Below the pieces are notes generated by a model, which was given only the letters and a program-made list of their open reading frames with translations, was not told the DNA's origin and searched no databases. Below are positions 1 through 64,000 of a stretch of 64,000 bases of DNA, piece after piece. Source of the DNA: Bacteroidales bacterium. Lineage in GTDB: Bacteria > Bacteroidota > Bacteroidia > Bacteroidales > UBA932. The position numbers were made by a program, and so were the translations under genes. The stretch covers positions 36,347-100,346 of the forward strand of contig JAFUWY010000012.1 of NCBI GenBank assembly GCA_017477245.1, given 5' to 3'. How positions within the stretch are numbered: position 1 is the stretch's first letter; every line of letters starts with the position of its first letter.

Positions 1-96
1 GGCCTGCTCTATGTCAAGGACTCCCGCGGGCGCAAGGTCCCGGTCATCACCGACGGATGCTGGGGTCTCGAGATGGGCCAGGTCAACGTCCGGTAA
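1..96 (+). CDS. C-terminal fragment of an unidentified protein
   Basis: Frame 1 is open from the first base and ends at TAA 94-96, giving the last 31 residues of a protein that starts outside the window. The tail ends in DGCWGLEMGQVNVR. I do not recognise the family. It is convergent with the zinc-ribbon gene and overlaps its 3' end by 14 bp. Codon use matches the GC-rich neighbours, so this is more likely a real gene end than a chance frame. Confidence 0.55.
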   Translation, partial: GLLYVKDSRGRKVPVITDGCWGLEMGQVNVR

Positions 97-469
97 GGGG
101 ACGCTTGCGCCTCACATTGAAAATCTTGGTATTGGAGCGGTAGAAACTGATGTCGAAGCACGCATAGTCGTCGTGCCGGCAGCTGCCTTTCCGATACCCC
201 GTGACGAAGGCCGGATCGAATCCGGCCTTTTTCAGGTCTGCAAGGGGAGCAGAGGTCCTGTTGTCCTTGAGCATCCCGTCCAGGATCTGGTAGTTCCGGC
301 TGATGGCGGCAAGGGTCTCGGCCCGGAAACGTCTCCGTTCCTGGATCACCCGGTTGTGCCATTTGTTCTTGCAGGAGACACTGCAGAAATGCTTGTCTTT
401 CCGCCCGTAGAAGGCCGTGCCGCACTCCAGGCAGGCCCCCTCGTCTTCGTTTTGCTTAGGGTAGCTCAT
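83..469 (-). CDS. small zinc-ribbon protein of unknown function
   Basis: 128 residues from the ATG at 469. A longer in-frame start at 514 adds 15 residues but does not begin as neatly before the conserved part. An N-terminal treble-clef/zinc-ribbon has the pattern CLEC then FCSVSCKNKWHN, with four cysteines that could hold one zinc. The rest is basic and helical, rich in R and K, and ends in RRKRPLTGR. Similar short C-x2-C...C-x3-C proteins are found in Bacteroidota, but their role is not established. Nucleic-acid binding is only an inference from charge and fold. It is convergent with the truncated gene at the window start. Confidence 0.65.
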   Translation of the reverse strand: MSYPKQNEDEGACLECGTAFYGRKDKHFCSVSCKNKWHNRVIQERRRFRAETLAAISRNYQILDGMLKDNRTSAPLADLKKAGFDPAFVTGYRKGSCRHDDYACFDISFYRSNTKIFNVRRKRPLTGR

Positions 470-622
470 CGTTCGGCTTTTCCGAAAGATGGGGAATTTG
501 TGCGGGTCCGGCAAGCATCTTTAAAAATCGTCCGCAATTTTTTGCGATTTCTTATGGATCCCCGTTTCCGGCGGGGACCCATGTTATTTTTTGAAGGGCA
601 AAGAATCCGTCGGTGCGGCGCA

Positions 623-673
623 GACGATTCTTTGCAGGATCGATAAGAATCGTCAAAAACGGATAAGAATCGT
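623..673. repeat. 10-bp inverted repeat plus third half-site upstream of ssb
   Basis: GACGATTCTT (623-632) and AAGAATCGTC (645-654) are a perfect inverted repeat with a 12-nt loop. A further copy of the right arm lies at 665-673, inside a 12-bp direct repeat GATAAGAATCGT (642-653 and 662-673). A degenerate copy is at 601-611. The gap 470-792 otherwise holds a short GC hairpin near 556-580 and no clear TAnnTTTG promoter. This could be an operator for ssb or a transcript-end hairpin. Confidence 0.5.
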
Positions 674-792
674 ATGAATCTGCATGCCGGCGGGCCTGCA
701 GGCCTTGCAAGCCCGATCATTTGTTTTTCCTTTGCAACGGGATCCGGACCGCGCGGCCGGAAGCCCGCCAACCACACTTAAAGAAAGACTTT

Positions 793-1140
793 ATGGAACA
801 ACTGAACAAAATCGAATTGCGGGGCGTCGTCGGAGGCGTCCGCTTCCAGACCTACGAAGACAACATGATGGCCCGGATCAACCTGGCGACCAACTATGCG
901 TACAAGGACCGGGAGGGAACGGCCGTCATCGACACGTCCTGGCACAGCGTCGTGGCCTGGGAGGGCCGGAATATCCAGGGCCTCAAACGCATCGGCAAGG
1001 GGACCAAGCTGCACGTCATCGGACGTCTCCGCTACCAGAAGTATACGGGAACGGACGGGGTCGACCGCGTGGCGACCGACATCCTGGCCAACCGCCTGGC
1101 CATCATCGAGGACCCGGAACCGATGTCGTATGAGATGTAG
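793..1140 (+). CDS. ssb: single-stranded DNA-binding protein, OB fold
   Basis: 115 residues, starting MEQLNKIELRGVVGGVRF, the usual opening of short Bacteroidota SSB proteins. The OB-fold core shows SWHSVVAWEG and IGKGTKLHVIGRLRYQKY (beta strands that line ssDNA) and the YTGTDGVDR loop before the last strands. It lacks the long acidic-tipped tail of housekeeping SSB and ends soon after the fold at PEPMSYEM. It is therefore probably an accessory or second SSB rather than the replication-fork protein. It is followed with overlap by the DUF3575 gene, so the two may share a transcript. Confidence 0.85.
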   Translation: MEQLNKIELRGVVGGVRFQTYEDNMMARINLATNYAYKDREGTAVIDTSWHSVVAWEGRNIQGLKRIGKGTKLHVIGRLRYQKYTGTDGVDRVATDILANRLAIIEDPEPMSYEM

Positions 1141-1789
1141 GCCATGCCTTTCCGGAGGTCGGGACGGGACCGGCGACAGCCTCACTCCTGTGGCCCCGTC
1201 CCGGGCTCCCTTGATCCGGTATCTGCTGCTCCTGCTGCTTCTCTGTCCGGCGGTCTGTGCCGGCCAGCGGCCTTCCGAGGACCTGGAACACCGGGCGAGG
1301 ATCGGCTTGTCGCAGAACCTGGCGGACTATCTCCTGCTCGGGACGCTCAACGCCGAGCTGCAATATTCCCTGCATCGCTCCTGGACCCTCCAGGCCGGGG
1401 CCCGGTACAACAACTGGACCTGGTACCCCCGGCAGGACATCCAGTTCGAATCGCGCCGGCAGACCTATTTCCTGGGCGCGCGCTGGTGGCCCTGGTACAC
1501 CTATTCGGGCTGGTGGGCCGGCGCGAAGCTCCAGTATGAAGAGTACAACCGGGGCGGCATCGTCTCTCCGGAGACGGAAGAGGGAGATGCGGTCGGGCTC
1601 GGCATCGGGGCGGGGTATGCCATCCACATCAGCCCCTGGCTGAATGCTGATTTCGGCCTGTACGGATGGGGCGGGATGACCCGCTATGTCACCTATGCCT
1701 GTCCGTATTGCGGCCGCCGCACCGATGCGGGATCGAAGGCGTTCCTGCTGCCCGACGAGATCCGTATCGCATTGCAATTCATCTTCTGA
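1130..1789 (+). CDS. DUF3575-type outer-membrane beta-barrel, first gene of the pilus locus
   Basis: In-frame starts are ATG 1130, GTG 1190 and TTG 1211. The GTG gives a compact signal peptide (MAPSRAPLIRYLLLLLLL then CAGQ), so the true start may be 1190; 1130 overlaps ssb by 11 bp. The mature part alternates aromatic and polar residues (LQAGARYNNWTWYP, YFLGARWWPWYTYSGWW) and ends in RIALQFIF, a C-terminal aromatic as in outer-membrane barrels. DUF3575 proteins of about 190-200 residues commonly precede fimbrillin genes in Bacteroidota, and that is the arrangement here. A role in pilus export or anchoring is inferred from this context. Confidence 0.75.
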   Translation: MRCRPCLSGGRDGTGDSLTPVAPSRAPLIRYLLLLLLLCPAVCAGQRPSEDLEHRARIGLSQNLADYLLLGTLNAELQYSLHRSWTLQAGARYNNWTWYPRQDIQFESRRQTYFLGARWWPWYTYSGWWAGAKLQYEEYNRGGIVSPETEEGDAVGLGIGAGYAIHISPWLNADFGLYGWGGMTRYVTYACPYCGRRTDAGSKAFLLPDEIRIALQFIF

Positions 1790-1791
1790 AC

Positions 1792-1799
1792 TACTTTTG
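1792..1799 (+). promoter_or_regulatory. possible TAnnTTTG promoter for the OmpA-like pilus gene
   Basis: TACTTTTG fits the Bacteroidota -7 box and lies 17 nt before the ATG at 1817. The -33 side is weak (ATTG at 1771-1774). Confidence 0.35.
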
Positions 1800-1816
1800 T
1801 TACGACCTGATTTTCC

Positions 1817-3817
1817 ATGAAAACGAGAACCTTCCCGGTCCTGGTCGTGCTGTTGGTGCTGGTATCCGCCTGCGGCACGCAGCGCAAGGCGCGTACCGTG
1901 CGCGAGGGCCGCATGACGGCCTCCCTGCAGCTGCCCCGCCAGGCCGACTACCTCCCGGAGTACCGGGGGGTCACGGCCCCCGTGCGCGACACCCTGCGTG
2001 TCACCGACCTCGACGGGCGCGAGATGATCCTGATGAAGGCCGTGCGCGACGAGCGGAGCGGCGAGATGGTCGCCGCCGAGATGCTCGACGCCGCGATGGT
2101 CACCGCCCGTTTCCGTAACATCGCCGAGCGCCACGGCCGTGTCGACCTGGAGTTCCAGGTCGTCGTCCCGCCCGACATGCTGGACGCCCGCTGGCAGCTG
2201 CGCCTGCACCCCGACATGTTCGTCCTGCAGGACAGCGTCCGGCTCGACGACGTCGTGGTCACGGGCGCCGACTACCGCCGCGCCCAGCTGCGCGGCTACC
2301 AGCAGTACGAGAAGTTCCTCTCCCGGATCATCGACGACTCGCTGGTCTTCGTGGACCGGCGCAACCTCGAGATCTTCATCGAGCGCAACATCCCGCAGGT
2401 CTATGCCCTCAAGACCGACTCCACCTTCGTCTCCGACGAGGTCTTCGCGTCCTACTTCGGCGTGACCGAGCAGGAAGCCATAGACCACTACACCAACAAG
2501 CTGCGGTGGCGCCGCAACGAGCGGCGCAAGGCCGCCCGCCCGAAGATGTTCGCCCGCTACGTCAAGGTACCGCTCGTCACCGACGGCATCCGCCTGGACA
2601 CCGTGATCCGCGCCGACGACGGCACCTTCATCTACAATTACGTCCAGACCATCAACACCCGGCCCAGGCTCCGCAAGGTGGACATCGTCCTGTCCGGGGA
2701 GATCTACGAGCAGGACAGACAGGTCTACACCGTACCGCCCTGCGACCCGCTGACCTTCTACATCTCCTCCGTGTCCGCCTTCGCGGACGGCACGGAGCGC
2801 TACATGACTACGGTCATCTCTCGGAGCGTCGAGGCTGCCGCCTCCTGCAACATCGATTTCCGCACGGGCCGCGCCGACATCGACGAGCGGCTCGGGGACA
2901 ACGCCCGCGAGATCGCGCTTGTCCGGGAGAACCTCCGCAACCTGCTGCTGAACGAGACCTACGAGCTGGACAGCGTCACCATCGCGGCCTCCGCGTCGCC
3001 GGAAGGGTCCCTGGCGTCGAACGACGCCCTGACCCTGCGGCGGTCACGCGCCGCGTCCGACTACTTCCAGCGGTACATCGCGTTCGTGCGTGACTCCGTG
3101 CGCCGCGAGGACGGCGCTTTCATCACGGTTGGCGACGACCTGACGGAGACGGTCCGAGGGTCCGGCCGCGCCCGGCGCGAGATCCCGTTCCTGGCGCGGC
3201 CCGGCGGAGAGGACTGGGGCCGGCTGGACGCCCTGGTGGCCTCCGACAGTACCCTGACGGCGGAGCAGAAGGCCCGCTACATCGAGCTCCGCGCGGTCCC
3301 GGACCCGGATGTGCGCGAGAAGCGCATGCGCGCCGAGCGCTGGTACCGGCACGTGCTGGACACCCACTATCCGCGCCTGCGGACCGTGCGCTTCACCTTC
3401 TTCATGCATCGCAGGGGGATGGTCAAGGACACCATCCACACCACCCAGCTCGACACCGTCTACATGAAGGGCGTGCAGGCCATCCGCGACCACGACTACG
3501 AAGCGGCCCTCGCGTTCCTCGCGCCGTACCACGACTACGACACGGCCGTCGCCTACGTGGCCCTGGACCGCAACGCCTCGGCCCTGGAGATCCTGGAGCC
3601 GATGCCGCGTACGGCCACCGTCGACTACATGCTCGCCATCCTGTACGCCCGGCAGGGCGACGACCAGCGGGCCGTCCAGCACTTCCTGGACGCCTGCGCG
3701 AAGGAGCGCAGCTTCCGCAGCCGCGGCAACCTCGACCCCGAGATCGCGACCCTGATCCGCCGTTACGGGCTCAACAAGGAGCCGGAGGAAGATGACTTGG
3801 GTGATCTGTTGCAATAA
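1817..3817 (+). CDS. OmpA-like outer-membrane lipoprotein of the pilus locus (DUF3868-like)
   Basis: 666 residues. The N-terminus is a lipoprotein signal with lipobox LVSAC (Cys about 19). The N-terminal half is beta-rich and unassigned. An OmpA-like domain follows at about 345-420, with NIDFRTGRADID and then SVTIAASASPEGS and SRAASDYF, the pattern of OmpA peptidoglycan-binding proteins. The last 130 residues look TPR-like (YEAALAFLAPYHDYDTAVAYVAL, DYMLAILYARQGDDQRAVQHFL). In Bacteroidota pilus loci a DUF3868/OmpA protein normally follows a DUF3575 gene, as here. It probably ties the pilus base to peptidoglycan. It is longer than the usual family member because of the helical tail. Confidence 0.75.
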   Translation: MKTRTFPVLVVLLVLVSACGTQRKARTVREGRMTASLQLPRQADYLPEYRGVTAPVRDTLRVTDLDGREMILMKAVRDERSGEMVAAEMLDAAMVTARFRNIAERHGRVDLEFQVVVPPDMLDARWQLRLHPDMFVLQDSVRLDDVVVTGADYRRAQLRGYQQYEKFLSRIIDDSLVFVDRRNLEIFIERNIPQVYALKTDSTFVSDEVFASYFGVTEQEAIDHYTNKLRWRRNERRKAARPKMFARYVKVPLVTDGIRLDTVIRADDGTFIYNYVQTINTRPRLRKVDIVLSGEIYEQDRQVYTVPPCDPLTFYISSVSAFADGTERYMTTVISRSVEAAASCNIDFRTGRADIDERLGDNAREIALVRENLRNLLLNETYELDSVTIAASASPEGSLASNDALTLRRSRAASDYFQRYIAFVRDSVRREDGAFITVGDDLTETVRGSGRARREIPFLARPGGEDWGRLDALVASDSTLTAEQKARYIELRAVPDPDVREKRMRAERWYRHVLDTHYPRLRTVRFTFFMHRRGMVKDTIHTTQLDTVYMKGVQAIRDHDYEAALAFLAPYHDYDTAVAYVALDRNASALEILEPMPRTATVDYMLAILYARQGDDQRAVQHFLDACAKERSFRSRGNLDPEIATLIRRYGLNKEPEEDDLGDLLQ

Positions 3818-3855
3818 CACAATATACTGATATTCAATTCTAAAAATCATTGGAC

Positions 3856-4905
3856 ATGAACAAAAACTTCATTTTGATCCCGGTCGCGGCCTGCCTGGCC
3901 GCCGGGTGTGCCAAGGCACCGGTCCCGGCGGTGACCGAAACCGACCTGACCGTCAACCTTGCCGGGCTCTCCGCGACCAAATCCACGGACGGCTCGGCCT
4001 CCGAAAACAGGATCGGCAACCTGACCCTGTTCGTCTTCGATGCCGGCGGCATGCTGGACGTGTCGCATGCCTGCACGCAGGCGGAGATCGATGCCGGGCG
4101 GGCGACCCTCCGGATCAAGACCGGCACCAAGGTCGTATATGCCGTGGCCAACATGAACGAGGGCCTGGCCGCGCGGGCGAACGCCGTGGTGCGGCAGGCG
4201 GACCTGGATGCCGTGCCCTACGCCCTGTCCGACAACGGACCGTCCAGCCTGGTGATGCGCGGCGTGTCCGCCGCCGCTCCCGTCACGGGCTCGGGCGGCA
4301 CCGCGACGGTGTCGCTCGCCCGCGGCGTGGCCCGTGTGTGGCTGGGAAGCGCCCGGAACAACCTGCCGGCCCCTTACGGGAGCGTGAAGGTCCGCCACGC
4401 GTTCCTGTGCAACGTGGTCGGCAACCGGGACCTGGGAGGCCAGGCCGCGCCGGATCCGGCGCGCTACGTCAACCAGGAAGCGACCCGCGGCCACGTACGG
4501 GCGCAGGTGATCGGGACGGGCTCCGTCGAGGCTGAATGCAAGGACCTGACATTCCGGTCGCTGGGAGACGACCTGGCCTGGAATGCTACCCGCACCTATG
4601 ACCAGTGCTTTTTCTATGCTTTCCCCAATGCGCTCACGACGCCCAACCAGGGTTTCCACACGCAGTTCCTGCCCACGGCGACGGTCCTGATGGTGGTCGT
4701 GACCATCCTGGGGACGGACTACTACTACCCGGTCCCGCTCAGCGGCGGCATCGCCGCCAACACGGAGTATCGCGTGGACCTGACGCTGTCCGGTCTGGGC
4801 AATACCGCGGACGACCCGTTCATCCGCATCGAGAAGGCGGACCTGTCCGCCAACATCCGCGTCAGCCCCTGGGACACCGGGGCCGGCATCTCCGAAAACA
4901 TCTGA
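3856..4905 (+). CDS. fimbrillin, FimA/Mfa1-type pilin lipoprotein
   Basis: 349 residues from ATG 3856. A lipobox (LAAGC) places the lipidated Cys near 18. The N-domain has the FimA hallmark ATKSTDGSASENRIGNLTLF, where a short hydrophobic strand follows a Lys/Arg-rich linker. In type V pili a protease removes this strand's partner so that subunits polymerise by strand exchange. The C-domain ends in NTEYRVDLTLSG and ANIRVSPWDTG, the conserved last strands (x-V-x-x-W). It sits 38 bp after the OmpA-like gene and 20 bp before a second fimbrillin, so probably one transcript. Which of the two is the main shaft protein cannot be told. Confidence 0.85.
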   Translation: MNKNFILIPVAACLAAGCAKAPVPAVTETDLTVNLAGLSATKSTDGSASENRIGNLTLFVFDAGGMLDVSHACTQAEIDAGRATLRIKTGTKVVYAVANMNEGLAARANAVVRQADLDAVPYALSDNGPSSLVMRGVSAAAPVTGSGGTATVSLARGVARVWLGSARNNLPAPYGSVKVRHAFLCNVVGNRDLGGQAAPDPARYVNQEATRGHVRAQVIGTGSVEAECKDLTFRSLGDDLAWNATRTYDQCFFYAFPNALTTPNQGFHTQFLPTATVLMVVVTILGTDYYYPVPLSGGIAANTEYRVDLTLSGLGNTADDPFIRIEKADLSANIRVSPWDTGAGISENI

Positions 4906-4925
4906 ACCCTTTTAAATCCATCACT

Positions 4926-6026
4926 ATGAAAATGAACCAGAATCTGATCCTGTCGCTGGGGCTTGCCTGCTCCGCGCTGCTCGCCGGAGCCTGCACCAAG
5001 GTGGTCTCCGGCCCCGATGCCCCGTCCTTTCCCGGACAGGGAGAAGTATCCCTGACGGTGCGGCTCGGCGCACCGTCCACCAAGGTAGCGGCCCAGACCG
5101 AGGCCAACGAGAAGATGATCCGCAACGTGCAGGTCTTCGTGTTCCGCGCGGGGTCCGGCAGCGATGCCGGCAACCTGGAAGTCGCCGCGTCGGCCGGTTT
5201 CGATGCGGAGCTCGACGTCTCGACCGGCCAGTACTCCGGCCTGACGCTGAAATGCACGACGGGCGAACGGGAGATCTGGGCCGTGGTCAACGATTCCCGC
5301 GACCGGACGGCTGGAGCGGACGCCATCGCCACGAAGGCCGACCTGCTCGCGCAGACCCATTCCCTGGCGGATGCCCGTAAGGAGAAGCTCCTGATGGCGG
5401 GCACCAGCGGCGTGCTTTCGCTCCGCGAGGGGAAGGAGGAGATCCGCCTGGAAGTGAAGCGCCTGGCGGCTTCCGTCGTGCTGGAATCCGTCAGGAATGA
5501 TTTCCTGGCGCCGGCTTACCGGAAGGCTGGCGCATTCCGGGTGGAAGACTGTTATCTGCTCAATGTCCCCGGCGTGACCAATTTCGGCGGGACGACCGAA
5601 CCTTCGGCGCTCCCGGCCGAGTCCTGGCTGGCCCGGCAGGCGGCGGAGAAGGCCGTCTGCGCCGAGGGGGTGATCTACGACAAGGTGACGCCGAAGGTCG
5701 TGGAATACGGCGCCTCCGACACCACGCCCCATTCGTTCTATGCCTATCCGAACAACTGCGCGCCCAGCGAGGACGCCACCTGGATGCCCCGGGCCACCCT
5801 CCTGGTCCTCGAGGCCTCCCTGAACACGGGCGGAGAATGGGTCAAGTATTACTACCCGGTAGTCCTGGGCGGGGGACTGCAGTCCAACAGGCAGTACCGG
5901 GTCAGCCTGACGATCCACCGCCCGGGGTCCCTGGACCCCAACGTTCCCGTGCGGTTCGATGACGTGACCCCGGTCATCGAGGTGCAGGACTGGGATACCG
6001 GCGAGCGGTATGACCAGGAGATCTGA
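4926..6026 (+). CDS. second fimbrillin, FimA/Mfa1-type pilin lipoprotein
   Basis: 366 residues from ATG 4926. The lipobox is LLAGAC. The N-domain contains PSTKVAAQTEANEKMIRNVQ then VFVFRAG, the same arrangement as the upstream fimbrillin. The C-domain shows YYYPVVLGGGLQSNRQYRVS and EVQDWDTGERYDQEI. It is a clear paralogue of the preceding gene but well diverged, so the pair likely fills different pilus positions rather than being a recent copy. The downstream anchor gene starts 17 bp before this one ends, which argues for translational coupling. Confidence 0.85.
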   Translation: MKMNQNLILSLGLACSALLAGACTKVVSGPDAPSFPGQGEVSLTVRLGAPSTKVAAQTEANEKMIRNVQVFVFRAGSGSDAGNLEVAASAGFDAELDVSTGQYSGLTLKCTTGEREIWAVVNDSRDRTAGADAIATKADLLAQTHSLADARKEKLLMAGTSGVLSLREGKEEIRLEVKRLAASVVLESVRNDFLAPAYRKAGAFRVEDCYLLNVPGVTNFGGTTEPSALPAESWLARQAAEKAVCAEGVIYDKVTPKVVEYGASDTTPHSFYAYPNNCAPSEDATWMPRATLLVLEASLNTGGEWVKYYYPVVLGGGLQSNRQYRVSLTIHRPGSLDPNVPVRFDDVTPVIEVQDWDTGERYDQEI

Positions 6027-6846
6027 CCGTTCCCGGGCGGGGGCTTTCCTGCTTGCCGCGCTGCTGCTCGGTCTTCCGGCCGCCTGTTCGGTCAAGGAAG
6101 ACCGGGCGGAGTGCCCGGTCTACGTCACCGTCCTGACGGACCGGTTCCTGCAGCGCGGGTTGGATACGGGCACGCTTTCGTTTGCCGCGGCCCGTCCGAT
6201 CGGGCGGGAGACGATCGGCTTCCTGTCCTACATCCGGAACGGCTACGTGCAGGCCTGCCCGCGGGATTATGCGCGCGTGTCCGTCCTCTCGGGCGCCGAC
6301 CCGGCGTGGCTGACGGACGATGCCCTCGTGATCCCGCAGGGCCGGGAAGCCGGGCTCGTGTGGGCCTACGGGACGGCTTTCTCCGCCAACGCCGACGAGT
6401 ATGTCGTGGACGCCGAACCACACAAGCAGTACTGCCTGGTGTGCTTCCTGTTCGACGGCAGCCCGACCGCTCCGGAAGGGTATCCCTGGCGTTTCCGCCT
6501 GCGTGCGGAATGTGCGGGGATGGATCTCTATACGCTGGAACCGCTGCCGGGCGACTACGCCGAACCCATCGGCCCCAACGGGGTCGGGGAGTGGTTCGGC
6601 GTCCTGCCCCGGCAGCGGACCAACAACATGAAACTGGAGGTGTATCTCCCTGATCCGGACAACCCTTCCGCCGGTCAGACCGAATACGTCGTCGACCTGG
6701 GCCGCGCCTTCGCCGAACAGGGATACGACTGGAGCCTGGAAGACCTGAAGGATATCGAGGTCCAGGTCGGATTCACGAGCGCCGAAGTGACATTGGATGT
6801 CCGGGAATGGGAACACGACGACCATTATCAGGATATTGAGATATAA
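6010..6846 (+). CDS. FimB/Mfa2-type fimbrial anchor subunit
   Basis: 278 residues from ATG 6010, overlapping the upstream fimbrillin by 17 bp. The signal peptide ends at a lipobox (LPAACS). Two features match FimB/Mfa2 anchors: a first domain starting CPVYVTVLTDR after the lipidated Cys, and a final strand VTLDVREWEHDD. In Porphyromonas these lipoproteins cap the pilus base and set its length. Position directly after the fimbrillins fits that role. Sequence similarity within this family is low, so the assignment rests partly on order and domain shape. Confidence 0.75.
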   Translation: MTRRSDRSRAGAFLLAALLLGLPAACSVKEDRAECPVYVTVLTDRFLQRGLDTGTLSFAAARPIGRETIGFLSYIRNGYVQACPRDYARVSVLSGADPAWLTDDALVIPQGREAGLVWAYGTAFSANADEYVVDAEPHKQYCLVCFLFDGSPTAPEGYPWRFRLRAECAGMDLYTLEPLPGDYAEPIGPNGVGEWFGVLPRQRTNNMKLEVYLPDPDNPSAGQTEYVVDLGRAFAEQGYDWSLEDLKDIEVQVGFTSAEVTLDVREWEHDDHYQDIEI

Positions 6847-6858
6847 TGATGTAAAAGT

Positions 6859-9800
6859 ATGATCAGTAATAAGTTGAATAAATACATCCTCGGGCTTGCC
6901 GTCCTGTGTGCCTGTGCGGTGTCCTGCGAGCCGGAGCCGGTGCAGACGCGTTTCTATGGCCCGGAGGAGACGCTGGAGCGGGCGGAAATGCAGTTCGGCA
7001 TCTCCCTGCAGGATGCCGGCGGCGGGACCAAGGCTTCGCTGCTCCGGGATGTCGAATCCGCCGGGTCCGGCGCCCTGGTCCTGGTGTTCCGTTCGGCGAC
7101 CCGGCGGCTGGACTCCTACCGCTATTTCACGGAAGACGAACTCCGCCATCAGGAGCAGGTGCCGCTCCGGTTGCGGGTCCCGCTGACGGCATGCGACTTC
7201 TATATCCTGGGCAACCTGAATGCGGTCGGCCGGGCCGACGGCCGCCCGACGCACCTGATGGAGGCCCTGGGGGCATCCTTCCCCGTGGACGAGGCGGCGC
7301 TGGAGGCCTGGGTCTACCGCCTGGACGGCGGAGACCTCAACGGACAGTGGCGGCGTGAAAACTTCGCGGAAGTCGCTGCGTTCGGCATCCCATACATGCA
7401 TGTCAGCAAGGGCGTGGACGTGGCCGCACAGGTCCGGCAGGGGCAGGGGATCCCGGGCGCGGACCGCTGCCGGCGCCTCTTCAGCAAGGTCACGCTGCGG
7501 ATCGACCACGCCGCCTTCGACGGCGGCGGGGCGCAGCCGGGACTGTTCGTCAACATGCACCTCTACCTGCGCCAGGCCAACGGCCGCATGCAGCCTTTCT
7601 CCGAGGTCCCGCAACGGGCCTCGGAGGCGGCCGACGTGCTGGCCAGCGCGGACTATGATCCGGACATGACCGCATCCAACGCTTCCGTGACGACGTTCAG
7701 TTTCTACGTGCCCGAGAACATGCAGGGGGACCTGCTGCCGGACAACACGGACAGCCGGAACAAGACCCTGGACGAACTGGTACGTCATGGATATCAGGAC
7801 GTTGCACCGAGGCTGACCTACGTGGAGTTCACCGGGCGCCTGGATCCGGCGGCCGGCGGCTACGGGGGCGACGTGACCTACCGGTTCTATCCCGGAGCGG
7901 ACAACTGCCGAAATTTCGACCTGGAGCGCAACCGGGAGTACGACATCACGCTGACCTTCCGCGTCGGCAGCCTGTTCGAGCCGGACTGGAAGGTCGAACC
8001 GTCCAACTGGTCGGACGGCCGGCTCTTCTGCCTGACGGGAGACGCGGCGTTCACGGACAGGCTGCCTGAAGGGCGCCTGCTCGCCGTGCGCCGCAACCGT
8101 CCGGGCGCGGTCTATGTCTATATGGATCCGCAGGCGGCCCTGGGCGGCCCCAACGCGCTGCGGGGCAAGGATTTCTCCCCGTCCGCAGCCTTCGTGCCGG
8201 CCAGCGTGGCCGACTGCGCCTGGTACGGCGGCCTGATGGTGCCCGGCGATCCGGACCGCGCCTGGCTGGCGGCGCGCGGCATCACGCCGGCCTGGGACCC
8301 GGCCGCATGCCGGCTGGCCTTCGCCGTCACGGACGCGGCGCGGTTCGGCGCCCACCTCGGGGAGGCGCGCACGCTCTCCCTGCGCCTGCTGCCGGCCGGC
8401 GGGACCGTCACGTTCGAGCTGCGGCTCCTGCCGGACATCGGGGTGAGTGTGGCCGGCGGATTATCCCTCACGGAGGATTTCTACCTCGGGCAACGGCGGA
8501 CGGTGACGGTGAGCGGGTTCGCCGGATCGACGGTCTGCTACGCAGCGGACCAGGATCCCTGCGGACGGTCCGGCAGCGGAGCGCCCCACACGGCCAACGT
8601 GCAGTGGAAGGCTGCGACCGCGTCGGATGCCGCCTATCCGGGCTGTGCCGTGGATGCGGCCGGACGCGTCGTGCTGGATGTCTCCGATCCTGCGTATGCT
8701 TCCCAGCGCTGCGGGGGTACCCTCGATGTCTATGCCTACTATCCCAACCGGTTCCTTCCTTCGCACGGCGGCTGGGTCTCGAAGGACGGCCGGATCATCT
8801 TCTTCTCCGAGGATGCCCTGAATGATTCCTTCGAGGTCCCGGTCCGGATCACCGAACCGCGTCTGCATGTGACGGAGGAGGAGCAGCACCTGCCGATCGA
8901 CGGGAACGGGGTCCGGACGGAGTTCGGGTACTGGAAGGCCGACGGCTCGGAACGCCTGCCGGCTTCCTCCTTCGACCCCGTCCTGCTGCAGACGCGCCTG
9001 GGCTTCGGACTGCGTTCGAGGACCGGTGCGCCCTATTCCGCCTGGGCGTCCTGCCTGGCCCTGGACCCGGCGACCGGGGAGATGTATGTACGGGAGACGA
9101 CAAGCAGCGCGGGCAACCTCGAAGAGGGGCGATACGAACTGGTCAACGGGGCGTACAGCAGGGACCTGGCTTCCTGGCAGGTGGATCCGCTGGTGCTGGA
9201 TGACCTCTACGGGAATTCGCCGGCTTTCCGCATCCGGGTCACGAAACTGCAGATCCGAGGCATCAAGAACGGGATCCATACGAGTCGGGAAGGAACGGAT
9301 GGAGACACCGGCGGGACCATCCTGTCCGTCGGCTATTTCAATACGAATACCGCATCCGGCACGGACCAGCAGCTGACGGAAGACACGCGTTTCAGCGTCA
9401 GCGCGGACTATCATTTCGTGCACGGAGACCTGTCGCGGATCAGCTGGACCCGCAGCGGCGAGGCTACCTCCTACACTTGCCGGCGGGCGCCGTACGAGAC
9501 TTTCGCCCCCGTGGTGGACTTCGTCGTGGATGAGGAAGACGACGGGGATGGCGGGACCTTGTCCTGGGTGTATGACGAGACGCATCAGGTCCGGCAGTCC
9601 TCGAGCGGGGAGCCGGTGCCCGGAGGTCTGGTCATCCCGTACGGGAGCCAGGGCATGACCGGAACGTATACGAACAAATGGGACCACCGGCGTTTCTCGG
9701 TCCAGGTGTTTTTCACCCTCACGTATCCGGTCATCAATGCGAGCATCCTGGTGGTGGCGCGTCCCGGGGACCGCTATGCCTCGGTCTACCTGATGCCGCA

Positions 9801-10209
9801 GAAGACCATCAAGTACCTCAGGGCGCTGGGGCCGTCGGTCGATACGGCTGCGAGACACTGGATAATGCAGCTGTTCAACGATTCCGGCTGGATGGCCAGC
9901 GTGCGGTTCAACGACTGTTACCAGGTGCGTCCGGGCTGGAACCAGTACCACCGGCCGGGTCCGTGGACGGGGAGTCCGCGGAGCGACTATGATATCAGAT
10001 ACCTGTGGGAGTACCTGTACAACCACACGAATGTGGACAGCTGGACGCAAAACGCAATCAACCTGGTGGAATCGACGAATCCGACCCTGGCCAGCACGAT
10101 TGCGAATGCGGCATACGTCGAGGGGTATGGATCTCGATACTTTACCACGCTGGCGTCGAGTTCTTCGGTAGCACGTGGTATTTGGTGGACGAAAGGAGAG
10201 GCTTTTTAG
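6859..10209 (+). CDS. giant DUF4906-type fimbrial accessory/tip lipoprotein
   Basis: 1116 residues with lipobox VSCEP (Cys about 23). The N-terminal part (about 30-380) resembles a fimbrillin fold: TKASLLRDVES, LVLVFRSATRRLDSYRYF, then RNREYDITLTFRVGS and DWKVEPSNWSDGR. The remaining 700 residues are beta-rich repeats without catalytic motifs I recognise. Large DUF4906 proteins regularly close Bacteroidota type V pilus operons, and Mfa5-like proteins there sit at the tip and mediate adhesion. The gap to the anchor gene is 12 bp, so it is co-transcribed. Ligand is unknown. Confidence 0.7.
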   Translation: MISNKLNKYILGLAVLCACAVSCEPEPVQTRFYGPEETLERAEMQFGISLQDAGGGTKASLLRDVESAGSGALVLVFRSATRRLDSYRYFTEDELRHQEQVPLRLRVPLTACDFYILGNLNAVGRADGRPTHLMEALGASFPVDEAALEAWVYRLDGGDLNGQWRRENFAEVAAFGIPYMHVSKGVDVAAQVRQGQGIPGADRCRRLFSKVTLRIDHAAFDGGGAQPGLFVNMHLYLRQANGRMQPFSEVPQRASEAADVLASADYDPDMTASNASVTTFSFYVPENMQGDLLPDNTDSRNKTLDELVRHGYQDVAPRLTYVEFTGRLDPAAGGYGGDVTYRFYPGADNCRNFDLERNREYDITLTFRVGSLFEPDWKVEPSNWSDGRLFCLTGDAAFTDRLPEGRLLAVRRNRPGAVYVYMDPQAALGGPNALRGKDFSPSAAFVPASVADCAWYGGLMVPGDPDRAWLAARGITPAWDPAACRLAFAVTDAARFGAHLGEARTLSLRLLPAGGTVTFELRLLPDIGVSVAGGLSLTEDFYLGQRRTVTVSGFAGSTVCYAADQDPCGRSGSGAPHTANVQWKAATASDAAYPGCAVDAAGRVVLDVSDPAYASQRCGGTLDVYAYYPNRFLPSHGGWVSKDGRIIFFSEDALNDSFEVPVRITEPRLHVTEEEQHLPIDGNGVRTEFGYWKADGSERLPASSFDPVLLQTRLGFGLRSRTGAPYSAWASCLALDPATGEMYVRETTSSAGNLEEGRYELVNGAYSRDLASWQVDPLVLDDLYGNSPAFRIRVTKLQIRGIKNGIHTSREGTDGDTGGTILSVGYFNTNTASGTDQQLTEDTRFSVSADYHFVHGDLSRISWTRSGEATSYTCRRAPYETFAPVVDFVVDEEDDGDGGTLSWVYDETHQVRQSSSGEPVPGGLVIPYGSQGMTGTYTNKWDHRRFSVQVFFTLTYPVINASILVVARPGDRYASVYLMPQKTIKYLRALGPSVDTAARHWIMQLFNDSGWMASVRFNDCYQVRPGWNQYHRPGPWTGSPRSDYDIRYLWEYLYNHTNVDSWTQNAINLVESTNPTLASTIANAAYVEGYGSRYFTTLASSSSVARGIWWTKGEAF

Positions 10210-10221
10210 GATTAATTGTAT

Positions 10222-11364
10222 TTAATAGCCTTTCTCCCGGTTCATGTTTTGATCCCACCAAATGTCATTGAAACTAGTGTTGAAGAAATTGATAAATAGT
10301 TGATGGACACGTTCGTAAACAAACATGTTCCTGGTCTCGGAGAGCGTCATCTCACCTTCTCCGAATGACAGGATGGGACCGTTGCCGACGGCCATGGGCC
10401 AGATCCAGGCGTATCGTTCGCGCAGGTCCTGGGGGTTGAGGGCATAGCGGGGATCGCCGTAATAGACCTGCGGCAGTTTGAAATAATCCCAGGACCGGTC
10501 CGGATGGTAGCCGGGATCGTAGGGCTGGAACCAGCGGAAATCCGGGTTGTGCCAGAGGTTCTCCTCGTAGAGGTTCCAGGCCTTGAGCCAGACCCAGGGA
10601 CGGACGTTCTCGTGCACGTTGCCGTGGTCGATGATCCCGATGTAGTCGAAAGCGGGGTGGAGCGTACCTAGGTTAGCGTTGAGGGGCTCCGGCCCGATGA
10701 TCTCCAGCTCGACGTGCCGGGAGTAGTCCTCCCGGGCATAGCCGTGGAACTCCATGGCGAGCCGGGAATAGAAAGCCTCTCCGGGCGAGACGCCTCCGGG
10801 CAGGGCGAATTCGTAGCCGGAGAAGAGGATCCTCGGCTCGCCGTCGACCCGGACGCGGATGCCTTCCATGGGGATCTCCTGCCGGGACGTGGCCACGAAG
10901 CGGACCTCCCGGCGGGAGGTCCCTTCTCCGTTCCAGAGCGTGATGGCGGACTGTCCTTCGGCGATCCATTCGAGGTGATAGCGGGTCCTGCCGTCCCCGT
11001 CCGGGACGATGTTGATGCACCGGGCCGAGGAGGAGGCGTTGACGCCTTCGAAGCGGGGATCGTCGGAGCTGACCTCGAAGACGATGGCGTTGCCCGGGTG
11101 GATGTTGACCTGCATCGTGTCCAGGCGTTCCCGGCCGAAGCGGAAGTGTCCGTCGCGCCAGATGCCTTCGAAAACGTAGGCGGAATCCTTGTGGTGGCCG
11201 CGTTCGTGGTCGAGCACGCGGACGGAGAAAGCGGCGGCCGGCAACTGTATTTCCGGCGGGTTGTCGCGGTTGGGCGCATCGGGACGCAGTTTGTCACAGG
11301 AGGGGAGGAGGGCGGCGGAAAGGAGGATCAGGGCCGCCGGGAGAAGGAGTCTCAGGTCTTTCAT
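10222..11364 (-). CDS. secreted lipoprotein of unknown function
   Basis: 380 residues from ATG 11364. Upstream in-frame codons to 11502 run through the promoter region and are rejected. The signal peptide ends in a lipobox (LLPSCDKLR). The body is beta-rich and Trp/Tyr-rich, with HPAFDYIGIIDHGNVHENV and a C-terminal Trp-rich stretch (NTSFNDIWWDQNMN). I cannot name a family. It is convergent with the pilus operon (12 bp apart) and divergent from the barrel gene at 11524. It could belong to the pilus function or be unrelated. Confidence 0.65.
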   Translation of the reverse strand: MKDLRLLLPAALILLSAALLPSCDKLRPDAPNRDNPPEIQLPAAAFSVRVLDHERGHHKDSAYVFEGIWRDGHFRFGRERLDTMQVNIHPGNAIVFEVSSDDPRFEGVNASSSARCINIVPDGDGRTRYHLEWIAEGQSAITLWNGEGTSRREVRFVATSRQEIPMEGIRVRVDGEPRILFSGYEFALPGGVSPGEAFYSRLAMEFHGYAREDYSRHVELEIIGPEPLNANLGTLHPAFDYIGIIDHGNVHENVRPWVWLKAWNLYEENLWHNPDFRWFQPYDPGYHPDRSWDYFKLPQVYYGDPRYALNPQDLRERYAWIWPMAVGNGPILSFGEGEMTLSETRNMFVYERVHQLFINFFNTSFNDIWWDQNMNREKGY

Positions 11365-11408
11365 CAGTTTGTCGTTTACGCAGCGCCCGCACCGTGCCGA
11401 CGCCCATA

Positions 11409-11416
11409 CAAATATA
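11409..11416 (-). promoter_or_regulatory. TAnnTTTG promoter for the lipoprotein gene
   Basis: Reads TATATTTG on the minus strand, about 45 nt upstream of the ATG at 11364. No well-spaced -33 TTTG was found. Confidence 0.5.
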
Positions 11417-11454
11417 GGAATTATGCGCCAAAAAGTCGCCGGAAGTCGTTTTTT

Positions 11455-11485
11455 TTTGAAAAAAATACATTTGGCAGTATCTTTG
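11455..11485 (+). promoter_or_regulatory. Bacteroidota promoter for the small beta-barrel gene
   Basis: TTTG (11455-11458), 19 nt spacer, TATCTTTG (11478-11485). Both boxes match consensus, and the spacing is ideal. The ATG follows 38 nt later at 11524. Confidence 0.8.
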
Positions 11486-11523
11486 CAGTGCAAAACATGC
11501 ATCCAAATTAAAACAATTGTACA

Positions 11524-12132
11524 ATGATGAAAAAGATTGTATCTATTCTTGCAGCATCCATGATGCTCCTTGGTGTGAACGCAATGGCTCAGCCGTCCAT
11601 CGGCGCCGGTTACCTTTCCTCTACTGAAATTGTCAAGTCCGGCAATTCTTCAACGACCAGGACCCCGCTGAACGGTTTTTACGCCGGCCTCAGCTACACC
11701 CTGCCTATCGCTTCCGGCTTCAACTTCACCCCCGGTGTCTATTATGGTATGGCCATGAAGAGCAATGCCACCTCCATCTTCGGTATCAAGCTTGAGGGCA
11801 AGCAGACGGACAGCTTCATCAACGTCCCCCTGCACTTCAGCTATGGCGGCGAACTGGGCAGCGGCCTGCGCCTCTTCGTTTACGGCGGCCCCAGCGCTTC
11901 CGTTGCGATTGCCTCCAAGATCTCTTCCGGCAACACGACCTATGACCGTCTGGCCGACAATGACAACCTCCAGCGTTTCGACATCATGCTCGGCGCCGGC
12001 GTCGGCCTCGAGTTCAACGACCTGATCCGCTTCCAGGTGGGTTACGACTGGGGTATGCTGAACCGCTACGATTCCGACAACTACACGGTCCGCCGCAACC
12101 AGCTGACCGCCGGTGTCGCGTTCCTCTTCTAG
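11524..12132 (+). CDS. small outer-membrane beta-barrel (porin-family fold)
   Basis: 202 residues with signal peptide MMKKIVSILAASMMLLG ending at AMAQ. About eight amphipathic strands can be drawn (GFYAGLSYTLPIAS, FNFTPGVYYGMAM, SFINVPLHFSYGG, LRLFVYGGPSASVAI, FDIMLGAGVGLEF, LIRFQVGYDWGML). The protein ends in TAGVAFLF with a C-terminal Phe for BAM recognition. This is the OmpX/OmpW-like outer_membrane beta-barrel type common in Bacteroidota, usually of unknown cargo. Codons are rich in preferred C-ending forms and it has a consensus promoter and terminator, so expression is probably high. Confidence 0.85.
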   Translation: MMKKIVSILAASMMLLGVNAMAQPSIGAGYLSSTEIVKSGNSSTTRTPLNGFYAGLSYTLPIASGFNFTPGVYYGMAMKSNATSIFGIKLEGKQTDSFINVPLHFSYGGELGSGLRLFVYGGPSASVAIASKISSGNTTYDRLADNDNLQRFDIMLGAGVGLEFNDLIRFQVGYDWGMLNRYDSDNYTVRRNQLTAGVAFLF

Positions 12133-12156
12133 TTTGAATCTTTGCTCAATCTACGG

Positions 12157-12185
12157 GCCGTCCGCTTTGCGGGCGGCTTTTTTTT
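12157..12185 (+). terminator. Rho-independent terminator after the barrel gene
   Basis: GCCGTCCGC / TTT loop / GCGGGCGGC is a 9-bp stem with one G-U pair, followed by eight T. Confidence 0.85.
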
Positions 12186-12195
12186 GCTATATTTG
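12166..12195 (+). promoter_or_regulatory. promoter of the metal-efflux operon, overlapping the terminator
   Basis: TATATTTG at 12188-12195 is a consensus -7 box. The TTTG at 12166-12169 in the terminator loop sits 18 nt upstream and may act as the -33 box. The ATG at 12204 is only 8 nt after the -7 box, so the transcript would be nearly leaderless. Confidence 0.65.
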
Positions 12196-12203
12196 CAAAC
12201 CTT

Positions 12204-12569
12204 ATGAAATTGTCTGCTTCCTGCAAGAACCTCCTGATGGCGGTGTTGACCGTGCTGCTGTCGCTGGGGTATGTCAGCTCAACCATGTGCTGGCATACGC
12301 ATGTCATCGGCGGCAAGGTCATCGTGCACTCCCATTTCTTCTGGAAAGGCCACGCCGCGGCGAACACCGACGGGGGCCACACCCCGGGCCAGCTGCAGAC
12401 CATCCAGGAAGCCAACGACTTGACATTCACCGATTCCATCCTGCCGGAATTCCACCTGGACAGGATGGAGGTCCTGACCGATATTTTCTTCGCGCCCGAC
12501 GTCTGCGTGCAGCAGAAGCCGGTGCTGCGCCAGCGCTCGTTGCGCGCCCCGCCCGTTTTGCCCTGTTAG
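12204..12569 (+). CDS. small exported His-rich protein heading the metal-efflux operon
   Basis: 121 residues with a hydrophobic N-terminal segment (LLMAVLTVLLSLGYVSSTM) that may be a signal peptide or single anchor. It is followed by a metal-ligand-rich patch, CWHTHVIGGK and HSHFFWKGH. The rest is acidic (DSILPEFHLDRMEVLTDIFF). No enzyme motif is seen. It precedes CusB/CusA/TolC-type genes by 51 bp, so a periplasmic metal-binding or sensing role is a reasonable inference. Similar short His-rich proteins occur next to Bacteroidota RND metal pumps. Confidence 0.65.
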   Translation: MKLSASCKNLLMAVLTVLLSLGYVSSTMCWHTHVIGGKVIVHSHFFWKGHAAANTDGGHTPGQLQTIQEANDLTFTDSILPEFHLDRMEVLTDIFFAPDVCVQQKPVLRQRSLRAPPVLPC

Positions 12570-12620
12570 CTATCTGAACAAGAACTGTTAGTTATACACC
12601 GCAAAACCTTTATTTCCAGC

Positions 12621-13727
12621 ATGAAAAAAATATTGGTAGCACTGGCGCTCATCCTGCCGGTGCTCACAGGATGCCGTCAGGGCGAGACGGCAGCGCCCGG
12701 GAAGGATTTTACCTTCACGGGAGACGAGGTGACCGTCCGCTCCGATTCCCCCGTGGCCCGCGAACTGGTCGTCGAACCTGTCGTGGCCTCGGCCTATGAA
12801 TCTTCCTTCCGTACCGTCGGCACGGTAGAGCCCGTCGCGGGCCGCGTGGCCGAGGTGGCCGTGCCGTTCGCCGGCCGCATCACCCGCGCGCTGGTGCGCC
12901 TGGGCGACCAGGTCCGTGCCGGTCAGCCCGTCTACGAGATGAGTTCCTCCGCCTTCTACGAGGCCGTCAAGGAGTATTTCGAGAACCAGCTCGCGGACAA
13001 GAATGCCGCCGCCAACCTCAAGCGCCGCGAGGCGATGCACGAAGCGGGCATCCTGTCCGAACGCGAGTTCGAGGAGGCACGCGCCGAGGCGGAGAACGCC
13101 CGCAACGCCTACCAGATGTCCCGGATGGCCCTGTCCGTCTACCACGTCGACCTGGACCACCTGGAGATGGGCCGTCCCATCACGGTCACGGCGCCGATCT
13201 CCGGCCGCGTGGTGGCCTTCGACCTGACCCCGGGCCAGTACGTCAAGGAGGACGCCGGGCCCGTGGCGACGATCGCCGAACTCTCCCGCGTCTGGGTCTC
13301 CGCCCAGGCCAATGAACTGCAGGCCGCCCGCATCCAGCCCGGCCTGACCCGCGCGCAGGTGTTCCGCGACAGCGCGCCGGATGCGCCGGTGGATGGCCGC
13401 ATCGTCTACGTCGGCGAGATGCTGGACGAGCAGACCCGCGCCACGGACGTGATGCTGGAGTGCGAGAACGGCCAGCGGCAGCTCAAGCCGGGCATGTTCG
13501 TCTCCGTCGTGTTCACGACCCCGAAGGCGGACGCCCTGCTGATCCCGGCCGCGGCCGTGTTCCAGGGCGAGGGCGGCAAGTATGTCTACGTCGAGAAGGA
13601 AGCGTTGCATTTCGAGCGCCGGACCGTCCGGGTCGAGAGCGCCGGCGAGGGACGCGTCTGCGTGGTCTCCGGCCTCTCCGTCGGGGAGCGCATCATCGCT
13701 TCCGGGGGCATTTACCTGAGCGAGTAG
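12621..13727 (+). CDS. periplasmic adaptor of heavy-metal RND efflux pump (CusB/CzcB-like)
   Basis: 368 residues, a lipoprotein (lipobox VLTGCRQG). The order is typical of membrane-fusion proteins. A lipoyl/barrel-sandwich half (VAVPFAGRITRALVRLGDQV) comes first, then an alpha-hairpin of about residues 115-175 (AGILSEREFEEARAEAENAR). The second lipoyl half (ITVTAPISGRVVAFDLTPGQYV) and a beta-barrel plus membrane-proximal domain (QLKPGMFVSVVF, VGERIIASGGIYLSE) complete it. It would bridge the inner-membrane pump and the TolC-like channel encoded next. The stop is 3 bp before the pump's ATG. Confidence 0.9.
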   Translation: MKKILVALALILPVLTGCRQGETAAPGKDFTFTGDEVTVRSDSPVARELVVEPVVASAYESSFRTVGTVEPVAGRVAEVAVPFAGRITRALVRLGDQVRAGQPVYEMSSSAFYEAVKEYFENQLADKNAAANLKRREAMHEAGILSEREFEEARAEAENARNAYQMSRMALSVYHVDLDHLEMGRPITVTAPISGRVVAFDLTPGQYVKEDAGPVATIAELSRVWVSAQANELQAARIQPGLTRAQVFRDSAPDAPVDGRIVYVGEMLDEQTRATDVMLECENGQRQLKPGMFVSVVFTTPKADALLIPAAAVFQGEGGKYVYVEKEALHFERRTVRVESAGEGRVCVVSGLSVGERIIASGGIYLSE

Positions 13728-13730
13728 GCC

Positions 13731-16700
13731 ATGCACAAGTTGATAGAACTGGCCTTGAGGCGGCGCTGGCTCGTCGCCGTGGCCTTCCTGCTGATCTCCG
13801 CGTTCGGCGTCTACAGCTGGACGCAGCTCGCCGTCGATGCCTATCCGGACATCGCCGACGTGACCGTCCAGGTGGTAACCCAGGTCCCGGGCCTCGCGGC
13901 CGAGGAGATCGAGCAGCAGATCACCATCCCCCTGGAGCGTTCGCTCAACGGCATCCCCTCGCTCAGCATGATGCGGAGCAAGAACGCATTCGGCCTCTCC
14001 ATCATCATCCTGGTCTTCGAAGACGGCACCGAGGATTACTGGGCACGCCAGCGCGTGCGTGAGTGCATCGGCGACGTCGACCTGCCGTACGAGGCCGTGC
14101 CGGAGCTGAATCCGCTGACCTCGCCGACGGGAGAGATCTACCGTTACATCCTCGAGAGCGACAACCATACCCTCCGCGAACTGACGGACCTCAACCACTG
14201 GGTCATCATCCCGCGCCTCCAGCAGATCCCCGGGGTGGCGGCCGTGAGCAACTACGGCGGCCTGACCACGCAGTACCAGCTGGAGATCGATCCGAACCTG
14301 CTGCTCAAATACGGCCTGTCCCTGGGCGACGTCGAGGACGCGCTGGCGGGCAACAACGCCAACAGCGGCGGCAGCATGCTGACGAGCGGCGACGTGAGCT
14401 ACGTCGTCCGCGGCGTCGGCCTGATCGAGGACCTCGAGGACCTGGGCCGCGTGGTCGTCAAGTCCGTGGACGGTTCGCCCGTCTACCTGTCCGACCTGGG
14501 CGAGCTCAAATACGGCAACCTGGAGCGCAAGGGCGTGCTCGGCTTCGTGGACGACGAGACGTCCATCGAGGACGGCGTGGAGGGCATCGTGCAGATGCTC
14601 CGCTACCAGAATCCTTCCAAGGTGCTGGAGCAGGTCCATGCCGCCGTGGACGAACTCAACACCGACGTCCTGCCGAAAGGCGTCAGGATCCGCCCGTTCA
14701 TGGACCGGACCGAGCTGGTCGGCACGACCCTCAGCACGGTGGAGCATACGCTCTTCTTCGGCATGCTCCTCGTGATCGGGATCCTGTTGATTTTCCTGGG
14801 CAGTCCGCTCAGCGCCCTGATCGTCGCGGCGACCATCCCGATCTCGCTGCTGATCGCCTTCATCCTGATGCACCTGACGGACATCCCGGCCAACCTGCTG
14901 TCGCTGGGTGCCATCGATTTCGGCATCCTGGTGGACGGTGCGATCGTGATGACGGAGACGCTGCTGAAGCTGCGCGAAGAAGCCCCCGACAAGCCGCTGG
15001 ACGCCCGGCGGACCATCCGGCGCATCGCCGACGTGGCCAAGCCGATCTTCTTCTCCACGATCATCATCATCGTGGCCTATATGCCGCTCTTCACCTTCGA
15101 GCGCATCGAGAAGAAACTCTTCACCCCGATGGCCTACACCGTGGGTTACGCCCTGCTGGGCGCCCTGGCCGTGGCCCTCATCCTCATCCCGGGCCTCGCG
15201 TACTCGCTCTACCGCAAGCCGCAGAAGGTCTACCGCAACAAGGTCATGGAGTCCCTGACCGAGAAATACAAGCACAGCACGGACCGGGTCATGGACCGTC
15301 CGAAGGGTATTTTCGCGGGCATCGCCGTGATCCTCGTGCTCGTGGGCGTCCTGGCCACCACGGTGGGCAAGGACTTCCTGCCCGCCCTTGACGAGGGCGG
15401 CATCTGGATCCAGATCCAGGCGCCGCCGGGCATCTCGCTCGCGAAGTCCACGCAGATGGCCAGCGACCTGCGCGAGCGGATGAAACAGTTCGACGAAGTC
15501 ACCTATGTCATGACGCAGGTCGGCCGCGACGACGAGGGCGCGGAGGCGTTCACCTCCTCGCACATCGAGTGCTGCATCGGCCTCAAGCCTTATTCCAGCT
15601 GGAAGTGGGGCAAGACCAAGGCGGACCTGGTCGAGGAGATGGCCGCCGCGATCAACGAGATGCCCGGCTACCGCGCCGGTTTCTCGCAGCCGATCATCGA
15701 CATGGTGATGGACCAGATCGCCGGCTCGCACAGCGACCTGGCGGTCAAGGTCTACGGCGACGACCTCACGGAGGCGCGCCGCATCGCCGAGGACGTGATG
15801 GCGGTGGTGTCGGACATCCCGGGGGCCACCGACGTGATCATCGACCAGGAGCCGCCGCTGCCGCAGCTCAAGATCACGGCGGACCGGGAGAGCATCGCCC
15901 AGTACGGGCTCAATGTCTCCGATATCGCGGACCTGATCGAGATCGCCATCGGCGGCAAGGCCATCTCGCAGGTATTCATCGGATCCAAGGTCTACGACGT
16001 GATCTGCCGCTTCACGGAGGCGTCCCGCGACACCCCGGAGGAGATCGCCGCCCTGACGCTCATGTCCTCCGACGGCGTGCCCGTGCCCCTGTCCGCCGTG
16101 GCGGAGGTCAAGACCGTCCTCGGCGCCAGTTCGATCACCCGCGAGATGAACAAGCGCCACCTCACCGTGCGCCTCAACCTGCGCGGCCGCGACCTGACTT
16201 CCTACCTGGAAGAGGCGCGGGCGCGGATCGCCAAGGAGGTCGAGTACGACCACACCGCTTTCCAGGTGCGCTGGGACGGCCAGTTCGAGAACCAGCGGCG
16301 CGCCTACCGGCGCCTCGCGGTCATCATCCCGTTCGTGCTCGCCATCATGTTCCTGCTGCTGTTCGGCGCCTTCGGCAAGTTCCGCCAGGCGGGCCTGCTG
16401 ATCTCGCTGCTGCCGCTGGCGCTGCTGGGCGGCCTGCTGGCGCTCAACGTGCGCGGGATGACCTTCAACGTCTCCTCGGCCGTGGGATTCATCGCCCTGT
16501 TCGGCCTGACGATCCAGAACGGCGTCATCATGATCTCGCACATCAACAGCCTGCGTCGGGACGGCGTGCCGCTGCGCAAGGCCGTCGTGGAGGGCGCGGC
16601 ACACCGGCTCCGCCCCGTGCTGATGACGGCCACGGTGGCCATCCTCGGCCTGCTGCCGGCGTCGCTCGCGACGGGCATCGGCTCGGACGTGCAGCGCCCG

Positions 16701-16832
16701 CTCGCCACGGTCATCGTGTACGGCCTGCTGTTCTCCACCATCATCACCCTGTACATCCTCCCGACGCTCTACTACCTGATGGAGCGCCGCCATGAGGACA
16801 AAAACGTCAAGTCCGATGAAGAATATCTGTAG
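13731..16832 (+). CDS. heavy-metal efflux RND pump, CusA/CzcA family
   Basis: 1033 residues, the usual length for HME-RND transporters. Twelve TM segments in the 1+5+1+5 pattern surround two large periplasmic loops. TM4 carries DFGILVDGAIVMTE, the charged D-x-x-x-x-D-x-x-x-x-x-x-E signature of metal-exporting RND proteins. The N-terminal motif PDIADVTVQVVTQVPG is also typical. It uses the proton gradient to expel divalent or monovalent metal ions via the adaptor and outer channel. The exact metal (Cu/Ag versus Zn/Co/Cd) cannot be decided by eye. The TolC-like gene overlaps its 3' end. Confidence 0.95.
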   Translation: MHKLIELALRRRWLVAVAFLLISAFGVYSWTQLAVDAYPDIADVTVQVVTQVPGLAAEEIEQQITIPLERSLNGIPSLSMMRSKNAFGLSIIILVFEDGTEDYWARQRVRECIGDVDLPYEAVPELNPLTSPTGEIYRYILESDNHTLRELTDLNHWVIIPRLQQIPGVAAVSNYGGLTTQYQLEIDPNLLLKYGLSLGDVEDALAGNNANSGGSMLTSGDVSYVVRGVGLIEDLEDLGRVVVKSVDGSPVYLSDLGELKYGNLERKGVLGFVDDETSIEDGVEGIVQMLRYQNPSKVLEQVHAAVDELNTDVLPKGVRIRPFMDRTELVGTTLSTVEHTLFFGMLLVIGILLIFLGSPLSALIVAATIPISLLIAFILMHLTDIPANLLSLGAIDFGILVDGAIVMTETLLKLREEAPDKPLDARRTIRRIADVAKPIFFSTIIIIVAYMPLFTFERIEKKLFTPMAYTVGYALLGALAVALILIPGLAYSLYRKPQKVYRNKVMESLTEKYKHSTDRVMDRPKGIFAGIAVILVLVGVLATTVGKDFLPALDEGGIWIQIQAPPGISLAKSTQMASDLRERMKQFDEVTYVMTQVGRDDEGAEAFTSSHIECCIGLKPYSSWKWGKTKADLVEEMAAAINEMPGYRAGFSQPIIDMVMDQIAGSHSDLAVKVYGDDLTEARRIAEDVMAVVSDIPGATDVIIDQEPPLPQLKITADRESIAQYGLNVSDIADLIEIAIGGKAISQVFIGSKVYDVICRFTEASRDTPEEIAALTLMSSDGVPVPLSAVAEVKTVLGASSITREMNKRHLTVRLNLRGRDLTSYLEEARARIAKEVEYDHTAFQVRWDGQFENQRRAYRRLAVIIPFVLAIMFLLLFGAFGKFRQAGLLISLLPLALLGGLLALNVRGMTFNVSSAVGFIALFGLTIQNGVIMISHINSLRRDGVPLRKAVVEGAAHRLRPVLMTATVAILGLLPASLATGIGSDVQRPLATVIVYGLLFSTIITLYILPTLYYLMERRHEDKNVKSDEEYL

Positions 16833-18048
16833 TCTGATCCTGATGTTGCTGCCGGCTGCCCTGTGGGCGCAGCCGGTCAGCTACCAGCAGTATATGCAGG
16901 CCGTGGCCCGCGACAACGCCGCCCTCATGGCGGAGAAATACAATGTCGAGATTGCCGCCGCCAACCTCCAGGCCGCGCGGGTCTTCAACGATCCGGAGCT
17001 TTCGCTGGCCTATTCCGACAACGAGGACAACACCCTGATGATGGGCCGCAGCTACGAAGCCGGCCTGTCGTACGGCGTCTCCCTGGGCGGCCTGCGGCGG
17101 GCGCGGATCGGCGTCGCCGCCACGGAGCAGGAGCTGACCCAGGCTGCCCTGGCGGATTATTTCCGGACGCTGCGCGAGGAGGCGACCGTGGTCTGGAGCG
17201 AGGCCTGGGAAGCCCGGGAGCGCGAGCGGATCCTGCGGTCGTCCTACGAGACGATGCAGCGCATCGCCGCGGCGGACAGCCTGCGTGCCGCGCTGGGCGA
17301 CATCCGCCGCACGGATGCGATGCAGTCCTCGCTGGAAGCCCTGACCCAGAAGGGGGACTGGATGCAGGCGCACGCCGACTACCTGAATGCCCTCGCGGAA
17401 CTGTCCCTGTTTGCCGGCGGCCTGCCGGTGGGGGACCTGGCGGAGGAGGGGCTGCCCTTGCTCGCGCCCGACGCCGCGCCGGGCCGGCTGATGGAGATCG
17501 CCGAGCAGAACCGCGCCGACCTCAAGGCGGCGGAGCTCTCGCATACCCTGTCGCAGAAGAACCTGGCCCTGGTCCGCGCGTCCCGCGCGATGGAACTGGG
17601 CTTCGAAGTAGGTTATTCCTACAATACCGAGGTGCGCAACGAGATCGCGCCGGCTCCCGCTTTCAACGGCCTTACTTTCGGGGTGTCCATCCCGCTGAAA
17701 TTCTCCTCGCTCAACCGGGGCGAACGGGCGGCCGCCGAGGCTTCCGTGTCCCAGGCCGAGCGTTACCTGCAGGCGGCGCGCCAGGCCGTGCGGACGGACG
17801 TCCTCCAGGCCTGGAACGCCTGGCAGGCCGCATGCGAGGTGGCGGAGCATTATTCCACGCAGATCGTCGCGGATGCCCGGACGATCCGCGACGGGATCGA
17901 GTTCTCCTACACGCGCGGCGATGCCTCGCTGCTGGAACTGCTGACCGCCGTGCGCACGTACAACGACGTCGCCTTGTCGGCGGCGGAGGCGCAGGCGGCG
18001 CGGCTGGCCGCCGCCGCGCACTTGCAGGCCGCCTTGGGCGTCGAATAG
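16816..18048 (+). CDS. TolC-family outer-membrane channel of the metal pump (CusC/CzcC-like)
   Basis: 410 residues from ATG 16816, which directly opens a signal peptide (MKNICSLILMLLPAALWAQ). The ATG at 16792 would place eight polar residues before it. Two outer-membrane-efflux repeats are visible: coiled segments with NAALMAEKYNVEIAAANLQA and the second copy NRADLKAAELSHTLSQKNLA. Strand motifs include LEVGYSYNTEVRN and NGLTFGVSIPLKFSS. It overlaps the pump gene by 17 bp, so the three components are translationally coupled. Confidence 0.9.
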   Translation: MKNICSLILMLLPAALWAQPVSYQQYMQAVARDNAALMAEKYNVEIAAANLQAARVFNDPELSLAYSDNEDNTLMMGRSYEAGLSYGVSLGGLRRARIGVAATEQELTQAALADYFRTLREEATVVWSEAWEARERERILRSSYETMQRIAAADSLRAALGDIRRTDAMQSSLEALTQKGDWMQAHADYLNALAELSLFAGGLPVGDLAEEGLPLLAPDAAPGRLMEIAEQNRADLKAAELSHTLSQKNLALVRASRAMELGFEVGYSYNTEVRNEIAPAPAFNGLTFGVSIPLKFSSLNRGERAAAEASVSQAERYLQAARQAVRTDVLQAWNAWQAACEVAEHYSTQIVADARTIRDGIEFSYTRGDASLLELLTAVRTYNDVALSAAEAQAARLAAAAHLQAALGVE

Positions 18049-18068
18049 GTAATTCCCGGAGAAATCCC

Positions 18069-18076
18069 TATCTTTG
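18069..18076 (+). promoter_or_regulatory. TAnnTTTG promoter for tcdA
   Basis: TATCTTTG lies 8 nt upstream of the tcdA ATG (18085), implying a nearly leaderless mRNA. No clear -33 TTTG. Confidence 0.6.
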
Positions 18077-18084
18077 GCCTTGCG

Positions 18085-18825
18085 ATGGAGAATGCCTATT
18101 CCAACCGGACCGAACTGCTGGTGGGCCCCGATGTGCTGGCCCGCCTGCACGAAGTGCGCGTGATCCTGTTCGGGGTCGGCGGCGTGGGCAGTTGGTGCGC
18201 CGAAGGACTGGTCCGCTCGGGCGTCCGGCACCTGACGCTTGTGGACGCCGACCGGATCAGCGAGAGCAATGTCAACCGCCAGCTGATGGCGACCCGCCGC
18301 ACGGTGGGCCAGGTCAAGGTCGAGGCGCTCCGGGAGCGTCTGCTGGAGATCGATCCGGAGGCCGAGATCGTCTGCCTGCAGAAGGTTTTCAGCGCCGAGA
18401 CGGCAGGGGAGTTCTGCCTGGACGGTTACGACTACATCCTGGATGCCATCGATTCCCTGAAGGACAAGGGAGAACTGATCCTGCGGGGGACGCGCACGCC
18501 GGCCGTGTTCTTCAGCGCGATGGGCGCGGCGCTCAAAGTCGACCCCACGCAGGTGCGCGTGGCCGAATTCTGGAATGTCCGCGGCTGCCCGCTGGGGGCG
18601 GCGCTTCGCAAGAAATTCAAGCAGAACCATACCTGGCCCGGCCATAAGTTCCGCTGCGTCTACGACGAAGAGGTGCTGCCGAACCGGGGGAGTGTGGCCG
18701 TTGCCGAGACCGACCTGTTCAACAAGGCGCAGATCAACGGCTCCCTGGCCCACATCACGGCGATTTTCGGGATGACGCTTTGCGGGCTGGTGATCGAAGA
18801 TGTCTATCAGAAAGTAGTCGGATGA
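18085..18825 (+). CDS. tcdA: tRNA threonylcarbamoyladenosine dehydratase
   Basis: 246 residues of the E1/MoeB-ThiF ATP-dependent family. It has the nucleotide loop FGVGGVGSWCAEGLVRSG, the ADP-ribose Asp in LVDADRISESNVNRQL, and the adenylation motif DAIDSLKDKGEL. TcdA cyclises t6A to ct6A at position 37 of ANN-decoding tRNAs using ATP. It differs from MoeB/ThiF by length and by the lack of the zinc CxxC pairs. The ABC ATPase gene starts at an ATGA overlap with its stop. Confidence 0.93.
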   Translation: MENAYSNRTELLVGPDVLARLHEVRVILFGVGGVGSWCAEGLVRSGVRHLTLVDADRISESNVNRQLMATRRTVGQVKVEALRERLLEIDPEAEIVCLQKVFSAETAGEFCLDGYDYILDAIDSLKDKGELILRGTRTPAVFFSAMGAALKVDPTQVRVAEFWNVRGCPLGAALRKKFKQNHTWPGHKFRCVYDEEVLPNRGSVAVAETDLFNKAQINGSLAHITAIFGMTLCGLVIEDVYQKVVG

Positions 18826-20114
18826 TGCTGGAGATCCTTCCCGGTGAACAGGTCGCCCTGGTGGGCGGCAACGCCTCCGGCAAGAGCCGGATCGCCGCCG
18901 CCTTTGCAGGCGGCGCGGGGGCGCGGTACATCACGTTCCGTGATTCCTACGGCAGCTACGGCGACCGCAATTTCTTCATGCAGCAGCGCTGGAACCTCTT
19001 TACGCTGGAGGACGACCCGCCCTCCGCAGGGGAGCAGCTGCGCAAGGAAGCGGCCGCGTGCGCGGATGCGACTGCGGCCGCCCGGCGGCTGGAGGAACTG
19101 ACCGCCCTGTTTGCCCTCGGACCGGTGCTGGACAAGCCGCTGGTCACGCTCTCTTCGGGCGAGCTGCGCAAATTCCAGCTCACGCGCGCCCTGCTGGGCG
19201 GGCCTTCCGTGCTGGTCATCGACAATCCCTATATCGGGCTGGACCCGTCCGCGCGGGCCTCGCTCACGCGGCTGCTCGCTTCGCTCGCCGCCACGATGAC
19301 GCTCGTGCTGGTGCTCTCGCGCGTGGCGGAGATCCCGCCGTTCATCACGCATGTGGTCCCTGTGGCGGACGGTGTGGCGGGCGCCAAGGTGCCGCGCGAA
19401 GCGTATCTCGAGTCGGTGCTCCCGCCGGCGGTGATCCGCCTGCGCGGGGTTACGATCCGTTTCGGACAGCGGGTGATCCTGGACCGTCTGGACTGGACGG
19501 TGCGGGAAGGAGAACATTGGGTGCTGACCGGCGCCAACGGCAGCGGCAAGAGCACGTTGCTGAGCCTGATCACGGCTGACAATCCGATGGCCTATGCCTG
19601 TGATATCGAACTCTTTGGACGGCCCCGGGGGAGCGGTGAGACCATCTGGGACATCAAGCGCCAGATCGGCTTCGTGAGCCCGGAACTGCATCGCGCCTTC
19701 CAGGTGGATGCCCCGGCGCTCGACATCGTGGCGAGCGGCCTGTTCGATACCGAAGGCCTGTACCGCCATCCGACGGAGGAGCAATATGATGCCGCGCGCC
19801 GCTGGATGGCCGAATTCGGCATCGAGGCGTTGGCCGCTCGGCAGTTCCTGCGGCTCTCCAGCGGGGAGCAGCGGCTATGCCTGCTGGCCCGCGCCTTCGT
19901 CAAGAATCCGCCCCTGTACATCCTCGACGAACCCCTGCACGGCCTGGACGAGCCGCAGCGCCGCCGCGTCAAGGCCCTGCTGGACCGGATCTGCGGCGCT
20001 CCCGGCAAGACCCTCGTGATGGTCTCCCATTACCCGGAAGAATACCCCGCCTGCATCGACCATAGCCTCACCTTGCAGACGGGGGCATATCCCCCGAACC
20101 CCCTGCGGCCATAA
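18822..20114 (+). CDS. tandem ABC ATPase (ModF/PhrA-like), C-terminus formed by a repeat
   Basis: 430 residues from ATG 18822 (ATGA overlap with tcdA). Two ABC domains are fused. The first has Walker A GGNASGKS, signature LSSGELRKFQ and Walker B VLVIDNP. The second has GANGSGKST, LSSGEQRLCLLARAF and LYILDEPLHGLD with H-loop VSHYPEE. No membrane segment or permease neighbour is seen. ModF-type double ATPases have this shape; their role is unclear. The last residues (TLQTGAYPPNPLRP) and the stop codon come from the first copy of a 104-bp repeat that starts at 20072, so the native 3' end may have been replaced. Confidence 0.85.
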   Translation: MMLEILPGEQVALVGGNASGKSRIAAAFAGGAGARYITFRDSYGSYGDRNFFMQQRWNLFTLEDDPPSAGEQLRKEAAACADATAAARRLEELTALFALGPVLDKPLVTLSSGELRKFQLTRALLGGPSVLVIDNPYIGLDPSARASLTRLLASLAATMTLVLVLSRVAEIPPFITHVVPVADGVAGAKVPREAYLESVLPPAVIRLRGVTIRFGQRVILDRLDWTVREGEHWVLTGANGSGKSTLLSLITADNPMAYACDIELFGRPRGSGETIWDIKRQIGFVSPELHRAFQVDAPALDIVASGLFDTEGLYRHPTEEQYDAARRWMAEFGIEALAARQFLRLSSGEQRLCLLARAFVKNPPLYILDEPLHGLDEPQRRRVKALLDRICGAPGKTLVMVSHYPEEYPACIDHSLTLQTGAYPPNPLRP

Positions 20115-20350
20115 ACCCCTTTCCGTATTTGCCCTGCAGGCAAATACCCGGGGCCGGCCGGTCCGCTGATGCGGACTTTGCAGACGGGGCATATCCCCCG
20201 GACCCCCTGCGGCCATAAACCCCTTTCCGTATTTGCCCTGCAGGCAAATACCCGGGGCCGGCCGGTCCGCTGATGCGGACTTTGCAGACGGGGCATATCC
20301 CCCGAACCCCCTGCGGCCATAAACCCCTTTCCGTATTTGCCCTGCAGGCT
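20072..20350. repeat. 104-bp tandem repeat, 2.7 copies, hairpin-rich
   Basis: Copies start at 20072, 20177 and 20281; copy 1 has one extra G and copy 3 stops after about 70 bp. Each full unit carries two perfect hairpins: GTATTTGCC-CTGCA-GGCAAATAC and GTCCGC-TGAT-GCGGAC. It also has a GGGG-CATA-TCCCC dyad. The period is not a multiple of 3, so this is not a repeat protein. Confidence 0.85.
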
Positions 20351-20368
20351 TTTCATGTTAAACACAGT

Positions 20369-20492
20369 GGTGGACCAGGTCCACTTTGAAGGCCTGTACC
20401 AGGTCCACCGGATATGCCCCAGAAGCCCCTCTGAGCCACACTAGGTGGACCTGGTACACCCCCTGAAATCCGACCTGGTCCACCCGACGGTG
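20369..20492. repeat. left flanking copy of a ~120-bp direct repeat with ACCWGGT motifs
   Basis: Contains the palindrome GTGGACC-A-GGTCCAC and three further ACCAGGT/ACCTGGT motifs. It is closely matched by 20964-21083 on the far side of the 51-bp array. Confidence 0.8.
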
Positions 20493-20505
20493 AAAACCAA
20501 CGCCG

Positions 20506-20913
20506 CCAGGGGCGCTGCGACCTCTCTCAGCCCTTGGCAACTGGTTTTTCTGTCTGCCAGGGGCGCCAGAGTCCTTCTCTGCCCCTGGCAACAACCTCTT
20601 CATCCTACCAAGGGCGTTACGACCTCTCTCTGCCCCTGGCAACTGGTTTTTCTGTCTGCCAGGGGCGCCAGAGTCCTTCTCCGCCCCTGGCAACCGCTTT
20701 TTCTGTCCGCCAGGGGCGCTGCGACCTCTCTCTGCCCCTGGCAACAACCTCTTCATCCTACCAAGGGCGCTACGACCTCTCTCCGCCCTTGGCAACCGCT
20801 TTTTCTGTCCGCCAGGGGCGCTGCGACCTCTCTCCGCCCCTGGCAACTGGTTTTTCTGTCTGCCAGGGGCGCTGCGACCTCTATCCGCCCCTGGCAACTG
20901 CTTTTCTTTTTCC
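20506..20913. repeat. eight tandem 51-bp units, each a CCAGGGGCG...CGCCCCTGG hairpin
   Basis: Units start at 20506, 20557, 20608, 20659, 20710, 20761, 20812 and 20863 with no length change; the last diverges at its 3' end. Each unit opens with CCA(G/A)GGGCG and has the complementary GCCCCTGGC about 25 nt later, then a pyrimidine-rich linker of two main types. Both strands stay open for more than 160 codons because 51 is a multiple of 3. No start, signal or known repeat-protein motif supports translation. Confidence 0.85.
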
Positions 20914-20963
20914 CGAAGCCGCCGAGAAGGAAAGTCAGGTAGGAAAGCCGGGAGGGAAAGTCG

Positions 20964-21083
20964 GGTGGACCAGGTCCACTTTGAAGGCCTGTACCAGGTC
21001 CACCGGATATGCCCCAAAGGGGCTTCTGAGGCAGGGTAGGTGGACCTGGTACACCCTATAAAGTCGGACCAGGTCCATCGGGA
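20964..21083. repeat. right flanking copy of the ~120-bp direct repeat
   Basis: Same orientation as 20369-20492 and nearly identical over its first 50 bp, with the same GTGGACC-A-GGTCCAC palindrome and four ACCWGGT motifs in matching places. Confidence 0.8.
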
Positions 21084-21126
21084 GGGACCTCAATTTCTTC
21101 TGGGCGGGAGCAATGTCGCCGGGCAA

Positions 21127-21168
21127 GCGGGGCCGCCGGGAGTTCCCAAAACTCCCGGCGAGCCCCGC
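21127..21168. repeat. long hairpin, 18-bp stem
   Basis: Outer arm GCGGGGC (21127-21133) pairs with GCCCCGC (21162-21168). Inner arm CGCCGGGAGTT pairs with AACTCCCGGCG around a CCCAA loop, with one bulged A. No T-tract follows, so a simple terminator is unlikely. Confidence 0.75.
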
Positions 21169-21170
21169 TA

Positions 21171-21283
21171 ACCGCCGCGTCTGGTTATGCGCGGCGGTGG
21201 TGCACCATCAAAACCCTTCATTTCAGAATGAAATACCTAACATCTCCCCGCAGGGAACAGCCGCGCCGCGTATTGCGCGGCTG
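21171..21283. repeat. two further perfect GC hairpins
   Basis: ACCGCCGCG / CGCGGCGGT (21171-21198, 9-bp arms) and CAGCCGCG / CGCGGCTG (21258-21283, 8-bp arms). They lie in the gene-free stretch between the 51-bp array and the 110-bp pair. I see no gene in 21284-21385. Confidence 0.65.
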
Positions 21284-21385
21284 CGATTCGCCCGTACTGT
21301 GTCTCGCATCGCTATGCTTCGCCTACACCGTATCCTTATTGAAAATGATCTGCTTCTATTATCCATCTCTCTCCACCCACCAAAA

Positions 21386-21495
21386 GCGTGATATGCAACG
21401 GGTTGATTGGCAATCAAAAACGAAGATCACTGGTCCTTCTGGAGGCACCAGTGATTATTAAATAATGTTCAGTGTCAATAGTTTGCTCATCACGC
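21386..21495. repeat. 110-bp structured unit, copy 1
   Basis: Starts GCGTGAT and ends CTCATCACGC. Inside are TTGATT-GGC-AATCAA and the hairpin ATCACTGGT ... ACCAGTGAT. It is less GC-rich than its surroundings. Confidence 0.75.
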
Positions 21496-21502
21496 CTCGA
21501 AA

Positions 21503-21612
21503 GCGTGATGAGGAACAAGCTGAATGTCAATCAAAAGCGGAGATCAGAGGTCCTTCTGGAGGCACCAGTGGTTCTCAAATATTGCTCATTGTCAATAGTT
21601 TGCTCATCACGC
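21503..21612. repeat. 110-bp structured unit, copy 2, with perfect 10-bp terminal inverted repeats
   Basis: GCGTGATGAG (21503-21512) and CTCATCACGC (21603-21612) are exact complements. It shares with copy 1 the core GGTCCTTCTGGAGGCACCAG and the 3' third. Copies are 117 bp apart start to start. Between 21613 and 21747 I see nothing recognisable. Confidence 0.75.
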
Positions 21613-21747
21613 CACCCAGTAAAAGGGAGTTGGGTGTTGGTTAGTTAAAGAGAGAGGAGTGGAATGAAGACGAGAAGACGAGGTGGATGATACAGGATAA
21701 GATAGCTCAAGACGTGTGGGCGGCTCAGCGTTGAGCAGGGGTGTAGC

Positions 21748-22721
21748 TTAACGCTGGTCTCGCCAAGCGAAGTAGTCGCGGATGGCGTCGGCGACGGGGG
21801 TGTGGGGGAGTCCGAGTTCGCGGTCTGCCTTGCCGGAGTCATACCATTCTTCGATCAGCAGCTGGTCGGTGTTGCGCGTGCAGAGCATCGTACGCACGCC
21901 CATCGCGCGGAGCAGGTCGCCCAGGCGGCCGGCGAGCCGGACCAGGCCGTCCGGCAGGTTCACGAAACACTGCCAATAGCCGCAGACCCGTGCCTGCAGG
22001 GCATAGAATTCTTTCAGCGTAAGCGATTCTCCCGTAAGAAGATAGCGGCCGCTGTCGCCTTGCTCCAGGGCATGGACGATGGCGGTAGCGGCGTCCCGGA
22101 CATGCAGGAAACTCTTCCCGCCGCGCGGCCCGGCCATGAGGGGCTTGCGCCAGGCGGCCAGCAGCAGCGTGGCCGAGGAGGGCTTGGTGTCGTAGGGGCC
22201 GACCATGAAGCCGGGGCAGACGATGACGATGCGATGGCCGGGGTGGGTGGCGGCCCAGCCTAGCAGTGCGTCTTCACCGACTTTCTTGCTGATGGCATAA
22301 GGGGCGTGGCAGAAGGGAGCGGCGAAGGGTGCCGACTCGTCGGTCGGGTGTTCCTTCGTCCCGGCCGCGAGGGTGTTGGCCGTGCTCGTGTGGACCAGCG
22401 TGCGGATGCCGGTATGTTCCAGGACCCGGCAGAGCAGGCGCGGCAGGTCCCGGTTGACCGGGTTGAAATCCTCCACCCGCGGCAGGCGCATGTCCGTGGT
22501 GCCGATGCAGTTGATGATGGCCTCGCACCCGTCGGCCGCCCGGAGCAGGGTCTTGTCATCCAGCGGATTGCCATACTGCACTTCCGGGAGCGGGCACGAG
22601 CTGGGGAGATCGCTGGCAAGTCCGGTCGGCGCAGCAGGACGCGGACGGCCTCCCCGCGCTCCAGCAGGAGGCGGAGGACGTTGTGGCCGAGCAGGCCGGA
22701 AGCGCCGAGCAGCAGGATCAT
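21748..22721 (-). pseudogene. NAD-dependent epimerase/dehydratase, interrupted by a frameshift
   Basis: The ATG at 22721 opens an extended SDR with the Rossmann motif LLLGASGLLGHNVLRLL, running to about RRPDLPAIS. The remainder (LPEVQYGNPLDDKTLLRAADG onward) lies one frame back, so reading requires a -1 shift near 22600. The downstream part is intact. It has YAISKKVGEDALL (catalytic YxxxK), NCIGTTD and VCPGFMVGPYDT, matching dihydroflavonol reductase-like SDRs to the C-terminus at 21748. No slippery heptamer is visible, so it is either a recent mutation or a base-calling error. A TATCTTTG promoter precedes it. Confidence 0.75.
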
Positions 22722-22741
22722 CGGTCAGGGATTGTCATCCT

Positions 22742-22749
22742 CAAAGATA
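22742..22749 (-). promoter_or_regulatory. TAnnTTTG promoter for the epimerase gene
   Basis: TATCTTTG on the minus strand, 20 nt before the ATG at 22721. Confidence 0.6.
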
Positions 22750-22807
22750 GCGAAAAAACCGCAACCCTCCCAACCGGCAGCTTCCGCCGGCGCAGGTGAA
22801 GAATAAA

Positions 22808-22839
22808 TTTGAGGAAGCCGGAAAAACGTTGTAAATTTG
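22808..22839 (+). promoter_or_regulatory. promoter for the flavodiiron protein gene
   Basis: TTTG (22808-22811), 20-nt spacer, TAAATTTG (22832-22839). The ATG is at 22867. Confidence 0.75.
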
Positions 22840-22866
22840 TCATCTTATCATTAACGACAACGCATT

Positions 22867-24057
22867 ATGATCCGCCCCATCACTGATTCCATCCGCTATA
22901 TCGGCGTCGACGACGCCACCCTCGACCTCTTCGAGAGCCAGTACCTGGTCCCGGAAGGGATGTCCTACAACTCTTATCTGATCCTTGACGAGAAGGTCGC
23001 CATCCTCGACACGAGCGACGGCCGCACCGCCGCCGAGTGGATGCAGAACCTGGAAGGGGCGCTGAACGGCCGCCAGCCGGACTACCTGGTCGTCCACCAC
23101 ATGGAGCCCGACCACTCCGCCTGCGCCGCCGCCCTGCTTGAGAAGTATCCGTCCCTGACGCTCGTGGCCACGGCCGCCGCCCTCAAGATGCTGCCGCAGT
23201 TCTTCGAAGGTGCGCAGCTCGAGGGCCGCACCCGCGCCGTAGGCGAGGGCGACACCCTCGAACTCGGCGCCCACACGCTGCAGTTCCTGCTGGCCCCGAT
23301 GGTCCACTGGCCGGAAGTGATGATGAGTTTCGACCGCACCGACAAGGTGCTCTTCAGCGCCGACGCCTTCGGCAAATTCGGCTCCCTTGAGCAGACCGGC
23401 GGCCTCTGGTGCACGCCGGAGACCGACTGGGCCTGCGAGGCGCGCCGCTACTATTTCAACATCTGCGGCAAATACGGCGCCCAGGTCCAGCGCGTGCTCG
23501 CGAAAGTGGCCCCGCTCGGCGTCCAGACCATCTGCCCGCTCCACGGGCCGATGCTCCGCGACACCCTCGCCGAGGCCCTGCGCCTCTACGGCATCTGGAG
23601 CAGCTACGGCGTGGAGACGCCCGGCGTCTTCGTGGCCTACGCCTCCATCCACGGCGGCACGGCCGAAGCCGCCGAGAAGTTCGCGCAGATGCTGCGCGAC
23701 AAGGGTTGCCCGAAAGTGGCGACCACGGACCTGACCCGCGACGACATGGCCGAGGCCATCGAGGACGCGTTCCGCTACGGCACCCTCGTCGTGGCGGCCT
23801 CCTCCTATGACGGCGGCCTCTTCCCGCCGATGTACGACTTCCTCTGGCACCTGCAGATCAAGGGCTGGCAGAAGCGCCGCGCCGCCGTGATCGAGAACGG
23901 CAGCTGGGCTCCTTCCGCCGGTCGCGTGATGACCGAGATGCTCTCCGCGATGAAGGAGGTCACGCTCGTGGGCGATAAAGTCACCCTGCGCTCCCGCATG
24001 CACGCGGGCGACATCCCGGCCCTGGAGGCCCTTGCCGACGCCGTACTCGCTGAATAA
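22867..24057 (+). CDS. flavodiiron protein (FprA-type A flavoprotein)
   Basis: 396 residues. The N-terminal metallo-beta-lactamase domain has the di-iron ligands of FDPs: VVHHMEPDHS (H-x-E-x-D-H), the His in MVHWPEVMM, Asp in FSADAFG and His in CPLHGPM. The C-terminal flavodoxin domain (from about 255) starts VFVAYASIHGGTAEAAEKFA for FMN binding. There is no rubredoxin extension. FDPs reduce O2 to water or NO to N2O and protect strict anaerobes from air. The electron donor is not encoded nearby. It has its own consensus promoter, and a phosphatase gene follows after 7 bp. Confidence 0.95.
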   Translation: MIRPITDSIRYIGVDDATLDLFESQYLVPEGMSYNSYLILDEKVAILDTSDGRTAAEWMQNLEGALNGRQPDYLVVHHMEPDHSACAAALLEKYPSLTLVATAAALKMLPQFFEGAQLEGRTRAVGEGDTLELGAHTLQFLLAPMVHWPEVMMSFDRTDKVLFSADAFGKFGSLEQTGGLWCTPETDWACEARRYYFNICGKYGAQVQRVLAKVAPLGVQTICPLHGPMLRDTLAEALRLYGIWSSYGVETPGVFVAYASIHGGTAEAAEKFAQMLRDKGCPKVATTDLTRDDMAEAIEDAFRYGTLVVAASSYDGGLFPPMYDFLWHLQIKGWQKRRAAVIENGSWAPSAGRVMTEMLSAMKEVTLVGDKVTLRSRMHAGDIPALEALADAVLAE

Positions 24058-24064
24058 CAGGAAG

Positions 24065-24514
24065 ATGAGACGCATCCTCTTCGTCTGCCACGGCAACATC
24101 TGCCGCTCGCCGATGGCCGAGTTCATCCTCAAGGCCATGGTCCGGGCCTACGGCATGGAAGGGGATTACTACATCGAATCCGCCGCCGTCTCCGAAGAGG
24201 AGACCGGCAATCCCATCTATCCGCCTGCGAAGCGGTGCCTCACGCAGCACGGCGTGCCCTTCGACGCGCAGAAGCGCGCCCGCACGGTCACGCCCGCCGA
24301 CTATGACCGCTTCGACCGCATCATCGTGATGGACCGCTCCAACCTGCGCTGGATCCAGCGCATATTCGGCGCGGATCCGGACCGCAAGATCCACATGATG
24401 ATGTCCTACTGCGGCCTGTCGCGCGACGTGGCCGATCCCTGGTACACCGGGGATTTCGAACAGACCTTCCAGGACATCCTGTCGGCCTGCGAGGCCATGC
24501 TGAACCTGTCATGA
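24065..24514 (+). CDS. low-molecular-weight protein-tyrosine phosphatase
   Basis: 149 residues from ATG 24065. The P-loop VCHGNICRSPMAEF near the N-terminus gives the C-x5-R-S catalytic motif. The general-acid loop is DVADPWYTGDF near the C-terminus. Length is normal for the family. Substrates can be phosphotyrosine or phosphoarginine proteins, or polysaccharide kinases; no kinase lies nearby. The hydrolase gene begins at an ATGA overlap with its stop, so the two are coupled. Confidence 0.93.
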   Translation: MRRILFVCHGNICRSPMAEFILKAMVRAYGMEGDYYIESAAVSEEETGNPIYPPAKRCLTQHGVPFDAQKRARTVTPADYDRFDRIIVMDRSNLRWIQRIFGADPDRKIHMMMSYCGLSRDVADPWYTGDFEQTFQDILSACEAMLNLS

Positions 24515-25803
24515 AAAGAATCCTCCTCCTCTTTGCGATCCTGCTGGCGGCGGCCTTCGCCGCCGGCGCGCAGACCGGCACCTGGTCCGGGAAACTCGAT
24601 GTCCAGGGCGTGCGGCTGACGCTCGTATTCCACCTGGACGAGGCGGTGCCCAGCCTGGACTCGCCGGACCAGGGCGCCAAGGGGATCCCGGCCCGGCTGG
24701 AACGGACGGCGACGGGGATCCGCTTCGCGGTCCCGTCCATCGGGGCCGTCTATGAGGGGACCTATCTGGGCAGCATCGTGGCGGGGACCTTCTCCCAATC
24801 GGGACAATCCTTTCCGCTGACGCTCGTCCCCGGAGCTTCGAAACCCAAACGGCCGCAGACGCCGGTCGGCCCCTTCCCGTATGTGCAGGAAGAGGTGACG
24901 TTCACCAACGGCGACGCGGTCCTGAAAGGGACGCTGGTGCTGCCGGAGGGATGCTCCAGGCAGACGCCCGTGCTGGTCATGGTCACCGGCAGCGGCCTGC
25001 AGAACCGGGACGAGGAACTATTTGAACACAAGCCTTTTGCGGTGATCGCAGATGCGCTGGCCCGCGCCGGGGTCGCCTCGCTGCGCTACGACGACCGCGG
25101 CTTCGGCGAATCGACCGGCGACACGGTCAATTCCACCACGGAGGACTTCAAGGACGACGCCCGCGCCGGCGTGCGCCTCCTGCGGGAGCGCTTTGAGCGC
25201 GTAGGCGTGCTCGGCCACAGCGAAGGCGGCACCATCGCCCTGATGCTGGCCGCAGAAGGGGAGGCCGATTTCGTCGTGAGCCTCGCCGGCGCCGTGGTGT
25301 CCGGCGCGGAGACGCTCCTCTGGCAGAACCGGCTCGCCCTGGCGGCGGCCGGGGTCCCGGCGGGAACGATAGATACCTACTGCAAACTGCTCTCCGAGGC
25401 CTTCGCGGCCTGCACAGCCAGCGCTCCGCTGCCGACCGCAGACGGCAGGGACCTGCCGGAGGCCCTGAAACAGAACTACCAGGCCGTGGCGATGCAGCTG
25501 CGAAGCCCGTACCTGAACTATTTTCTGGCCCTGGATGCCCGCCCGCTCCTGCCCCGGATCACCTGTCCGGTGCTCGCCCTCAACGGAGCGAAGGACACCC
25601 AGGTCGACGCCGGGCCGAACCTCGCCGCGCTGCGCGCCGGCCTGCCGGCCGCCACACCGCGCCGCATCGAGGCGCTCGACGGCCTGAACCATCTCTTCCA
25701 GCACTGCACGACCGGCGCCTCCGCCGAGTACAAGGAAATCGAGGAAACCTTCGCGCCCGAAGCGCTCGCGTGCATCCTCTCCTGGCTGCAAGACCTTCGC
25801 TGA
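24511..25803 (+). CDS. exported alpha/beta hydrolase (esterase/acyl-peptidase type)
   Basis: 430 residues. The signal peptide is MKRILLLFAILLAAAFAAGAQ. An N-terminal beta domain (about 25-110) precedes the hydrolase fold. Nucleophile elbow is GVLGHSEGGTIAL; the likely acid is in LALNGAKDTQVD; the His is in LDGLNHLFQH. The N-terminal GSGLQNRDEE strand and YDDRGFGESTGDT loop match the S9-like hydrolases common in Bacteroidota. Substrate is unknown. The mature enzyme should be periplasmic. A 7-bp dyad and promoter for the next operon follow. Confidence 0.88.
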   Translation: MKRILLLFAILLAAAFAAGAQTGTWSGKLDVQGVRLTLVFHLDEAVPSLDSPDQGAKGIPARLERTATGIRFAVPSIGAVYEGTYLGSIVAGTFSQSGQSFPLTLVPGASKPKRPQTPVGPFPYVQEEVTFTNGDAVLKGTLVLPEGCSRQTPVLVMVTGSGLQNRDEELFEHKPFAVIADALARAGVASLRYDDRGFGESTGDTVNSTTEDFKDDARAGVRLLRERFERVGVLGHSEGGTIALMLAAEGEADFVVSLAGAVVSGAETLLWQNRLALAAAGVPAGTIDTYCKLLSEAFAACTASAPLPTADGRDLPEALKQNYQAVAMQLRSPYLNYFLALDARPLLPRITCPVLALNGAKDTQVDAGPNLAALRAGLPAATPRRIEALDGLNHLFQHCTTGASAEYKEIEETFAPEALACILSWLQDLR

Positions 25804-25851
25804 GCGGCTTTCCGCCGGGGGAGCCGCACGAATTTACTTTTTATGGTTGAC

Positions 25852-25876
25852 TAGCTAATTTTTTTAGCTATATTTG
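25852..25876 (+). promoter_or_regulatory. promoter with overlapping palindrome upstream of the propeller/BlaI/M56 operon
   Basis: TAGCTAA-TTTTT-TTAGCTA (25852-25870) is a perfect dyad whose right end overlaps the -7 box TATATTTG (25869-25876). The ATG is at 25886. A repressor bound here would block the promoter. The BlaI-type regulator two genes on is the obvious candidate, though this is inferred. Confidence 0.65.
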
Positions 25877-25885
25877 CGGAAAACC

Positions 25886-26968
25886 ATGATTATGCACTCA
25901 ATCAGAATCTGCCCGATTGTCGCCGCCATTGCCGCGACCATGTTTTACGGATGCCGGAGCACGGCCCCGGACCTGTTGACCCTCGACGTACTGGAACTCT
26001 CCGGCGCCGATACCCTGACCGCCTGGACCCTGGACCGGTCCGTGCGGCCGGCTGAATCTTTCGAACTGGCCCCAGACCGGGTGCTGGGCTATGCCGCGCT
26101 GCGCGGGTATGACGGCTCCCTGCTGATGGGCTTTAGAGGGGACAGCGTATTCTGGGCCGGACCGGACGGGAGATTCACGACGGTCTTTTCCCGGAAAGGC
26201 CGCGGGCCGCAGGAATACCTCAGCAGCGAGCCTTTGCTGGATCCGGAAGGCCGGATCCTAGTCCTTGACGTGATGCAGCGGAGGGCCTATACCTATCTGC
26301 CGGACGGCACGTTCGTGTCGCGACAGGACAGTGTCAATTATGCCGACATCCATTTCTTCCCGGACGGAAGCCGGGCCGTGATCGAGATGCCCAGCATGAA
26401 AGGCACCCGCATCTTCTCGGTCCTGGCCCCGGACGGCAGTGTGCTGCGCAACGGTCCGTCGCGGGTCGAGAACGGCTGGGTCGTGATCGGCCACTATAAT
26501 TTCTTCGCACAGACGGACGGGTCCTGCTATCTCAAAAACGACAATATCGACTCCCTTTACCACCTGTACCCCGACCGCACCGAGGTGGAGGCCGTGCTGC
26601 GCAAACCGGCCAAACCGGCGGATACGGTCCAGAATGACGAAGACGGCTCGTTCTCTATCCAGACCAATTACGGACGTTTCATCGACCGCTCCTGCGTGGT
26701 GTTCGGGCATCTCCTGTTCTACAGCGTCCGGGATGACGAAAAGAAGGTCACCCACCATTTCGTCTGCGACCTGCGGTCCGGTGAAATGCTCTTCCACGGA
26801 CACAAGGCTCCGCTGCTGCGCGTCGGCGACCGGGATGTGCGCACCTGGCCGGTGTACGTGAAAGGCCGCGATGCCTGGTGCAAACTGACCCGCGCCGATG
26901 CGGCCGCCCTGATCGACGGCTACGACGACGAGAGCAACGACGCCTACCTCCACATCACCCTCAGATAA
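25886..26968 (+). CDS. 6-bladed beta-propeller lipoprotein
   Basis: 360 residues from ATG 25886 (25892 is also possible). The signal ends in lipobox FYGCRS. The repeating pattern of short strands with D/G turns and aromatic residues matches the 6-bladed propeller (DUF4934-like) lipoproteins of Bacteroidota. Examples are FSRKGRGPQEYLSSEP (the hallmark G-x-GPxEY), DPEGRILVLDVMQRRAYTYL and DNIDSLYHL. No catalytic site is evident. It is first in an operon with a BlaI regulator and an M56 sensor peptidase, so it may be the regulated output. Confidence 0.85.
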   Translation: MIMHSIRICPIVAAIAATMFYGCRSTAPDLLTLDVLELSGADTLTAWTLDRSVRPAESFELAPDRVLGYAALRGYDGSLLMGFRGDSVFWAGPDGRFTTVFSRKGRGPQEYLSSEPLLDPEGRILVLDVMQRRAYTYLPDGTFVSRQDSVNYADIHFFPDGSRAVIEMPSMKGTRIFSVLAPDGSVLRNGPSRVENGWVVIGHYNFFAQTDGSCYLKNDNIDSLYHLYPDRTEVEAVLRKPAKPADTVQNDEDGSFSIQTNYGRFIDRSCVVFGHLLFYSVRDDEKKVTHHFVCDLRSGEMLFHGHKAPLLRVGDRDVRTWPVYVKGRDAWCKLTRADAAALIDGYDDESNDAYLHITLR

Positions 26969-26980
26969 GACGAACACCGC

Positions 26981-27340
26981 ATGAAGAAACTTACCCGCAA
27001 AGAAGAGGTGATCATGAACCACTTCTGGGACCACGGCCCGCTGTTCGTGCGCGAACTGCGCGAACTGTACCCCGAGCCCCGTCCGCATTTCAGTACCCTG
27101 TCCACCCAGGTGCGCACGCTCCAGGAGGAGGGATTCATCGGCCACAAGGCCTACGGTCCCACCTATCAGTACTTCGCCCGCGTGAGCCGGGAGGAGTACA
27201 AGCAGCGCTCGCTGATCGGCCTGATCGACAAGTACTTCGACAATTCTTACATCAGTGCCGTGTCCGCGCTCGTCAAAGAGGAGAAGATTTCGGTCGAGCA
27301 GCTCCGCGAACTGATCGAACTGGTCGAGAAACAGTCCTGA
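26981..27340 (+). CDS. BlaI/MecI/CopY-family transcriptional repressor
   Basis: 119 residues. The winged helix starts LTRKEEVIMNHFWDHGPLFV and continues PHFSTLSTQVRTLQEEGFIGH (recognition helix and wing). The C-terminal helices (about 80-119) form the dimerisation region, where BlaI-type repressors are cut by the partner peptidase. It is 12 bp after the propeller gene and 5 bp before the M56 gene, the usual repressor-sensor pair. The dyad at 25852-25870 is the likely operator. Confidence 0.93.
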   Translation: MKKLTRKEEVIMNHFWDHGPLFVRELRELYPEPRPHFSTLSTQVRTLQEEGFIGHKAYGPTYQYFARVSREEYKQRSLIGLIDKYFDNSYISAVSALVKEEKISVEQLRELIELVEKQS

Positions 27341-27345
27341 CGCCC

Positions 27346-28749
27346 ATGGCACCGCTCCTCATCTACGAAGGCAAGGTGGCCGTCGCGCTCATCGCCTTCT
27401 ACCTGTTCTACAAGCTCCTGCTCCGCAAGGAGACTTTCCACCGGCTCCAGCGCGCCGTCCTGGTCGGGACGGTGGTGCTCGCTTTCGTGCTGCCGTTCTG
27501 TGTTATCACGCTCCACCGGACGGTACCGGCACAGACGGCCCTGCCCGGTATCGACGGCGTGGCGGCGTCCGCTCCGGCGGGACAGGCCCCGTCCACGCCG
27601 ATGGCAGGAAGTCCCTGGTGGATGACGGCCCTGACCGTCCTGTTCTGGGCGGGCGTGGCGGTGTCCCTGCTCCGGGTGGCTTTCTCCATCCTCTCCGTCG
27701 TCCGTACGGTCCGGCGCAGCGAGGAGGTTGCTTCCGGGGAGGATTACCGGGTCTTCGTGTCCGGGCGGGACATCGATCCCTTCAGCTGGATGCACTGGAT
27801 CGTCCTCCCGCGCGGGGACTGGGAAGCGCCGCATGCGGCGATCCTCGCGCACGAGCAGGCGCATGTCCGCCTGCATCATTCCGCGGAACTGCTGCTGGTG
27901 GACCTGCTGTCCGCGTTCCAGTGGTTCAATCCGGCCATCTACCTGCTCCGTGCCGACCTGCAGGAGGTCCATGAATTCGAAGCCGACCAGGCCGTGATCC
28001 GGAGCGGGACGGACCTGCGGGACTATCAGTACCTGCTGATCCGCAAGGCGGTAAGCCGCAGCGGCTGGTCCGTGGCCAACAGCTTCAACCACAGTACCCT
28101 CAAGCACCGCCTGCAGATGATGTCAAGGCCCGCTTCCCCGCAGGGACGCCTGTGGCGCCTGCTCTACCTGCCGCCGCTGGTCTGCCTGGCGCTTACCCTG
28201 CAGGCGCGCACGGTCTGGTCGGTTGACCCCGGGTCCGCTCCGCGCCTGATCCTGCAGACGGCCTGGGGAGAGGAGCGGGAGATCAGCCGCGAAGAATACG
28301 CCCGGATCGATCCGGACCGGATCCGCGCGGTCCAGTTCCCGGAAGATCGTCCGGATGCCATCGTCATCACGCTCAAAATGCCGCAGGAACTGCCGGAAGT
28401 CGCCATCATCCGCCAGGATACCGAGGATAGGGCGGTACCTTTCCTGCTGGCCAACCCGGACACGATGCCCCGCTTCCAGGGGGAGGAGATGGCCGCTTTC
28501 AGCCAATGGCTGGCCGGGCAGGTCGTCCCGCCTGCCGACTGCCACCATTCCGGCACGATGAAGGTCGGTTTCATCGTGGACGAACGCGGACGCGTGTGCG
28601 AGGTGCAGATCCGGGAGAGCGTCTGTGCGGAACTGGATGCGCTGGTACTCGACGCCGTGTCCCGCTCGCCCCGTTGGGAGCCTGCAACCGCGGGAGGCCG
28701 TGCGGTTGCGCAGGCGCTGACCGTGCCGGTCGTGTTCCGGCTGCATTGA
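27346..28749 (+). CDS. M56 (BlaR1/MecR1-like) membrane metallopeptidase fused to a TonB C-terminal domain
   Basis: 467 residues from ATG 27346. Three or four TM helices frame the peptidase. The zinc motif is AILAHEQAHVRLHHS (HExxH, residues about 169-173) with the downstream Glu in VHEFEADQAV. After a fourth TM (LLYLPPLVCLALTLQ) comes a periplasmic region. It ends in a TonB_C domain of about 90 residues (TMKVGFIVDERGRVCEVQI, ... SPRWEPATAGGRAV). This M56-TonB fusion is frequent in Bacteroidota. It probably senses an envelope signal and cleaves the BlaI repressor. Confidence 0.9.
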   Translation: MAPLLIYEGKVAVALIAFYLFYKLLLRKETFHRLQRAVLVGTVVLAFVLPFCVITLHRTVPAQTALPGIDGVAASAPAGQAPSTPMAGSPWWMTALTVLFWAGVAVSLLRVAFSILSVVRTVRRSEEVASGEDYRVFVSGRDIDPFSWMHWIVLPRGDWEAPHAAILAHEQAHVRLHHSAELLLVDLLSAFQWFNPAIYLLRADLQEVHEFEADQAVIRSGTDLRDYQYLLIRKAVSRSGWSVANSFNHSTLKHRLQMMSRPASPQGRLWRLLYLPPLVCLALTLQARTVWSVDPGSAPRLILQTAWGEEREISREEYARIDPDRIRAVQFPEDRPDAIVITLKMPQELPEVAIIRQDTEDRAVPFLLANPDTMPRFQGEEMAAFSQWLAGQVVPPADCHHSGTMKVGFIVDERGRVCEVQIRESVCAELDALVLDAVSRSPRWEPATAGGRAVAQALTVPVVFRLH

Positions 28750-28786
28750 CGGCGCGTCCGGTATCTTTCCCTGAAAAAAGTTGACT

Positions 28787-28825
28787 TGTAAAAAAGATTT
28801 ACAGGGAGTGTAAAGTTTCTTTACA
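28787..28825 (+). promoter_or_regulatory. tandem enhancer dyads TGTAAA-N5-TTTACA, operon 1
   Basis: Site A is 28787-28803 and site B 28809-28825; both are perfect TGTAAA-N5-TTTACA dyads with centres 22 bp apart (two helical turns). Site B is the core of a larger 14-bp hairpin (28802-28832) followed by GTTTT, so it might also terminate the M56 operon. The same pair occurs at 37578-37616. Confidence 0.75.
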
Positions 28826-28879
28826 CTCCCTGGTTTTGTCTATTTTATAATAAATTGAAAATCATTTAGTTATCTATTT

Positions 28880-28895
28880 TGGCACGGGGCGTGTA
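28880..28895 (+). promoter_or_regulatory. sigma-54-like promoter, operon 1
   Basis: TGGCACGGGGCGTGTA matches the -24 element (TGGCAC) perfectly and the -12 element weakly (GG-N10-GT instead of GG-N10-GC). The -24 GG is 64 bp from the centre of enhancer site B. The spacer is AT-rich. The ATG of the TolC gene is at 28921. Confidence 0.6.
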
Positions 28896-28920
28896 ACGGG
28901 AAGGGGCAAAGGCAAGAAAT

Positions 28921-30249
28921 ATGAAACAGACCTTCCTCATACCGATCCTGCTGCTGGCGGCCGCGCTGCGGCCCGCCGCGGCGCAGAACCCGATGACCCT
29001 GCACGACTGCATGGAGTACGCCATCTCGCATTCCACGAAGATGCGCATCCAGCAGGCCGCGACCGACGATGCCCGTATCGCCAGGCGCGACGCGATCCTT
29101 TCCGTCTTCCTGCCCAGCATCAGCGGCAGCAGCTCGGCCTCCTACAGTTTCGGGCGCAACATCGACCCGGAGACCAATACCTACATCAACACGGTCTCCT
29201 TCAGCAACGGCTACGGCCTCTCGGCCGGCCTCACCCTCTTCAACGGTTTCGCGGCCGTCAACAACCTCAAGATTTCCCAGACCTCCCTCAAGATGGGGCA
29301 GACCCGGGAGCGCCAGACCGAGGCGGACCTGTGCCTCGCCGTGATGGAAGCCTATTACAATGTACTGTACTACCAGAAATTGCTCGAGATCTGCGAAGGC
29401 CAGGTCGTGACGGCGGAGCAGCTCCTGCAGAAGGCGCAGCGCCAGGAAGAACTGGGGCAGAAAGGCCACGCCGACGTGGTGGAACTCGAGTCGGCCCTCG
29501 CCGACCGGCGCTATGACCTTGTGAACACCCGCAACCTGCTGGCCGACCATCGGGTCAGCCTGGAGGACCTGCTCTTCTGGCCTGCGGGCGAGGCGCTGGA
29601 AATCGACGGCAACGTCAGCGCCCTTGTGCCGGAATCCCCGGTGAAGGGAGAAGCCCTGATCGACTATGCCCTGGAGCACAATCCGGCCCTCCGCCTGGCC
29701 GCCTGGGAGGTCGACAATGCCCGTTTGGCACTCAACACGGCGAAGTGGCAGCTCCTGCCCAGCGTCAGCCTGTCGGGCGGCTGGAACACCAGCTACTACT
29801 CCTTCCAGGGCAGCCAGACGACCCCGTTCTTCGACCTGCTGCGCCGCAACGGCGGTGAATACGTCGGCATGTCCGTCAGCATCCCGGTCTTCAACCGGCT
29901 CTCGCGCCATTCCGCGATCACGCGGCGGCGCAACGACCTCACGCGCGCCACGGCCGAGTATGACCAGAAACAGCGCGACGTGGAGTCCGAGGTGCGCCGG
30001 GCCGTGCAGGACCGCGACGGCGCGGCGGCCGCATACGAGCAGGCAGCGCGCAAGGCCGAGGTCCAGCAGGAGGCCTATGCCCTCAACACCCGCAAGCTGG
30101 AGCAAGGCCTGATCTCCCCGCTGGAATACCAGACCGCCTCCAACAACTACCTGCGCGCCGGCGCCGACCGGCTGAACAGCCTCTTCAAGTACCTTATCAA
30201 GCACAGCGTCGTCCGCTACTACGGCGGCGAAGAGTACATCAACCAATAA
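28921..30249 (+). CDS. TolC-family outer-membrane channel of the sigma-54 export system
   Basis: 442 residues with signal peptide MKQTFLIPILLLAAALRP ending AAAQ. It opens with MTLHDCMEYAISHSTKMRI, the usual start of outer-membrane-efflux proteins. Two repeats of paired helices and strands follow (SVFLPSISGSSSASYSFGRN; KWQLLPSVSLSGGWNTSYYS), with conserved ETNTYINTVSFSNGYG strands. It would form the trimeric exit duct for the HlyD-like adaptor encoded 22 bp downstream. This is a different paralogue from the metal-pump channel at 16816, typical of MacB-type systems in this phylum. Confidence 0.9.
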   Translation: MKQTFLIPILLLAAALRPAAAQNPMTLHDCMEYAISHSTKMRIQQAATDDARIARRDAILSVFLPSISGSSSASYSFGRNIDPETNTYINTVSFSNGYGLSAGLTLFNGFAAVNNLKISQTSLKMGQTRERQTEADLCLAVMEAYYNVLYYQKLLEICEGQVVTAEQLLQKAQRQEELGQKGHADVVELESALADRRYDLVNTRNLLADHRVSLEDLLFWPAGEALEIDGNVSALVPESPVKGEALIDYALEHNPALRLAAWEVDNARLALNTAKWQLLPSVSLSGGWNTSYYSFQGSQTTPFFDLLRRNGGEYVGMSVSIPVFNRLSRHSAITRRRNDLTRATAEYDQKQRDVESEVRRAVQDRDGAAAAYEQAARKAEVQQEAYALNTRKLEQGLISPLEYQTASNNYLRAGADRLNSLFKYLIKHSVVRYYGGEEYINQ

Positions 30250-30271
30250 CGAAAGAAAACAGGACACAATA

Positions 30272-31525
30272 ATGGACAAGATTATCGAAAAGAAAAAGGG
30301 CTGGCGCCTGGCATTCACCCGGAAGGCCCTCCCGTACTGGCTCGGCGGTGTGGTCGCGGTGTTCATCGGCTACCTCATCCTGCGCCCCAATACCCAGACC
30401 CTGCGCGTGGACGGCAACGCCCTGTCGGTCAGTCCCGTGCAGCGCGGTGAGTTCAACGACTACATCCGCGTCAGCGGCCAGGTCCACCCGATGACGACCA
30501 TTCAGCTGAGTCCGCAGGAGGGCGGCATCGTGCAGCAGATCCTCATCGAGGAAGGCTCCGTCGTGCGGGCCGGCGATGCGATCCTCGTGCTCTCCAACGA
30601 CAACCTCGACCTGCAGATCCTCAACTCCGAGGCCGAACTCGCCGAGAAAGAGAACATCCTGCGCAACACCCAGATCCAGATGGAGCAGCAGAAGCTGGAC
30701 GTCCGCCAGAACGAACTCGAATACGGCACCCAGGTCGAGCGCCTGCGGCGCGCCTACGAGCAGCAGAAAGCCCTCTACGAAGAGAAACTCATCGCCCGGG
30801 AGGAATTCCTCAAGGCCGAGGAGGACTACAACCTCGCCCGCCAGAAATTCGCCCTCATCAGCGAGCGCGCCCGGCAGGACAGCCTCTACCGCGGCACCCA
30901 GGTCGACCGCATGGAGGAGAGCCTGGAGAACATGCTCATCAACATGTCGATGATCCGACGCCGCAAGGACAACCTCATCGTCAAGGCGCCGATCGACGGC
31001 GAGCTGGGCCTGCTGGACGTGGTCCTGGGCCAGTCGATCGGAGCGGGCGCCAAGATCGGCCAGATCAACAGCGTGGGCTCCTACAAGGTCGAAGCCAAGA
31101 TCGACGAGCACTACATCGACAAGGTCATCCCGGGCCTGGAAGCCACCTTCGAACGCCAGGGCGAGACCTTCTCCATGGAGATCCGCAAGGTCTATCCGGA
31201 GGTGCGCGACGGCAAGTTCCAGGCCGACTTCAAGTTCTCCGGCGTGCAGCCCGACAACATCCGCACGGGCCAGACCTACTACCTCAACCTCCAGCTCGGC
31301 CAGCCCGAGGAGGCCGTCATCATCCCGCGCGGCACCTTCTACCAGAAGACCGGCGGCAAGTGGATCTATGTGCTCTCCGGCGAGGGCAAGGCCGTGCGCC
31401 GCGAGATCCGCATCGGCCGCCAGAACCCGCAGTACTACGAGGTCCTCGAGGGCCTGGAGCCGGGCGAGCGGGTCATCACCTCCTCCTACGATACTTTCGG
31501 CGAAGCCGATGTGCTCGTATTCTAA
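30272..31525 (+). CDS. HlyD/MacA-like periplasmic adaptor of the sigma-54 export system
   Basis: 417 residues with one N-terminal TM (PYWLGGVVAVFIGYLIL) and no lipobox, so it is anchored in the inner membrane. Lipoyl halves MTTIQLSPQEGGIVQQILIE and NLIVKAPIDGELGLLDVV flank a long alpha-hairpin (about 115-230, heptad-rich EAELAEKENILRN...). The C-terminal part has NIRTGQTYYLNLQL and YVLSGEGKAVRREI. MacA-like adaptors pair with FtsX-type ABC permeases; those are encoded at 37.7-43.1 kb, not next to it. Confidence 0.9.
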   Translation: MDKIIEKKKGWRLAFTRKALPYWLGGVVAVFIGYLILRPNTQTLRVDGNALSVSPVQRGEFNDYIRVSGQVHPMTTIQLSPQEGGIVQQILIEEGSVVRAGDAILVLSNDNLDLQILNSEAELAEKENILRNTQIQMEQQKLDVRQNELEYGTQVERLRRAYEQQKALYEEKLIAREEFLKAEEDYNLARQKFALISERARQDSLYRGTQVDRMEESLENMLINMSMIRRRKDNLIVKAPIDGELGLLDVVLGQSIGAGAKIGQINSVGSYKVEAKIDEHYIDKVIPGLEATFERQGETFSMEIRKVYPEVRDGKFQADFKFSGVQPDNIRTGQTYYLNLQLGQPEEAVIIPRGTFYQKTGGKWIYVLSGEGKAVRREIRIGRQNPQYYEVLEGLEPGERVITSSYDTFGEADVLVF

Positions 31526-31532
31526 AAATGCC

Positions 31533-31540
31533 TAACTTTG
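31533..31540 (+). promoter_or_regulatory. possible internal TAnnTTTG promoter for the regulator genes
   Basis: TAACTTTG sits 8 nt before ATG 31549, the same spacing as other near-leaderless genes in this window. It could give basal regulator and kinase synthesis. No -33 box is seen. Confidence 0.4.
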
Positions 31541-31548
31541 TGCTGAGC

Positions 31549-32964
31549 ATGGAAAAGAAAGGCAAGATCCTCGTCGTGGACGACAACCAGGGCATCCGGT
31601 CCGCCCTCGGGCTGCTGCTGCCGCCGCATTTCGCGCAGGTGGAGCTGATCCCGTCGCCCACGACGCTCGTCTCCACGCTGGAATCCTTCCGCCCGGACGT
31701 CGTGCTGCTGGACATGAACTTCTATACCGACGCCAACACCGGCAACGAAGGCCTCTACTGGACCAGTCAGATCCGGCAGATGGCTCCCGGTACGGAAGTG
31801 GTCCTCTTCACGGCTTACGCCGATATCCAGCTGGCCGTGGAGGGCATGCGCCGGGGCGCCTTCGACTTCATCGTCAAGCCCTGGGACAATGACAAGCTCA
31901 TCGGCACCCTGTCCGCCGCGCGCGACAAGGCCCTGAAGGGAAGGAAGGGCTCCGGCAGCCCGTCATCCGCCGGCAACCCGTCATCCGCCGTTGGTCCGTC
32001 ATTCGCCGGCGGTCCGTCATTCGCCGGCCCGACCGGCGAATCCCCCATGTACTGGGGCGACAGCCCCGCCATGGAGATCATCCGCCGCAACGTCGCCAAG
32101 ATCGCCCCGACCGACGCGACCGTCCTGATCACGGGCGCCAACGGCACGGGCAAGGACGTGCTGGCCGGCGAGATCCACGCCCGGAGCCGGCGTGCGGCGC
32201 AGCCGCTGGTGGCCGTGGACGCCGGTGCCATCCCCGAGACCCTTTTCGAGAGCGAGCTCTTCGGCCACGTCAAGGGCGCCTTCACCGACGCGCATGCCGA
32301 CCATGTCGGCAAATTCGAGCAGGCCGACGGCGGCACGCTCTTCCTCGACGAGATCGGCAACATCCCGCTGCACCTGCAGGCCAAGCTCCTGCGCGCCATC
32401 CAGAACCGCAGCATCACCCGCCTGGGAGACACCCAGGCCCGCCCCGTGGACATCCGGCTCATCTGCGCGACCAACATGGACCTGGAGGCCCTGGTGCGCG
32501 AGGGTCGTTTTCGCGAGGATCTCTATTACCGCATCAATACGGTCCATCTCCGGCTGCCGTCCCTGAAGGACCGGCCGGACGACATCCTGCCGCTCGCGCG
32601 GCTCTTCCTGGAGCGGTTCGCCGACAAATACCACCGTCCGGTGTCCGGCCTGACCGAGGCGGCGGAGGACCTGCTCCGCGCCCACGACTGGAGCGGCAAC
32701 ATCCGCGAGCTGCAGAACAGCATCGAGAAGGCCGTGATCCTCTCGGAAGGGGAGACCATCGGGGCGGGCGACCTGCAGTTCGACACGCTCCGCCAGCCGG
32801 AAGGAAAGGCCGGTGCGGACGGGCCGGAGACCTTGGAGATGGCCGAGGAGCGGATGATCCGTGAGGCCATGGCCCGCTTCGGCGGCAACCTGACGGCTGT
32901 CGCCAAGGCGCTGAACATCAGCCGTCCGACCCTGTACAAGAAACTCGGCAAATACAATATCTGA
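31549..32964 (+). CDS. NtrC-family sigma-54-dependent response regulator
   Basis: 471 residues from ATG 31549 (31528 adds MPNFVLS). Receiver domain: KILVVDDNQGIR, phospho-acceptor near Asp55 in VVLLDMNF, and the conserved Lys in FIVKPW. A Ser/Gly/Pro linker of four 18-bp repeats follows. AAA+ domain: Walker A TGANGTGKDVLA, sigma-54 contact loop GAFTDA (usual GAFTGA), Walker B GGTLFLDEIGN, and arginine finger region GRFREDLYYRINTVHL. C-terminal Fis-type HTH: NLTAVAKALNISRPTLYKKL. It should bind the TGTAAA-N5-TTTACA dyads and open the sigma-54 promoters; this is inferred. The kinase gene follows after 5 bp. Confidence 0.93.
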   Translation: MEKKGKILVVDDNQGIRSALGLLLPPHFAQVELIPSPTTLVSTLESFRPDVVLLDMNFYTDANTGNEGLYWTSQIRQMAPGTEVVLFTAYADIQLAVEGMRRGAFDFIVKPWDNDKLIGTLSAARDKALKGRKGSGSPSSAGNPSSAVGPSFAGGPSFAGPTGESPMYWGDSPAMEIIRRNVAKIAPTDATVLITGANGTGKDVLAGEIHARSRRAAQPLVAVDAGAIPETLFESELFGHVKGAFTDAHADHVGKFEQADGGTLFLDEIGNIPLHLQAKLLRAIQNRSITRLGDTQARPVDIRLICATNMDLEALVREGRFREDLYYRINTVHLRLPSLKDRPDDILPLARLFLERFADKYHRPVSGLTEAAEDLLRAHDWSGNIRELQNSIEKAVILSEGETIGAGDLQFDTLRQPEGKAGADGPETLEMAEERMIREAMARFGGNLTAVAKALNISRPTLYKKLGKYNI

Positions 32965-32969
32965 CACGG

Positions 32970-33848
32970 ATGCAGCCCTGGCTGGTCATATTGCTGGTAC
33001 TGGCTGCCGCGGTCCTCGCGGCAGCCATCGCCGCGCTTTGGGTCCGCCGCCGCGACCGCAAGAAAGTGGCCTACATGCTGGACGCCCTGGAGGACGGGGA
33101 GCTGAATTTCCGCTTCGTGGAGCGGAGCGCCTTCGAGCGCACGCTCAACCGCCTGCGCTGGATCTTCGAACGCCAGCGCCAGCGCAACGAGCAGGAGTCC
33201 TGGACCAAGCTGATCCGCGTGCTCACGCACGAGATCATGAACACCGTCTCGCCGATCGCCTCGCTCAGCGACGCGCTCAGCAAGTATGCCGGCCTGCCCC
33301 CGGAGCAGCAGGAGATGGACGTCAAGGCCGGCCTGCAGACCATCTCCGACTCATCCCGCGACCTGATCCGCTTCGTGGAGACCTATCGCGAGCTCAGCGG
33401 CGTGGCCCGGCCCGTCAAGAAGGCCGTGATGCTGGACGAACTGATCGGCAAGGTCCTGCACCTGACGGAGAAGCAGTGCGCGGATGCCGGCGCCGTGTGC
33501 ACCTACAGTGCCTCCAGCGCCGATATCCTGCTGTATCTCGATGCGGGACAGATCTCCCAGATATTCATCAACCTGATCAAGAACGCCCTGCAGGCCGGAG
33601 CCACGAAGATCGCCATCACGGCCTTCATCGACCGCGCCGAGGAGGTCCACGTGCGCTTCGCCAACAACGGGGAGCCCATCAGCCGGGAGAGCCAGGAGCA
33701 GATCTTCGTGCCCTTCTTCACGACCAAGAAGGAGGGGAGCGGCATCGGCCTGAGCATCTCGCGCCAGATCATGAACCAGCACGGCGGCACGATCGACCTG
33801 CTCGCCTCCAATACTTCCGAGACCGTCTTCGAGCTGCTCTTCCGCTAG
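32970..33848 (+). CDS. histidine kinase, partner of the NtrC-type regulator
   Basis: 292 residues with one N-terminal TM (WLVILLVLAAAVLAAAIAAL), a short juxtamembrane helix and no extended sensor domain. The H-box is VLTHEIMNTVSPIASL. ATPase boxes are FINLIKNALQAGA (N), FANNGEPI (G1 region) and FFTTKKEGSGIGLSISRQIM (G2). With almost no periplasmic part, it may sense a signal within the membrane or through a partner protein. It is convergent with the PAP2-barrel gene, overlapping by 4 bp. Confidence 0.92.
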   Translation: MQPWLVILLVLAAAVLAAAIAALWVRRRDRKKVAYMLDALEDGELNFRFVERSAFERTLNRLRWIFERQRQRNEQESWTKLIRVLTHEIMNTVSPIASLSDALSKYAGLPPEQQEMDVKAGLQTISDSSRDLIRFVETYRELSGVARPVKKAVMLDELIGKVLHLTEKQCADAGAVCTYSASSADILLYLDAGQISQIFINLIKNALQAGATKIAITAFIDRAEEVHVRFANNGEPISRESQEQIFVPFFTTKKEGSGIGLSISRQIMNQHGGTIDLLASNTSETVFELLFR

Positions 33849-35071
33849 AAGCAGTAGCGCACGCCGGCCAGGGCCAAGCCCTGCTCGCCGGCGCCCAGCT
33901 CCAGGAAAGCCCGCCAGCGGCTGCCGGCCTCGATGCCCAGCAGGGAGGCCTGGGCCGTGACGCCGAACTTCTGTCCGGCCGGTTTCCAGTCTGAATACAT
34001 CACGCCGATGCCGAACTTGGAATAGGCGTGGAACCACCTCCTGTCATACCAGTGGAGCTTGACGGCGGGGATCAGGGAGAAGTTGTCGTGGGCGAATCGC
34101 TGATTGTTCTGCTTCGTGGAGATATTGTAGAAGATGAAGGTGCCGCCGACGCTGACCAGCCGGCCCAGGCGGTGGAAGTACTCTGCTGCGATGGCCCCGG
34201 ACAGGGACTGCTCGTAGTCCGGGTAGATCATGGTCCCCAGTTTCCCGATGAGGGAGAAGATAAGATCCGTCGTCGAGACGGGGGAGTAGGAGAGGGCGAT
34301 CTCGTTGGCGTAGCGCCAGGTCGGCTTGGCGGGTGCAGGCTGGACTTCCTGATGCGTGAGCCGGCGGAATTCCTCCTGGGCGAGGGCCATCTGCTCCCGG
34401 TACTCGGCGCTGGTCAGGAGCCGGGTGTAGCCGAGGGCGGCAGCCTGGGCCGAGGCGTCCACGTCGCTCTGCCAGTGGGCGCCCGCGATCACGCGACTCT
34501 CGCCGACCATCCGGGCCCGGCCTGCGAGCGTGTCCGCCGCGGCCGGGTTGATCTCGGCGAGCAGCAGGGCGGCGCTCCAGGCGCGCAGCGTATGTCCGGA
34601 AGGGTAGGAGCCTTCTCCGGCGAGGTCCTTCTCCTCCCACTCCGAGAGCATGTGCTCACCGTAGCGGACGAAGGGACGCGTGCGGTGGTAGTAGGCCTTG
34701 GGGATCGAGCGGGTCTGGCAGATGGTTTCGATGCCGCGCTGCAGGACCTGGTAGATGGCCGGCGTGGTCTCCCGGCTGATGATGAGCCCGAAGGGATCGC
34801 TGAAGGTGAAGAACAACGCATCGTAATCCCACGCGGCGTCCTCCTCCGCGATGGCCGCCCGGAGGGCGTCCTTGCGCTGCTCCTTGCCCCAGCGGTAGCG
34901 CAGGCTGTCGGCGATGAAGGCCTGGGAGCCGAAAGCCGGCGGGGCCGGCAACCCCTTGATGAGGTCCGGCATCTCATCCGCCTTGAAATAGGTCGGAATA
35001 TCCTGGGCGTGCAGGGCGGAGGAACAGGCCGCCCAGAGGAGCAGGGCGGCAAGGAAAAGTTGTTTCTTCAT
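33845..35071 (-). CDS. PAP2 acid phosphatase fused to a C-terminal outer-membrane barrel
   Basis: 408 residues from ATG 35071. Signal peptide MKKQLFLAALLLWAACSS ends near HAQ. The class A acid-phosphatase signature is complete: KAYYHRTRP (K-x6-RP), GSYPSGHT (PSGH), SRVIAGAHWQSDVD (SR-x5-H-x3-D). After about residue 245 a second part of about 160 residues looks like beta-barrel strands (WRYANEIALSYSPVS, AAEYFHRLGRLVSVGGTFIFY, FHAYSKFGIGVMYSDW) and ends ALAGVRYCF. The fusion would tether the phosphatase to the outer membrane. Substrate is unknown. A PAP2 paralogue without the barrel lies at 63023. Confidence 0.85.
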   Translation of the reverse strand: MKKQLFLAALLLWAACSSALHAQDIPTYFKADEMPDLIKGLPAPPAFGSQAFIADSLRYRWGKEQRKDALRAAIAEEDAAWDYDALFFTFSDPFGLIISRETTPAIYQVLQRGIETICQTRSIPKAYYHRTRPFVRYGEHMLSEWEEKDLAGEGSYPSGHTLRAWSAALLLAEINPAAADTLAGRARMVGESRVIAGAHWQSDVDASAQAAALGYTRLLTSAEYREQMALAQEEFRRLTHQEVQPAPAKPTWRYANEIALSYSPVSTTDLIFSLIGKLGTMIYPDYEQSLSGAIAAEYFHRLGRLVSVGGTFIFYNISTKQNNQRFAHDNFSLIPAVKLHWYDRRWFHAYSKFGIGVMYSDWKPAGQKFGVTAQASLLGIEAGSRWRAFLELGAGEQGLALAGVRYCF

Positions 35072-35092
35072 GGTTTCGGATCGATGGTCAGG

Positions 35093-35100
35093 CAAAGATA
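35093..35100 (-). promoter_or_regulatory. TAnnTTTG promoter for the PAP2-barrel gene
   Basis: TATCTTTG on the minus strand, 21 nt before the ATG at 35071. Confidence 0.6.
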
Positions 35101-35125
35101 CGAAATCCGGCAGAAAAACGTACCG

Positions 35126-35599
35126 CTAGCCCTCCGGCTGCTGTTCCCGGTCGATTTCGGCGAGCCGGGATTCCTGCGCCGGCGTGATCGTCCGCAGGTC
35201 ATATTCCTTGCCGGCGTCGAAGTCGGCATAGTCGAAATAGCGGGCCAGTTTCAGACTGTCCCTCCGGCGGGTATAGACATCGACCAGCGCTCCGCCCCGT
35301 TTCCAGGGTTTGTGGACCAGTTCGCCGCTCTGCCCATCCAGATAGGCGAGGATCTCGTCCCGGCATTCCCGGGAGACGGAATACTCTTTCCGCCGGAACA
35401 TGCCGGCCTGCCCTTCGATCCGGAAGCCGTGCTTCCAGAAGGGGAGCAGGATGGCCCAGGCCAGCAGGACCACGTAGCCGGCTTCCTCCCAGCCGCGGCC
35501 CAGCAGGACGAATGCCACGCCCACGGCCAGAAGTCCGGCCAGAAGGGCAAGGTCCGGCAGGTCGTACACCTGCCGGACCGAAGATTCCCTGCGTCCCAT
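35126..35599 (-). CDS. two-TM membrane protein of unknown function, paralogue of its neighbour
   Basis: 157 residues from ATG 35599, which overlaps the upstream gene's TGA (TGATG). Two adjacent hydrophobic segments (LALLAGLLAVGVAFVLLG and AGYVVLLAWAILLPFW) form a hairpin. A soluble C-terminal part with ILAYLDGQSGELVHKP, LVDVYTRRR and ARYFDYADFDAG follows. It aligns with the upstream protein over these three patches, so the two are paralogues. No family is recognised. Confidence 0.65.
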   Translation of the reverse strand: MGRRESSVRQVYDLPDLALLAGLLAVGVAFVLLGRGWEEAGYVVLLAWAILLPFWKHGFRIEGQAGMFRRKEYSVSRECRDEILAYLDGQSGELVHKPWKRGGALVDVYTRRRDSLKLARYFDYADFDAGKEYDLRTITPAQESRLAEIDREQQPEG

Positions 35600-36039
35600 C
35601 ACAGCTCCTTGAGGAGTTTGTCGGCGCGGGGGCTGTGGAGTTCCACCAGCTGCGTCGCTGGTTCGTATTCATAGCTGGAGAAGTCGAAGAGCTGGGCGTA
35701 TGCCACGCCCGCAGCCTTGTTGTAGTAGATCTCCATGCGGACGACACCCTCGTTGGTGCCGGGCTGGGTGAGTTTCGGGTCGGCATCCTTGCCGTCCAGG
35801 TAGTCTTTCAGGCCCTGGCGGCAGGAATGGGCGACGTCCAGGGCGGCCTTGGTCAGCACGGGGCCGTCGCTGTCGTGCTTGTAGCCGGTTTTCCAGAGGA
35901 GCAGCATCGCGGCGCCGCACAGGGCGAGCACAATGCCGAGACCGGCATTGACGAAATACAGGCCGATGCCTGCGGCGAACAGAAGTCCGGAAATGGCGAG
36001 GTCCTTTCCGGTATGGACCTTTTTGAGTTGGATTTCCAT
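35599..36039 (-). CDS. two-TM membrane protein of unknown function
   Basis: 146 residues from ATG 36039. A two-helix membrane hairpin (DLAISGLLFAAGIGLYFV, LGIVLALCGAAMLLLW) is followed by a soluble tail with LKDYLDGKDADPKLTQP, RMEIYYNKAAGVAYAQLFDF and SSYEYEPATQLVELHSP. It shares length, topology and the YLDG / xxVYY / QxFD patches with the next gene. It lies 14 bp after the CaCA antiporter gene in the same direction, so the three are probably one operon. Function unknown. Confidence 0.65.
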   Translation of the reverse strand: MEIQLKKVHTGKDLAISGLLFAAGIGLYFVNAGLGIVLALCGAAMLLLWKTGYKHDSDGPVLTKAALDVAHSCRQGLKDYLDGKDADPKLTQPGTNEGVVRMEIYYNKAAGVAYAQLFDFSSYEYEPATQLVELHSPRADKLLKEL

Positions 36040-36053
36040 ATTGGGGTTGTGTT

Positions 36054-37007
36054 TCAGAGTTTGTTGAATAAATAAACGTAATAGGCTGCAAAGCAGAGCA
36101 GCATCACGGCGCCCTCCCAGCGGTCGATCCGGCAGCGCCGTCCCGTATAAGCCCACAGCAGGGGAAGCAGGGCGCTGAGCATCAGGACGATGGCATCCGC
36201 GGTCGTCATGGCCCCGAACGACAGGGGCGTGACCACGGCGGCGGTGCCGAGGATGAACATCGCGTTGAAGACGTTGGATCCCAGGATGTTGCCCAGGGCC
36301 AGCTGGTCCTTGTGCTTGGCGGCCGCCACGATGCTCGTGGCCAGTTCGGGCAGCGAGGTGCCGCCGGCCAGGATGGTCACCGCGATGAACTTGTCGCTCA
36401 CGCCGAGCTGGCGGGCCAGCGTCGTGGCGTTGTCCACGAACAGGTGGCCGCCGAGGATCAGGCCCGCGAGCCCGAGCAGGGCGAGCAGGACGGCTTTCCA
36501 CACGGGGACGGGTGTCTGCCGGGCGCCGTTATCAGCTGCGTCGGCATCCGTGCGGAAACAGTAGAACAGGTAGGCCGCGAAGAGCAGGAGCAGCAAGGCT
36601 CCTTCCCAGCGGGAAAGCGTGTCCGGCCCCTGGATGCCGACGAAGCGTCCGCCCATCCCCAGGATGAGGAGGATGACCGTGGCCGCCAGGGCGATGGGAA
36701 TGTCCCGGCGCCGGTTCTTGTCCGTCATCGAGACGGGGAGCAATACGGCGGTCAGTCCCAGGATGAAGAGCGTGTTGAATATGTTGGAACCGATGACATT
36801 CCCTACGGAGATGTCCGCGTTCCCTTCGAAGGCGCCCGTGAGGCTGACCACGAGTTCCGGGCAGGACGTCCCGAATCCCACGATGGTGAGTCCGATGACG
36901 AATTCGCTGACGCCGGCTCGCCTGGCTATCGCCGAGGCGCCGTCCACGAGCCAGTCTGCGCCCAGGACCACGAGGCCCAGGCCGACCAGCAGCAAGATAA
37001 GTGTCAT
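36054..37007 (-). CDS. CaCA-family calcium/sodium antiporter (YrbG-like)
   Basis: 317 residues, about ten TM helices. Both alpha-repeats are clear: GLTIVGFGTSCPELVVS with GNVIGSNIFN, and AVTILAGGTSLPELATS with GNILGSNVFN. These hold the ion-binding Glu and Asn/Ser residues of NCX-type exchangers. The N-terminal GADWLVDGASAIARRAGVS is standard for the YrbG group. It probably exports Ca2+ in exchange for Na+ or H+ in the inner membrane. It heads a three-gene minus-strand operon with the two small paralogous membrane proteins. Confidence 0.92.
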   Translation of the reverse strand: MTLILLLVGLGLVVLGADWLVDGASAIARRAGVSEFVIGLTIVGFGTSCPELVVSLTGAFEGNADISVGNVIGSNIFNTLFILGLTAVLLPVSMTDKNRRRDIPIALAATVILLILGMGGRFVGIQGPDTLSRWEGALLLLLFAAYLFYCFRTDADAADNGARQTPVPVWKAVLLALLGLAGLILGGHLFVDNATTLARQLGVSDKFIAVTILAGGTSLPELATSIVAAAKHKDQLALGNILGSNVFNAMFILGTAAVVTPLSFGAMTTADAIVLMLSALLPLLWAYTGRRCRIDRWEGAVMLLCFAAYYVYLFNKL

Positions 37008-37077
37008 TACTGTATGTCTGAGTTGATGATAAGGTTGGATGTAGGCAGGACGAGACGGGGCAGGGCCCCGGCGTCCG

Positions 37078-37488
37078 CTAACGTCTCAGGCAACAGAGGG
37101 AGAAAATATATCTGTCAGGCGAACAGGATCCCGTCTCCCGCAGGAACAGGCAGGAGAGGAAGGGATGGAAATTGTGCGTGTCGATGCGTTTGCCGGTGCG
37201 GACGAGCCGCGTCAGGCTCCGCGTGGACGGGGAAGTGCGCCGGCAGGTCTGCGTGGTACGGACGGAGAGGGTGTTGCCACTTTCGGTCCCGGAGAAGGAC
37301 CAGCCTTGCGCAGCGGTCAGGCAGAAGTCCTTGCGGAGGGACAGGGCGGCGGCATGGTCCCGTGCTGTGGTGGATTCGAGCCGGGCATCCGGCGCGGCAG
37401 GGCCGCCGTCCGGCAGGACCGGACGCTGCGTCCCGATGCCGCCGAGCAGCGACAGGATGAACAGGAGGATGACCGCACCGCGTTTCAC
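37078..37488 (-). CDS. small exported protein of unknown function ending in CCLR
   Basis: The frame extends to ATG 37506, but a perfect TATCTTTG box occupies codons 2-5 of that version. GTG 37488 is therefore the more likely start (136 residues, MKRGAVILLFILSLLGG as signal or anchor). The mature part has TLSVRTTQTCRRTSPSTRS, THNFHPFL and a C-terminal SPDRYIFSLCCLRR. I recall comparable short Bacteroidota proteins with a DRY...CCLR-type end, but their role is not known to me. It is divergent from the sigma-54 ABC operon. Confidence 0.55.
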   Translation of the reverse strand: MKRGAVILLFILSLLGGIGTQRPVLPDGGPAAPDARLESTTARDHAAALSLRKDFCLTAAQGWSFSGTESGNTLSVRTTQTCRRTSPSTRSLTRLVRTGKRIDTHNFHPFLSCLFLRETGSCSPDRYIFSLCCLRR

Positions 37489-37493
37489 GGACG

Positions 37494-37501
37494 CAAAGAT
37501 A
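37494..37501 (-). promoter_or_regulatory. TAnnTTTG promoter that sets the start of the CCLR protein
   Basis: TATCTTTG on the minus strand lies 5 nt before GTG 37488 and inside the longer version of the gene. Confidence 0.5.
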
Positions 37502-37577
37502 CGCATTTTTTGTTCTCATTGTCTCGCATATCCCCGCCTCGCCGGCACGGCCGTGCCGGCGAGGCGGCGCTCCCGAC

Positions 37578-37616
37578 TGTAAAGAATATTTACGGCCAGT
37601 GTAAAGAATGTTTACG
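37578..37616 (+). promoter_or_regulatory. tandem enhancer dyads TGTAAA-N5-TTTACG, operon 2
   Basis: Site A' 37578-37594 and site B' 37600-37616; centres are 22 bp apart, as at 28787-28825. Each differs from the perfect dyad only in the last base. Confidence 0.75.
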
Positions 37617-37670
37617 GATTGGGAATCGGATTATTTTATAATATATTGATAATGAATTGTTTAAAGCTTC

Positions 37671-37686
37671 TGGCACGGCCTTTGGA
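37671..37686 (+). promoter_or_regulatory. sigma-54-like promoter, operon 2
   Basis: TGGCACGGCCTTTGGA: perfect TGGCAC -24 element and TTGG at -12 (GG-N10-GG). The -24 GG is 64 bp from the centre of site B', identical to operon 1. The AT-rich spacer (ATTTTATAATATATTGATAA) resembles that of operon 1. The ATG is at 37725. Confidence 0.65.
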
Positions 37687-37724
37687 TAGGGGAGGGGCAG
37701 ACAATCAAAAACATTCAGATACAC

Positions 37725-38405
37725 ATGATTACAGTCAACAACCTCACCAAGGTCTTCCGCACGGAAGAGATCGAGACCACGGCGCTGAACGGCGTCAGCT
37801 TTGAAATCAAGGACGGCGAATTCGTCGCCATCATGGGCCCTTCCGGCTGCGGCAAATCCACGCTGCTGAACATCCTCGGCCTGCTGGACAATCCGACCAG
37901 CGGCTCCTACAAACTGCTCGATACGGAGGTGTCCGGTCTCAAGGAGAAGGAGCGCACCAAGTTCCGCAAGGGCAACATCGGCTTCGTGTTCCAGAGTTTC
38001 AACCTCATCGACGAACTCAACGTGTATGAGAACATTGAGCTTCCGCTTCGCTACCTGAACATCAGCGCCACCGAGCGCAAGCAGAAGGTCACGGACATCA
38101 TGAAGCGGATGAACATCAGCCACCGCGCAGGTCACTTCCCGCAGCAGCTCTCCGGCGGCCAGCAGCAGCGTGTGGCCATCGCCCGCGCCGTCGTGGCCGG
38201 TCCGAAGCTGATCCTCGCCGATGAGCCTACCGGTAACCTCGATTCCAAGAACGGCAAGGAGGTGATGGACCTGCTGACCGAGCTCAACCGCGAGGGCACG
38301 ACGATCGTGATGGTGACCCACTCCCAGAAGGACGCCTCCTGCGCCCAGCGCACGATCGACCTCTTCGACGGTCAGATCGTTTCCGATGTAAAGAACGAAC
38401 TTTAA
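37725..38405 (+). CDS. ABC transporter ATP-binding subunit (MacB/LolD-like)
   Basis: 226 residues, a complete single ABC domain. Walker A MGPSGCGKSTLLN, Q-loop FVFQSFNLIDEL, signature LSGGQQQRVAIARAV, Walker B LILADEPTGNLDS, H-loop MVTHSQKDA. The EPTGNLD wording marks the MacB/LolD/FtsE branch, which drives mechanotransmission permeases. It joins the first permease by a 1-bp overlap (38405) and is first in the sigma-54-like operon 2. Confidence 0.95.
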   Translation: MITVNNLTKVFRTEEIETTALNGVSFEIKDGEFVAIMGPSGCGKSTLLNILGLLDNPTSGSYKLLDTEVSGLKEKERTKFRKGNIGFVFQSFNLIDELNVYENIELPLRYLNISATERKQKVTDIMKRMNISHRAGHFPQQLSGGQQQRVAIARAVVAGPKLILADEPTGNLDSKNGKEVMDLLTELNREGTTIVMVTHSQKDASCAQRTIDLFDGQIVSDVKNEL

Positions 38406-40789
38406 TGAAATCCTATTTCAAGTTCCTCTCCCGCAACAAACTTTACACCGCCATCGAGGCGCTGGGACTCGTCGTGAGCCTGGCGTTCGTGGTGCTGATA
38501 GGCACTTCGATCCGGGACCAGCTGGGCATCGTGCGGAACGTACCTGAGCACGAGCGGCTCTACCTGGCCGGTCCGAACGGCACAGGCGGGGAGTACCGCG
38601 TCCAGCAGGCCTTCGCCTCGATCCCGCAGATCGAGCAGACTGCGGCTTTCGTTATCTTCCCGGGGCTGCTGCAGGTCGGGGGTGACAACCAGACCGTCCA
38701 GCTCGGCCTGATGGATCCGGCTCTGCTGCAGATGATCCCGCTGAAGGTGGAGGCTGGACCGGCCGATCCCTTTGCCGGTGGCGAGGGCGTCGCCATCACG
38801 GCCTCGGCTGCCCGTCGCTTCTTCCCGGACCGCGATCCGATGGGCCAGACGGTGGGGTATCTGGAGGATCCCGGCGGCACGCCGGTGCCGGCTACGATCA
38901 CGGCCGTGCTGGAGGATCCCTCCTACACGATCCTGGGGGATTTCGATTTTGCGGTCAGCCTGCAGTCCCGCCTGAGTCCGCTCGCGACTGAGGTGCGCGA
39001 GTCGGACCTGCGCCGCGAGGGCATTGGTATGACAGCCTTGCTGTTCACCCGGCTGTATCCCGGTGCCGAGGTGGATGATGCTGAGATGAGTAGGCTGATT
39101 GCGGCACAGACGGTCCTGAACCCTGACGAGAAGGACGCGCCGATGCTCGTCCCCTATGATGAGGTTTATCTGTCCGGGCAGGGTTATTCTTCCCTGCGAC
39201 AGGGCAAGAAGGTTTACGTATCTGTGCTGGTGGCCCTGGTCGTGCTGTTGCTGCTCTCGGCGCTGCTGAGTTATGTCAACCTGAGCCTGGCCGTCACGGG
39301 TGACCGCGCCCGGGAGATGGCTACCCGCCGGCTGGTCGGCGAAGACCGCGGCGCGGTCCTGCGCCGTGTGCTGGGCGAGTCTCTCCTTTTTACGCTGGCC
39401 TGCTATGTGCTGGCCATCTTGCTGGCCGCCTGGATCGCACCGGGACTGGACAGCATCCGCCCGACCGGGCTGAATGTACCGTTCCGGCTGCGGCTGGACG
39501 GCGGATTCTGGCTGCTGTCCGCAGGCCTTGTCCTGCTGGTAGGCCTTCTTGCCGGGCTTGCTCCGGCGGCAGCCTGTGCTTCCTATCGTCCGCTGGACGT
39601 GGTGTCTGGCAAGATCCGGCGCAAGCGCAAGATGTTCTTCGGCAACGTCTGCATCGTCCTGCAGAGCGTGCTGGCCATGGTGCTGATCGTGATGGCCTTG
39701 GTACTGGAGCGTCAGCTGCATTTCCTGCAGCATGCGGACCTGGGGGCCGACCTGCAGGAGAACCTGTATTATTTCCAGTCGCCCGTTGTGACAGACGGCG
39801 ACAGGATGCTGCCGCTCGCGCGCCAGATCAGCGCCTCCCCGCTGGTGGAGGAGATCGGCTATACCAGCGGATATCCGACCTTTATCCAGATGATGAAATC
39901 CGGCAAGCATGGCCATCTGGAATCGATTACGTGCGATGCCGTCGCTTTCAGAATGCTGGGTTTCCGCATCGTGGAGCGGTTCGCGCAGATAGAGGGCTCC
40001 GTGCTGCTCTCGCAGGCGGCCGCCCATGCCTGCGGCATCACGCGGGAGAACGCTTCCCCCGCAGAGGTTTATTGGGGCTATGATCGATACCCTGACGATT
40101 ACCCTTCGGTCGTAGGAGGAATCGTGGAGGATTTCCGGAGTGTGCCGGTCAACGGCACGTCGCATTGGGGGCGGGAAGCGGTCCCGATCGTAGAGGTCAA
40201 CCCGGCGGGGGTCCCGCCGGAGTACGTCGGTGCCTTCCTGATCCGGACGGGTCCGGACCACCGCGCCTTCGAGCAGTGGTTCCGCCCGATGATGAATGCC
40301 TGGCACAAGGAAGTGGCCGGCATCCCGGATGTATTCCATTTCGAGCGGGCGCACAACGGCTACATCGAGGACCTGATCGCTGCAGACCACGACGACATGC
40401 GCCGCTACGTGCGTCTCGTCGAGATCTTCTGCCTGATTTCCATCCTCCTGTCGCTGCTGGCGCTCGTGGCCATGAGCTCCAACTATGCCCGTGTCCAGGC
40501 CAAGGGCATCGCCATCCGCAAGGTCTTCGGTGGCACGGTCGGATCCGAAACCCGGCGCGGCGTGCTGACCTACATGCTCTGGATCGTCATCTCGCTGGTG
40601 ATCGCCATCCCGATCGCCGTGGTCGTCTGCGACCGCTTCCTGCAGGGTTATCCGGAGCACATCACGGGCTACTGGTGGATCTTCGTCGCAGCTTCGCTGC
40701 TGACGGTCCTGCTGTCGCTGGCATCCGTGCTCTGGCAAACGCTCAAGGCAGCCCGGACCAACCCGGCGGAGGAGTTGAAAAAAGAATAG
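38405..40789 (+). CDS. FtsX/MacB-type ABC permease, copy 1
   Basis: 794 residues with TM1 at about 15-38 (EALGLVVSLAFVVLIGTSI), a large periplasmic MacB-like domain, and clusters of TM helices. These are at about 275-300 (VLVALVVLLLLSALLSYVNLS), 320-380 and near 415. A second periplasmic domain and a last FtsX group (about 670-790) follow. Conserved permease-ATPase coupling stretches are REMATRRLVGEDRGAVLRR and AKGIAIRKVFGGTVGSETRR. It ends TNPAEELKKE. It probably pairs with the next gene as a heterodimer powered by the upstream ATPase. Substrate unknown. Confidence 0.9.
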   Translation: MKSYFKFLSRNKLYTAIEALGLVVSLAFVVLIGTSIRDQLGIVRNVPEHERLYLAGPNGTGGEYRVQQAFASIPQIEQTAAFVIFPGLLQVGGDNQTVQLGLMDPALLQMIPLKVEAGPADPFAGGEGVAITASAARRFFPDRDPMGQTVGYLEDPGGTPVPATITAVLEDPSYTILGDFDFAVSLQSRLSPLATEVRESDLRREGIGMTALLFTRLYPGAEVDDAEMSRLIAAQTVLNPDEKDAPMLVPYDEVYLSGQGYSSLRQGKKVYVSVLVALVVLLLLSALLSYVNLSLAVTGDRAREMATRRLVGEDRGAVLRRVLGESLLFTLACYVLAILLAAWIAPGLDSIRPTGLNVPFRLRLDGGFWLLSAGLVLLVGLLAGLAPAAACASYRPLDVVSGKIRRKRKMFFGNVCIVLQSVLAMVLIVMALVLERQLHFLQHADLGADLQENLYYFQSPVVTDGDRMLPLARQISASPLVEEIGYTSGYPTFIQMMKSGKHGHLESITCDAVAFRMLGFRIVERFAQIEGSVLLSQAAAHACGITRENASPAEVYWGYDRYPDDYPSVVGGIVEDFRSVPVNGTSHWGREAVPIVEVNPAGVPPEYVGAFLIRTGPDHRAFEQWFRPMMNAWHKEVAGIPDVFHFERAHNGYIEDLIAADHDDMRRYVRLVEIFCLISILLSLLALVAMSSNYARVQAKGIAIRKVFGGTVGSETRRGVLTYMLWIVISLVIAIPIAVVVCDRFLQGYPEHITGYWWIFVAASLLTVLLSLASVLWQTLKAARTNPAEELKKE

Positions 40790-40793
40790 CAGT

Positions 40794-43091
40794 ATGAAAA
40801 GTTACCTGAAGTTCCTGTCCCGCAACAAGCTGTACGCCGCCATCCAGGCGCTGGGACTCGTCGTGAGCCTGGCGTTCGTGATCGTCATTGCCTGCTACAC
40901 CTGGCAGCAACTCGCCATCACCCGGGATGCACCCGACCACAAGCGCATCTATGCGCTTACGGGCGGCGGCGAATACCTGTCCGCCTGGCCCGGAGAACTG
41001 GCGGCCGTACAGGACCGGATTCCGGATATCGAGGCAGCGGCCCGGATCAATTCCCGGGCCACTTCCGTCGTTTTCAACGGTCTTCGGGTTCCCGGGAATC
41101 CTGGAGTCCTGGAAGTCGATCCGGAGTTTTTCGGTTTTCTGCCCCAGACCTTCGTTTCCGGGAATGCGGAGGTCTTGCGCGACCGGAGCCAGGTCCTTCT
41201 GGGAGAGAGCTTTGCGCGGCGGATCTCACCGGATGGAGATCCGGTCGGGAAGTCCATCGTCATCCGGCAGGATACCTGCGTGATCGGCGGGATCATCCGC
41301 ACGCCGGAGCGCTCCCTGCTGCGGGAAAGCGATATCTACCGCCTGTTTTCCGAGCCGGATGCCCGCTCCGCGACGGAGTTCATCATCCCGTTGGACCTGA
41401 TCCTGGTCCGATTGCGGCAAGGAGCTGATCATCAGTCGGTTAGGACGCTTGTCGATACGGTGGTGACCCGGGAATTCGCCGACATGTACAAGGTCAACAA
41501 GCCTCAGCGCCGGATGACCGTCCCGTTCCGGGAGCTGTATTTCCAGAAGGGAGAAAATGTCCTGAAGAGGGGAAACGAAACGCTGATCTATGTCCTGCTT
41601 GCGGTCGGGATCCTCCTGTTGCTCTCGGCCCTGTTCAATTATATCAACCTGAGCGTGGCCCTGGCGGGCAAACGGGCCAAGGAGATGGCCATCCGCGCCA
41701 CCCTCGGTGAGTCGCGGGACAGGATCCGCGGCAGGTACATTCTGGAATCCGTGCTGTTCGTAGCGGCCTGCCTCGTGCTTGCCCTGGGGCTGGCCAAGGC
41801 GCTGGAGCCGGTATTCAACCGTTTCCTGGCCGGCGATGTCGGCCTGGAAGTCTCCTTCTCGCTCCCGTATCTGGCGGCCTATGTCCTGATGGCGGTGCTG
41901 CTGGGCGTGGTCTCCGGATTGATACCCGCCTGGATGACCGCCCGCTACCATCCGGTGGCCGTCATCAAGGGCGAACAGCGCCGGCAGACCAAGACCCTCT
42001 TCTCCAAGGTCTTCATCGTCATCCAGAACGTCATCACCGTCGCCTTGATCTCCCTGGCACTGGTGATGGAACTCCAATACCGCCACCTGATGGACATGCC
42101 GCTGGGAGCGGATGTAGAGGGCCTCTACTTCATCTCCAGCGGGACGGTGGGCAAAGATGCGCTGGCCGCGAAACCCTATGTCGATGCGATCGGCCAGAGC
42201 GAAGGATTCCCTGGCCAGGGCCACATGGCTTTCACCAGCACCATCGACGGACAACGTGTCTATGTGGGCGTGCTGCAATGCGACGAGACGGCTTTCGACC
42301 TGTTCGGGTTCGAGATCGTACAGGATTTCAACGCTCCGCGCGGGGAGGCAGTCTGGTTCACCGAATCCGCCGCCCGGCTCTATGCCCTGGATGCGCAGGA
42401 GCCCAAGCTCCCGGAGGTGTTCAATATGCTGGTGGGCGAGTATCCCGTCGGCGGGATCATCAAGGACTATGCGGTCAAGGGACCTGCCGAGGTGGAAGGA
42501 AACCAGGTCGGACTCGTGGCGGTCGATAAACTGGTAGGCCATGCCTCGGTGGTCGTGCGGCTGAACCGCCTGGATGCAGAGGTCCGCGCCGAACTCAAGG
42601 AGATCGGCCGGCAGGAAAGCCTCCGCCTGACCGGGGAGGAAGAATATGCAAGTCAGTACGGATACATCCCGGAACTCATCGAACAAGGGATGGAGCAGAC
42701 ACGCAACCTGGTGAGCCTGATCGAGCTGTTCATGCTGCTCTCGACGCTGGTCTCCCTGCTCGGACTGGTCGCCATGAGCGCCTACTATGCCGGCATGCAG
42801 ACCCGGGACATTGCCGTGCGCAAGGTCTTTGGCGGGACGGTCTCCTCGGAGACGCGGCGTTCTGTCCGGGAATACCTGGTCCTGGTGGCCATCGCCATCC
42901 TGATCGGCGTGCCGGTCGCCGTCTTCCTCGCCGAGCGCTACCTCCGGCAGTTCTGGTACCGGATCGATGGGTATGGCTGGGTGTTCGTCGTGGCGGCCCT
43001 CATCGCCCTGCTGATCTCTTTCCTGGCCGTGCTCTGGCAGACGCTGCGCGCCGCCCGGACCAATCCGGCGACGGAGCTGAAAAAAGAATAG
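40794..43091 (+). CDS. FtsX/MacB-type ABC permease, copy 2
   Basis: 765 residues, a paralogue of the preceding permease. The first 40 residues (MKSYLKFLSRNKLYAAIQAL...) and the last 25 are nearly the same, while the periplasmic domains have diverged strongly. Topology is the same: TM1 then MacB-like domain, TMs at about 270-300 (YVLLAVGILLLLSALFNYIN), 320-390, 415, and a final FtsX group. Coupling motifs are KEMAIRATLGESRDRIRG and DIAVRKVFGGTVSSETRR. The gap to copy 1 is 4 bp. The operon ends at the hairpin 43189-43224. Confidence 0.9.
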   Translation: MKSYLKFLSRNKLYAAIQALGLVVSLAFVIVIACYTWQQLAITRDAPDHKRIYALTGGGEYLSAWPGELAAVQDRIPDIEAAARINSRATSVVFNGLRVPGNPGVLEVDPEFFGFLPQTFVSGNAEVLRDRSQVLLGESFARRISPDGDPVGKSIVIRQDTCVIGGIIRTPERSLLRESDIYRLFSEPDARSATEFIIPLDLILVRLRQGADHQSVRTLVDTVVTREFADMYKVNKPQRRMTVPFRELYFQKGENVLKRGNETLIYVLLAVGILLLLSALFNYINLSVALAGKRAKEMAIRATLGESRDRIRGRYILESVLFVAACLVLALGLAKALEPVFNRFLAGDVGLEVSFSLPYLAAYVLMAVLLGVVSGLIPAWMTARYHPVAVIKGEQRRQTKTLFSKVFIVIQNVITVALISLALVMELQYRHLMDMPLGADVEGLYFISSGTVGKDALAAKPYVDAIGQSEGFPGQGHMAFTSTIDGQRVYVGVLQCDETAFDLFGFEIVQDFNAPRGEAVWFTESAARLYALDAQEPKLPEVFNMLVGEYPVGGIIKDYAVKGPAEVEGNQVGLVAVDKLVGHASVVVRLNRLDAEVRAELKEIGRQESLRLTGEEEYASQYGYIPELIEQGMEQTRNLVSLIELFMLLSTLVSLLGLVAMSAYYAGMQTRDIAVRKVFGGTVSSETRRSVREYLVLVAIAILIGVPVAVFLAERYLRQFWYRIDGYGWVFVVAALIALLISFLAVLWQTLRAARTNPATELKKE

Positions 43092-43188
43092 AGATGCCTG
43101 CCAGGTTCATCAGGAGAAGAAACTATTTCCGTTTTTGCCGGCCTGGTGATGGAAGAAATAACACTTCCATTCAGTTTCAATGAGTTAT

Positions 43189-43224
43189 AAATTAACCTTC
43201 GGAGATTTAGCCGAAGGTTAATTT
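43189..43224 (+). terminator. hairpin after the ABC operon
   Basis: AAATTAACCTTCGG / 8-nt loop / CCGAAGGTTAATTT, a perfect 14-bp stem ending in ATTTG. Being symmetrical and A/T-flanked, it could end transcription. Confidence 0.7.
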
Positions 43225-43269
43225 GTAAGAGGCTGATAATCAATAAGGGCTGTTGTCCAGCCTTTTTTG

Positions 43270-43277
43270 TATCTTTG
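43270..43277 (+). promoter_or_regulatory. TAnnTTTG promoter for the esterase gene
   Basis: TATCTTTG, 16 nt before ATG 43294. Confidence 0.6.
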
Positions 43278-43293
43278 CGGAAACCTTTCAACG

Positions 43294-44223
43294 ATGCTGT
43301 CCCTGATGTGTGCCCTGGTGTCCCTGCTTGCCGTCCTGCCGTATACGACTCCGGAATATGAAGTCGAGGTGGAACGGGACGTCGTCTATGCGCAGGCGGA
43401 GGGTTACTGGACCCACGCGCCGGTGGGGGAGAAGGGGACGGTGCGGCGGCTCCTGCCGGAGCTGCGCCGCACCCGTACGCTCGACCTGGACCTGGACATC
43501 TACCTGCCGGCGGCCGACAGCTCGGCGAGCCGGCCGCTGCTGCTGATGATGCACGGCGGGTCCTTCTTCATCGGCCACAAGGAGGAGAAGGGCCAGGCGG
43601 GCTGGTGCGAATACTTCGCCTCGCTGGGCTACGTGGCCGTTTCGATCAATTACCGCCTGGGCTTCCAGCCCACGAAAAAGGACTTCGCCGCCGCCGAGAA
43701 ACGGGCGCTGGCCGACGCCGATGCGGCGCTGGACTACCTGCTCTCCCGCGGCGACCTGCGCATCGATCCGGAGCGGATCTTCGCCGCCGGCACGAGCGCC
43801 GGGGCGATGCTGGCCCTCGGCCTGGCGTTCCGCCCGGAGGCCGGACCTGCAGGCCCGCGCCCGCACATCCGGGCCGTGGGCAATTTCTGGGGATCCGTGC
43901 ATGACCTGCAGGTCTTGGAGAGCTCCGACACCGCTATCCTCTCCTTCCAGTCGCCGGACGATCCGGTCATGCCCTACGGCCGGGGCTATCCCTTCCGGAC
44001 TTCGAAAAAGGGTCTCCAGCCGCCCTCCCAGTGGTTCTCGGAAGAGATGTACGGCACCTGCGCCGTGCATGAACGGGCCCTCGAACTGGGCCTGCGCGCC
44101 GAGCACCACGCCTGCGCGGAGCCACGCCATCGCCTGCACATTGGCGACGACGGGGAATACACGGAGCGTTTCTACGAGATCCGCGACCGGATGGCGGTCT
44201 TCTTCGCCGAATCCCTACAGTAG
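43294..44223 (+). CDS. alpha/beta hydrolase, carboxylesterase/HSL-like
   Basis: 309 residues from ATG 43294 (a TTG at 43267 lies upstream of and within the promoter box). A short hydrophobic N-terminus (MLSLMCALVSLLAVLP) suggests export. The oxyanion-hole motif is LLMMHGGSFF and the nucleophile elbow is FAAGTSAGAMLAL. Acid and His are likely in SFQSPDDPVMPYG and HHACAEPRHRLHIG. The strand-order and YVAVSINYRLGFQPT loop are typical of esterases that act on small acyl esters or acetylated sugars. It is convergent with the beta-barrel gene, overlapping by 9 bp. Confidence 0.85.
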   Translation: MLSLMCALVSLLAVLPYTTPEYEVEVERDVVYAQAEGYWTHAPVGEKGTVRRLLPELRRTRTLDLDLDIYLPAADSSASRPLLLMMHGGSFFIGHKEEKGQAGWCEYFASLGYVAVSINYRLGFQPTKKDFAAAEKRALADADAALDYLLSRGDLRIDPERIFAAGTSAGAMLALGLAFRPEAGPAGPRPHIRAVGNFWGSVHDLQVLESSDTAILSFQSPDDPVMPYGRGYPFRTSKKGLQPPSQWFSEEMYGTCAVHERALELGLRAEHHACAEPRHRLHIGDDGEYTERFYEIRDRMAVFFAESLQ

Positions 44224-44991
44224 GAATCCCAGCCCGAACTGCAGGGAGAAGTGCCAGCGGATGTCCTTCGTCCGCTCGAGCGGACGCGGGTAGGTGGGAA
44301 GGTACTGCGCGGTGTAGTCCCGGTAATTGTTGATCAGGCTATAGTGGACCATCGGGGAGAGACGGAGGTTGAAGCGCCAGATCCGGTAGGTCAGCGCCAC
44401 GCCGGCATCGGCCGTCAGCGAGAAGCTGTGCGGCTTCTGCATGCCGGACTCCTCCCAGCCGCCTTCGCCGCCGTAGTTGCTCCGGTAGATGCTTTCCGCG
44501 CCCGGGATCCAGCCCGGCGTCAGCCCGGCATAGAATTCGGCCCGGCTGAAAAGGTTCAGCAGGAATGCCCCGAATCCGGCACGCGCGAGGGAGCCCCCGT
44601 CACCGTAGGCGCCGAAAGGCAACCGCCCGTCCCGGACCGTCGACCCGGCGGCGTTCAGCCCCCGGTCCACCCGGGCGCGCCCCTCTGTGGAGCCCGTGCG
44701 CCAGACCAGCGCGACCGGCACGCCGAATGTGTTTTCAAAACCCTGATAATCAGGCGAGAAAACAATTCCGCTACGGACGCCCAGCCCGCTCCGCCAAAAG
44801 TGGCGGTAGTCCAGTTGGAGGGCCAGGTCGGAGCCGGTCGTATAGCCGCTCACGCCCCGCTGCATCGGGGTCAGCAGACCGATATTGAATGAAATCTCGT
44901 CGCGGCTTTCCGCGGGATCGAAGGCTTCTTGTGCAGACAGGGGAAGTGCCACACAGAGAAGTATGGCTGCTATAAAGAAAACGCGTCTCAT
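44215..44991 (-). CDS. outer-membrane beta-barrel protein of unknown cargo
   Basis: 258 residues with signal peptide MRRVFFIAAILLCVALPLSAQ. Alternating strands are evident (EISFNIGLLTP, LALQLDYRHFW, LGVRSGIVFSP, FSLTADAGVALTYRIW, FNLRLSPMVHYSLI). The chain ends WHFSLQFGLGFLL, a BAM-type C-terminal strand. It is probably an 8-10 stranded barrel of the porin-like family common in Bacteroidota. No partner gene suggests a function; it is convergent with the esterase. Confidence 0.75.
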   Translation of the reverse strand: MRRVFFIAAILLCVALPLSAQEAFDPAESRDEISFNIGLLTPMQRGVSGYTTGSDLALQLDYRHFWRSGLGVRSGIVFSPDYQGFENTFGVPVALVWRTGSTEGRARVDRGLNAAGSTVRDGRLPFGAYGDGGSLARAGFGAFLLNLFSRAEFYAGLTPGWIPGAESIYRSNYGGEGGWEESGMQKPHSFSLTADAGVALTYRIWRFNLRLSPMVHYSLINNYRDYTAQYLPTYPRPLERTKDIRWHFSLQFGLGFLL

Positions 44992-45051
44992 CTCATTTAC
45001 TTTGAAAATAGATGCGACGGGAAGCTGGAATGCTGCAAGGAAAGCGCCGGG

Positions 45052-45384
45052 TCAGGCTTTGTCCGGTTCGACCTTCTCGGCTTCGTAGCCGAGTTTGCGG
45101 ATGGCTGCCGCGAGCAGCTCTTCGTTGGTGCGGGCCGGGTCGTAGGTGATGGTGACCAGATTCTCGTCCAGGCTGACCTTGAGGTCTTTGACCCCCCGGA
45201 TGAAGGAGATATTCTCGGTGACTTTCTTGACGCAGTTGTCGCAGTGCATCGTGGTCTTGAAGGTGACGGTCTTCGTCTCTTTCTTGTCCGGAGCGGAGCG
45301 GGTCACGGAAGTCTCTGCCGGGATCGCGGCGGATGCCGCGGGAGCAGCCAGGAGAAGTGAAAGAAGAATAAACAAAGATTTCAT
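45052..45384 (-). CDS. periplasmic HMA (heavy-metal-associated) domain protein
   Basis: 110 residues. Signal peptide MKSLFILLSLLLAAPAASA. One HMA domain of about 70 residues contains the metal loop MHCDNCVKKV (M-x-C-x-x-C), followed by the conserved VTITYDPARTNEELLAAAIRKLGY. It follows the TonB-receptor remnant by 12 bp. That is a standard Bacteroidota pair, where a metal-uptake receptor is linked to an HMA chaperone, probably for copper or a similar soft metal. With the receptor broken, its role may now be independent. Confidence 0.88.
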   Translation of the reverse strand: MKSLFILLSLLLAAPAASAAIPAETSVTRSAPDKKETKTVTFKTTMHCDNCVKKVTENISFIRGVKDLKVSLDENLVTITYDPARTNEELLAAAIRKLGYEAEKVEPDKA

Positions 45385-45396
45385 ATAATCAGTCTG

Positions 45397-45920
45397 TTAG
45401 TATGTCTTCCAGATGGTTACGCGGATGCCTGCGTTGATCTTGAGGCCCATGATCGGGCCCCAGACGGCGCTGGCGTCGAAGCCGGGCGGGACACCACGGA
45501 AGGGGATCCCTTGGCAATCTGGATGCTCTCCAGCCAGGGGCCCGGTATATAGGAGAGCCCGAAAGGGGCCGCCAGGCCATGCAGGATGGGGCGGCTCTCG
45601 TCGAGCATCTGGGTATAGATGCCGGACAGGCCGAGCAGGCGGATCTGACGCGCGCCCGTGGCGGCATCGGCATAGCCGACCGTCACGGCGGCGGAGTTCT
45701 CGAAACTTTCCGCCAGATTGCAGCAGGCCATCTTCATCAGGCCCGCTGAATTGATGATTTCCGTGCGGAGATCCTGCCCGCGGGAGAGGGTCCCCCCGGA
45801 ATGATAGGCCGTCACCACGCTTGTCGCGAGCGTGTCCACACGCTCCTCCGACTGGGCCTGGCAGACCGCAGCGGAAAGGGCCAGCAGGGCCATGACCGAG
45901 AGTGGGCGGAACTTATTCAT
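45397..45920 (-). pseudogene. TonB-dependent receptor remnant with large internal deletion
   Basis: ATG 45920 starts a signal peptide (MALLALSAAVCQAQ) and an intact plug domain: AYHSGGTLSRGQDLRTEIIN, SFENSAAVTVGYADAATGA, QIRLLGLSGIYTQMLDESRP, LESIQIAKGSPSVV. Directly after SPSVV the frame changes, and only the last strand of a receptor barrel remains (VWGPIMGLKINAGIRVTIW, stop at 45397). Roughly 500 residues of barrel are missing. It could be a true deletion or an assembly collapse. A near-leaderless promoter precedes it and the HMA gene follows. Confidence 0.8.
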
Positions 45921-45927
45921 ACCGGGA

Positions 45928-45935
45928 CAAATATA
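45928..45935 (-). promoter_or_regulatory. TAnnTTTG promoter for the receptor/HMA pair
   Basis: TATATTTG on the minus strand, 7 nt before ATG 45920. Confidence 0.6.
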
Positions 45936-45952
45936 CAATTTTTTCGCTGATA

Positions 45953-46684
45953 CTATCTGGCGTGCAGGCCGCATTCCCGCTTGTCGGGATCTTCCCACCA
46001 CCACCGGCCAGCCCGGACGTCCTCGCCAGGCCGGACCGCACGGGTGCAGGGTTGGCAGCCGATGCTCGGAAACCCCTGGTCGTGCAATTTGTTGTAGGGG
46101 ATGGCATTCGCGCGCACGTAGTCTTTGACATCCTGCTCGGACCAGAGCAGCAGGGGATTGAGTTTCAATACGTCGTCGTCCGCATCGTACTCGACCATCT
46201 GCATGTGTGCGCGCGTGACGCTTTGGCTGCGGCGCAGTCCCGTGATCCACACGTCTACGCCATCCAGGGCCCTTTTCAGGGGCTCGATCTTGCGGATACC
46301 GCAGCACAGGTGGCGCAACTCGATGCTGTCATAGAAGAGGTTGATGCCGTGCTCACGCACCATCTCCTGGACCTTCTGGAAATCCGGAAAGAAGACTTCG
46401 ATCCGGATCCCGTAGGCCATCTCCGTACGGTCGATCAACTCATAAGTCTCCGGGAACTGTCTTCCCGTGTCCAGGGTAAACACCCGGGTGTCCTCCTTGT
46501 CCGCCGCGACCATCAGCTGCGTGACGGTCTGGTCTTCCAGGCTCAGGCTGGAGGACAGGGCGGCCCGGCGCCCGAAAGTGCCGAGAGCCCAGCGGATGGC
46601 CGCCTGCGTGCCTTCCTCGCGCCCGAGCGCGAGCAGCTCCGCGTTCTTTGCCGCGGCGAGTGCGATCTTTTCTTCTTGGGTCAT
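45953..46684 (-). CDS. cysH: adenylyl-sulfate (APS) reductase, Fe-S type CysH
   Basis: 243 residues from ATG 46684. It has the PP-loop-like core SSSLSLEDQTVTQL, VFTLDTGRQFPETYEL and RHLCCGIRKIEPL. A second Cys pair is GCQPCTRAV, and the catalytic end is ECGLHAR. The CC...CxxC set binds a [4Fe-4S] cluster and marks enzymes that reduce APS directly, rather than PAPS-specific CysH. No APS kinase lies nearby, in agreement. It yields sulfite for cysteine synthesis. It follows cysN with a 1-bp gap, last gene of the operon. Confidence 0.93.
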   Translation of the reverse strand: MTQEEKIALAAAKNAELLALGREEGTQAAIRWALGTFGRRAALSSSLSLEDQTVTQLMVAADKEDTRVFTLDTGRQFPETYELIDRTEMAYGIRIEVFFPDFQKVQEMVREHGINLFYDSIELRHLCCGIRKIEPLKRALDGVDVWITGLRRSQSVTRAHMQMVEYDADDDVLKLNPLLLWSEQDVKDYVRANAIPYNKLHDQGFPSIGCQPCTRAVRPGEDVRAGRWWWEDPDKRECGLHAR

Positions 46685-46685
46685 A

Positions 46686-47963
46686 TCAGTATTCTCCTGC
46701 AATCATGCCTGCGCCAACGGTGTCGTTGGACGCGTCGATAAAGATGAGCGAACCCATCGTGCGGCTCTCCCGGTAGGGATCCCAGACCAGCGGGGAGGCT
46801 GTCTTGAGGTGTACGCGGGCGATGTCGTTCATCGTCAGCTGTTCAACGTCATAGAGACGCTCCTGGGTGTTGATGTCGACTTTGTATTCGATCTCCTTGA
46901 CAATGCCGACCACTTCCTGGGTGGCATGGCGGACGGTGTAGCGCTTGCCGCACACGAGCGGACTGTTGCGCAGCCAGCACACGTCCACGGCGAAGTCCTG
47001 TCCCACGCCGGGCTGATTGCCCTCCTTTGAGACAATCACGTCACCCCGGCTGATATCGATGTCGTCCGTGAGCGTGACGCAGACGGACTGGTCCGCCACG
47101 GCGCTCTCCAGCGTCTTGTCGCCCAGGTAGATATCCTTGACTGTGGATACCATCTCCGACGGATAGACCTTGACCTGGTCCCCGGGCCGCAAGGCTCCCT
47201 CCGCGATCAGCCCGGCATAGCCCCGGAAATCCGGGAACCGGTCCGAGATCGGCCGGATGACGTACTGCACGGGCAGGCGCAGCCGGTCTGCCGCCTCTTC
47301 TGGCAGCGCGACCGTCTCCAGGAACTCCAACAACGCCGGCCCGCCGTACCAGGGCGTCCGCTGCGAACGCGTGACGACGTTGTCTCCCTCCTTGGCGCAG
47401 AGGGGGATGAAGGTCACGTGGCGGAACTGCAGGCCGAAGCGGGCGAGCAGGGTGCCGTAGTCCGAGCAGATCTGTTTATAGACGGTCTCGGAGAAGTCCA
47501 CCAGGTCCATCTTGTTGATGGCGACGACGACTTCCGGGATGGCCAGGAGCGAAGCGACGTAGCTGTGGCGGGCGGTTTGCTCCATCAGGCCATGGCGTGC
47601 GTCCACGAGGATCACGGCCAGGTCCGCCGTGCTCGCGCCCGTGACCATGTTGCGCGTGTACTGGATGTGGCCGGGTGTGTCTGCGATGATGAACTTGCGC
47701 CGGGGCGTGGCGAAGTAGCGGTAGGCCACGTCGATGGTGATGCCCTGCTCGCGTTCGGCCCGCAGGCCGTCAGTCAGCAGGGCCAGGTTGACCTCTTCGT
47801 TCCCGCGGCTCCGGGAGGCCTCTTCGACCGCTTCCAGCTGGTCTTCGAAAATGGATTTGGAGTCATAGAGCAGCCGCCCGATGAGCGTGCTCTTGCCGTC
47901 GTCCACGCTGCCCGCCGTCGTGAAGCGGAGCAGCTGCATATCGAGATATCCTTTGTTCTGCAT
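46686..47963 (-). CDS. cysN: sulfate adenylyltransferase GTPase subunit
   Basis: 425 residues, EF-Tu-like GTPase. G1 AGSVDDGKSTLIGRLLYDS, G2/switch region EREQGITIDVAYRYF, G3 DTPGHIQYTRNMVTGAS, G4 VAINKMDLVDF. Beta-barrel domains follow to the C-terminus. There is no fused CysC kinase domain, so the product is APS only. It forms ATP sulfurylase with CysD, GTP hydrolysis driving APS formation. The stop of cysD lies 3 bp upstream. Confidence 0.95.
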   Translation of the reverse strand: MQNKGYLDMQLLRFTTAGSVDDGKSTLIGRLLYDSKSIFEDQLEAVEEASRSRGNEEVNLALLTDGLRAEREQGITIDVAYRYFATPRRKFIIADTPGHIQYTRNMVTGASTADLAVILVDARHGLMEQTARHSYVASLLAIPEVVVAINKMDLVDFSETVYKQICSDYGTLLARFGLQFRHVTFIPLCAKEGDNVVTRSQRTPWYGGPALLEFLETVALPEEAADRLRLPVQYVIRPISDRFPDFRGYAGLIAEGALRPGDQVKVYPSEMVSTVKDIYLGDKTLESAVADQSVCVTLTDDIDISRGDVIVSKEGNQPGVGQDFAVDVCWLRNSPLVCGKRYTVRHATQEVVGIVKEIEYKVDINTQERLYDVEQLTMNDIARVHLKTASPLVWDPYRESRTMGSLIFIDASNDTVGAGMIAGEY

Positions 47964-47966
47964 AGA

Positions 47967-48872
47967 TTAAAAATAGCCTTGTTTCTTGCGGTCTTCCATC
48001 GCGGTTTCGGAGCGCTTGTCGTCTGCACGGCCGCCGCGCTCGGTCACGCGGGACGCCGCAATCTCGTCGATGATGTCCTCCAGCGCATGGGCATGGGAGC
48101 GGGTAAGCCCGGTGCAGGTCACGTCGCCGATGGTCCGGCAGCGCACCTCCAGTTCCACGACTTCTTCCTCCGGCCTGCGGGGGATGAAAGGTGGATCGGC
48201 GGCCAGCCACTGTCCGTCCCGTTGGAAGCACCGGCGCCTGTGGGTATAGTAGAGCGAAGGCAGTTCGATGCCTTGCTGGTAGATGTACTGCCAGACGTCC
48301 ATTTCGGTCCAGTTGCTGATCGGGAAGGCGCGGAAGTGCTCGCCGATATCCTTCTTGGCGTTGTAGATGTTCCAGAGTTCGGGGCGCTGGTTCTTGGGGT
48401 TCCACTGCCCGAATTCGTCGCGGTGCGAGAAGATGCGCTCCTTGGCGCGCGCCTTCTCCTCGTCGCGGCGGGCCCCGCCGCACGCGCAGTCGAACTTGTG
48501 CGCAGCGAGGGTGTCCAGCAGGGTGACGGTCTGCAGTTTGTTGCGGGAGGCGTTGTAGCCCGTCTCCTCGCGCACCTTGCCTTCGTCGATGGACTGCTGC
48601 ACATAGCCGACCACCAGGTCGGCGCCGAGCTTCTCCACGAGCGCGTCGCGATAGGTCAGGGTCTCCGGGAAATTGTGCCCGGTGTCAATGTGGACCAGCG
48701 GGAAGGGGAGGCGTGCGGGATAGAAGGCTTTCCAGGCCAGGTAAGTCAGTACGATGGAGTCCTTGCCGCCCGAGAAGAGGATACAGGGTTTCTCGAACTG
48801 GGCGGCCACTTCCCGCAGGATATGGATAGACTCCGCCTCTAGCTCTTTGAGATGGGTAAGATGATGACTCAT
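47967..48872 (-). CDS. cysD: sulfate adenylyltransferase catalytic subunit
   Basis: 301 residues. The PP-loop is CILFSGGKDSIVLTYLAWKA; further CysD signatures are VHIDTGHNFPETLTYRD, CACGGARRDEEKARAKERI and FPISNWTEMDVWQYI. Length is normal. It makes APS from ATP and sulfate, with CysN. It lies 9 bp after the PstB-like gene in the same direction, linking sulfate activation to the transporter. Confidence 0.95.
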   Translation of the reverse strand: MSHHLTHLKELEAESIHILREVAAQFEKPCILFSGGKDSIVLTYLAWKAFYPARLPFPLVHIDTGHNFPETLTYRDALVEKLGADLVVGYVQQSIDEGKVREETGYNASRNKLQTVTLLDTLAAHKFDCACGGARRDEEKARAKERIFSHRDEFGQWNPKNQRPELWNIYNAKKDIGEHFRAFPISNWTEMDVWQYIYQQGIELPSLYYTHRRRCFQRDGQWLAADPPFIPRRPEEEVVELEVRCRTIGDVTCTGLTRSHAHALEDIIDEIAASRVTERGGRADDKRSETAMEDRKKQGYF

Positions 48873-48881
48873 GGTTTGTTG

Positions 48882-49658
48882 CTAACTGATGGTTCCGGAC
48901 AGATAGTTGCGGGTCAGCTCTTCGCGCGGATGCTGGAAGACCTGTGCGGCGTCGCCGCTCTCGACGACTTCTCCCAGGTAGAGGAACACGGCATTGTCCG
49001 CGATGCGCCGCGCCTGCCGCAGGGTGTGTGTGACCATGATGATGGTGTATTTCTCCTTGAGGCGCACGAACAGATCCTCGACCGTCTTGCTGGACACGGG
49101 ATCGAGCGCGCTCGTGGCCTCGTCTGCCAGGATGAACTCCGGCTCCACGGCCAGGCTCCGCGCCAGGCAGAGCCGCTGCTGCTGGCCGATGGACAGCTTC
49201 TGGGCCGACTTGTTCAGCCTGTCCTTGACTTCATCCCAGAGCCCCACTTCCGTTAGGTAGCGTTCGACCGTCTCGGCCATCTCGGCCTTGCGGCGATGCA
49301 TGCCGTGGATGCGGCATCCGTAGGCGACGTTGTCGAAGATGGACATGGGCAGCGGGCAGGGCCGTTGGGGGACGAGCCCCACGCGACGCCGGAGTTCGAT
49401 CAGTTCGGCGTCACGGGCCTGGACGATGTCCTGCCCGCCGATCAGGATCCGGCCTGATATCCGGAAATTGTCGATATTCTCCGTCAGGCGGTTCAGCGAG
49501 CGCAGGAGCGTGCTTTTGCCACAGCCGGACGGCCCCACGATGCAGGTGATACGATGGGCCGGGAAGGTGACATCCACGTGCTTGAGGATGTGATCGCCTT
49601 CGATGTGCACGTCGAGGCCTTGGACGACCAATGCGTTGGTTGGATTTGTTTCTTGCAT
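48882..49658 (-). CDS. PstB-like oxyanion ABC transporter ATPase
   Basis: 258 residues. Walker A VGPSGCGKSTLLRSLNRL with the PstB-type LNRLTENIDNFRISGRI, signature LSIGQQQRLCLARSLA, Walker B FILADEATSALDP, H-loop MVTHTLRQA. By family it is the phosphate-transporter ATPase. Its operon (Rrf2 regulator, cysDNH) suggests that the cargo here is sulfate or a related anion instead; this is inference. Gaps of 6 and 9 bp join it to the permease and to cysD. Confidence 0.88.
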   Translation of the reverse strand: MQETNPTNALVVQGLDVHIEGDHILKHVDVTFPAHRITCIVGPSGCGKSTLLRSLNRLTENIDNFRISGRILIGGQDIVQARDAELIELRRRVGLVPQRPCPLPMSIFDNVAYGCRIHGMHRRKAEMAETVERYLTEVGLWDEVKDRLNKSAQKLSIGQQQRLCLARSLAVEPEFILADEATSALDPVSSKTVEDLFVRLKEKYTIIMVTHTLRQARRIADNAVFLYLGEVVESGDAAQVFQHPREELTRNYLSGTIS

Positions 49659-49664
49659 AATCGG

Positions 49665-50519
49665 TTAGCGGTTGTGCCGGGTCAGCCGGCGGGTGATTCG
49701 TCGGCTCCCGAGGCTCAGGAGCAGCACGATGACGGTCAGCACCAGGGCCGCCGCATAAGCCCTGTCCGGGAACGGATCGGGCATCGTGATCCAGTTGAAG
49801 ATCGCGAGCGGAAGCGTAGCGGTGGGATCGGACAGCGAGCCTGCCATCCGGTCGGAGAATCCGGCCGTGAACATCACGGCGGCGGCATCGCCGATGGCCT
49901 TGCCGATGGCGAGCAGGAAAGCCGTGACCATGCCCGGAAGCACTTGGCGCAGCAGGACCTTGAGCGTCTCCCATTTGGTGGCGCCAAGCGAATACGCGGC
50001 GTCCACCATCTCGTCGGGAACGGTCTTGGCGATCTCGTCGCCGGAACGCACCATGATCGGGATGATCAGCAGCGTAGTCACCAGGATGCCCCCCAGGGTA
50101 GAGGCGCGCATGCCCACCCAGACCATCACCATGAACGCGAAGGCGCCATAGACGATGCTCGGGATGCCGTAGAGGATGTCATAAGCCAGCCGGGCTATGT
50201 AGGAGAACTTGTCGGAGCGGCGCTTGTACAGCGTCATGTAGAAAACGACGGGGATACTGATGCAGGCGCCGGCCACGGCTGCCGGCAGCACCACCCACAG
50301 TGATCCGAGGATCGCATTGAGGAATCCGCCGTCGTCCTCCGTGTTCCAGTCCTTGCCGGGCACGCGCGAGACCATCTCCCAGGAGAGCGCCTTGATCCCG
50401 TGGGAGAAGACCGTCCAGACGATGCTCAGCACCACGCCGACTACCACCAGTGCAGCGAGCACCATCAAGACGTGCATCACTGCTTCTTCAATATGTTTGG
50501 CCTGCCATTTCTTGTCCAT
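49665..50519 (-). CDS. PstA-like oxyanion ABC transporter permease
   Basis: 284 residues, six TM helices, the first at about 15-37 (MHVLMVLAALVVVGVVLSIV). The permease-coupling loop is DAAYSLGATKWETLKVLLRQVLPG (EAA motif). ILYGIPSIVYGAFAF is the conserved PstA/PstC signature. It would pair with the PstC half of the upstream fusion. Three bp separate the two genes. Confidence 0.9.
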   Translation of the reverse strand: MDKKWQAKHIEEAVMHVLMVLAALVVVGVVLSIVWTVFSHGIKALSWEMVSRVPGKDWNTEDDGGFLNAILGSLWVVLPAAVAGACISIPVVFYMTLYKRRSDKFSYIARLAYDILYGIPSIVYGAFAFMVMVWVGMRASTLGGILVTTLLIIPIMVRSGDEIAKTVPDEMVDAAYSLGATKWETLKVLLRQVLPGMVTAFLLAIGKAIGDAAAVMFTAGFSDRMAGSLSDPTATLPLAIFNWITMPDPFPDRAYAAALVLTVIVLLLSLGSRRITRRLTRHNR

Positions 50520-50522
50520 AGA

Positions 50523-52466
50523 TCAGGAATTGTTCTTTTCAATGCGATACAGGATCACGCGCGAAAGGATATTGAAAGCCAGCACGATCAGCAGGAGCAG
50601 CAGGGCCGCGAACATGATGGCGGATTCATAGAGCGGGATGGAGGCCATCTCGCCGTAGTTGTTGCCGATCAGGGCCGGCAGCGTATAGAACGGATCTAGC
50701 AGCGAACCAGGCGCATGCGGCAGGCATCCGCACACCATCATCACCGCGATGGTCTCACCCACGCATTTGGACAGGGCGAGCACGACTGCGGCGAAGATGC
50801 CCGGAAGGCTTTTGCGTACGACGACTTTGCGTGTTGTCTGCCAGTGTGTGGCGCCCAGTGCGGTGGAAGCGTCGCGAAGGTCCTGCGACACGGTGGAGAA
50901 GATTTCCACGAACAGACTGATCAAGATCGGGAGCACCATCACGGAGAGCACCAGCGAGGCGGTGAGCAGGGAATATCCGAAGCGCGGAATCAGCGTCAGG
51001 ATGCCCCAGACGCCGTAGATGACTGACGGGAGCGCCGCGAGGATGTCCAACGCGGGATTGATGATACGGCGCAGCAGCGGTCGGGCGTATTCGGTCAGGT
51101 AGATAGCCGTGAGCAATGACAGGGGGAGGGAGATCAGGATAGCGATCAGCGTCACCGCCAGCGTGCCGCGGATGAAAGGCTGGAAGCCGAAGCGCCCCTG
51201 CGAGGGTTTCCACTCTGTGCCGGTGAGCAGTTCGCCGAGGGTGTTCTGCTCGAAGATCGGGGCTGACTTGAACCACAGACCAGCCAGCATCGCCGCGAGC
51301 AGCAGCAGTGAGCTCACCGTCAGGATGAACATCAGGACACCGGACAGGCGCTGCTTGTAGATGCGGCGCGCATTGCGTCCCGGAAGGAAGAACTGGACGC
51401 TGAGAAGGGCAGCCAGGCCGGACAGGACGGCAACAAGCAGCATCAGGGCATTGCCGGTGTTGTCGCGCCGGCGTCCGGCCTGGCGGGCGGCGCTCCGGAT
51501 CAGGTGCAGGGACTGGCGGGCGCTTTGCCGCGAGATGCGCACGAAGCCGTTGGGCTCATTCAGGTCCTGGCCTTCGCCCAGGATATAGCGCAGGAGGGCC
51601 ACGGCGGCAGAATCCGTCGGCGCCCCTTTGCTGACCAGGTACAGGTTGCGTGACGGGGGAGCCGGGAACCGGTCCGCTTCAATCGCTGCGGCGATGCTCG
51701 ATCGGGTCTGATAGAAATCTTCCTCGCGGGCGACCGTTCCGTCCCCGTCGATGTCCAGCGGCAGGACGGCAAGCCCTTCCTGCACATTCAGGCTCTGTGA
51801 ATCATAGGCATAGGCCATGTTGTTGAAGCCAATCCCGAATGGATCGGCGATCACGGCTTTCGAAATACCCGGATCCCCATAGACGGCCGTCCCGCCCAGA
51901 TCCTCCTGCACGGCCCCAAACCAGGCGGCGAAAGTCTGGGCGGCTCCGCACGCGTCGGAGCGCGTGTACACATTGATGGGTGCCGTATCGGCCGTGCCCA
52001 GCAACTGTCCCCAGGTCTTGCATTCGCCCGTGACCCAGATCCTGCGGGCGTCCTCTGCCGTGATCCCGTGGGCGCGGATCTTCTCGAGAAGGGGATTGGC
52101 TGCGCTCAGGACCGGCAGGACGGCATCCCGTCCCACCGGGAAGTCCACGGCGCCTTTCTCCCGCTCCTCGTCGTGCAGATCCCGGGACATCATGGCGAAA
52201 TCCACCATCCCGTTGATCACATCCGTCATCCCTTTGCCGGCTCCGCCGGCGGACAGATCGATGCGGACCCCCGGGTACTTTTCTGCGAAGTCGCCGGTCC
52301 ATTGCACGGCGAGGGGATACAGTGCAAACGCGCCGGAGATGGAAACGCTGCCTTCCAGCCCTTCCGGCGTGCCGGCAGCTTCCTTCCGGCTGCAGGACAC
52401 CACTCCCAGGCAGGTCAGCAGGAGGACCAGCAGCGGAACGCGGACATATTCTTTTCTAAAGTACAC
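50523..52466 (-). CDS. PstS-PstC fusion: binding-protein domain joined to permease
   Basis: 647 residues from GTG 52466. A lipoprotein-like signal (LTCLGVVSC) leads into a PstS-like domain of about 300 residues: SISGAFALYPLAVQW, DLSAGGAGKGMTDVINGM, VDFAMMSRDL. After a TM (about 340-365) comes a PstC-type permease with LDILAALPSVIYGVWGIL and DASTALGATHWQTTRKVV. In phosphate PstS the first anion loop reads like SGS(D/T)T; here it is SGAFA, lacking those hydroxyl ligands. A changed specificity, perhaps sulfate, is therefore plausible. The start codon lies inside the big palindrome. Confidence 0.85.
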   Translation of the reverse strand: MYFRKEYVRVPLLVLLLTCLGVVSCSRKEAAGTPEGLEGSVSISGAFALYPLAVQWTGDFAEKYPGVRIDLSAGGAGKGMTDVINGMVDFAMMSRDLHDEEREKGAVDFPVGRDAVLPVLSAANPLLEKIRAHGITAEDARRIWVTGECKTWGQLLGTADTAPINVYTRSDACGAAQTFAAWFGAVQEDLGGTAVYGDPGISKAVIADPFGIGFNNMAYAYDSQSLNVQEGLAVLPLDIDGDGTVAREEDFYQTRSSIAAAIEADRFPAPPSRNLYLVSKGAPTDSAAVALLRYILGEGQDLNEPNGFVRISRQSARQSLHLIRSAARQAGRRRDNTGNALMLLVAVLSGLAALLSVQFFLPGRNARRIYKQRLSGVLMFILTVSSLLLLAAMLAGLWFKSAPIFEQNTLGELLTGTEWKPSQGRFGFQPFIRGTLAVTLIAILISLPLSLLTAIYLTEYARPLLRRIINPALDILAALPSVIYGVWGILTLIPRFGYSLLTASLVLSVMVLPILISLFVEIFSTVSQDLRDASTALGATHWQTTRKVVVRKSLPGIFAAVVLALSKCVGETIAVMMVCGCLPHAPGSLLDPFYTLPALIGNNYGEMASIPLYESAIMFAALLLLLIVLAFNILSRVILYRIEKNNS

Positions 52467-52521
52467 TACTGCAATGTAGATTCGGACGACAAATCTACAT
52501 TAATTCTGTGTACTTTCCAAA
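52458..52521 (-). promoter_or_regulatory. promoter with nested palindromes for the transport/cysDNH operon
   Basis: Minus-strand promoter: TTTG at 52521-52518, 20-nt spacer, TAGATTTG at 52497-52490. Two dyads share the centre 52487. The inner is ATGTAGATT (52474-52482) with AATCTACAT (52492-52500). The outer is AAAGTACAC (52458-52466) with GTGTACTTT (52508-52516). Spacers are 7 nt on each side. The inner dyad covers the -7 box and start site; the outer one covers the GTG start codon. The Rrf2 regulator next door is the likely ligand. Confidence 0.8.
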
Positions 52522-52529
52522 TATCCCTA

Positions 52530-52943
52530 TTAAATCAGGTCTGCCAGGGTTTTGCGGAGCAGGGTAGCGTGCATATGCTCCTGGATTTCCCCGAAAAGCG
52601 GCCGGATGCGGCAGTCCGCGCGGTCGAGGCCGAATTCGCACGCGGAGGCACGGCCGCAGATGTCCAGGCAGGAGATGAGTTCCACGTCCTCGTCCAGGGC
52701 CAGGATCACATCGAGGATGCTGATTTCTCCGGGCGGGCGGGACAGGCGGTAGCCGCCGCTCACGCCCCGTACGCTTTCCAGCAGGGAGGCATTGCGCAAT
52801 TGGAGGAAGATGCCCTCCAGGAAGCGCTGGGGGACATGGCGGTCGCGGGCAATGGTGCTCATCGGGACCGCATTATCCTCGCCCCACTCTCGTGCGAGGA
52901 TGCTCAGGGCCATGATGGCGTAACGGGTCTTGCGGGAGAGCAT
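52530..52943 (-). CDS. Rrf2-family transcriptional regulator (IscR/CymR-like)
   Basis: 137 residues. Winged helix: MLSRKTRYAIMALSILAREW, PMSTIARDRHVPQRFLEGIF (recognition helix), GGYRLSRPPGEISILDVI (wing and dimer helix). Four cysteines in ISCLDICGRASACEF and DRADCRI (C-x3-C-x6-C-x8-C) could hold an Fe-S cluster, in the region where IscR has its three. CymR relatives control cysteine and sulfur metabolism in other phyla. It lies 63 bp upstream of the transport/cys operon, facing the same way across the palindromic promoter. Confidence 0.9.
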   Translation of the reverse strand: MLSRKTRYAIMALSILAREWGEDNAVPMSTIARDRHVPQRFLEGIFLQLRNASLLESVRGVSGGYRLSRPPGEISILDVILALDEDVELISCLDICGRASACEFGLDRADCRIRPLFGEIQEHMHATLLRKTLADLI

Positions 52944-52946
52944 AGG

Positions 52947-55208
52947 CTATTCCTTGCTGCCGCCGAGCCACTCGCAGGAGCTGGTCTCGCCTGCGATCCA
53001 GACGACGTCGCCGCTCTTGAATTCGTAGTCGGGGCGGGGGTTGGTGTGGAATCCACTTTCATTCAGGACGCTGATCACCATGCAGCGGTAGTCGCGCATG
53101 TTGGTGCCGCGCAGGGTCTTGCCGGTGAGGTAGGAGTTCTCGTCCAGGGTGATGGGAATCACTTCGAATTCCTGCTCCTGTCCCTCTGCCGGTGCAGCGG
53201 CCGACTCGGCCAGCATCGTGCGCAGCCGCTCGATCTGGTCCGTCGTGCCGACGGCCAGGAGTTTGTCGTGCGGATAGATGCAGACGTCGCCCGCCGGGAT
53301 GGTGATGCTGCGGGAGCCGCGCTGGATCTTGATGAGGTTGGCGCCGGTCTCGGCGCGGAACGGGATCTCCTTGAGCGGCTTGCCGGCGAAGGCGCAGTCG
53401 GGGGAGACTTCCAGCAGTTCCAGGTGGACGTCGTAGCCGGCCATCTTGTCCTGTACGGAGGTCGTGACCGGACGGCGCCGGCGCTCGATCTCCTCCTTCT
53501 CGTTGAGGTTCGTCAGGAAGCGCTGCTCCAGGGCGGAATAGCGGTGCATGGTGCGGCGGGCCGTCAGGATGAAGGCGATGCCGCCCAGGATGATGAGGAT
53601 GACCGCCCAGCCCGCCAGGTGGAAATGGCTGGCGATCACGCTGAGGATCATGGAGATGGCGAGGAAGCTGCGAGTGAGCACGAGCCCGGCGATGGGCCAG
53701 CGGTTGCTCTTCTTCTCCTTGAGAAGCTTGGCGGCGGGTTCGTTGATGGAGCCGGAGCTGATGGCGAAGCCGTAGAGGAACGGGGCCATCACCAGCAGGG
53801 TCACGACCACCACCACGAGGTTGTGCAGGAACGGGCTCCAGTCCGGGAAGAGGCGCGTAGCGAGCGGCTCCAGGAACTGCTTGGAACCGATCATGATGGC
53901 GAGCAGGACCACGCCGTAGAGCACGATGCGCAGGAAGTAGGCCTTCAGGAGCTTCTTCCACTCGCTCTGCTCCGCCGCGCTGGTGCGGCCGCCTTGCTCG
54001 GGGGCCGCGAGCCGCGCGATCCAGCGGTCCGGCAGCGTGCGCAGCAGCCAGCCGTGCGCGGGCGCCGCGAGCTTGATCATGTAGGGCGTCGTGAACGTGG
54101 TGATCACGGACACGGCGATGATGACCGGGTAGATGAAGTCGCGCATCACCCCGAGGTTCACGCCCACGCCTGCGATGATGAAGCCGAATTCGCCGAGCTG
54201 CGCGAGGCTGAATCCCGTGTTGACGGCATTCTCCAGGCCGCCGCCGGTCATCAGGATGCCGGCGCCCGCGAACAGGATGTGGCTCAGCATCACGATGAGC
54301 GTGATGATGAGGATGACCCACCAGTGCTCCGCGATGACGGCCGGGGCCACCATCATGCCCACGGACACGAAGAAGATGGCGCCGAACAGGTCCTTGATCG
54401 GACCGACCAGTCGGTCGATGTGCTCGCTCTCGATGGTCTCGGCGAGGATCGAACCCATCACGAAGGCGCCGAGCGCGGAGGAGAATCCGACGCTCTCGGC
54501 CAGCGCGACCATCCCGAAGCACAGGCCGATGCTGACGATCAGCAGGATCTCGTCGCTGAGGAAGCGGCGTGCGCGCTTGAGCACGGTCGGGATCAGGTAG
54601 ATGCCCACCAGGAACCACAGGATGAGGAAGAAAGCCAGTTTCAGCAGGTTGAAGAGCATCTCGCCCCCGGCGAAACGGTTGGAGACCGCCATCGTCGAGA
54701 GGAGCACCATCAGCAGGATCGCGATCAGGTCCTCGACCACGAGCGTGCCGAAGACCATCCCGGCCCAGGGTTTCTCCTTGAGGCCCATGTCGTCGTAGGA
54801 CTTGAGCACGACCATCGTGGAGGACATCGACAGCAAGCCGCCGAGGAAGATGCTCTCCATCGAGGTCCAGCCCAGGGCCTGTCCGGCCACGAATCCCAGC
54901 ACGAAGACGCCCAGGAACTTGCTTCCGGCCGTCACCAGGGCGCTGCTGCCCACCTTGAGGAGCTTCTTGAAGCTGAACTCCAGGCCGAGGCCGAACATCA
55001 GGAAGATGATGCCGATCTCGGACCATTGCTTGACGGTCTCCTCGCTCTGGATGCCCGGGAACCAGGAGATGTGCGGACCGATCAGGAAGCCCGCGATGAT
55101 ATAGCCCAGGATCAGCGGCTGCTTGAGGGCCTTGGAGATGATGGTGAATATGCCGGCGGACACGAGGATGATCGCCAGGTCCCGCACGAGGTTGAGTTCT
55201 TCGGACAT
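52947..55208 (-). CDS. Kef-type CPA2 cation:proton antiporter with two RCK-C domains
   Basis: 753 residues from ATG 55208; a longer frame to 55253 would include promoter sequence. The antiporter domain has about 12 TMs (QPLILGYIIAGFLIGPHIS, IFLMFGLGLEFSFKKLLK, GTLVVEDLIAILLMVLLS, LGAFVMGSILAET). After extra TMs at about 460-570 come two TrkA_C/RCK-C domains in tandem (ITIPAGDVCIYPHDKLLAVG and YEFKSGDVVWIAGET). There is no Rossmann RCK_N domain. It probably exchanges K+ or Na+ for H+, gated by a ligand bound to the RCK-C pair. Confidence 0.88.
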   Translation of the reverse strand: MSEELNLVRDLAIILVSAGIFTIISKALKQPLILGYIIAGFLIGPHISWFPGIQSEETVKQWSEIGIIFLMFGLGLEFSFKKLLKVGSSALVTAGSKFLGVFVLGFVAGQALGWTSMESIFLGGLLSMSSTMVVLKSYDDMGLKEKPWAGMVFGTLVVEDLIAILLMVLLSTMAVSNRFAGGEMLFNLLKLAFFLILWFLVGIYLIPTVLKRARRFLSDEILLIVSIGLCFGMVALAESVGFSSALGAFVMGSILAETIESEHIDRLVGPIKDLFGAIFFVSVGMMVAPAVIAEHWWVILIITLIVMLSHILFAGAGILMTGGGLENAVNTGFSLAQLGEFGFIIAGVGVNLGVMRDFIYPVIIAVSVITTFTTPYMIKLAAPAHGWLLRTLPDRWIARLAAPEQGGRTSAAEQSEWKKLLKAYFLRIVLYGVVLLAIMIGSKQFLEPLATRLFPDWSPFLHNLVVVVVTLLVMAPFLYGFAISSGSINEPAAKLLKEKKSNRWPIAGLVLTRSFLAISMILSVIASHFHLAGWAVILIILGGIAFILTARRTMHRYSALEQRFLTNLNEKEEIERRRRPVTTSVQDKMAGYDVHLELLEVSPDCAFAGKPLKEIPFRAETGANLIKIQRGSRSITIPAGDVCIYPHDKLLAVGTTDQIERLRTMLAESAAAPAEGQEQEFEVIPITLDENSYLTGKTLRGTNMRDYRCMVISVLNESGFHTNPRPDYEFKSGDVVWIAGETSSCEWLGGSKE

Positions 55209-55214
55209 AATCCA

Positions 55215-55222
55215 CAAAAATA
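55215..55222 (-). promoter_or_regulatory. TAnnTTTG promoter for the antiporter gene
   Basis: TATTTTTG on the minus strand, 6 nt before ATG 55208. Confidence 0.5.
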
Positions 55223-55234
55223 CAAAAAAACAAA

Positions 55235-55262
55235 CTACTGTGGGAGAAATCACCCACAGTAG
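55235..55262 (-). terminator. terminator after the ohrR-like gene
   Basis: CTACTGTGGG / 8-nt loop / CCCACAGTAG, 10-bp stem, followed on the minus strand by TTTGTTTTTTT. Confidence 0.85.
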
Positions 55263-55289
55263 CCTGCATTTTTTGCGGACTTGTGCGAA

Positions 55290-55727
55290 CTACTGCTGCA
55301 AGGCGAGGATCATCTCGTCCAGGGTGGCGAACAGTTCCGGGACGGCGTCCGGCGTGAGCCGGGCACAGACCATCCTGGAGCCGATCTGCGCCGGGATGTC
55401 GGCGGCGCGGCGTTCGAGCGCCCGCCCCTCCGCGGTGAGCGACACGATCACCTGGCGGCCGTCTTTCCGGCCTTTCTTCCGGGAGACCAGGCCCTGCTTC
55501 TCCATGCGCTGGAGGAGGGGGGTGACGGTGTTGGTCTCCAGGTGCAGGCGCTTCGCCAGGTCGTTGACCGGCTGGCCGTCCTGCTCCCAGAGCACCATCA
55601 TCACCAGGTACTGCGGGTACGTGATGCCGAGTTGGGAGAGGAAGGGCGTGTAGGCCTGCGTCACGAGCCGCGAGGCGGCGTAGAGCCGGAAGCAGAGCTG
55701 GTTGTCCAGTTTGAGCTGTTCGTACAT
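55290..55727 (-). CDS. OhrR-like MarR-family redox-sensing repressor
   Basis: 145 residues from ATG 55727. The N-terminus LDNQLCFRLYAASRLVTQAY carries the reactive Cys at about 11 in the exact OhrR setting (LxNQLCFxLY). The winged helix has VNDLAKRLHLETNTVTPLLQ and RKDGRQVIVSLT. OhrR-type repressors release DNA when organic hydroperoxides oxidise this Cys. Five bp after the glutathione peroxidase gene, it likely autoregulates the ferritin-gpx-ohrR operon through the palindromes at 56781-56832. Confidence 0.9.
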   Translation of the reverse strand: MYEQLKLDNQLCFRLYAASRLVTQAYTPFLSQLGITYPQYLVMMVLWEQDGQPVNDLAKRLHLETNTVTPLLQRMEKQGLVSRKKGRKDGRQVIVSLTAEGRALERRAADIPAQIGSRMVCARLTPDAVPELFATLDEMILALQQ

Positions 55728-55732
55728 GGCGG

Positions 55733-56209
55733 TTACAGGAGGGCCTTGATCTTGTCTTCGAGCGACTCGGGCTTGGCCATCGGGGCGAAGCGCTCGATCT
55801 TGCTGCCATCGCGGGAGATCAGGAACTTGGTGAAGTTCCACTTGATGGCGCCGCCGAGCAGCCCCTTGGTCACGCTCTTGAGATACTTGTAGATCGGGTG
55901 GGCACCCTCGCCGTTGACCTCGATCTTGCTCATCAGCGGGAAGGTCACGCCGTGGTTGAGGCGGCAGAACTCGGCGATCTCGGCGTCGGAGCCGGGCTCC
56001 TGGTGCGCGAACTGGTCGCAGGGGAAGCCGATGACCACGAGGCCCTGGTCCTTGTATTTCTTCCAGAGTGCCTCGAGTCCGTCATACTGCGGGGTGAAAC
56101 CGCATTTGGAGGCGGTGTTGACAATCAGCAGGACCTTGCCCTTGAAATCGGCGAAGTCCACCTCGCTGCCCTTGTTGTTGAGGGCTTTGAAATCGTAGAT
56201 ACTAGCCAT
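55733..56209 (-). CDS. glutathione-peroxidase-family thiol peroxidase
   Basis: 158 residues. Peroxidatic site NTASKCGFTPQYDGL (Cys, not Sec), FPCDQFAHQEPG supplying Gln and the resolving Cys, and KWNFTKFL supplying Trp and Asn: the full catalytic tetrad. Bacterial members generally use thioredoxin. It reduces organic and hydrogen peroxides in the cytoplasm; no signal peptide is present. It lies between ferritin (90-bp gap) and the OhrR-like gene. Confidence 0.94.
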   Translation of the reverse strand: MASIYDFKALNNKGSEVDFADFKGKVLLIVNTASKCGFTPQYDGLEALWKKYKDQGLVVIGFPCDQFAHQEPGSDAEIAEFCRLNHGVTFPLMSKIEVNGEGAHPIYKYLKSVTKGLLGGAIKWNFTKFLISRDGSKIERFAPMAKPESLEDKIKALL

Positions 56210-56299
56210 AGCTTTACTTTTTTTAGCGGTGGCGGGCAGCCTTTGCCGGATGCCCGCCGGACCGCGGTTGGATGGATTTGGGTTTGGATAAAACGGTTT

Positions 56300-56755
56300 T
56301 TACATTTGCTTCGCAAGCCAGTTCTGCAGGCCGATCTTCCCGATCAGTTCGAGCTGTTGCTCGCTCCAGCCCCAGTCCTCCTCCTCGTCGAGGGCGTAGC
56401 CACGCAGGAGGTCGTAGGTGGCGAAATCGTCGGCGACGGACAGGGTCACCTGCTGGAGGACGGGCACCTCGCGGCGGGAGATCTCGAGGTCGGCCTTGAT
56501 GAATTCGACGGGATCGGCGAAGACGGGCATCTCCGGGGCGGCCTCGACCTTGGGCTGGACGCCGAGGGCGATGATGCGGTCGATGAACTTGTCGACCCAC
56601 TCCATCTCTTCAGTGGCATGGTCGGCATACTTCTCGCCGAGTTTGGTGTAGCCCTGGGCGGCGAAAACCTTACCCTGGACCTTGTGGGAAAGAGACTGTG
56701 CGGCAAGGCCGGTAGCGTAGGCCTGCAGGATCTTGACGGAATTATCTTTGTTCAT
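56300..56755 (-). CDS. ferritin-like/bacterioferritin-like iron protein
   Basis: 151 residues from ATG 56755. It is four-helix-bundle-like: YATGLAAQSLSHKVQGKVFA, YADHATEEMEWVDKFIDRII (E-x-x-H type ligands), EFIKADLEISRREVPVLQQV, TYDLLRGYALDEEEDWGWSEQQLELI. The spacing fits the ferroxidase ligands of bacterioferritins or Dps-like ferritins. It would store iron and limit Fenton chemistry, in line with the peroxidase and redox regulator downstream. First gene of the operon. Confidence 0.85.
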   Translation of the reverse strand: MNKDNSVKILQAYATGLAAQSLSHKVQGKVFAAQGYTKLGEKYADHATEEMEWVDKFIDRIIALGVQPKVEAAPEMPVFADPVEFIKADLEISRREVPVLQQVTLSVADDFATYDLLRGYALDEEEDWGWSEQQLELIGKIGLQNWLAKQM

Positions 56756-56780
56756 GGTGTCAGTATTTTTTTTATTATTT

Positions 56781-56832
56781 ATATCGTTTGCGATACAAAG
56801 GTAATACAATAATTTTATATCGCAAGCGATAT
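56781..56832 (-). promoter_or_regulatory. promoter between two ATATCG palindromes upstream of ferritin
   Basis: Site 1 ATATCG-TTTG-CGATAC (56781-56796), site 2 ATATCGC-AA-GCGATAT (56817-56832, perfect), centres 36 bp apart. The minus-strand -7 box TACCTTTG lies at 56803-56796, abutting site 1. These are likely OhrR-type operators. The divergent dehydrogenase gene starts 60 bp beyond site 2 and could share them. Confidence 0.75.
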
Positions 56833-56892
56833 TTCAAAAAATTTTGCATTTTTTTCTGCGACCCCTTATCTTTAATACGTAAAAGAGAAGAT

Positions 56893-57831
56893 ATGAAGAT
56901 CGTATTCCTGGATGCAGCCACGCTGGGGGAGACTCCGCTGGATGAGATCGCGGACCTGGGCGAACTGGTCGCCTGGCCCGCAAGCACCCCCGCCGAAGCC
57001 CTGGAACGGGTGGGGGACTGCGACGTGCTGATCGTCAACAAGGTCCGCGTGACGGCGGAACTCCTGGACCATGCACCCCGGCTCCGGCTGGTGTGCGAGT
57101 CCGCCACGGGCGTCAACAACATCGACCTGGACGCCTGCGCCGCCCGGGGCATCCCCGTACGCAACGCCGCCGGCTACTCCACCGAGGCCGTCGTGCAATC
57201 GACCTTCGCCCACCTGCTGTCGCTCGCCGGACACGCTCCCTACTTCGACGCCTGCGTCAAGAGCGGCCGCTACTCCGCCGGCACGCTCTTCTGCGACATC
57301 TCCCATCCCTACACGGAGCTGGCCGGCAAGACCCTGGGTATCATCGGGATGGGCACCATCGGCGCCCGTGTAGCTGCGGTCGCCACGGCCTTCGGCATGC
57401 GCGTGATCTATTATTCCACCTCCGGCACCTCGCACAACACCGACTATCCGAGCGTCCCGCTGGACACGCTCCTGGCCCAAGCGGACGCCGTCTCCATCCA
57501 CGCGCCGCTCAACGAGCGGACCGCGGGGCTCATCGGCGCGCGCGAGCTGGAGCGGATGAAGCCGACCGCCTGGCTGCTCAACCTGGGCCGCGGCGGCATC
57601 GTGGACGAAGCCGCCCTGGCGCAGGCCGTGGACGCGGGCCGGATCGCCGGCGCTGCGCTGGACGTCTACGCGTCCGAGCCGCTCCCGGCCGGCAGCCCGC
57701 TGCTCAGCGTGCGCCATCCGGAGCGGTTCCGCTTCTCCCCGCACACCGCCTGGGCCAGCCGCGAAGCGCTCGCCCGGCTGGTCCGTCAGGTCGCGGACAA
57801 CATTCGTGGCACGGTTTTGGAAATAGGATAA
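56893..57831 (+). CDS. D-2-hydroxyacid dehydrogenase (glycerate/hydroxypyruvate type)
   Basis: 312 residues from ATG 56893. The NAD loop is GKTLGIIGMGTIGARVAAVA. Catalytic residues are Arg (NLGRGGIVDEAAL), Glu (LDVYASEPLPAGSP) and His (FSPHTAWASREAL). The SATGVNNIDLDACAARGIPV motif is family standard. It reduces 2-keto acids to D-hydroxy acids; the exact substrate is uncertain. Divergent from the ferritin operon, followed by a dyad (57849-57867) and a terminator. Confidence 0.93.
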   Translation: MKIVFLDAATLGETPLDEIADLGELVAWPASTPAEALERVGDCDVLIVNKVRVTAELLDHAPRLRLVCESATGVNNIDLDACAARGIPVRNAAGYSTEAVVQSTFAHLLSLAGHAPYFDACVKSGRYSAGTLFCDISHPYTELAGKTLGIIGMGTIGARVAAVATAFGMRVIYYSTSGTSHNTDYPSVPLDTLLAQADAVSIHAPLNERTAGLIGARELERMKPTAWLLNLGRGGIVDEAALAQAVDAGRIAGAALDVYASEPLPAGSPLLSVRHPERFRFSPHTAWASREALARLVRQVADNIRGTVLEIG

Positions 57832-57896
57832 TCCCGGAAACGAAAACCAATATCAAGCATTGATATTAAACAATAAACTGTACTACTACCTAAAAC

Positions 57897-57929
57897 AAAA
57901 TGCGGCGGCCGTGACGGTCTCCGCATTTT
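57897..57929. terminator. bidirectional terminator between convergent genes
   Basis: AAAATGCGG / CCGCATTTT, 9-bp stem with A and T tracts on both sides, usable from both directions. A second dyad AATATCA-AGCAT-TGATATT lies at 57849-57867. Confidence 0.8.
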
Positions 57930-57932
57930 ATT

Positions 57933-58868
57933 TTACTTCCGCTTGAAATCTTCCAGAAGGTTCCGGTAGAAGTTCAGCAGCCGTTCGTACACGATGGCGA
58001 AAGGCCAGAGGATGGGGAACAGGAAATGGACGGCGAAGCGGACCGTGTGGGACCAGGCTTTGTCCTCCATCGTGGCGAGGATGATCAGGTGTGGCAGCCA
58101 GATCAGGATCGAGCCGGCGGCGCAAGCCAGGAAGAGGGGCAGGGCGAGGAGGCCCAGCAGGCAGCGCAGCAGCTTGCGGTCGTGCCGGCGCTCCGGGATG
58201 CGGCCGATCAGCGAGAGGTCCGCCTCGCGCAGCATCTGGCAGAGCTCGCGGTAGATGTCCCCCTCGGCCATGCCGGCCTGTTCGCGGCTGGCGAATTCCG
58301 CGCGGATGTCGATGGGCTTGCCCACGCGCACGGCCGCGCGCCCCTGCGCGCGGAAGAAATATTCGTAATCCAGCCCCATCGGGACCACGTAGACGGGCTT
58401 GTCCAGCTTGTCACAGGCGATCTTCGCGATGCGGAAGATGCCCTTCTTGACCGGCAGCATGCCGCGCTCGGGCCGGTGCGTGCCTTCCGCATAGAGGCAG
58501 AACGGCGTGTCGTGGTCCAGCACGTCGACGATCTCGTCGAAGATCTCGTAGTTCTTGGCCACTTCCTGCAGGCCGTTGCGCTCGCGCGCGATCGGCACGA
58601 TGCGCGTCCAGCGCAGGAACTTCGCGACCTTGGGATTGGCGAAGATGTCGGAGCGGGCGCCGAACCCGACGGGACCCTTCGAGATCAGCAGGACCATCAT
58701 CGGGTCCATCATCGCGGCGACGTGGTTGGGGGCGAGCAGGACGGCGCCCTCCTTGGGCAGGTTCTCCAGCCCCTCGACCGAGACCGAGCGGAAGCAGGAG
58801 CGCGTGACGATATTGGCGTAGGCGTGTACGCGGTTGTAGGTATTGTTGTTTTCCCAGATCTTAGCCAT
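57933..58868 (-). CDS. PlsC-like lysophospholipid acyltransferase
   Basis: 311 residues. Acyltransferase motif I is APNHVAAMMD (NHx4D), motif III is CLYAEGTHRPERG (EGT), and the motif II region is ARSDIFANPKVAKFLRW. After residue 230 a C-terminal segment adds two or three hydrophobic helices (LLRCLLGLLALPLFLACAAG), an extension often seen in Bacteroidota homologues. It acylates a glycerolipid or ornithine-type lipid; the acceptor cannot be named. It overlaps the upstream transporter gene by 8 bp. Confidence 0.87.
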   Translation of the reverse strand: MAKIWENNNTYNRVHAYANIVTRSCFRSVSVEGLENLPKEGAVLLAPNHVAAMMDPMMVLLISKGPVGFGARSDIFANPKVAKFLRWTRIVPIARERNGLQEVAKNYEIFDEIVDVLDHDTPFCLYAEGTHRPERGMLPVKKGIFRIAKIACDKLDKPVYVVPMGLDYEYFFRAQGRAAVRVGKPIDIRAEFASREQAGMAEGDIYRELCQMLREADLSLIGRIPERRHDRKLLRCLLGLLALPLFLACAAGSILIWLPHLIILATMEDKAWSHTVRFAVHFLFPILWPFAIVYERLLNFYRNLLEDFKRK

Positions 58869-59826
58869 GGATGGAAGCTTTTTTACGTTTGTCGTGCAGA
58901 TTGAACAGGAGGCTGACCGTCAGGCCGCTGACGATGTGCCAGACGCCCCACCAGGCGGTGATCACGAGGGTGCCGCCGTGCGGGGGGAAATTGGCGAACA
59001 GGGACGTGCCCAGCAGCAGGACGAGCCCCAGGCCGCTGTTCTGGATGCCGGTCTCGATGGTGAGCGTGCGGCGGTCCTTCTCGGGGACGTGGAAGACCGT
59101 CCCCGTGCAGAACCCGATCGAGAGGGCCAGCAGGTTGTGTATCAGGACGATGAAGAAGATGTATTGGATGCACTTCATGAAGGCCTGGAGGTTGCCGGTG
59201 AAGGAGAGCACGACCATCCCGAGGAAGAACAGGATGCTCAGGTACTGGAGCGGCTTCTTGAGCGCATCGGCGACCTTGGGCAGATAGCGGGAAGTCAGGA
59301 TGCCGGCGGCGAGCGGAATGCCCAGCAGGATGAAGATGGTCTTCAGGACGTCCAGCAGGGGAATGGTCAGGTGCGGCACTTCCCCCGCGATGTCCGCGAA
59401 ATGGAGGTAGAGGTTGCCGTAGAGCCAGAAATTGAACGGCGTCATCAGGATCGCCAGCGACGTGCTGACGGCGGTCATGCTGACGGACAGCTCGACGTTG
59501 GCCTTGGACAGGGAGCTGATGAAATTCGAGATGTTGCCGCCCGGGCAGGACGCCACGAGGATCATGCCCATGGCCATGGTCCAGGAGATGGACTTGCCGA
59601 ACAACAGGGTCAGCAGGAAGGTGAAGAGCGGCAGCAGGACCAGCTGGCAGACCGCGCCGAGGATCAGGGACCGGGGTTTCCTGAAGATCTCGATGAAGGT
59701 GCGGGGCTGGATGCCGAGTGCCACGCCGTACATGACGAAGGCCAGGACGATGTTGATGGTGTTCATCCCACCGGCATTGAGGTTGACCTCGATGCTGTCG
59801 ATCAGTTGGACGGTTTCAGGCGACAT
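58861..59826 (-). CDS. BASS-family (bile acid:sodium symporter-like) transporter
   Basis: 321 residues, about ten TM helices. The two crossover signatures are present: VASCPGGNISNFISSLSKAN and LTIETGIQNSGLGLVLL. N-terminal MNTINIVLAFVMYGVALGI is TM1. Bacterial members carry bile acids, pantoate or other organic anions with Na+; the substrate here is unknown. The stop overlaps the acyltransferase start by 8 bp, so they are coupled. Confidence 0.9.
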   Translation of the reverse strand: MSPETVQLIDSIEVNLNAGGMNTINIVLAFVMYGVALGIQPRTFIEIFRKPRSLILGAVCQLVLLPLFTFLLTLLFGKSISWTMAMGMILVASCPGGNISNFISSLSKANVELSVSMTAVSTSLAILMTPFNFWLYGNLYLHFADIAGEVPHLTIPLLDVLKTIFILLGIPLAAGILTSRYLPKVADALKKPLQYLSILFFLGMVVLSFTGNLQAFMKCIQYIFFIVLIHNLLALSIGFCTGTVFHVPEKDRRTLTIETGIQNSGLGLVLLLGTSLFANFPPHGGTLVITAWWGVWHIVSGLTVSLLFNLHDKRKKASIHG

Positions 59827-59986
59827 AGGTACACGATTTGGGGGATAAAGTTACAAAAAAACGCTTATGCGGCAAGTCCCGGAGTCCCGGACGGGCGGGA
59901 CTATTTTGAAAGGTAAAAATTTTCTTTTCTCTAAGTGCTTGAAAATCAAGGCGCCTAAAAATTATTAAAAAAATTTCAAAAAAAAT

Positions 59987-60017
59987 TTTGCAAATCTGAA
60001 ATATAGTTGTAACTTTG
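59987..60017 (+). promoter_or_regulatory. strong consensus promoter without a downstream gene
   Basis: TTTG (59987-59990), 19-nt spacer, TAACTTTG (60010-60017), preceded by an A/T-rich UP-like region (59925-59985). Nothing on the plus strand codes for protein downstream; a hairpin terminator lies about 85 nt on. Confidence 0.75.
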
Positions 60018-60020
60018 CAT

Positions 60021-60136
60021 CCGGGTTGAGCAAGTGACCGTTCTGGCCCATCAACCTATTGGTTATTAGTTTTAGTGTTATTAATTATGTGGTTAGTATG
60101 AGTTGTTGCCGGGATGGTACCAACTCATTTCTTTTA
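60021..60136 (+). ncRNA. candidate small RNA, about 110 nt
   Basis: Bounded by the promoter at 59987-60017 and a terminator hairpin ATGAGTTG (60098-60105) / CAACTCAT (60121-60128) followed by TTCTTTT. The 5' part folds as GGTTGA (60024-60029) / TCAACC (60051-60056), with an inner GACC/GGCC helix; the middle is A/U-rich and unpaired. No rRNA, tRNA or known RNA family is recognised. The rest of the 352-nt gap 59827-60178 holds only the A/T-rich upstream element. Confidence 0.55.
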
Positions 60137-60178
60137 TTATGGGGTCTCCGCCCCTGTGTCCCCCTGCTGATACCGACT

Positions 60179-61534
60179 TTACCCCTCCAGTCCGCCCAGG
60201 TCTTCGAAATACAGGTTTTCCCCGCTGTCCGGATGCCGGAAGGCGAGGGTTTCGGCGTGCAGCCAGAGCCGGCCGCCGTCGGCGCTGCCGTACAGGCGGT
60301 CGCCTTTGATGGGGCGCCCCAGGCCGGCCGCGTGGGCGGCGTGGACGCGCAGCTGGTGGGTGCGCCCGGTCCTGGGTGTGAAGCGGATATCGATCTCTCC
60401 GTCAGGGAGTTGCTCCAGGACTTCGTATTCCGTGACGGCCAGTTTGCCATGCTCCCGGTCGACCATCTGGCGGGGCCGGTCGTAGTAGTCCAGCGCTAGG
60501 GGGAGGGCGATGGTGCCGCGGCGGGCATGGCCGAACGGCCCTGCGCCCGCCGCCAGCCGCGCCCGGTAGGTCTTGGTGACTTCGCGTTCGGCGAACTGCC
60601 TTTCCAGTTTCGATTTGTAAGCAGTGCTGCGGGCGACGACCATCAGCCCGGAGGTGTCCATGTCCAGCCGGTGGCAGGAATGCACCTCGCCGTAGCGCCC
60701 GCGCAGCCAGTCCAGCAGCGACCGGGCGCGGGTCCGTCCGGGCACGGAGAGCATGCCTGCAGGCTTGCTGACCACCAGGATGGCGGCGTCTTCGTACAGG
60801 ACCCGGGGCTCCGTCTCCGTCGTGAATTCGCGGTCGAGGGGATTGGGGGCGACGTCCAGGCCCTCCAGCATCCAGGTCAGCAGCGGGCCGCATTTGCCCG
60901 TGCAGGAAGGGTAGAAACGCCCCTGCTCGCGGACCTCCGAGGCGGGGGAGGCCCCGTACCAGAACTCGCCCATGGCGAGCGGGGTAAGATGGTGGTTGTA
61001 AGCGTATTGCAGGAGCTTCGGGGCGGCGCAGTCCCCGGTGCCGCCCGGAGGCGTCAGCCCGCGCCGGGCGAAGATCTCGCGGATGCTGAGCGTCTCGCCG
61101 CGGGCGTTGCTGACCCGGTACTGCCCGAAGATCCAGTCCTGCAGCGCGGCCGATGCCGCCTTGCGCTCCGCGCCCGGCGGCATGGCGGAGATCTCCGCCT
61201 CCCGCTGCCGGAAATACCCGTCCGGATCCGTCAGGTCATAGACCGGCGGCACGAACCCCGGCACCACCGCCCGGCCGCCCACCGTCCCGCTGAAAGCATA
61301 GAGATAATCCACCGCACCTTCCTGATCTTCAACCTTCAGCACCCCCATCATCTTACCTTCGGCAAGATGCTTGAAGATCCCGCAGAGGGGTCCGGCGCTG
61401 CCGGACGTTTTCCGGGGGGACTGCCGCTCCGGCATTTCCGCAGCGTCCAGCCAAGCGATCAGACGCTGCGCAGCGGCGACGATATCCGGCGCCGGCGTAT
61501 AGCAGAAAGGATAGGTGAAAGGCTCCCGCGCCAT
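60179..61534 (-). CDS. RluA-family pseudouridine synthase with N-terminal extension
   Basis: 451 residues from ATG 61534, sharing one base with the stop of maf. The synthase domain (about 230-451) has LVVSKPAGMLSVPG, the catalytic Asp in CHRLDMDTSGLMVVAR, YRARLAAGAG and PRTGRTHQLRVHAAHAAG. The N-terminal 200 residues form a helical extension with a short conserved patch (AEGKMMGVLKVEDQEG), often seen in Bacteroidota RluA proteins. It modifies uridine in rRNA or tRNA; the target is not known. Last gene of the maf-kdsC group. Confidence 0.9.
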   Translation of the reverse strand: MAREPFTYPFCYTPAPDIVAAAQRLIAWLDAAEMPERQSPRKTSGSAGPLCGIFKHLAEGKMMGVLKVEDQEGAVDYLYAFSGTVGGRAVVPGFVPPVYDLTDPDGYFRQREAEISAMPPGAERKAASAALQDWIFGQYRVSNARGETLSIREIFARRGLTPPGGTGDCAAPKLLQYAYNHHLTPLAMGEFWYGASPASEVREQGRFYPSCTGKCGPLLTWMLEGLDVAPNPLDREFTTETEPRVLYEDAAILVVSKPAGMLSVPGRTRARSLLDWLRGRYGEVHSCHRLDMDTSGLMVVARSTAYKSKLERQFAEREVTKTYRARLAAGAGPFGHARRGTIALPLALDYYDRPRQMVDREHGKLAVTEYEVLEQLPDGEIDIRFTPRTGRTHQLRVHAAHAAGLGRPIKGDRLYGSADGGRLWLHAETLAFRHPDSGENLYFEDLGGLEG

Positions 61535-62100
61535 CACAGGAAGCGCTGCAACTCGTGCCACACCCGGTGCACCGGGAACCCCATCACGTTGTAGAAAGAC
61601 CCCTCGATCGAAGAAATGCCCACGTACCCGATCCACTCCTGGATCCCGTACGCCCCGGCCTTGTCGAACGGCCGGTACTTGTCGACATAATGGTCGATGA
61701 CCGCCTGCGACAGCTCGACGAAATGCACCTTCGTGGACACGCTGAAGGTCTCCTCCCGGCTGCAGTCGCGGATCGTCACGGCCGTCACGACCTCATGCGC
61801 GCGGTCGGACAGCATCTGCAGCATCCGCACCGCGTCCTCGCGCGAATGCGGCTTGCCCAGCACCTCGCGGTCCACGATCACCACCGTATCCGACGTGATC
61901 AGCACCTCATCCTCCTCCAGCGCGCGGTGGAAGCCATGGGACTTGCCCGCGCTCAGGCGGCGGGGCACCTCGTGAGCCTCCACGCCGGGCTCCAGGACCT
62001 CCTCGAAGGTATTGCCGGTATCTACCGTGAAATCGATGTCCAGCCCCGCCAGCAGCTCCCTGCGGCGCGGCGAATTGCTGCCCAGGATAATGCGTTTCAT
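61534..62100 (-). CDS. Maf-like nucleoside triphosphate pyrophosphatase
   Basis: 188 residues. Starts MKRIILGSNSPRRRELLAGL, the substrate-binding P-loop-like motif. Other conserved blocks are LITSDTVVIVDREVLGKP, SDRAHEVVTAVTI, and the C-terminal GAYGIQEWIGYVGISSIEGS. Maf proteins hydrolyse dTTP/UTP or modified nucleotides and are linked to cell-division arrest. It follows the KdsC-like gene by 4 bp. Confidence 0.93.
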   Translation of the reverse strand: MKRIILGSNSPRRRELLAGLDIDFTVDTGNTFEEVLEPGVEAHEVPRRLSAGKSHGFHRALEEDEVLITSDTVVIVDREVLGKPHSREDAVRMLQMLSDRAHEVVTAVTIRDCSREETFSVSTKVHFVELSQAVIDHYVDKYRPFDKAGAYGIQEWIGYVGISSIEGSFYNVMGFPVHRVWHELQRFL

Positions 62101-62104
62101 GCGT

Positions 62105-62638
62105 CTAATAGAGCAGGTCGTAACGCTCCTCGTCGAACACCCACTTGCCCTGGGCCTTGAGGATCAGCTCGACCCCCTCGCGGATGCAGCCCTTGCCGCC
62201 GGGCACCTTCGTGACGTAGTCGGCCGCGGCCCGGGCCTCCTCGCAGGCATCGGCGGGAGCGATGCCGAAACCGCAGGCCTTGAGTACCTGCGTGTCCGCG
62301 ATGTCGTCCCCGAAATAAGCCACCTCGGAAGGCTTCAGCCCATGCTGCTTGCAGAAGGTGTCGAAGACGGCCAGTTTGCCGCGTACGCCCAGGAAGAGAT
62401 CCTCCTCCTTGACGCCGCAGTGCAGGCTGCGGCTGCGCAGCGCCTGCGTCTTGCCGCCGGAGATGACGGCGACGATGAAGCCTTTCTGGGCCGCCACGCG
62501 CGTGGCGAAAGAATCCTTGGCGTTGAAGATCCGGACGAGCTGTTCGGGGTCCGGCCCGACCGGGATGATGCTGCCGTCGGTGGCCACGCCGTCGATATCG
62601 TAGGCAATGGCCTTGATGTCCTTAAGATTTTGTGCCAT
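62105..62638 (-). CDS. kdsC: KdsC-like HAD phosphatase (KDO-8-phosphate phosphatase)
   Basis: 177 residues. HAD motif I AIAYDIDGVATDGSI (D-x-D), motif II VAVISGGKTQALRSR, motif III Lys in VRGKLAVFD, motif IV YFGDDIADTQVLKAC. There is no cap domain, and the length is that of KdsC, which tetramerises. It releases phosphate from KDO-8-P for lipopolysaccharide inner core; related nucleotide-sugar phosphatases cannot be excluded. It overlaps the DUF3467 gene by 17 bp. Confidence 0.88.
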   Translation of the reverse strand: MAQNLKDIKAIAYDIDGVATDGSIIPVGPDPEQLVRIFNAKDSFATRVAAQKGFIVAVISGGKTQALRSRSLHCGVKEEDLFLGVRGKLAVFDTFCKQHGLKPSEVAYFGDDIADTQVLKACGFGIAPADACEEARAAADYVTKVPGGKGCIREGVELILKAQGKWVFDEERYDLLY

Positions 62639-62948
62639 TGGGGGAGGTCAGGTCTGCGAGGTTGATCGTGCCCTTGTGTTCCGGGGCGGCGAGGCTGATG
62701 GGGCCGAACTGCGCTTCGTAGCGGGTGATGTTGTCGGCGAGGGCGTTGAGCAGCCGCTTGCAGTGCTCGGGCGTCATCAGGATGCGGCTCTGCACCGTGG
62801 GCTTGGGAAGCCCGGGGAGCATCGCGGCGAAGTCGATGACGAACTCGCTGGCGGAGTGGCTGATGATGGCCAGGTTGGAATAGGTGCCCCGGGCGACCTC
62901 CGGCTTCAGGTCTACATTCAGGGATTGCTTGTTATCGTTGTTGTCCAT
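62622..62948 (-). CDS. DUF3467 family protein
   Basis: 108 residues. It shows the DUF3467 core RGTYSNLAIISHSASEFVIDF and MLPGLPKPTVQSRILMTPEH, followed by CKRLLNALADNITRYEAQFG. These are small cytosolic proteins of unknown function, widespread in Bacteroidota and often beside core metabolic genes. It overlaps kdsC by 17 bp and leads a DUF3467-kdsC-maf-rluA operon. Confidence 0.9.
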   Translation of the reverse strand: MDNNDNKQSLNVDLKPEVARGTYSNLAIISHSASEFVIDFAAMLPGLPKPTVQSRILMTPEHCKRLLNALADNITRYEAQFGPISLAAPEHKGTINLADLTSPNGTKS

Positions 62949-62973
62949 AATACGTGGTAAAGGGTCGAAGGTG

Positions 62974-62981
62974 CAAATTTA
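62974..62981 (-). promoter_or_regulatory. TAnnTTTG promoter for the DUF3467-kdsC-maf-rluA operon
   Basis: TAAATTTG on the minus strand, 25 nt before ATG 62948. Confidence 0.6.
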
Positions 62982-62994
62982 CACATAGTTTTTG

Positions 62995-63002
62995 TATTTT
63001 TG
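62995..63002 (+). promoter_or_regulatory. TAnnTTTG promoter for the PAP2 phosphatase gene
   Basis: TATTTTTG, 20 nt before ATG 63023. The two divergent -7 boxes are 13 nt apart. Confidence 0.55.
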
Positions 63003-63022
63003 CAGCAAACAAACCCGAAGAA

Positions 63023-63751
63023 ATGCACAAGATTCCCTCCATCCTCTCCGCGCTGATGCTGGTCCTGCTCCTGCAGGCCGGCGCATCGGCCCAGGATTAC
63101 CGTCCTTACCTGAAGCGGGCACAGCTGCCCGACGGCGCGCTCTATCTGCCCGCGCCGCCCGATTCGTCCAGCGTCGCGTTTTTCAACGACTGGCTGCAGT
63201 ACCGCCGGGGCAAGGCCCTGCGCGACACGCCGCGCGGGGCGCGGGCCGCTGCAGAGGCGGAAGATGATGCGGAAGCCCTGGCGGAGATCTTCTCCGGTCC
63301 GTTCGGATTCGAGATTTCGGAGGATGACACCCCGGCCATCTACGAGCTGCTCGGCCGGTCCGCCGACACCGTCGGCGGCTCCACGGGATCTGCCAAGCGG
63401 CACTACATGCGCATGCGCCCCTACGTCCTGTACGGGGAGCCGACGCTCGTCCCCGACGAGGAAGAAAGCCACCGCCGGACGGGATCCTATCCCTCCTCGC
63501 ACTCCGCCACCGGCTGGGGCGCCGCCCTGGTGCTCTCCGAAGTCAATCCCGACCATGCCGAGGCCATCCTCAAGGCCGGCTACGAATACGGCCAGAGCCG
63601 CGTGATCGCCGGCTACCACTTCCAGAGCGACGTGGACGCCGCCCGGCTGGCCGCCGCCGCGGCCGTCGCGCGGCTCCACAACGACAAGACCTTCCAGAAA
63701 GACCTGGAGAAAGCCAAGAAAGAATACGCCCGGCTCTCCAGCCGGAAATAG
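63023..63751 (+). CDS. PAP2-family class A acid phosphatase, exported
   Basis: 242 residues from ATG 63023. Signal peptide MHKIPSILSALMLVLLLQ ends near ASAQ. Phosphatase signature: KRHYMRMRP (K-x6-RP), GSYPSSHS (PSSH for PSGH), SRVIAGYHFQSDVD (SR-x5-H-x3-D). The Ser for Gly change in the middle motif is unusual but does not remove the catalytic His. It is periplasmic; the substrate is unknown. It is the closest relative in this window of the PAP2 half of the fusion at 33845, and lacks the barrel. Confidence 0.9.
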   Translation: MHKIPSILSALMLVLLLQAGASAQDYRPYLKRAQLPDGALYLPAPPDSSSVAFFNDWLQYRRGKALRDTPRGARAAAEAEDDAEALAEIFSGPFGFEISEDDTPAIYELLGRSADTVGGSTGSAKRHYMRMRPYVLYGEPTLVPDEEESHRRTGSYPSSHSATGWGAALVLSEVNPDHAEAILKAGYEYGQSRVIAGYHFQSDVDAARLAAAAAVARLHNDKTFQKDLEKAKKEYARLSSRK

Positions 63752-63780
63752 GCGACAGGAAGAAAGGATTATTGAGATTT

Positions 63781-63832
63781 GGAAGGGCGACCTTGACACT
63801 TTCAGCAGGTGACAAGCTCGCCCTTCCTTCTT
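63781..63832 (+). terminator. long hairpin after the PAP2 gene
   Basis: GGAAGGGCGA (63781-63790) pairs with TCGCCCTTCC (63818-63827). Inside, CTTGACAC pairs with GTGACAAG with one mismatch. The TTCTTTCCC tract after it makes a terminator likely. Confidence 0.65.
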
Positions 63833-63869
63833 TCCCTCCAACCCTCGGAGAACGTGCATATTGTCTTAT

Positions 63870-64000
63870 CCTGAAAAAAGTTGACTCAAAACAAAGAGTT
63901 AACAATGTACCGATTACACACAGCGAAACAGCTAAAGTACTTTGACGAAGTTATTCGTCTGCACTATGAAGAAGGGTATGGTAAAGATCGAATATCACAA
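63870..64000 (+). mobile_element. left end of a probable insertion sequence
   Basis: CCTGAAAAAAGTTGACT (63870-63886) is followed by a transposase-like ORF, and base composition drops sharply relative to the GC-rich neighbours. The element runs out of the window, so its right end and target duplication cannot be seen. The same 17-mer occurs at 28770-28786. Confidence 0.55.
63905..64000 (+). CDS. N-terminus of a transposase (IS3-orfA-like HTH), incomplete
   Basis: ATG 63905 opens 32 codons to the window edge: MYRLHTAKQLKYFDEVIRLH, then YEEGYGKDRISQ. This looks like the first helices of an HTH that starts many IS-encoded orfA proteins (an aromatic/basic helix, then a GYGxxxIS turn). A/T-ending codons are frequent, unlike host genes. 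Only the start is present, so the IS family is uncertain. Confidence 0.55.
   Translation, partial: MYRLHTAKQLKYFDEVIRLHYEEGYGKDRISQ

Follow-up and report, generated by a model that had tools for sequence, protein, structure and literature searches.

A common sigma-54-type control module appears to connect scattered operons of a tripartite ABC exporter in a Bacteroidales bacterium

The window, that is the whole stretch of 64,000 nucleotides analyzed here, carries 2 plus-strand operons that between them encode the components of an export machine. Operon 1 comprises a TolC-family outer membrane channel (28921..30249, 442 aa, PF02321), a HlyD/MacA-type periplasmic adaptor (30272..31525, 417 aa), an NtrC-family response regulator (31549..32964, 471 aa) with a receiver, a sigma-54 AAA+ domain bearing a GAFTDA loop and a Fis-type HTH, and a histidine kinase (32970..33848, 292 aa) with one hydrophobic segment and no PAS match. 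Operon 2 comprises a LolD/MacB-class ABC ATPase (37725..38405, 226 aa) followed by 2 duplicated FtsX/MacB-type permeases with 8 predicted TM helices each, permease A (38405..40789, 794 aa) and permease B (40794..43091, 765 aa), and is closed by a terminator-like hairpin (43245..43265, plus strand). The operon limits and gene calls of the first-pass annotation hold, as the 7 ORFs have no internal stops. Five minus-strand genes, encoding a PAP2 phosphatase, 2 small proteins, a Na/Ca antiporter and a 142-aa protein, separate the operons. An OEP channel, a HlyD-type adaptor, an ABC ATPase and a permease with MacB_PCD and FtsX domains correspond to the composition of a tripartite exporter, and in relatives these components are encoded together.

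Both operons are preceded by 2 plus-strand dyads of 17 bp whose centers are 22 bp apart. In module 1, upstream of operon 1, these are found at 28787..28803 (TGTAAAAAAGATTTACA, center 28795) and 28809..28825 (TGTAAAGTTTCTTTACA, center 28817), the second one within a 31-bp palindrome (28802-28832); in module 2, upstream of operon 2, at 37578..37594 (TGTAAAGAATATTTACG, center 37586) and 37600..37616 (TGTAAAGAATGTTTACG, center 37608). A sigma-54 promoter-like element follows on the same strand at 28880..28895 (TGGCACGGGGCGTGTA, TGGCAC at 28880-28885) and at 37671..37686 (TGGCACGGCCTTTGGA, TGGCAC at 37671-37676), with the -24 GG 64 bp past the second dyad center in both modules. Coordinates and shuffles thus confirm the geometry that had been described for the 2 operons, identical dyad pairs followed by TGGCAC, and place it above chance, with a correction to the transcript starts: these had been expected at 28890-28900 and 37685-37695, and the predicted ones (~28906 and ~37697) fall a few bases beyond. 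The elements have the -24 GG, within TGGCAC, at a set distance from activator-type sites, as expected for sigma-54 promoters. Where GC is expected, their -12 element reads GT in operon 1 and GG in operon 2, and the -12 GC is kept in none of the 3 modules of the source genome, which speaks against this assignment; it is present in several Bacteroides-type loci.

The dyad motif TGTAAA-N5-TTTAC, allowing at most 1 mismatch, has 8 matches in the window (both strands), all of them in modules 1 and 2, against a mean of 0.07 and a largest count of 1 in 100 dinucleotide shuffles. We also searched the source genome (96% complete, 2.38 Mb in 48 contigs), where exact dyads are confined to modules 1 and 2 and to a third module outside the window, on the minus strand of contig C48 (8334 down to 8296, spacing 22, offset 65, TGGCACGACCTTTGG). 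With 1 mismatch the genome gives 22 matches versus 16 for the backwards control, so that only exact dyads and pairs discriminate at this scale; the 38-mer dyad pair has 3 exact matches, and its backwards control has none even with 3 mismatches. The sequence TGGCACGNNNTTTGS has exactly 2 exact occurrences in the genome, in modules 2 and 3. A DNA profile built by sequence only from 18 family modules, the 3 of the source genome included, recovered these 3 modules as the only full matches in that genome (E <=2.3e-20, 150 of 270 candidates scored), the remaining matches being these sites seen from the other strand, or weak fragments. The stretches of 501 bases read on contigs C10, C20 and C42 contain one-mismatch dyads and no TGGCAC promoter, and these dyads were dropped; the sigma-54 consensus alone with 2 mismatches was useless as a search motif (172 matches versus 319 for the backwards control).

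The third module precedes another MacB/FtsX-type permease operon, and the modules therefore constitute a putative regulon. This third operon (locus L023) encodes permeases C and D, with no ATPase in the stretch of it that was read, and C48 further carries permease E and a fragment F that is cut by the contig edge. The ATPase of operon 2 is the sole close copy found in the source genome; the next-best one, 50% identical, lies on contig C25 beside its own MacB-type permeases.

The spacer between dyads and promoter holds a further element, which the first-pass annotation had missed: an IHF-type site starting 20 bp upstream of TGG. The IHF consensus is WATCAANNNNTTR. Module 1 has one such site (28860..28872, plus strand, AATCATTTAGTTA) with 8 of 9 consensus positions, and module 2 has 2 sites with one base in common (37639..37663), a minus-strand one at 37639-37651 (TATCAATATATTA, 9 of 9) and a plus-strand one at 37651-37663 (AATGAATTGTTTA, 8 of 9 as counted from the sequence); the module 1 site and the second site of module 2 are those that start 20 bp upstream of TGG. 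Among 43 modules, 29 have a spacer that agrees with the consensus at 8 or 9 of the 9 positions (shuffles: 6.5), and 26 have their best match beginning 19-20 bp upstream of TGG. Modules found by profile could be biased towards this site. A sister clade outside the profile is free of such bias, and there a score of 8-9 was found at exactly -20 in 7 of 10 promoters and at 0 of 310 other positions (L102 and L104 were left out of this and of the half-site tally below). The source genome encodes one rpoN and 2 HU/IHF-family genes.

Results showed that the module is conserved well beyond the source genome. The profile matches 40 of the 198 genomes of the order at E <=1e-4, covering 37 of 150 genera (both counts take in the source genome); few candidates were scored per genome, and 40 of 198 is therefore a lower bound. 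Leaving the source genome aside, we inspected one locus each in the 29 better-scoring of 39 module genomes, and exporter or regulator genes (TolC, HlyD, ATPase, permease or regulator, E 1e-4) stand beside the module in 25; in the other 4 (L235, L236, L238 and L242) the match does not adjoin exporter genes, which weighs against the regulon reading. A regulator match of about E 1e-178 or better was found in 34 of the 40 module genomes versus 13 of the 158 others, relatedness being uncorrected. Of the remaining 39 module genomes, 30 have a module at most 20 kb from a regulator match, and 21 of them at most ~320 bp from it. These distances were measured in 33 genomes (for G294 and G322, to a regulator match of lower rank lying on the module's contig), and the denominator of 39 counts in the 6 genomes for which no distance was obtained (in 5 the best listed regulator is on another contig, in one none is listed).

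We also looked at the geometry in 80 named loci fetched by the regulator protein alone, nearly all from Bacteroidota (the titles name Chlorobiota for L178 and Deltaproteobacteria for L213). A generalized module, TGT-N11-ACA twice and then TGGC[AC][CT], has 34 occurrences in 30 of these loci, compared with 0 and 3 for decoy spacings, 1, 0 and 0 for decoy offsets, and 1 and 1 for decoy promoter motifs; in the other 50 loci the scan did not detect it, a result unfavorable to the main reading. In L179 a dyad pair with 2 promoters enters the count twice, and L185 and L246 carry the same module, some organisms being perhaps in both collections. Among 31 distinct pairs, the dyad spacing is 21-23 bp in 28, 31-32 bp in 2 and 41 bp in one, corresponding to 2, 3 or 4 helical turns. 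Promoter offsets fall at 62-66 (n=23) and 72-75 (n=11), none at 67-71, with a few further out, 5 of them at 95-96; the longer class takes in the 6 flavobacterial loci. When all 71 TGGCA[CT] motifs within 300 bp past dyad pairs were considered, 38 were found at 62-66, and the 33 outside this interval, 15 of them at 72-76, count against the regulon reading. These spacing and offset classes would be those required by looping between proteins on one DNA face.

The dyads themselves number 52 in the 80 named loci, in 22 of them, versus 1.3 in shuffles, and 45 in 40 family loci versus 0.3, the latter comparison being partly circular because a dyad match had served to fetch 5 of those loci, and the dyads of several more were known when they were chosen. 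The 38-mer pair was matched with up to 3 mismatches in 33 of 199 family genomes and exactly in 7; at 3 mismatches this search was set aside as noisy, since the backwards control matches a number of genomes too. The idea that the dyads might be random and not conserved in relatives is contradicted by these results, as shuffles and decoys give almost nothing and the module recurs in relatives. Absence of the pair in the sister clade was first taken as evidence against the link with the regulator, an argument that was dropped because promoters there carry TGTAAA half-sites. Most of the 10 sister-clade promoters have them ~95, 81, 70 and 61 bp before GG, near the 4 half-site slots of the window and in the other orientation.

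The linkage with exporter genes extends to relatives. Of the 40 family loci, 35 were fetched around a regulator match and 5 by dyad match; among the 35, at least one exporter gene lies in the stretch in 31, and both TolC and HlyD in 22. An exporter-type match (E 1e-8) was found in the flanks of 67 of the 80 named loci. The fetched flanks of the other 13 contained no exporter gene; P. vulgatus ATCC 8482 (L160), with full 10-kb flanks, is one of these 13, which count against the regulon reading. At thresholds of about E 1e-80 for the regulator and E 1e-80 for the adaptor (G136, at 1.6e-80, was counted regulator-positive), 69 of 199 family genomes have both, 20 the regulator only, 8 the adaptor only and 102 neither; the corresponding numbers for the 19 genomes of the same genus are 10, 0, 1 (G139) and 8. 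Two genomes of that genus, G149 and G171, repeat a split design of 3 modules, with TolC-HlyD-regulator-kinase, ATPase-permease-permease and a lone permease each carrying a module; in G171 the pieces are spread over several contigs, and in G149, the one genome compared in this respect, the genes between the operons differ from those of the window. The system is present across much of Bacteroidota. Comparison with relatives gives good support to the first-pass proposal of one autoregulated machine under a common sigma-54 module; its outline had to be widened to at least 3 operons, several full-length permeases, a conserved IHF-type site and this wide occurrence.

Is the linked regulator the one that reads the dyads? 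Its PF00072, PF00158 and PF02954 domains all score above cut-off, as in the NtrC family. Regulators with an SRPT or TRPT recognition helix go with TGTAAA half-sites, AA being found at positions 4-5 in 55 of 64 tallied, and where Gln replaces this Pro (TRQT or SRQT) the letters are mixed, TGT[A/C] (AA in 57 of 163), as for example TGTCTAATAAATAGACA in Bacteroides fragilis (L167). The tally covers 57 modules in 51 of 128 loci, with counts that are not independent, but this covariation ties the linked regulator to the dyads. The T-D-A of its GAFTDA loop is invariant in 12 aligned orthologs; GAFTGA is called invariant in sigma-54 activators in the passages seen of PMC12316311.

Permeases A, B, D and E are of one type and C is of another. 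The membrane parts of the former are 39-84% identical pairwise and their periplasmic parts 18-30%, the range for periplasmic parts of the permeases overall being 14-30%. Hydropathy gave 8 segments in permeases A and B and 9 in C, and an AlphaFold model of permease B (pLDDT 79.9, pTM 0.75) has the helix order 1+3+1+3 with 2 periplasmic domains; the 8 segments together with the model suggest that each permease probably makes up a whole transmembrane unit. A match to solved MacB was obtained with the sequence of permease B, and the putative relation of the permeases to MacB is based on sequence. We also counted permeases (genes of >1700 bases) per ATPase in 120 loci. Exactly one ATPase of at least 55% identity was found in 60 of them, 48 of which have 2, 3 or 5 permeases (29, 17 and 2 loci), 10 have one and 2 have none; there are 2 ATPases in 2 loci and none within the stretch in 58.

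Taken together, we consider it highly probable that operons 1 and 2 and the C48 operon belong to a single sigma-54 regulon serving a tripartite ABC exporter, a reading for which the sequence-based support consists of the module, its spacing and conservation, gene linkage, co-occurrence and the helix/site covariation. From these we infer regulator binding, activation, complex formation, permease sharing and a role in cargo choice, as follows. The kinase would phosphorylate the adjoining NtrC-type regulator of operon 1, whose dimers would bind the two 17-bp dyads on one DNA face, and an IHF/HU-type protein would bend the spacer, letting the regulator contact sigma-54 polymerase at TGGCAC and open the promoters. 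Opening the TolC-adaptor-regulator-kinase promoter would amount to positive autoregulation; ATPase-permease A-permease B would be opened too, plus further permeases elsewhere. One ATPase, adaptor and TolC would then form a common chassis for several 8-helix permeases, whose divergent periplasmic domains would set the cargo.

Other explanations may be considered. The common module could be real and yet control separate exporters, the ATPase and permeases of the window using another adaptor or acting without TolC. FtsX-type permeases can work without a TolC channel, as LolCDE and FtsEX do, and the permeases here are many and divergent, with periplasmic parts 14-30% identical. Against this stand the many relatives in which adaptor, TolC, ATPase and permeases form one cluster, the same-genus genomes (regulator and adaptor together in 10 of 19, adaptor alone in 1, neither in 8), and the best NCBIfam models of adaptor and ATPase, DarC and DarD, which are partners in a single exporter, though both scores are below cut-off; we regard separate exporters as improbable. 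The dyads could also be bound by another regulator, a second NtrC-type activator or a repressor, the linked one acting elsewhere. Indeed the source genome has a second NtrC-type activator (E 1e-100 or better), and TGTAAA dyads without TGGCAC lie before another gene in L029 and L030, 2 facts that do not favor the regulon reading. This possibility appears quite unlikely, given that the module is close to a regulator match in most genomes (within 20 kb in 30 of 39, within ~320 bp in 21), that the site letters vary with the recognition helix of the linked regulator, and that the dyads keep a set distance from the -24 element with an IHF-type site in between.

We give very little credence to the dyads being transcription terminators or chance AT-rich palindromes. 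The 31-bp palindrome around dyad 2 of module 1 does score terminator-like in both directions, but the same scan made no such call for the dyads of module 2, the spacing to TGGCAC is set, and decoy spacings and shuffles yield almost nothing; a terminator role for 28802-28832 alone is possible.

The regulon reading finds parallels in known systems. By analogy, the modules would act as a set of enhancer-dependent promoters of the NtrC/NifA type, in charge of an exporter similar to MacAB-TolC. Like canonical enhancer-dependent sigma-54 promoters, they combine 2 activator-type dyads, an IHF-type consensus at a set place and TGGCAC, with an NtrC-type activator and rpoN in the source genome; unlike them, the dyads are TGT-N11-ACA with TGTAAA or TGTCTAA halves, the -12 element is without GC in the modules of the source genome and the targets are exporter genes. 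MacAB-TolC likewise has MacB_PCD and FtsX domains, a MacA/HlyD-type adaptor and TolC, whereas here the ATPase is separate, the permeases are fused duplicates with 8 helices, several per ATPase, and control is of the NtrC type. The system is thus distinct from MacB proper, an ATPase fused to a single 4-helix permease, in having a separate 226-aa ATPase and an 8-helix permease. The darobactin exporter DarBCD is also similar, the top NCBIfam model being DarC for the adaptor and DarD for the ATPase, with DarB second for the permeases. The scores (DarC 196 bits against a cut-off of 450, DarD 281 against 375, DarB 49 or 59 against 700) are below the equivalog cut-offs, so these proteins are not members of the darobactin exporter.

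In the literature, a general link, by prediction, between sigma-54 and FtsX-like permeases had already been reported, sigma-54 promoters being enriched at COG0577 FtsX-like permeases in Bacteroidia according to the passages seen of PMC12316311. Those passages name no regulator or shared-chassis regulon, and the main text has zero occurrences of UAS, inverted repeat, palindrome, TolC or IHF; counts of the sought terms were zero also in PMC3162934. In the literature searched, mostly the beginnings of abstracts together with passages of PMC12316311 and PMC10434189, we recognized no description of the module or regulon, and we did not meet the regulator, the operator geometry or the shared-chassis regulon there; little was found on sigma-54 regulons of gut Bacteroidota in general. 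A gut-type bacterium, and many other Bacteroidota too, appears to switch on scattered pump genes through matching modules, for which a regulator, an operator with exact geometry and targets can now be given. The module is carried by cultured commensal strains, Parabacteroides faecis JCM 18682 and Bacteroides gallinarum DSM 18171 among them, so that direct tests of signal and cargo are within reach for this widespread system.

The kinase offers a further, more tentative parallel. Pfam finds its ATPase domain only, there is no room for a periplasmic domain, and hydropathy, Pfam and alignment agree that an extracytoplasmic sensor domain is lacking, as in Bce kinases. Having no recognized sensor domain, it may receive its signal through the transporter. 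BceRS-BceAB similarly places a kinase without extracytoplasmic sensor beside an FtsX-type ABC transporter, and differs from the present system with its NtrC-type regulator, duplicated 8-helix MacB-like permease, TolC and adaptor. Bce modules have an OmpR-type regulator and a BceB-type permease. The system is therefore not a Bce module, though with its sensor-poor kinase it may work like one: it is possible, and in our view rather doubtful, that we are dealing with a sigma-54 counterpart of Bce, in which the kinase would read the working state of the exporter and the regulator would boost a modular pump whose single ATPase, adaptor and TolC would serve a swappable set of full-length permeases with different cargo domains. 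With so little sensor in the kinase and several permeases for each ATPase, this Gram-negative tripartite pump may sense through its transporter and share its components.

The kinases also vary among themselves. Among 23 related kinases, 9 have 2 close N-terminal hydrophobic segments and the others one or none. The kinase of the window's clade is without the PAS-like region of its relatives: in an alignment of 10 kinases, it and 2 relatives are without a stretch of ~100 residues, which in the longer kinases gives no PAS match in L160, a weak one in L167 and L186, and one over cut-off in L112.

The NtrC-family response regulator encoded by operon 1 (window 31549-32964) carries GAFTDA instead of GAFTGA in its sigma-54 contact loop, and the T-D-A of this loop is unchanged across 12 orthologs. 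This regulator family may escape pipelines that require GAFTGA.

We also observed module-like sites upstream of non-export genes at two relatives' loci (L235 and L238), with TGGCA at offset 74 (bp from the second dyad centre to the GG). Judged by eye, these genes are peptidase-like and metallo-beta-lactamase-fold-like, and they are possibly extra members of the regulon; both genomes additionally carry a module adjoining the regulator. Two other relatives possess TGTAAA-rich dyad arrays lacking TGGCAC upstream of another gene (L029 1500, L030 1501), so dyads of this kind may also serve some other regulator.

Two -24-like elements were found in one promoter of genome G049 (L111 16790-16920, minus strand), TGGCCC at offset 64 and TGGCAC at offset 75. 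Five flavobacterial promoters (L189, L190, L199, L201 and L205) contain a second TGGCA[CT] 23 bp 3' of the first, at offset 95-96, and are possibly tandem sigma-54 promoters. At module 1, dyad 2 is surrounded by a 31-bp palindrome (window 28802-28832), terminator-like on both strands, which may also terminate the upstream gene.

On contig C48 of the genome that includes the window, two permease operons face each other (L023 84-8241), separated by one gene that we take, from its sequence, to be carbonic-anhydrase-like. Each operon combines one type-2 permease (C-terminal end NPVESLKNE) with one type-1 permease (NPAVELKKE), a pairing that hints at obligate pairs.
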